A stretch of DNA of 13,318 nt from Desulfobacterales bacterium (lineage in GTDB: Bacteria > Desulfobacterota > Desulfobacteria > Desulfobacterales > C00003106), in NCBI GenBank assembly GCA_030613165.1, contig JAUWMN010000013.1, positions 1-13,318 of the forward strand, written 5' to 3'. Under the pieces are notes generated by a model, which made no database searches, had not been told where the DNA came from, and was given only the letters and a program-made list of their open reading frames with translations. This document shows, in pieces, positions 1-13,318 of this stretch; the first letter of the stretch is position 1; every line of letters starts with the position of its first letter. A program made the translations under genes and the position numbers.

Positions 1-132
1 GGCACCCGTAAGGGCCGGTCCTACGCTGAGAATCAAATAATGGAGATGTTGGATGGGGTTGGTGTAAGGGAAATACGCCGACTTTCTTTCCAAGGTCCGA
101 ATGATTCAGGTATTATTGTAGGGCATGTCTGA
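1..132 (+). CDS. C-terminal end of a probable SAM-dependent O-methyltransferase (5' truncated)
   Basis: An open frame runs from the first base of the window to a TGA at 130-132, giving the last 43 residues of a protein that begins outside the window. The visible part reads GTRKGRSY, then a helix (ENQIMEMLDGVGV), then RRLSF and a final strand ending SGIIVGHV. This is the pattern at the end of the COMT/CrtF (Methyltransf_2) fold: a GGR/GRS-like loop, a helix with 'LL..AGF', and a last beta strand. The match is recalled from the family and covers only its tail, so neither the exact family nor the substrate can be read. The gene converges on the bactofilin operon, with 60 bases between the two stop codons and no obvious strong terminator hairpin in that gap. 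Confidence 0.5.
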   Translation, partial: GTRKGRSYAENQIMEMLDGVGVREIRRLSFQGPNDSGIIVGHV

Positions 133-192
133 AGACTTCCAATTTATCGCGTTGGACCTTTATTTGCGTGCGGTGAGGAGAATGATTACAAG

Positions 193-570
193 CTAAGGTG
201 CGGATTTTGTCTTTTTTATCTCTAAAGATGAGATAGTACTTTTGGGGGTAAGAAGTTTTACTTTGCCGTTCAGCATTCCTCCTGCTTCTATTATTAAGGT
301 ATTACAAAATAGCGTGCCGGTAACATTGCCGGTATTTAATATTCTTAATCTCTTATGGGCAATGATGTTCCCTTCAAAGGTTCCGCCGATACTGATTTCG
401 TCAACCTTTACATCCGCGTACATATAACTGCCCTTGACTGTTAGGGCCCTTTCTCCGAGAAGGTCTCCCCGAAGGGTTCCTGCAACAATTATTTTCCCTT
501 TGAATTGCAGAGTACCTTCTATATTGAGGTCCTTATCGATAATCGATAGCTGTTCTCTTTTAAGTTTCAT
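193..570 (-). CDS. Bactofilin (polymer-forming cytoskeletal protein)
   Basis: The 125-residue product is almost entirely a bactofilin (DUF583) domain. It opens with IDKDLNIEGT and continues with short beta repeats rich in G and hydrophobic residues (GKIIVAGTLRGD, ISIGGTFEGNI, LIIEAGGMLNGKV), as expected for the right-handed beta-helix. The tail after residue 110 is basic (EIKKTKS). Bactofilins polymerise without nucleotide on the inner face of the membrane and position cell-wall enzymes; Helicobacter CcmA is needed for helical shape. The ATG is supported by AAGGA (583-579 on the minus strand), eight bases upstream and overlapping the stop codon of the preceding peptidase gene, so translation is probably coupled. 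It is the last gene of the four-gene operon with the two predicted peptidoglycan hydrolases. The family is certain; the role in shape is inferred from family and context. Confidence 0.95.
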   Translation of the reverse strand: MKLKREQLSIIDKDLNIEGTLQFKGKIIVAGTLRGDLLGERALTVKGSYMYADVKVDEISIGGTFEGNIIAHKRLRILNTGNVTGTLFCNTLIIEAGGMLNGKVKLLTPKSTISSLEIKKTKSAP

Positions 571-581
571 GAGAGCATTCC

Positions 582-2384
582 TTAAGATTTGAGATCAACG
601 TTTATCCATCCGAGCACTTTGCTTTCACGCTGTACTAATATCCTATACCGTAAAGGATTTTTGGAAGATGTTGCATGCGGAACCTTATCAGGGATAAGAA
701 ATGGTTCTCCTGTAATGCATTCAATAGCCTTTGAGCCATTAGGGTCTTTTATAAAGGTGTATACTCCTATATTATCCTCAATGTTGGTCTTGACATCCAC
801 AATCTTAATGATGTCACTAACCCCTATGGTCAGGGTTTCGCCCGGGAAGATGCATCGTTTCTCTTTTTGATTTAATTCTACAATGACATGATTTAACAAT
901 GGATCTTGTAGGTTGACAAAAAGCTTTCCTATTTCAGCATCTTGCAGGTAGACAATTACCTGATACCGCATGCCTTTCTTGTTCAAGGAATAGCGAGTCA
1001 TTAAGTCCTTGTCGGTATGGATAAGATAGCCTCGGTCTTCGCCGGTGTTATCCCTTTTGTTGCCCACAAACCCTTTGAAGTTGACGACAATATCAGTCGG
1101 TTTTTTTATATTGGTTTCCACATTTACTAATTCGAGGGTGTCACCCTTGACAATCGTGATACAATTCATGTTTCGCACAATTCGTTCTTTTCCGTTTATG
1201 TTAAGAATGAAATAGCTCACGGATTGAGTCGTAAAATCCGTTTCAAGCGGCGTATCTGAGTGATTGACTACAATGTCAATTTTCCCACAATGATAGTGAT
1301 CTTTGCGTACTACAGCCTGTGTCGATTCTGTAATGCGTAGATTTTTTCGATAGTCATTGACCGTTCCATAGTTGAAAATGTCGATACTTAGTCCCCGCTC
1401 GTAGTTTGCCTCTAAGTGAGATATATTTATGACATCTCCCTTGCGAATATGAAGTGTACGACGGTTTTCAACTACAATAGGGTTGTTGTTGTTGATGGCG
1501 ACCACAAGATACTTCAAAATAGGGGGGTCCAGATAGATTCCAGGATTTTCCGGAACAATATCAAAATGTTCCATAAAGGCATTAATAGCGAGGTTGTGAT
1601 GCTGTACCTTCATCGCCAAGGGGAGCGATTTGCTTGATTCAATACCAAACGCGGGAATTTTATGCTGGTATAAGGCGTAATAGGTAGCTGATCTACGCTG
1701 TTCCGAATGAACTGTGTCAGAATCGGCGGTTCGGTGATTGGCAAAGTGAAAAAAATGTTTTGGGTCTTTTATATACGAATTGATTTTGTCAACTACATGT
1801 TTGGCCATTTCACCCAGTTTGATAGTTGTTCCGGTTGCTTCGTCATGAAATGTTTCACAGTCGGCAATTATCGATTGCCCGTAACGTTTGGGGTTTCTAT
1901 TCGGTCCTTCCCACTTGTCAGAATAAAATCCGGAACCGTCGTGCAGATTTAAAAGACAGTCACTTTCAGCGATCAACTTCTTGAGAATAGAGACGATCTT
2001 TTTTTCAAAATTTATGCGGGAGTCATCCCCAAACTTGCGGTTCATGTCTTCGTTGATTTGCCTTCGATTCATGAGAATCGAAAGGAAATTGGCTCGTGGC
2101 ACAACAATCAAATTCCCTTTTTCCAGGGCAATGTCGGCATAAAGATCAGCAGAGAGAAAACCTCCGGGCTCGTTTCCTTGAATGCCTCCTATAAGGAGCA
2201 TGGTTTTGCCGGGCGTTTTTCCATGGCTTCGATAGATATGTAGTTCATAATCGGTTCCTTCGAAAAAAACGTCATGCGTCTTCTGACCCCATGTCACCAC
2301 CGGGAAAATAAAGGAACAGCACAATATCGACAGGAGTATAATTGTTGTCGATATGACTTGATATTTTTTTTCTATATTGGTCAT
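582..2384 (-). CDS. Secreted M14/M99-family metallopeptidase, Csd4-like DL-carboxypeptidase
   Basis: 600 residues from the chosen ATG at 2384, one base after the stop of the upstream gene; the frame is open for 63 more codons, but those overlap that gene and lack a signal sequence. The chosen start gives a signal peptide (hydrophobic residues about 12-31). Residues about 35-280 form a carboxypeptidase domain. GGIQGNE places Q69 and E72 as zinc ligands, LLNLHDGSG supplies H148, and FGIES supplies the catalytic E249. A Gln in place of the first zinc His is the hallmark of the M99 enzyme Csd4 of Helicobacter, which trims peptidoglycan tripeptides to dipeptides (Pgp1 in Campylobacter). The remaining 320 residues look like three successive beta-sandwich modules, longer than I recall for Csd4. 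No Shine-Dalgarno is seen, so expression is likely coupled to the upstream gene. The periplasmic carboxypeptidase role is inferred; the family is clear. Confidence 0.9.
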   Translation of the reverse strand: MTNIEKKYQVISTTIILLSILCCSFIFPVVTWGQKTHDVFFEGTDYELHIYRSHGKTPGKTMLLIGGIQGNEPGGFLSADLYADIALEKGNLIVVPRANFLSILMNRRQINEDMNRKFGDDSRINFEKKIVSILKKLIAESDCLLNLHDGSGFYSDKWEGPNRNPKRYGQSIIADCETFHDEATGTTIKLGEMAKHVVDKINSYIKDPKHFFHFANHRTADSDTVHSEQRRSATYYALYQHKIPAFGIESSKSLPLAMKVQHHNLAINAFMEHFDIVPENPGIYLDPPILKYLVVAINNNNPIVVENRRTLHIRKGDVINISHLEANYERGLSIDIFNYGTVNDYRKNLRITESTQAVVRKDHYHCGKIDIVVNHSDTPLETDFTTQSVSYFILNINGKERIVRNMNCITIVKGDTLELVNVETNIKKPTDIVVNFKGFVGNKRDNTGEDRGYLIHTDKDLMTRYSLNKKGMRYQVIVYLQDAEIGKLFVNLQDPLLNHVIVELNQKEKRCIFPGETLTIGVSDIIKIVDVKTNIEDNIGVYTFIKDPNGSKAIECITGEPFLIPDKVPHATSSKNPLRYRILVQRESKVLGWINVDLKS

Positions 2385-2385
2385 T

Positions 2386-3294
2386 TTAGTCTGATGTTTC
2401 AGCCTGGTGTGGTTCTTGAGCCTGTTGTGGCACTTGAATTGGTATAGAAATGTCAGTCTGTACTGGTTTGTTTTCCTCTTGAGATGTATCCACTTTTGGT
2501 TTCGGCTTCGGCTTCGGGTAGTCAAACACCTTTTCCACGATGAGTTCCCCGGAATAGGAATAAACCAGCACAACCGCTTCTTCCCAGTAATCTATTGATT
2601 CGGTATCCTTGATATAGCCCTTGACGGTTTTAAAACGAGCAATTGAAAATAACTGGCCTCTTTTAAAATTTTTTGGTTTTCCCTCATACAAGGCCCTTTT
2701 CGGAGATATACGCCAGGATGTCGGATCCCCTTTGTCAGGTTTGATCAATACAAACGTATAACCTGACGCCGCCTTTTTTCGTGGCTGCTTGTTTTTTAGA
2801 AAAAACTCATATCTCACCCGATTGGTGTTAGGGTCTTTACGCAGCTTGAAATTTTCCACAACTATCTTAATTGGTGGAACTTTTTGGACAGTAGGAGGTG
2901 TGGCTTGGGCAAGGGGGGCGGTCTGCTTAGCCAACGCGGGTTTCAACGGTTTGAGTTCCGGTTTTTTTGGTTCTATTTTAGATGGTCTGGAACTCTTCTG
3001 TTTAGGATCGAGGTCTTCCCGCACAATAAGAAGTTGGGCCACAAGATTCTCTTTTTCTTCGGTTTCACTGGTTAGCTCTGCCTTAACGGCTTCAAGAGAA
3101 GATTGTAACTGTAAGTTTTCGACCTTAATGGCGGCATAGACTATGAGCACGGCAATAGCGCAAAGAAAAGAGATTCCAAGAAAGCTCCCTATCATAATAA
3201 GGGAATTCTTTGATAGTTTAATGGATGCAATATTCCCCGACTCTCCCACGCAGAGTATCGTCCACTGTTTTCCTTTTTTCAAGATCCCTCCCAT
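2386..3294 (-). CDS. Single-pass membrane protein with coiled coil, Pro/Lys linker and C-terminal beta-rich domain; function unknown
   Basis: I do not recognise a named family. With the ATG at 3294 the product has 302 residues: a short basic cytoplasmic N-terminus containing WTILCVGESGNIASIKLSK (residues 11-29), a transmembrane helix at 33-56, a charged coiled-coil stretch at 57-97, a Pro/Lys/Ala linker at 98-141, a beta-rich domain at about 142-258 and a PKPKPKPK-containing tail. The N-terminus resembles the short cytoplasmic strand pair and membrane anchor found before M23 peptidase domains of the Csd1/MepM type, but no peptidase domain follows. The start overlaps the end of the YkuD gene. 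A GTG at 3315 and a TTG just downstream, with GGGAGG before it, are alternative starts. It lies between two predicted periplasmic peptidoglycan hydrolases and upstream of bactofilin, so a scaffold joining the cytoskeleton to the enzymes is a reasonable guess only. Confidence 0.85.
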   Translation of the reverse strand: MGGILKKGKQWTILCVGESGNIASIKLSKNSLIMIGSFLGISFLCAIAVLIVYAAIKVENLQLQSSLEAVKAELTSETEEKENLVAQLLIVREDLDPKQKSSRPSKIEPKKPELKPLKPALAKQTAPLAQATPPTVQKVPPIKIVVENFKLRKDPNTNRVRYEFFLKNKQPRKKAASGYTFVLIKPDKGDPTSWRISPKRALYEGKPKNFKRGQLFSIARFKTVKGYIKDTESIDYWEEAVVLVYSYSGELIVEKVFDYPKPKPKPKVDTSQEENKPVQTDISIPIQVPQQAQEPHQAETSD

Positions 3295-4667
3295 GTCTCG
3301 CGATAGATTTCCCACTCTTTGCCCATACGTTTTAAGAAAAGCCTTTTTATGCCAACAGCTTTATATCCATCAGACAAATCGCTCTTAGAAGCGCTATAGG
3401 TTTGTCGGAAAGCGACCACTCTTTTATCTCGCCTTTGCTTTATCTGAAGATCCTGAAAGGTTATAGTGATAGGGCCATATAAACTATTAAGATATCTTTT
3501 GTACCGTTTCCATGCGTTTCTATTCATCTTCCCAGATCTAAAATCGGATGCATAATACGAGATATATTTTTCCAGATCCTTTTCCGACCACGCCTTAATC
3601 CATCCTTTTATGACTTCGGTGATCGCACGGTTTTCGTCACGGATCTGATCAAGTTTTGTAAGGGCGGCAAGTCGCTGATCTGCAAGCTTCTCTTTTGTTG
3701 GTGATTGCCACGTTTCGCCAATTATTTTCCAGTGGTTATCATTTTTAGTCAAATAAAGCTTTTTTGTTCCTGCTATCATAGGATTGCCGGGAAATGTAAC
3801 TACTTCATCAAACAGGGCTATTACTGTATCGCCCTGTCTAAACAAAAATACATCTTTTATGTTTAGATCAAAGTCAGTTATATCGTCCTTCCATTTTTTG
3901 TGCAGGAGTTCCCAAGTGTGCCACAAAGGAGCGTTGACGGTTGCTTCATCTTTATAGCAGGCTAAATACAGACCCTGATTTTTCTGTTCGAATGCATGTT
4001 TCCACTCGTTCAAGAATGTCAGCAGCCCCTCTTTTTCTTCCGATACTTGATCAATAGGAATCCAATCGATCTTATCCTCTATTATAATAGGAGTACGATT
4101 CAGCTTGATATATTTGGAGACCGCTCGGATGTCATTATTATTCATGACAACGCAGCCATTGGAATCACGAGGTTTTAATGGCTTATCAGTGCCATGAAGC
4201 CAAATACTGTTGCCATCGCGTTTTTCCAATGTGTCAAGAAAGTTCGGGTAATCGATCGGGAAAGCAAGACTCCCGTAAGTAGGAGAAAGCTCTCTCTTAC
4301 GGAATTTTTTCATTAAAAAGTAAGCGCCTTCCGGAGTTTTCCGGTCTCCTGATTGTTTTTTATCCCCCTTGTTCATTCCCGTAGAACAAGGATAGCTTCG
4401 TTCGACCCTTATGGTCCCGTCATAGGCTAAAATAAAGAGTTGCTGTGAGGCCTTTTCAACTATTATTGCATGGGTTGGGTTGTTCTCGGAACTTAGAGCA
4501 ATTACTGAATCTGGAATATATCCCAGGCTCAGTAAATGCTCAGGCGTATTCTCTTCAGGTTGTTTGAAAGCATGGGCTCCAGATACGAAAAAAGGAGCAA
4601 AGATGAACGTCAAACTCCAAAAAAACAGGATACTTAACGTATGTATGTGAAATTTCGATTGCTTCAT
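3279..4667 (-). CDS. Secreted YkuD-domain protein with two NTF2-like domains, Csd6/Pgp2-like L,D-carboxypeptidase candidate
   Basis: From the ATG at 4667 the product has 462 residues. It begins with a signal peptide (hydrophobic about 9-28, ending SGAHA at 33). A YkuD domain spans about 65-198 (ATHAIIVEK-like start, KTPEGAYFL, IWLHGT, then SNGCVVM) with H158 and the nucleophile C172. Two NTF2-like modules follow: about 212-320, ending WKIIGETWQSP, and about 346-460, ending WEIYRETWEGS. The YkuD plus NTF2 architecture is that of Helicobacter Csd6 and Campylobacter Pgp2, which remove the terminal D-Ala of tetrapeptides in the periplasm. The motif departs from classical SHGC-IR-[ML]: the His is Asn and the Arg is Val. 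A TTG at 4703 with AAGAGAA upstream is an alternative start, but it lengthens the signal peptide. It is the first gene of the operon. Upstream, TCGACA (4747-4742) with an 18-base spacer and GTTAAT is a weak possible promoter. Confidence 0.9.
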   Translation of the reverse strand: MKQSKFHIHTLSILFFWSLTFIFAPFFVSGAHAFKQPEENTPEHLLSLGYIPDSVIALSSENNPTHAIIVEKASQQLFILAYDGTIRVERSYPCSTGMNKGDKKQSGDRKTPEGAYFLMKKFRKRELSPTYGSLAFPIDYPNFLDTLEKRDGNSIWLHGTDKPLKPRDSNGCVVMNNNDIRAVSKYIKLNRTPIIIEDKIDWIPIDQVSEEKEGLLTFLNEWKHAFEQKNQGLYLACYKDEATVNAPLWHTWELLHKKWKDDITDFDLNIKDVFLFRQGDTVIALFDEVVTFPGNPMIAGTKKLYLTKNDNHWKIIGETWQSPTKEKLADQRLAALTKLDQIRDENRAITEVIKGWIKAWSEKDLEKYISYYASDFRSGKMNRNAWKRYKRYLNSLYGPITITFQDLQIKQRRDKRVVAFRQTYSASKSDLSDGYKAVGIKRLFLKRMGKEWEIYRETWEGS

Positions 4668-4797
4668 GGCACTATATTTAACACGAACCATAGGGGTTTG
4701 CAAATAATTCTCTTGGTATTAACATAAGTTACTTTTCGGTTTGTCGAAAAAAAATATTTAATAAATTCAACCCTTGAAGTCTTTTTTTAGGTAAATA

Positions 4798-4826
4798 TTG
4801 ACACAATTAAGTCTCTCCTGTAATAA
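4798..4826 (+). promoter_or_regulatory. Sigma-70-type promoter of rlmE, placing the start of transcription at or next to the start codon
   Basis: TTGACA (4798-4803) and TAATAA (4821-4826) are separated by exactly 17 bases. A start site about seven bases past the -10 box falls at 4833, the A of the rlmE ATG, and no Shine-Dalgarno precedes that codon. The surrounding 4704-4832 gap is AT-rich and must also hold the divergent promoter for the minus-strand cell-shape operon. Confidence 0.7.
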
Positions 4827-4832
4827 AAAAAC

Positions 4833-5423
4833 ATGAAATCGAACCAATGGGATGATTACTATGCACAAAAGGCCCGAAAAGAAGGTTACTTAGCCAGGTC
4901 GGTTTATAAACTTGAAGAGATTCAAAAGAAATGTTCTGTAGTAAAACGGGGTGGAAAGGTTCTTGATTTGGGGTGTTGTCCTGGTGCGTGGCTTCAATTC
5001 ACCTCCAAGGTGGTTGGTAAAACCGGACTGGTTGTAGGGGTAGATATTGCCCCGTTGAAACATTCAATGCCGAAGAACGTTCGGTTTATTCAAGCGGATG
5101 TTCTAAGCATGGATGAGGGTGTACTGGATGAATTTGCCAATGGATTTGATACGATATTAAGTGATATGGCACCCCAAACATCAGGCAACAAGTTTGTTGA
5201 CACACAGCGGTCATTGCGTCTCTGCGAAGCGGCGCTTAATCTTTCCGCCAGATATCTGAAACCAAAGGGCGCGTTTGTGTGCAAAGTGTTTCAGGGGGAT
5301 GGTTTTGAAGAATTTTTAGAGATATCAAAGAAAAGGTTTGAAAAGATAAAATTGCTCAGGCCCAAATGTACTCGTAAGGCGAGCAAGGAGATATATGTTA
5401 TTGGATTGAAGATTGTTGATTGA
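4833..5423 (+). CDS. rlmE: 23S rRNA 2'-O-methyltransferase RlmE (FtsJ/RrmJ)
   Basis: The 196-residue product is close to the usual length of about 200. It shows RSVYKL (K26), the SAM-binding motif DLGCCPGAW (45-53), acidic D71 at the end of the next strand, LSDMAP (D111), CKVFQG (K151) and SKEIYVIG (E186). These give the K-D-K-E tetrad of RrmJ-type ribose methyltransferases, which methylate a uridine of the 23S rRNA A-loop late in 50S assembly. The core is complete. The start is the first ATG after the promoter and lacks a Shine-Dalgarno, so the mRNA may be leaderless. The last codons (GLKIVD-stop) are made of a GATTGAA-type heptamer repeat that continues past the stop. yebC follows 68 bases downstream and may be co-transcribed. 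Confidence 0.95.
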   Translation: MKSNQWDDYYAQKARKEGYLARSVYKLEEIQKKCSVVKRGGKVLDLGCCPGAWLQFTSKVVGKTGLVVGVDIAPLKHSMPKNVRFIQADVLSMDEGVLDEFANGFDTILSDMAPQTSGNKFVDTQRSLRLCEAALNLSARYLKPKGAFVCKVFQGDGFEEFLEISKKRFEKIKLLRPKCTRKASKEIYVIGLKIVD

Positions 5424-5475
5424 AGAGTGACGATTGAGCCGTCTTTCACAAATCTTCAATCGTCAATCGACAATG
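5404..5475 (+). repeat. Heptamer (GATTGAN) tandem repeat with an inverted partner at the 3' end of rlmE
   Basis: Five near-identical heptamers run head to tail at 5404-5438 (GATTGAA, GATTGTT, GATTGAA, GAGTGAC, GATTGAG). The opposite orientation follows at 5455-5475 (TTCAATC, GTCAATC, GACAATG). The arms can pair, for example 5412-5423 with 5463-5474 at 11 of 12 positions, so the transcript may form a hairpin between rlmE and yebC. The array includes the last codons and the stop of rlmE. It does not end in a U-tract, so a simple terminator is unlikely. Confidence 0.75.
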
Positions 5476-5491
5476 AATTTAGGGAGGTCGT

Positions 5492-6238
5492 ATGTCAGGT
5501 CATTCAAAATGGAGCACAATAAAATACAAGAAAGGGGCAGCTGACGCCAAACGAGGGAAGGTGTTTACCAAGCTGATCAAAGAAATTACTGTTGCTGCCA
5601 AAATGGGGGGAGGTGATCCGGACAGTAACCCGCGACTTCGGAGCGCTATCGCGGCCGCCAAAGCAGAAAACATGCCAAAAGAGAATATGGATAGGGCCAT
5701 CAAAAAGGGGACAGGAGAACTGGAGGGGGTTAATTATGAAGAGATCCTATATGAAGGATACGGCCCGGGCGGCGCCGCAGTCTTGGTCGAATCACTGACC
5801 GACAATAAGAACAGAACGGTAGCTGACATCCGCTTTATCTTTAGCAAGTCGGGCGGGAGTCTCGGGGAAAATGGATGTGTTGCCTGGATGTTCAAGGCAA
5901 AAGGGTTCATCGTGGTCGACAAAAAGGAAGTAGATGAAGACACACTGATGGAAGTGGCCCTTGATGCCGGCGCCGAGGACATTGCCGAGGATAATGGTAA
6001 CTTTGAGGTAACAACATCTCCTGCTGGATTTGAACAGGTCAAAAGCGCTCTCGATAAAAAGGGTATAAAATATGTGATGGCGGAAATCAGTATGATACCG
6101 GACAGCAATGTCAAACTCGAAGGAAAAGACGCGGAACAGATGCTACGTTTAATGGATGCCCTCGAAGACAATGATGATGTTCAGAAGGTATATTCGAATT
6201 TTGACATACCGGATGAGGTTATGGAAAGTATAGGATGA
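5492..6238 (+). CDS. yebC: YebC/PmpR (TACO1) family protein
   Basis: 248 residues, the usual length. The N-terminus [20 protein letters not shown] is the signature of the family. It is followed by [19 protein letters not shown], the central [14 protein letters not shown] motif (about 87-100), and NRTVADIR with GCVAWMF. Family members were described as transcriptional regulators; more recent work on bacterial YebC and mitochondrial TACO1 links them to translation of proline-rich or polyproline stretches. A strong AGGGAGGT (5481-5488) lies four bases before the ATG. The gene ends in an ATGA overlap with the next gene, so the two are translationally coupled. In many genomes yebC sits by ruvABC; here its partners are rlmE and a DUF4416 gene. 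Nothing is missing or odd in the protein. Confidence 0.96.
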
Positions 6239-6795
6239 GTACCCCACAAAAACCAAAACCTGCCAAACTAATTGTCGGCCTCTTCTTGAACGACAAGGTG
6301 ATTATTAGCAAAGTGACCGAATCCCTGGTGGCATATTGTGGCCAGCCTGACGCAATCAGCCCCTGGCTTTCTTTTCACCACACAGACTATTATACTCCGG
6401 AGATGGGACAGCCTCTGTTCAGGCGTTTGTTCGCGTTTGGTGATTTGATAGAACAGGAAAGCCTATCCGACATCAAGTTGTTCACCAATAAACTCGAGAG
6501 AGACTTTATGTCAAGAGGCAAGCGTCGTGTAAATATCGATCCAGGCTATCTCCTTGCGGAACGGTTTGTGTTGGCTACGGGGAAAAATTATACACATCGC
6601 ATATATTTAAGAGATGGAATTTATGCGGATTTGACATTGATTTATAATAAAGGAAGCTTCCACCCACTTGATTGGACGTATCCGGATTATACTGACGGAG
6701 AGATGCTTACCTTTTTGGAGGGTGTAAGGGGAAAATATTTGCGACAGATTTATCTCACCGCAAAGACGCAAAGAACGCAAAGAAAAATTGAATAA
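6235..6795 (+). CDS. DUF4416 family protein with a repeat-derived C-terminus
   Basis: The 186-residue product matches my memory of DUF4416, a family of unknown function common in Desulfobacterota and relatives. Recognisable stretches include [13 protein letters not shown] near the start, a [12 protein letters not shown] segment (about 47-58), [14 protein letters not shown] [19 protein letters not shown] (about 97-115), [15 protein letters not shown] and [10 protein letters not shown]. It starts inside yebC (ATGA overlap), so translation is coupled. The last 13 residues or so ([13 protein letters not shown]) are encoded by the left arm of the hairpin repeat at 6755-6896. The ancestral protein probably ended near YLRQIY and was extended by the repeat. 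No catalytic motif is evident and the function is unknown. Confidence 0.88.
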
Positions 6796-6896
6796 AGAGG
6801 AAGATAAATTTCTAAGGGAAATTATTTTTTGAAAAGGGAATTAAAAGAATTGTCAATAAGCTTTAAAACTTTGCGCCCTTTGCGTCTTTGCGGTGA
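6755..6896 (+). repeat. Hairpin (REP/MITE-like) element, copy 1, overlapping the end of the DUF4416 gene
   Basis: The arms 6755-6782 and 6869-6896 are inverted repeats of 28 bases. The outer 19 (TCACCGCAAAGACGCAAAG and its complement) match perfectly, and 7 of the inner 9 match. The core is itself a small direct repeat of GCAAAGA units. The loop is about 86 bases and AT-rich. A second copy in the same orientation lies at 7818-7923, so yicC sits between two copies. Confidence 0.85.
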
Positions 6897-6924
6897 ATTA
6901 TTGCTTGAGAAGGGAAAATAACGA

Positions 6925-7806
6925 ATGATCAAAAGCATGACCGCTTTTGGCAGAAGTGAAACAAAGTTAGATAATAGAGCGATTACAGTCGAAATACGTT
7001 CTCTGAACCATAGATATCGCGATATTGTTGTTAGGCTGCCAAGATATTTGATAGCGCTGGAAGATCGTATTAAAAAACTGATTGGAGCGCGAGTTTTTAG
7101 GGGGTCCATTGAACTAACGGTTGATGTCAAACATGACACAGAGTCGAATATTGACCTGCGGCTGAATGTTCCTCTTGCCGAATCTTATTATTCTCTTTTG
7201 AAAAAATTGAAAGAGGCGCTTAAGGTTGAGGAACCCATTTCATTGGATACGATACTTGCCTACGAAGGCATTGTAAGCGCCGAAAATGTTGAAATAGATC
7301 CGGATCAATTCTGGGATGGACTTTCATTATGTATTGGGGAAGCCCTTGATACAGTGGAAGAGATGAAAAGGACGGAAGGAATCGCACTGTGTAAAGATTT
7401 GTTGGAGCGTATCAGCGGAATTGAAGAAAGATTGAATAAAATCAGAGAACAGTCATCTTCTCTGTCTTTGATGTATTATAATCGGTTAAAAGAACGTGTT
7501 GTAAAATTGGCGGCAGATGTGGTAAAGGTGGATCCGAACCGTTTGGCGCAGGAAGCAGCTTTTTTGGCGGATAAGAGCGATATTAGCGAAGAGATTGTTC
7601 GCCTTTCAAGCCACTTGCGGCAGTTTCGCTCAATAATAGACTCAGAGGAGCCTTCAGGACGACCGCTTAATTTTTTACTGCAAGAGATGAACAGGGAGTC
7701 AAATACGATCGGTTCAAAAATCGGTGACGCCGAGTTGTCCCAGGTCGTGGTTGGGATTAAAAGTGAATTGGAGAAGATAAGAGAGCAGGTGCAAAATGTG
7801 GAATAG
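6925..7806 (+). CDS. yicC: YicC/YloC family endoribonuclease
   Basis: 293 residues, the standard length. The N-terminus MIKSMTAFGRSE and EIRSLNHRYRDIVVRLPR are the classic YicC_N start. The C-terminus contains LNFLLQEMNRESNTIGSKI (about residues 249-267), the most conserved segment of the DUF1732 part, followed by a helix ending REQVQNVE. Members are hexameric RNases; E. coli YicC was reported to promote decay of the small RNA RyhB, and Bacillus YloC is a related endoribonuclease. AAGGGA about nine bases upstream supports the ATG. The order yicC, remA, gmk is conserved in many bacteria, including Bacillus (yloC-remA-gmk). Both flanks carry the hairpin repeat, so mRNA around this gene may be processed or stabilised separately. 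Confidence 0.95.
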   Translation: MIKSMTAFGRSETKLDNRAITVEIRSLNHRYRDIVVRLPRYLIALEDRIKKLIGARVFRGSIELTVDVKHDTESNIDLRLNVPLAESYYSLLKKLKEALKVEEPISLDTILAYEGIVSAENVEIDPDQFWDGLSLCIGEALDTVEEMKRTEGIALCKDLLERISGIEERLNKIREQSSSLSLMYYNRLKERVVKLAADVVKVDPNRLAQEAAFLADKSDISEEIVRLSSHLRQFRSIIDSEEPSGRPLNFLLQEMNRESNTIGSKIGDAELSQVVVGIKSELEKIREQVQNVE

Positions 7807-7817
7807 TTCTTATTGCC

Positions 7818-7923
7818 TCACCGCAAAGACGCAAAGAACGCAAAGGAAAACTTGATGAAAAATGAAACAGGAAGAATCTTTAATGGGCTTTTAAGCTTTG
7901 CGTTCTTTGCGTCTTTGCGGTGA
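7818..7923 (+). repeat. Hairpin (REP/MITE-like) element, copy 2, between yicC and remA
   Basis: The arms 7818-7845 and 7896-7923 are perfect 28-base inverted repeats with a 50-base loop. The arm sequence equals the left arm of copy 1 at all 28 positions. It begins 11 bases after the yicC stop and ends 34 bases before remA. In RNA it would form a long stem that does not end in a U-run. Confidence 0.9.
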
Positions 7924-7957
7924 ATATTAGCATTTTTTTACTTGTTGAGGGGGGAGC

Positions 7958-8233
7958 ATGGAATCAAAGTTGTTAAATATTGGTTTTGGCAATATGGTAG
8001 TTTCAAATCGTGTAGTGGCTATTGTAACACCTAGTTCGGCTCCGATGAAGCGATTAAAAGATGATGCCAAGGAAGGTGCGCGCCTGGTTGACGCAACCCA
8101 TGGACGCCGTACCCGTTCTATTATTATTACTGACAGCAATCATGTCATTTTGTCTGCTGTGCAGGCTGAGACTATTTCCCAGCGATTCATGGCAGGGTAT
8201 GATTTAAAAGAGGAGAAGAATAAAATAGAATAA
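7958..8233 (+). CDS. remA: RemA family protein (DUF370)
   Basis: The 91-residue product is a complete DUF370/RemA protein. It starts [22 protein letters not shown], then has [40 protein letters not shown] and a charged tail (KEEKNKIE). In Bacillus subtilis RemA (YlzA) is a ring-forming DNA-binding activator of biofilm matrix and osmoprotection genes; in Gram-negative genomes the role is unproven. A strong GAGGGGGGAG precedes the ATG by a few bases. The TAA stop abuts the ATG of gmk with no spacer, so the two are translationally coupled, as in the conserved yicC-remA-gmk cluster. Family certain; regulatory role here inferred. Confidence 0.93.
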
Positions 8234-8800
8234 ATGAGCAGGCAAGGACATCTTTTTATTGTTTCCGCGCCTTCAGGGGCAGGAAAGACCACCCTTTGTA
8301 ACGCGGTCTTAAAGGCGTTGCCTGGTCTTGAATATTCTGTTTCATACACCACCCGTTCTCCCAGAAAGGGGGAACAAGAAGGGGTGGACTATCATTTTAT
8401 TATCCAAGATATATTTTGTGAGAGAATAGAAAGCAATGATTGGGCGGAATGGGCGGAAGTCCATGGTAATTTCTATGGCACTTCCGCAAAAAAATTGGAA
8501 AAAACGCTTAATAGCGGAAAAGACGTATTGTTGGATATCGACACTCAGGGCGCCAAGAAACTCCGGAGCAGGTACCCCGATGCAACCTCGATTTTTATTA
8601 TGCCTCCTTCTTTTGAAGCGCTGAAAGAACGACTTGCAAAACGAGGCACTGACTCTGCCGAGTCTATCGCGCGTCGTCTTGAAGATGCAAAAAAAGAAAT
8701 GAGAGAAGCAGCCTCTTATGATGTCGTAATTACCAACGGTGACTTAAGTGTCGCTATTGCAGAACTGAAACAAGTTATAGCAGAGATCCGTGCGGCATAA
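8234..8800 (+). CDS. gmk: Guanylate kinase
   Basis: 188 residues, at the short end of the family's usual 185-210. It phosphorylates GMP to GDP with ATP in the cytoplasm. Visible motifs are the P-loop APSGAGKT (12-19), the GMP-binding YTTRSPRKGEQEGVDYHF (38-55), the lid-side WAEVHGNFYGT (73-83), DIDTQGAKKLR (101-111) and RRLEDAKKEM (147-156). All expected catalytic features are present. The start codon directly follows the remA stop; no independent Shine-Dalgarno is needed or clearly seen, though AGAGGAGAAG lies inside the end of remA. In many genomes rpoZ follows gmk, but here a 279-base gap and then the chemotaxis operon follow. Confidence 0.97.
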   Translation: MSRQGHLFIVSAPSGAGKTTLCNAVLKALPGLEYSVSYTTRSPRKGEQEGVDYHFIIQDIFCERIESNDWAEWAEVHGNFYGTSAKKLEKTLNSGKDVLLDIDTQGAKKLRSRYPDATSIFIMPPSFEALKERLAKRGTDSAESIARRLEDAKKEMREAASYDVVITNGDLSVAIAELKQVIAEIRAA

Positions 8801-8997
8801 ACTTTCATCGATCCCTCAATTCCCCAATTCTTAAGAGCATATTTTAAATCAGCATTTAGAATTCTATAAAAAAAATTAACGATTTTATTCTGTCCGGTTA
8901 TTTGAACCAACCTAAGGCTAAACAAAAAAAATCCCTTATAGATATATGTCGCAAGCAAATATGGACCGCACGCAATGGAAATTGACCGGGATATTCA
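8801..8997. other. AT-rich intergenic region after gmk
   Basis: I see no gene here. A weak palindrome (AATTCTTAA at about 8827, TTTAGAATT at about 8856) followed by a run of A could help end the gmk transcript, but the stem is short and AT-rich. The next recognisable signal is the sigma-28-type promoter at 8998. Confidence 0.5.
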
Positions 8998-9024
8998 TAA
9001 AAAAACACTTAGTTTAACCGATAA
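8998..9024 (+). promoter_or_regulatory. Sigma-28 (FliA)-type promoter of the chemotaxis operon
   Basis: TAAA (8998-9001), a 15-base spacer, then ACCGATAA (9017-9024). The FliA consensus is TAAA-N15-GCCGATAA, so only the first base of the -10 element differs and the spacing is exact. Transcription would start near 9031, leaving about 50 bases before the first gene at 9080. The gene content downstream (chemotaxis) is what sigma-28 normally drives. Confidence 0.75.
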
Positions 9025-9079
9025 GGATGATAACATCGACAGGGCCTCCATAGCGCACGAGTAAAGGAGTGGATAACTT

Positions 9080-9379
9080 ATGGATAATATTGTGACAGAC
9101 CAACAAAATGGAAACCAGATTTTAAAACTTAGGGGGGTACTCTCCATTTCAGAGGCAGGCGAGATAAGGGATGCCCTGATAAAGGAGATCAGCGAGAACG
9201 AGCATCCTGAAATCGATCTTGGTGAGGTTGAAGAAATAGACGCCGGAATACTTCAACTTTTGTGTTCAGCGATAAAATCAGCTGAAAGCGAAGGTAAGGA
9301 ACTTTACTGGTCGAATATATCTGAGGCATGTATTGAAGCCGCCCAGTCTGCTGCAATGTTCAAGGATAAATGGTTTTAG
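9080..9379 (+). CDS. STAS-domain protein of the chemotaxis operon
   Basis: The 99-residue product is a single STAS domain. It has a beta strand (QILKLRGVLSISEAGEIRDAL), then DLGEVEEIDAGILQLLCSAIKSAES (about 47-70), then a last strand and helix. At the site where SpoIIAA-type proteins carry D-[ST]-[SA]-G, this protein reads D54-A55-G56, so the usual phosphorylated Ser/Thr is absent. Similar stand-alone STAS proteins open che clusters in many Desulfobacterota and Bacteroidota; their role is unsettled. AAAGGAG about nine bases upstream supports the ATG. It is the first gene after the sigma-28-type promoter, and cheY follows 48 bases later. Binding to CheA or a receptor array, rather than anti-anti-sigma activity, is my guess from context. 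Confidence 0.85.
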   Translation: MDNIVTDQQNGNQILKLRGVLSISEAGEIRDALIKEISENEHPEIDLGEVEEIDAGILQLLCSAIKSAESEGKELYWSNISEACIEAAQSAAMFKDKWF

Positions 9380-9387
9380 TACGAGCC

Positions 9388-9408
9388 ACGGACAACGGTC
9401 AACGGACA
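9388..9408 (+). repeat. Short heptamer repeat (ACGGACA/ACGGTCA) between the STAS gene and cheY
   Basis: Three adjacent heptamers, ACGGACA, ACGGTCA and ACGGACA, fill 9388-9408 in the 48-base gap. It is a 7-bp array of different sequence from the one after rlmE but of the same period. Confidence 0.6.
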
Positions 9409-9427
9409 TTTCCAAAGGGAACAGATC

Positions 9428-9793
9428 ATGGCAAAAACGATCATGACGGTTGACGACTCTACAAGTATCAGGGAGATGTTAATTTGTACGCTAAAACAGG
9501 CGGGTTATAATGTAATAGAGGCGGTAGACGGCAGGGACGCGCTGACAAAACTCAACGACGCAAAGATTCACATGGTTATAACGGACCTTAATATGCCAAA
9601 TGTCGACGGCATCGCATTGATAGAGGAGATTCGTGCGACACCCGCGTATAAATTCGTACCCATTATTATGCTTACCACTGAATCGCATCCGGAAAAGAAG
9701 GTACAGGGTAAACAGGCAGGGGCTACCGGTTGGATCGTTAAGCCTTTCGAACCCGATCAACTTCTTGCGGTAATAAAAAAAGTGATTGGTTAA
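9428..9793 (+). CDS. cheY: Chemotaxis response regulator CheY
   Basis: 121 residues, a lone receiver domain. The acidic pocket is D9-D10 (TVDDS), the phosphoacceptor is D53 in ITDLNMP, the switch Thr is in MLTTES (T83/T84), the aromatic position is W102 in GATGWIVKPF, and the lysine is K105. There is no output domain. Phosphorylated by CheA, such proteins bind the flagellar switch. AAAGGGA (9414-9420) lies seven bases before the ATG. The gene is followed by cheA in the same operon, so pairing with that kinase is likely. Trp instead of Tyr/Phe at the switch aromatic is seen in other CheY-like proteins and is not by itself disabling. Confidence 0.95.
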   Translation: MAKTIMTVDDSTSIREMLICTLKQAGYNVIEAVDGRDALTKLNDAKIHMVITDLNMPNVDGIALIEEIRATPAYKFVPIIMLTTESHPEKKVQGKQAGATGWIVKPFEPDQLLAVIKKVIG

Positions 9794-9802
9794 ACAAGAT
9801 GA

Positions 9803-9816
9803 TCTCGTAAAAAGTC
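9803..9816. repeat. 14-bp match to the end of the 11948-12132 element
   Basis: TCTCGTAAAAAGTC here is identical to 11955-11968, the inner part of the left terminal repeat of the element between cheA and cheR. It lies in the 46-base gap between cheY and cheA. It may be the remnant of an excised or decayed copy. Confidence 0.5.
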
Positions 9817-9827
9817 TTGAGTTTAAT

Positions 9828-9834
9828 AAAGGAG
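9828..9834 (+). promoter_or_regulatory. Ribosome binding site that fixes the start of cheA
   Basis: AAAGGAG lies five bases before the ATG at 9840. The frame is open upstream to a TTG at 9786, but those 18 codons run through the repeat remnant and have no Shine-Dalgarno, so the ATG is the true start. Confidence 0.8.
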
Positions 9835-9839
9835 ATATC

Positions 9840-11942
9840 ATGGACGCAAGCGATAAATTTGCTCAGACATATCTTGAAGAGGCCGGAGAGCTGCTGGCGG
9901 AATTGGAGACAGCAGTGCTTGATCTCGAAGACGATATGGAAAATCCAGAGTTGGTAAACTGTATTTTTCGGGCCATGCATACTATAAAAGGCTCCGGAGC
10001 TATGTTCGGTTTTGATGAGATAGCAGATTTTGCGCATTATGTAGAAACCTTTCTTGATAAAATTCGAGAGGGAGAACTTGCTGTAAGCAAGGAAATAATT
10101 GATCTAATACTGGTTTCCCGGGATGAAATCAACCGCATGTTGAATGCCCTCAATAATGTAGAGACCGATGAGCAGGACAGGCGGGATGAGATTATAAAAT
10201 CCTTTGCTCAGTTTGCTGATGGCCATAGCTCAGGTCTCGCAGAAGAGTCAGAAGAGCCGGCTACTCCATCCGATTCACCGCCACAAAGAAGCACGAAACA
10301 GCAGAAGGTGTATCGCATACGTTTCAAAGCCGGGCCGGATCTGTTCCTGCACGGTATAAATCCGTTGGGATTGATTGCGGAATTATCGGAATTGGGAGAA
10401 CTGCAAGCACACTTTTTACCGGAGTATATACCTCACCTGTCTGATATTGATCCTGAGAAGTGCTATTTAGCCTGGGATATGGTTTTGAATACCGATGTTG
10501 AAGAGAACGCTATCCAGGATGTCTTTATCTTTGTTCTGGATAAAAGCGAGGTTCAGATTGTAAATATAAGTAGTGCGGCAGAAGAAGGAAGCGGTCTTCA
10601 ACCAAAGTTAGGAGAAATACTCATTAACCGCGGAGATGTTTCATCCAATCAGGTTAAGGATGCCTTAACTCGCCTCGGAGAGTTGCTGCAAGAATCCGGG
10701 GCTGTTTCGCGGGAAAAAATCAATTCCGCCCTGTCAGAACAGAACACCGCAAAAAAATACCGGGCTGTAAGCAAACCAACAAGCATCCGTGTTCCTGCTG
10801 AAAAACTTGATTTCTTAGTCAATATCGTTGGTGAGCTGGTAACCACCCAGGCCCAGTTGAGTCAGGCAGCCACCGGCGTCACGAGCGCTGAACTATTGTG
10901 CGCCGTAGAGGGGATTGAGCGTCTCAGCGAAGAATTGCGAGATTGTGTTCTGGGCATCCGGATGCTACCTATTAATACTCTTTTCAGTAAATTTAAGCGT
11001 ATGGTACGCGACCTGGCGTCGGACCTTGGAAAGGAGGTCGATTTTGTCACAGAGGGAGCTGAAACCGAGCTCGACAAAACGGTTATCGAACGGATCAATG
11101 ATCCGCTTGTCCACCTTATACGAAATTGTATTGATCATGGCATAGAGACTCCGGAGGAGAGGAAGAGAATGGGCAAACCGCCGAGGGGGACTGTAACACT
11201 GACGGCGACCCATGCTGAAGGTGAAGTCGTAATACGTATTCACGACGACGGCAACGGGTTGGATTCCGAGGCAATAGCGGCAAAAGCCTTCGAAAAAGGG
11301 CTCATAGAAAGTACTGACAACCTTTCTGAATCATATCTCTTTAAGCTTATCTTTGAGCCCGGCTTTTCTACCGCAAACAGCGTAACCGATGTATCCGGCC
11401 GCGGGGTAGGTATGGACGTCGTCAAGCGTGAGATCGATTCATTGCGAGGAGCTATCGATATTACCAGCGAACAAGGAAAAGGCACAGAGATTATCCTTCG
11501 TCTCCCCTTAACATTGGCGATTATCGATGGGCTGATCGTATCAGTAGCCAAGGAACAGTATGTCATGCCTCTGCACTGCGTAAAAGAATGTGTAGAGTTA
11601 ACTCGGGACGATGTAGAAAAGGCTCACGGAAAACGTATCATTGCGTTGAGAGACGAACTCGTACCGTATATCCGGTTGCGAGAGGAGTTCAGTATAAAAA
11701 GTGAAGAACACGATATCGAGCAGGTGGTTATTGTGGAAACAGAGGGCACCAGAGTCGGGGTAGTAATAGACGAAATCATCGGAGAAAAGCAAGCCGTGAT
11801 CAAATCGTTGGCCAAAGTATTCCACGGAGTTGAGGGGATATCCGGAGCCACTATAATGGGTGACGGAGCAGTGGCGTTGATCCTTGACGTGGCCCAACTG
11901 GTCCGTACCGCATGCAGGCGTGAGGAAGCAATGTACCATTAA
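9840..11942 (+). CDS. cheA: Chemotaxis histidine kinase CheA
   Basis: 700 residues from the ATG supported by AAAGGAG. An HPt (P1) domain spans about 1-125 with the phosphorylated H47 in FRAMHTIKGSGAMFGF. A domain at about 155-245 (YRIRFKAGPDLFLHGINPL... CYLAWDMVL) sits where P2 would be. A linker at 257-302 holds two LGE-L---G-V repeats. Dimerisation (P3) is about 315-380 (SIRVPAEKLDFLVNIVGELV). The ATPase (P4) has NDPLVHLIRNCIDHG (N-box, 420-434), DDGNGLD (469-475) and GRGVGMDVV (520-528). The CheW-like P5 domain is 560-690. It receives signals from receptors through CheW and phosphorylates CheY and CheB. All catalytic residues are present. A short gap with a repeat remnant separates it from cheY; the repeat element at 11948 follows. 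No cheW is visible nearby. Confidence 0.97.
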   Translation: MDASDKFAQTYLEEAGELLAELETAVLDLEDDMENPELVNCIFRAMHTIKGSGAMFGFDEIADFAHYVETFLDKIREGELAVSKEIIDLILVSRDEINRMLNALNNVETDEQDRRDEIIKSFAQFADGHSSGLAEESEEPATPSDSPPQRSTKQQKVYRIRFKAGPDLFLHGINPLGLIAELSELGELQAHFLPEYIPHLSDIDPEKCYLAWDMVLNTDVEENAIQDVFIFVLDKSEVQIVNISSAAEEGSGLQPKLGEILINRGDVSSNQVKDALTRLGELLQESGAVSREKINSALSEQNTAKKYRAVSKPTSIRVPAEKLDFLVNIVGELVTTQAQLSQAATGVTSAELLCAVEGIERLSEELRDCVLGIRMLPINTLFSKFKRMVRDLASDLGKEVDFVTEGAETELDKTVIERINDPLVHLIRNCIDHGIETPEERKRMGKPPRGTVTLTATHAEGEVVIRIHDDGNGLDSEAIAAKAFEKGLIESTDNLSESYLFKLIFEPGFSTANSVTDVSGRGVGMDVVKREIDSLRGAIDITSEQGKGTEIILRLPLTLAIIDGLIVSVAKEQYVMPLHCVKECVELTRDDVEKAHGKRIIALRDELVPYIRLREEFSIKSEEHDIEQVVIVETEGTRVGVVIDEIIGEKQAVIKSLAKVFHGVEGISGATIMGDGAVALILDVAQLVRTACRREEAMYH

Positions 11943-11947
11943 TAAAA

Positions 11948-12132
11948 TTGATAGTCTCGTAAAAAGTCGCCAAACACCCTATGCCGTCATTCCCGCGAAG
12001 CTTGTCCTCGACCCTGATCGGAGAGCGGGAATCCAGTAATATCAGATGGTTCTGGACTCCCGCCTTCGCGGGAGTGACAGAAAGCCTGTCCTCGACCCTG
12101 ATCGGGGATTGGACTTTTTACGACGCCATCAA
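11948..12132. mobile_element. MITE-like palindromic repeat element between cheA and cheR
   Basis: Terminal inverted repeats of 21 bases (11948-11968 and 12112-12132) match at 18 positions and share the core TCGTAAAAAGTC. The same 8 bases, AAAATTGA, occur at 11944-11951 and 12131-12138, which could be a target duplication, though they overlap the terminal repeats. Inside, 11986-12000 plus 12025-12036 pair with 12052-12078, giving a GC-rich stem (TCCCGCGAAG / CTTCGCGGGA). A block with TGTCCTCGACCCTGATCGG occurs twice (about 12003-12021 and 12087-12105); the first copy interrupts the left arm. There is no transposase, so a parent element elsewhere would be needed. I recall this type of repeat as common in Desulfobacterota. 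Confidence 0.8.
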
Positions 12133-12202
12133 AATTGAACATTTTGTAATTGTCTCAAAGGTTTTGATTACTTTCGAATGAAGAATAGGAATAGCATTAG
12201 AT

Positions 12203-13069
12203 ATGCATAGTAACACATCAATATTGATACCCGCTAATACCAAGATGTCTGACGCAGAGTTTAGACGATTTAGTGAATTTATACACAAAAGGGTTGGGAT
12301 CAATTTGCAACCAGCAAAAAAAACTATGCTGATTTCACGGCTTCTGAAGAGATTACGGAGTCTCAAAATACAAAGTTTTTCCGATTACTACGATTATCTT
12401 ATGAGCCCGAAGGGTCAGAAAAACGAAGTCATTCATATGATTGACGTAGTGAGCACCAACAAGACCGATTTTTTTCGAGAGTCCGCACACTTTGATTTTT
12501 TGACAAATAAAGCGCTTCCAGAGATTGTGTTAGAGGAGAAGAAGTGGAATATGAGGAAGATCAATGTATGGAGCGCCGGCTGCTCGTCAGGTGAAGAAGC
12601 ATATACATTAGCTGTCGTAATTGCAGACTTTTTAGAGTCCTATCCAAAGACAACGTTTTCGATTTTTGCCACTGATATTTCACAACAGATGTTAATAACC
12701 GCGGAGCAGGCTGTATATGCCCAAGACACTGTTAAGCATATCCCTTTACGCTATGTGCATAAATATTTTTTGCGGGGTGAGCGGAGCCAAACCGGTTTTT
12801 ATCGTATTGTGCCGAAATTGAGAAGTTGTGTACAAGTTAGATATTTTAACCTGATGGAAAGCTTCTCTCCAATACGGACTAAGATGGATTTTATCTTTTG
12901 TCGCAATGTAATGATCTATTTTAATCGGGATACACGGGAGACATTGGTAAATAAATTTTATAATCAATTAAACAATGGAGGATGCTTGTTTATCGGAAAT
13001 TCAGAAACCCTCAATGGATTGGACACCAAATTCAGACAGACAGGGCCTACTATCTATCGTAAGGATTAG
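12203..13069 (+). CDS. cheR: Chemotaxis protein methyltransferase CheR
   Basis: 288 residues, normal for the family. The N-terminal helical domain (about 16-80) begins MSDAEFRRFSEFIHKRVGI. The catalytic domain has STNKTDFFRE (84-93), the SAM-binding loop WSAGCSSGEEAYT (123-135), ATDIS with D158, and FIFCRNVMIYF (230-240). It transfers methyl groups from SAM to glutamates of chemoreceptors, opposed by CheB, whose gene follows. A weak AGGAA lies about 11 bases before the ATG at 12203. An internal ATG at 12245, just before the conserved part, is less favoured because it has no Shine-Dalgarno at all. No extra C-terminal domain (for example TPR) is present. The 134 bases before the start code for nothing else outside the repeat element. 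Confidence 0.95.
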   Translation: MHSNTSILIPANTKMSDAEFRRFSEFIHKRVGINLQPAKKTMLISRLLKRLRSLKIQSFSDYYDYLMSPKGQKNEVIHMIDVVSTNKTDFFRESAHFDFLTNKALPEIVLEEKKWNMRKINVWSAGCSSGEEAYTLAVVIADFLESYPKTTFSIFATDISQQMLITAEQAVYAQDTVKHIPLRYVHKYFLRGERSQTGFYRIVPKLRSCVQVRYFNLMESFSPIRTKMDFIFCRNVMIYFNRDTRETLVNKFYNQLNNGGCLFIGNSETLNGLDTKFRQTGPTIYRKD

Positions 13070-13091
13070 GAATATAGAAAAGAGCGAATAG

Positions 13092-13318
<227 letters not shown>

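Follow-up and report, generated by a model that had tools for sequence, protein, structure and literature searches.

The consecutive action of Pgp2 and Pgp1 in Campylobacter is the experimental precedent for trimming peptidoglycan stems from tetra- to tri- to dipeptides (PMC3961634). This pair in Campylobacter jejuni and the Csd6-Csd4 pair of Helicobacter pylori consist of an LD- and then a DL-carboxypeptidase. Such enzymes give curvature to cells of Campylobacter, Helicobacter and Bdellovibrio. Pgp1 and Pgp2 alone did not turn E. coli helical, a failure that the authors attributed to the lack of partner proteins or to a wall of the wrong kind (PMC3961634). Homologues of Pgp1/Csd4 are known from delta-proteobacteria (PMC3310789, PMC3310797), and pgp1 and pgp2 have been noted as neighbours in four organisms, among them a Desulfococcus (PMC3961634). 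In Bdellovibrio, the related enzyme Bd1075 is encoded by a monocistronic gene and has one NTF2 domain; in 2022, no mechanistic basis was known for targeting to one lateral wall (PMC8938487). Since then, bactofilin and LmdC of Rhodospirillum have provided such a mechanism, in this case for an M23 peptidase that is found at the inner curve (PMC10945521). In LmdC-type M23 peptidases, a hairpin brings the enzyme to the bactofilin (eLife 2024).

The confinement of periplasmic trimming enzymes to one cell face is still largely an open question. The Desulfobacterales locus considered here has carboxypeptidases of the same two families as Pgp2-Pgp1 and Csd6-Csd4, with conserved active sites. Unlike those pairs, they share an operon with a dedicated bactofilin and a putative membrane adaptor. 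With both enzymes next to this bactofilin and a possible transmembrane connector, four genes are enough to address the question. A Helicobacter-type module outside Campylobacterota, as a sequence-only reading of this DNA had put it, is indeed present but is less new than thought, homologues being already published. The system is partly foreshadowed by the delta-proteobacterial Csd4/Pgp1 homologues and the Desulfococcus neighbourhood; no description of a dedicated bactofilin or adaptor of this operon was found in the literature searched.

Gene order and its conservation

The window (the whole stretch of DNA analysed, 13,318 nucleotides) is an entire contig, C117, of a draft genome that is 67% complete. 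The four same-direction genes claimed earlier were all found within positions 193-4703 on the minus strand, three of them with Pfam matches. On this strand they are read in the order YkuD-NTF2 protein, bitopic membrane protein (CC), M99 peptidase and bactofilin. Spacing of 1-11 bases had been stated for overlaps and gaps alike; this is correct for the gaps (1 base between CC and M99, 11 bases between M99 and bactofilin) but not for the overlap of YkuD-NTF2 with CC, which is 37 bases, or 16 if CC starts at ATG 3294.

The four-gene order, whose conservation in Desulfobacterota had been proposed as a check, is conserved. The same order and strand occur in 52 of 69 distinct relative loci, which were chosen by their M99 and have sufficiently long flanks. 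Furthermore, of the 41 other genomes of the order with this M99 type, 30 retain the complete four-gene arrangement with an uninterrupted M99 reading frame. The arrangement is not due to chance, since it recurs in both sets, and a conserved four-gene operon with these enzyme families, carried by bacteria of the sulfate-reducing type, is well supported for Desulfobacterota. In a genome of the same genus (G106), M99 is 79% identical to that of the window.

CC lies immediately upstream of M99 in 62 of the 69 flanked loci. Five of the 69 lack a YkuD gene beside M99; a YkuD relative was found elsewhere in all four of these genomes that were searched (full-length, close in two). Another five of 69 are counted as lacking both CC and a fused Ig domain. 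No CC was detected in L060, L106, L117 and L118 although both enzymes are kept, and a CC match was likewise missing from two incomplete draft genomes that belong to a single genus. Three loci encode a YkuD protein with a CC-type Ig domain fused to it; in L132 and L152 the domain sits on this protein and there is no free CC.

The two carboxypeptidases

The YkuD-NTF2 gene (3279..4703, minus strand) encodes 474 aa from TTG 4703 or 462 aa from ATG 4667, the latter start being more likely. The product is predicted to be a periplasmic LD-carboxypeptidase of the Bd1075/Csd6/Pgp2 kind. It matches PF03734 (E 3e-21) and, in two stretches, PF24125 Cds6_C (E 2.1e-20). The best solved relative is Bd1075 (7o21, E 2.8e-38), followed by Csd6 (4.7e-19). 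Profile scores are 245 bits for Bd1075, 116 for Csd6 and 107 and 104 for Pgp2, while 8ikr, the YkuD chain that ranks next, scores 37; the earlier label "Csd6-like" thus names the right family but not the closest member.

The catalytic domain (4080..4469, residues 79-208) contains His170 (4194-4196), Gly171 and Cys184 (4152-4154), which are invariant in 35 of 35 sequences. Two positions after the cysteine there is V in 18 sequences, A in 16 and T in one, never Arg. The protein therefore has the His-Gly/Ala-Cys motif of Csd6, Pgp2 and Bd1075 without the transpeptidase Arg at Cys+2, and it shares with them an NTF2-like domain at the C-terminus (3297..3623, residues 361-469, a Cds6_C match). The two Cds6_C stretches indicate an extra NTF2-like domain (3654..4001, about residues 235-350, bounds set by eye), which distinguishes the protein from Bd1075 as well as from Csd6 and Pgp2. 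This domain is missing in the deep-branching L132, L142, L152 and L159, where profile positions of about 214-333 are skipped.

Equivalents of Bd1075 Y274 and W303 are retained as Tyr436 and, just past the Pfam match, Trp471; the former is kept in 35 of 35 sequences and the latter in 30 of 35. W303 was described as conserved in Bdellovibrio homologues and not in other LD-carboxypeptidases (PMC8938487). The equivalent tryptophan in the YkuD-NTF2 sequences contradicts this restriction to Bdellovibrio, and the targeting tryptophan of Bd1075 is found far outside that genus.

The M99 peptidase (582..2384, minus strand; 600 aa; PF17033, E 8.3e-43) is predicted from sequence and model to be a periplasmic DL-carboxypeptidase of the Csd4/Pgp1 type. 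In its catalytic domain (1545..2246, residues 47-280), the Gln-zinc motif is Q69xxE72...H148. Q69, E72, H148, R108, R116 and E249 align with Csd4 Q46, E49, H128, R86, R94 and E222, for which functions have been described (PMC4220969). M99 thus has the Csd4/Pgp1 metal motif, its catalytic Glu and both substrate Arg residues, and the six positions are invariant in 40 of 40 sequences. Central and Ig-like domains (906..1544, residues 281-493) are common with Csd4, the alignment reaching residue 493. The fit to Csd4 that had been anticipated was obtained, the structural model matching across three domains in the peptidase, beta-barrel and Ig-like layout of Csd4/Pgp1, and active-site residues of the expected kinds were recovered in both enzymes, for YkuD-NTF2 by sequence comparison. 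An extra C-terminal domain (585..905, residues 494-600), with beta strands in the model, sets M99 apart from Csd4 and Pgp1; it is absent in relatives of about 500 residues, matches stopping near 500 in several genomes.

The bactofilin and the membrane protein CC

The bactofilin (193..570, minus strand; 125 aa; PF04519, E 1.8e-20) has the beta-helix domain at residues 9-104, with 73.4 bits against a cut-off of 27.9. In the bactofilin tree, all 38 operon members form one clade against 33 others (support 1.0), and the operon bactofilin is a dedicated paralogue. The cell has a second bactofilin, which is linked to RodA. M23 genes beside non-operon bactofilins were sought by motif in the 1.5-kb flanks of the 30 bactofilin loci with the highest scores in the order, and none was found.

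CC (2386..3315, minus strand) is a bitopic protein of 309 aa with a GTG start, ATG 3294 being the alternative. No Pfam family reaches its curated cut-off. The AlphaFold2 model (mean pLDDT 81.6) predicts a cytoplasmic beta-hairpin (3214..3264, residues 18-34) with strands at 18-23 and 29-34. Mean pLDDT is 67 for residues 11-20, 90 for 21-30 and 87 for 31-40; G27 is invariant and W18 is conserved in at least 90%. The transmembrane helix runs into the coiled coil as a single helix in the model (3010..3210, residues 36-102), and a predicted periplasmic Ig-like beta-sandwich follows (2515..2871, residues 149-267). This hairpin-transmembrane-Ig build, overlooked by the sequence-only reading, is the most informative part of the operon.

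The sequence of hairpin, transmembrane helix and coiled coil typical of LmdC is thus found in the CC model, and the hairpin and transmembrane helix give a profile match to the N-termini of LmdC-like M23 peptidases. The likeness spans about 25 columns plus the transmembrane helix; the hairpin part alone gave a poor probability of 5.9, the transmembrane helix with the coiled coil 61, and the stretch past the membrane 64. The search with the CC N-terminus was neither sensitive nor clean: it matched only 5 M23 genes while an LmdC-like M23 gene is present at E 1e-40 in 82 of 118 genomes, it missed operon-type genomes such as G208, G209 and G226, and one match was a permease. In Hyphomonas and Rhodospirillum BacA-LmdC, a bactofilin is likewise encoded with a bitopic hairpin-transmembrane-coiled-coil protein. 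Where LmdC has its M23 peptidase, CC has the Ig-like fold, and the hydrolases are separate proteins; M23 is found neither in the full family table of the window CC nor in the 25 of 79 families listed for 34 members.

Csd5 of H. pylori is also a single-pass protein with a short cytoplasmic N-terminus, which binds CcmA, and a periplasmic beta domain (PMC9448923). That domain is SH3, whereas CC has an Ig-like domain and no SH3 domain; Csd5 itself is reported to be restricted to H. pylori (PMC3310797). Csd5 may be regarded as an analogue of CC by layout. Assignment of CC to DUF6776 was rejected: 2 of 34 members match PF20567 (best E 0.021), and weak matches (E 0.01) occur in 5 of 148 genomes of the phylum, none above the cut-off, and in 0 of 14 control genomes. 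FtsL was rejected likewise (NCBIfam E 0.04, far below the cut-off). The best E of the CC profile against solved structures was 0.15, and Foldseek with the model gave no match at E 0.001.

Proposed mechanism and its alternatives

From sequence, models and analogy, the operon is read, with a probability of roughly 0.6, as a bactofilin-guided module with a hairpin adaptor and tetra-to-tri-to-dipeptide trimming. CC is proposed as the adaptor from bactofilin to periplasm. Bactofilins polymerise beneath the inner membrane, and the dedicated paralogue would do so here. CC would grip this scaffold by its hairpin, as LmdC does, and extend into the periplasm through the coiled coil and Ig-like domain. 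The three fusion loci suggest that the latter holds or positions YkuD-NTF2. This enzyme would cut tetrapeptides to tripeptides, and M99 would take off meso-DAP to leave dipeptides; both activities are suggested by the invariance of the catalytic residues and by the example of Pgp2 and Pgp1. Trimming would be confined to one place in the cell because CC would connect the enzymes to the internal scaffold. Cross-linkable stems would then vanish only along it, and the local drop in cross-linking capacity may bias growth towards curvature or another asymmetric shape. If this reading is right, the bactofilin-hairpin principle would widen from peptidase-bearing proteins to a connector serving separate enzymes.

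More tentatively, at a little under even odds, CC could descend from LmdC, or imitate it, without being an enzyme itself. Its LmdC-type hairpin would hook the dedicated bactofilin and its Ig domain would hold the LD-carboxypeptidase, making the operon a complete, self-contained device for consecutive one-sided trimming. If so, it would supply the localisation factors that Pgp1-Pgp2 lacked in E. coli.

The module might be real and guided by the bactofilin but shape a pole, the division site or the width of oval cells, not body curvature. Among the best 80 of at least 540 relatives, the scope of the scan of named genomes, carriers include Desulfobacula, Desulfotignum and Desulfobacterium, genera with oval or rod-shaped members. 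In other bacteria, bactofilins have roles in forming stalks, segregating chromosomes and motility. However, Bd1075, the closest solved relative of YkuD-NTF2, makes curvature (PMC8938487), Csd4/Pgp1 homologues were reported mainly from curved or helical species (PMC3310789, PMC3310797), and Desulfocarbo indianensis (L150), the one carrier for which a shape description was found, is vibrio-shaped. A role outside body curvature is somewhat less likely than not.

It is unlikely that the four genes act jointly on peptidoglycan without physical coupling, as co-expressed trimming or recycling functions, the CC hairpin being a common membrane-proximal feature. Only 1 of 30 LmdC-like M23 loci sharing the N-terminal pattern has a bactofilin within its 1.5-kb flanks, so that an LmdC-type hairpin need not always signal a bactofilin, and the four loci that keep both enzymes with no CC detected point the same way. 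Against this stand the dedicated paralogue accompanying the enzymes, the usual position of CC upstream of M99, the Ig-YkuD fusions and G053, where the YkuD gene adjoins a bactofilin and the genome has no M99 match.

A still less probable alternative makes YkuD-NTF2 a DpaA-like amidase freeing protein from DAP, the enzymes then not forming a consecutive pathway; DpaA (YafK)-type enzymes do combine a YkuD domain with a small residue at Cys+2 (PMC8938487), and LdtF/DpaA and ElsL are the sole NCBIfam YkuD-type matches, both far below cut-off, but the DpaA model, whose cut-off is 365 bits, scores 25, and the profile scores, the Cds6_C domain and the company of M99, a relative of tripeptide-cutting enzymes, favour the LD-carboxypeptidase. 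As a minor observation, M99 and bactofilin occur in a single frame in L049, an arrangement that would be topologically odd if real.

The four-gene operon and its surroundings

The window is an entire contig (C117, 13,318 bases) from a draft genome of 1.77 Mb that is 67% complete. On its minus strand, four genes are arranged in order of transcription: a YkuD-NTF2 gene (3279-4703, likely start at 4667), a gene for a membrane protein here called CC (2386-3315), then the genes for an M99 peptidase (582-2384) and for a bactofilin (193-570). The sequence-only reading had described a compact operon in one direction, and this description holds. The first two genes overlap by 37 bases (16 with a later ATG), and the next two junctions are gaps of 1 and 11 bases. 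An FtsJ-family gene starting at 4833 diverges from the operon. At the other side, the window's left end and contig C239 from this genome overlap (95% over 1-144, 84% over 180-262), so the gene facing bactofilin is probably methyltransferase-like.

Assignment of the YkuD-NTF2 and M99 products to the Csd6/Pgp2 and Csd4/Pgp1 families is very probable. The corresponding LD- and DL-carboxypeptidase activities, predicted from sequence and models, are only slightly less secure. The active-site residues are invariant, and folds were predicted by modelling for M99 and CC.

Elsewhere in the window, a STAS, response regulator, CheA and CheR cluster (9080-13069, Pfam) suggests a chemotactic host. A RemA-like gene (7958-8800) lies after YicC and directly before guanylate kinase, which is an ordinary arrangement.

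Conservation of the gene order

The operon is conserved. The M99 protein was searched in 194 genomes of the host's order and matched in 53. By our reading of the match table, 42 of these carry the operon type (best match above 270 bits); the other 11 have weaker matches only (best 164 bits; below 30 bits in G054 and G153). Surroundings were retrieved for 41 other operon-type genomes, nine of the 11 weaker ones and the weaker paralogues of operon-type genomes G008 and G014. The 42 operon-type rows represent 41 genomes, G048 being counted as two pieces. All four genes were found in 32 rows, 30 of them ordered and with M99 as a single open frame; the other two are L044, with bactofilin upstream, and L084, with a split M99.

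A scan of named genomes covered the best 80 loci, drawn from at least 540 relatives. Within these 80, L088, from a Desulfobacterales draft genome, is closest by its M99 gene (79% identical), and carriers include Desulfobacterales, Syntrophus-labelled and Desulfarculaceae genomes. Pooling gave 122 loci (42 + 80), reduced to 93 by removing four with an M99 frame below 600 bits (L084, L085, L086, L121) and 25 duplicates; in 69 of the 93, M99 was flanked by 2.6 kb or more upstream and by 450 bases or more downstream. The expected conservation of the order YkuD, CC, M99, bactofilin in Desulfobacterota relatives was borne out in 52 of these 69 loci, the joined frame of L049 included; as the loci were selected by M99 similarity, the counts describe only this M99 type and not all M99 genes. 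In 49 of the 93 loci ruvB precedes the operon, and in 36 the L13-S9 ribosomal genes follow it, gene identities being read from translations and several loci being incomplete. In a phylum-wide sample, M99 matches, counted irrespective of surroundings, occurred in 62 of 297 genomes.

The bactofilin is dedicated to the operon: operon bactofilins form one clade (38/38), separate from 33 others, which came from the order's 30 top-scoring bactofilin loci. A second bactofilin of the host (L176, 1414-1845) has a RodA-like gene on one side and ATP synthase subunit-like genes on the other, as read from translations.

Among the 69 flanked loci, 17 depart from this arrangement. Five have no YkuD gene beside M99, four have YkuD and M99 only, and one is without CC but retains a frame of 48 residues that matches the N-terminus of CC. 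No bactofilin was found within 400 bases downstream in two (L127, L161). Bactofilin is upstream in five, of which L132 and L152 are without a free CC. In L132 (2964-4532), L142 (3543-5267) and L152 (4222-5856), YkuD-NTF2 carries the CC Ig-like domain at its C-terminal end as a fusion (86 to 95 bits), and bactofilin lies directly upstream. L049, which is outside the 32 rows and shares a contig with L105 (Olavius algarvensis Delta 4 endosymbiont), has M99 joined to bactofilin in a single frame of 728 residues without interruption (6232-8418). A genuine fusion would tether a secreted enzyme to a polymer that is normally cytosolic; the join may also be an assembly error.

At all 11 weaker-type loci (L073-L083), where the M99 is a distant, shorter paralogue from this taxonomic order with frames some 450-550 residues long, the other three operon genes were absent from the retrieved DNA. 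A reduced version occurs in G053 (L282), where the YkuD-NTF2 gene is followed directly by bactofilin, without CC between and with a RuvB-like gene upstream; in G205 (L230) YkuD adjoins CC. Neither genome gave an M99 match in the search of the 297-genome phylum sample.

The N-terminus of the membrane protein

The window CC matched no Pfam family at cut-off. AlphaFold2 predicted that residues 18-23 and 29-34 form strands, residues 36-102 a helix and residues 151-265 an Ig-like sandwich. Immediately ahead of the membrane helix lies a conserved motif (consensus WTxLxVGDxGxxxS), which resembles the cytoplasmic beta-hairpin that recruits the M23 peptidase LmdC to bactofilin, as described in PMC10945521.

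A profile of the first 80 CC positions was run against 118 genomes of the phylum (E 0.01). It matched 13, once each: seven CC proteins, five M23 peptidases and a permease, the last rejected as false. Bactofilin directly follows the M23 gene in one of the five (L235). LmdC-like M23 genes were found in 82 of the 118 genomes (E 1e-40) against only five by the CC profile, which also left some operon-type genomes unmatched; the profile search is thus insensitive. By our reading, 30 LmdC-like M23 genes from these genomes share the N-terminal pattern, and only one has bactofilin in its flanks.

Compared profile against profile, the CC and M23 N-termini appear alike, with a probability of 93.8 and a score of 38.4; when the hairpin columns were shuffled 30 times, scores ranged from 22.7 to 28.5 and probabilities from 35 to 76. 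With 81 CC N-termini the probability of the unshuffled comparison was 95.7. The segment up to the hairpin alone gave 5.9 and the membrane helix plus coiled coil 61, so the likeness is carried jointly by hairpin and membrane helix and by neither singly. Comparison profiles reached 1.6 (M99 N-termini), 3.0 (YkuD N-termini) and 64 (CC after the membrane helix). In two genomes (L233, L239), a SecA-like gene adjoins an LmdC-like M23 gene with a hairpin-type N-terminus.

Proposed local trimming and possible effect on cell shape

Several elements are already in print. PMC3310789 and PMC3310797 describe delta-proteobacterial Pgp1/Csd4 homologues, mostly in curved or helical species. According to PMC3961634, pgp1 lies next to pgp2 in Nautilia, Nitratiruptor, Persephonella and a species whose name is given as "Desulfococcus deovorans", and the tripeptide made by Pgp2 is the substrate trimmed by Pgp1. 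Bactofilin-M23 pairs are reported for 226 species in PMC10945521. Among the open-licence literature matches listed, none described this four-gene operon, the bactofilin dedicated to it or an LmdC-like protein lacking the peptidase; descriptions may exist elsewhere.

Binding of CC to bactofilin is slightly favoured (roughly 0.55). CC would then link bactofilin to the enzymes, peptidoglycan trimming would stay local, and cell shape would follow it. Curvature is produced by Bd1075 (PMC8938487). As an outcome of the present operon, curvature is a tentative proposal, somewhat under an even chance. Carriers other than Desulfocarbo indianensis are presumably of mixed shapes. Desulfocarbo indianensis itself is vibrio-shaped according to its published description, that of a single carrier.
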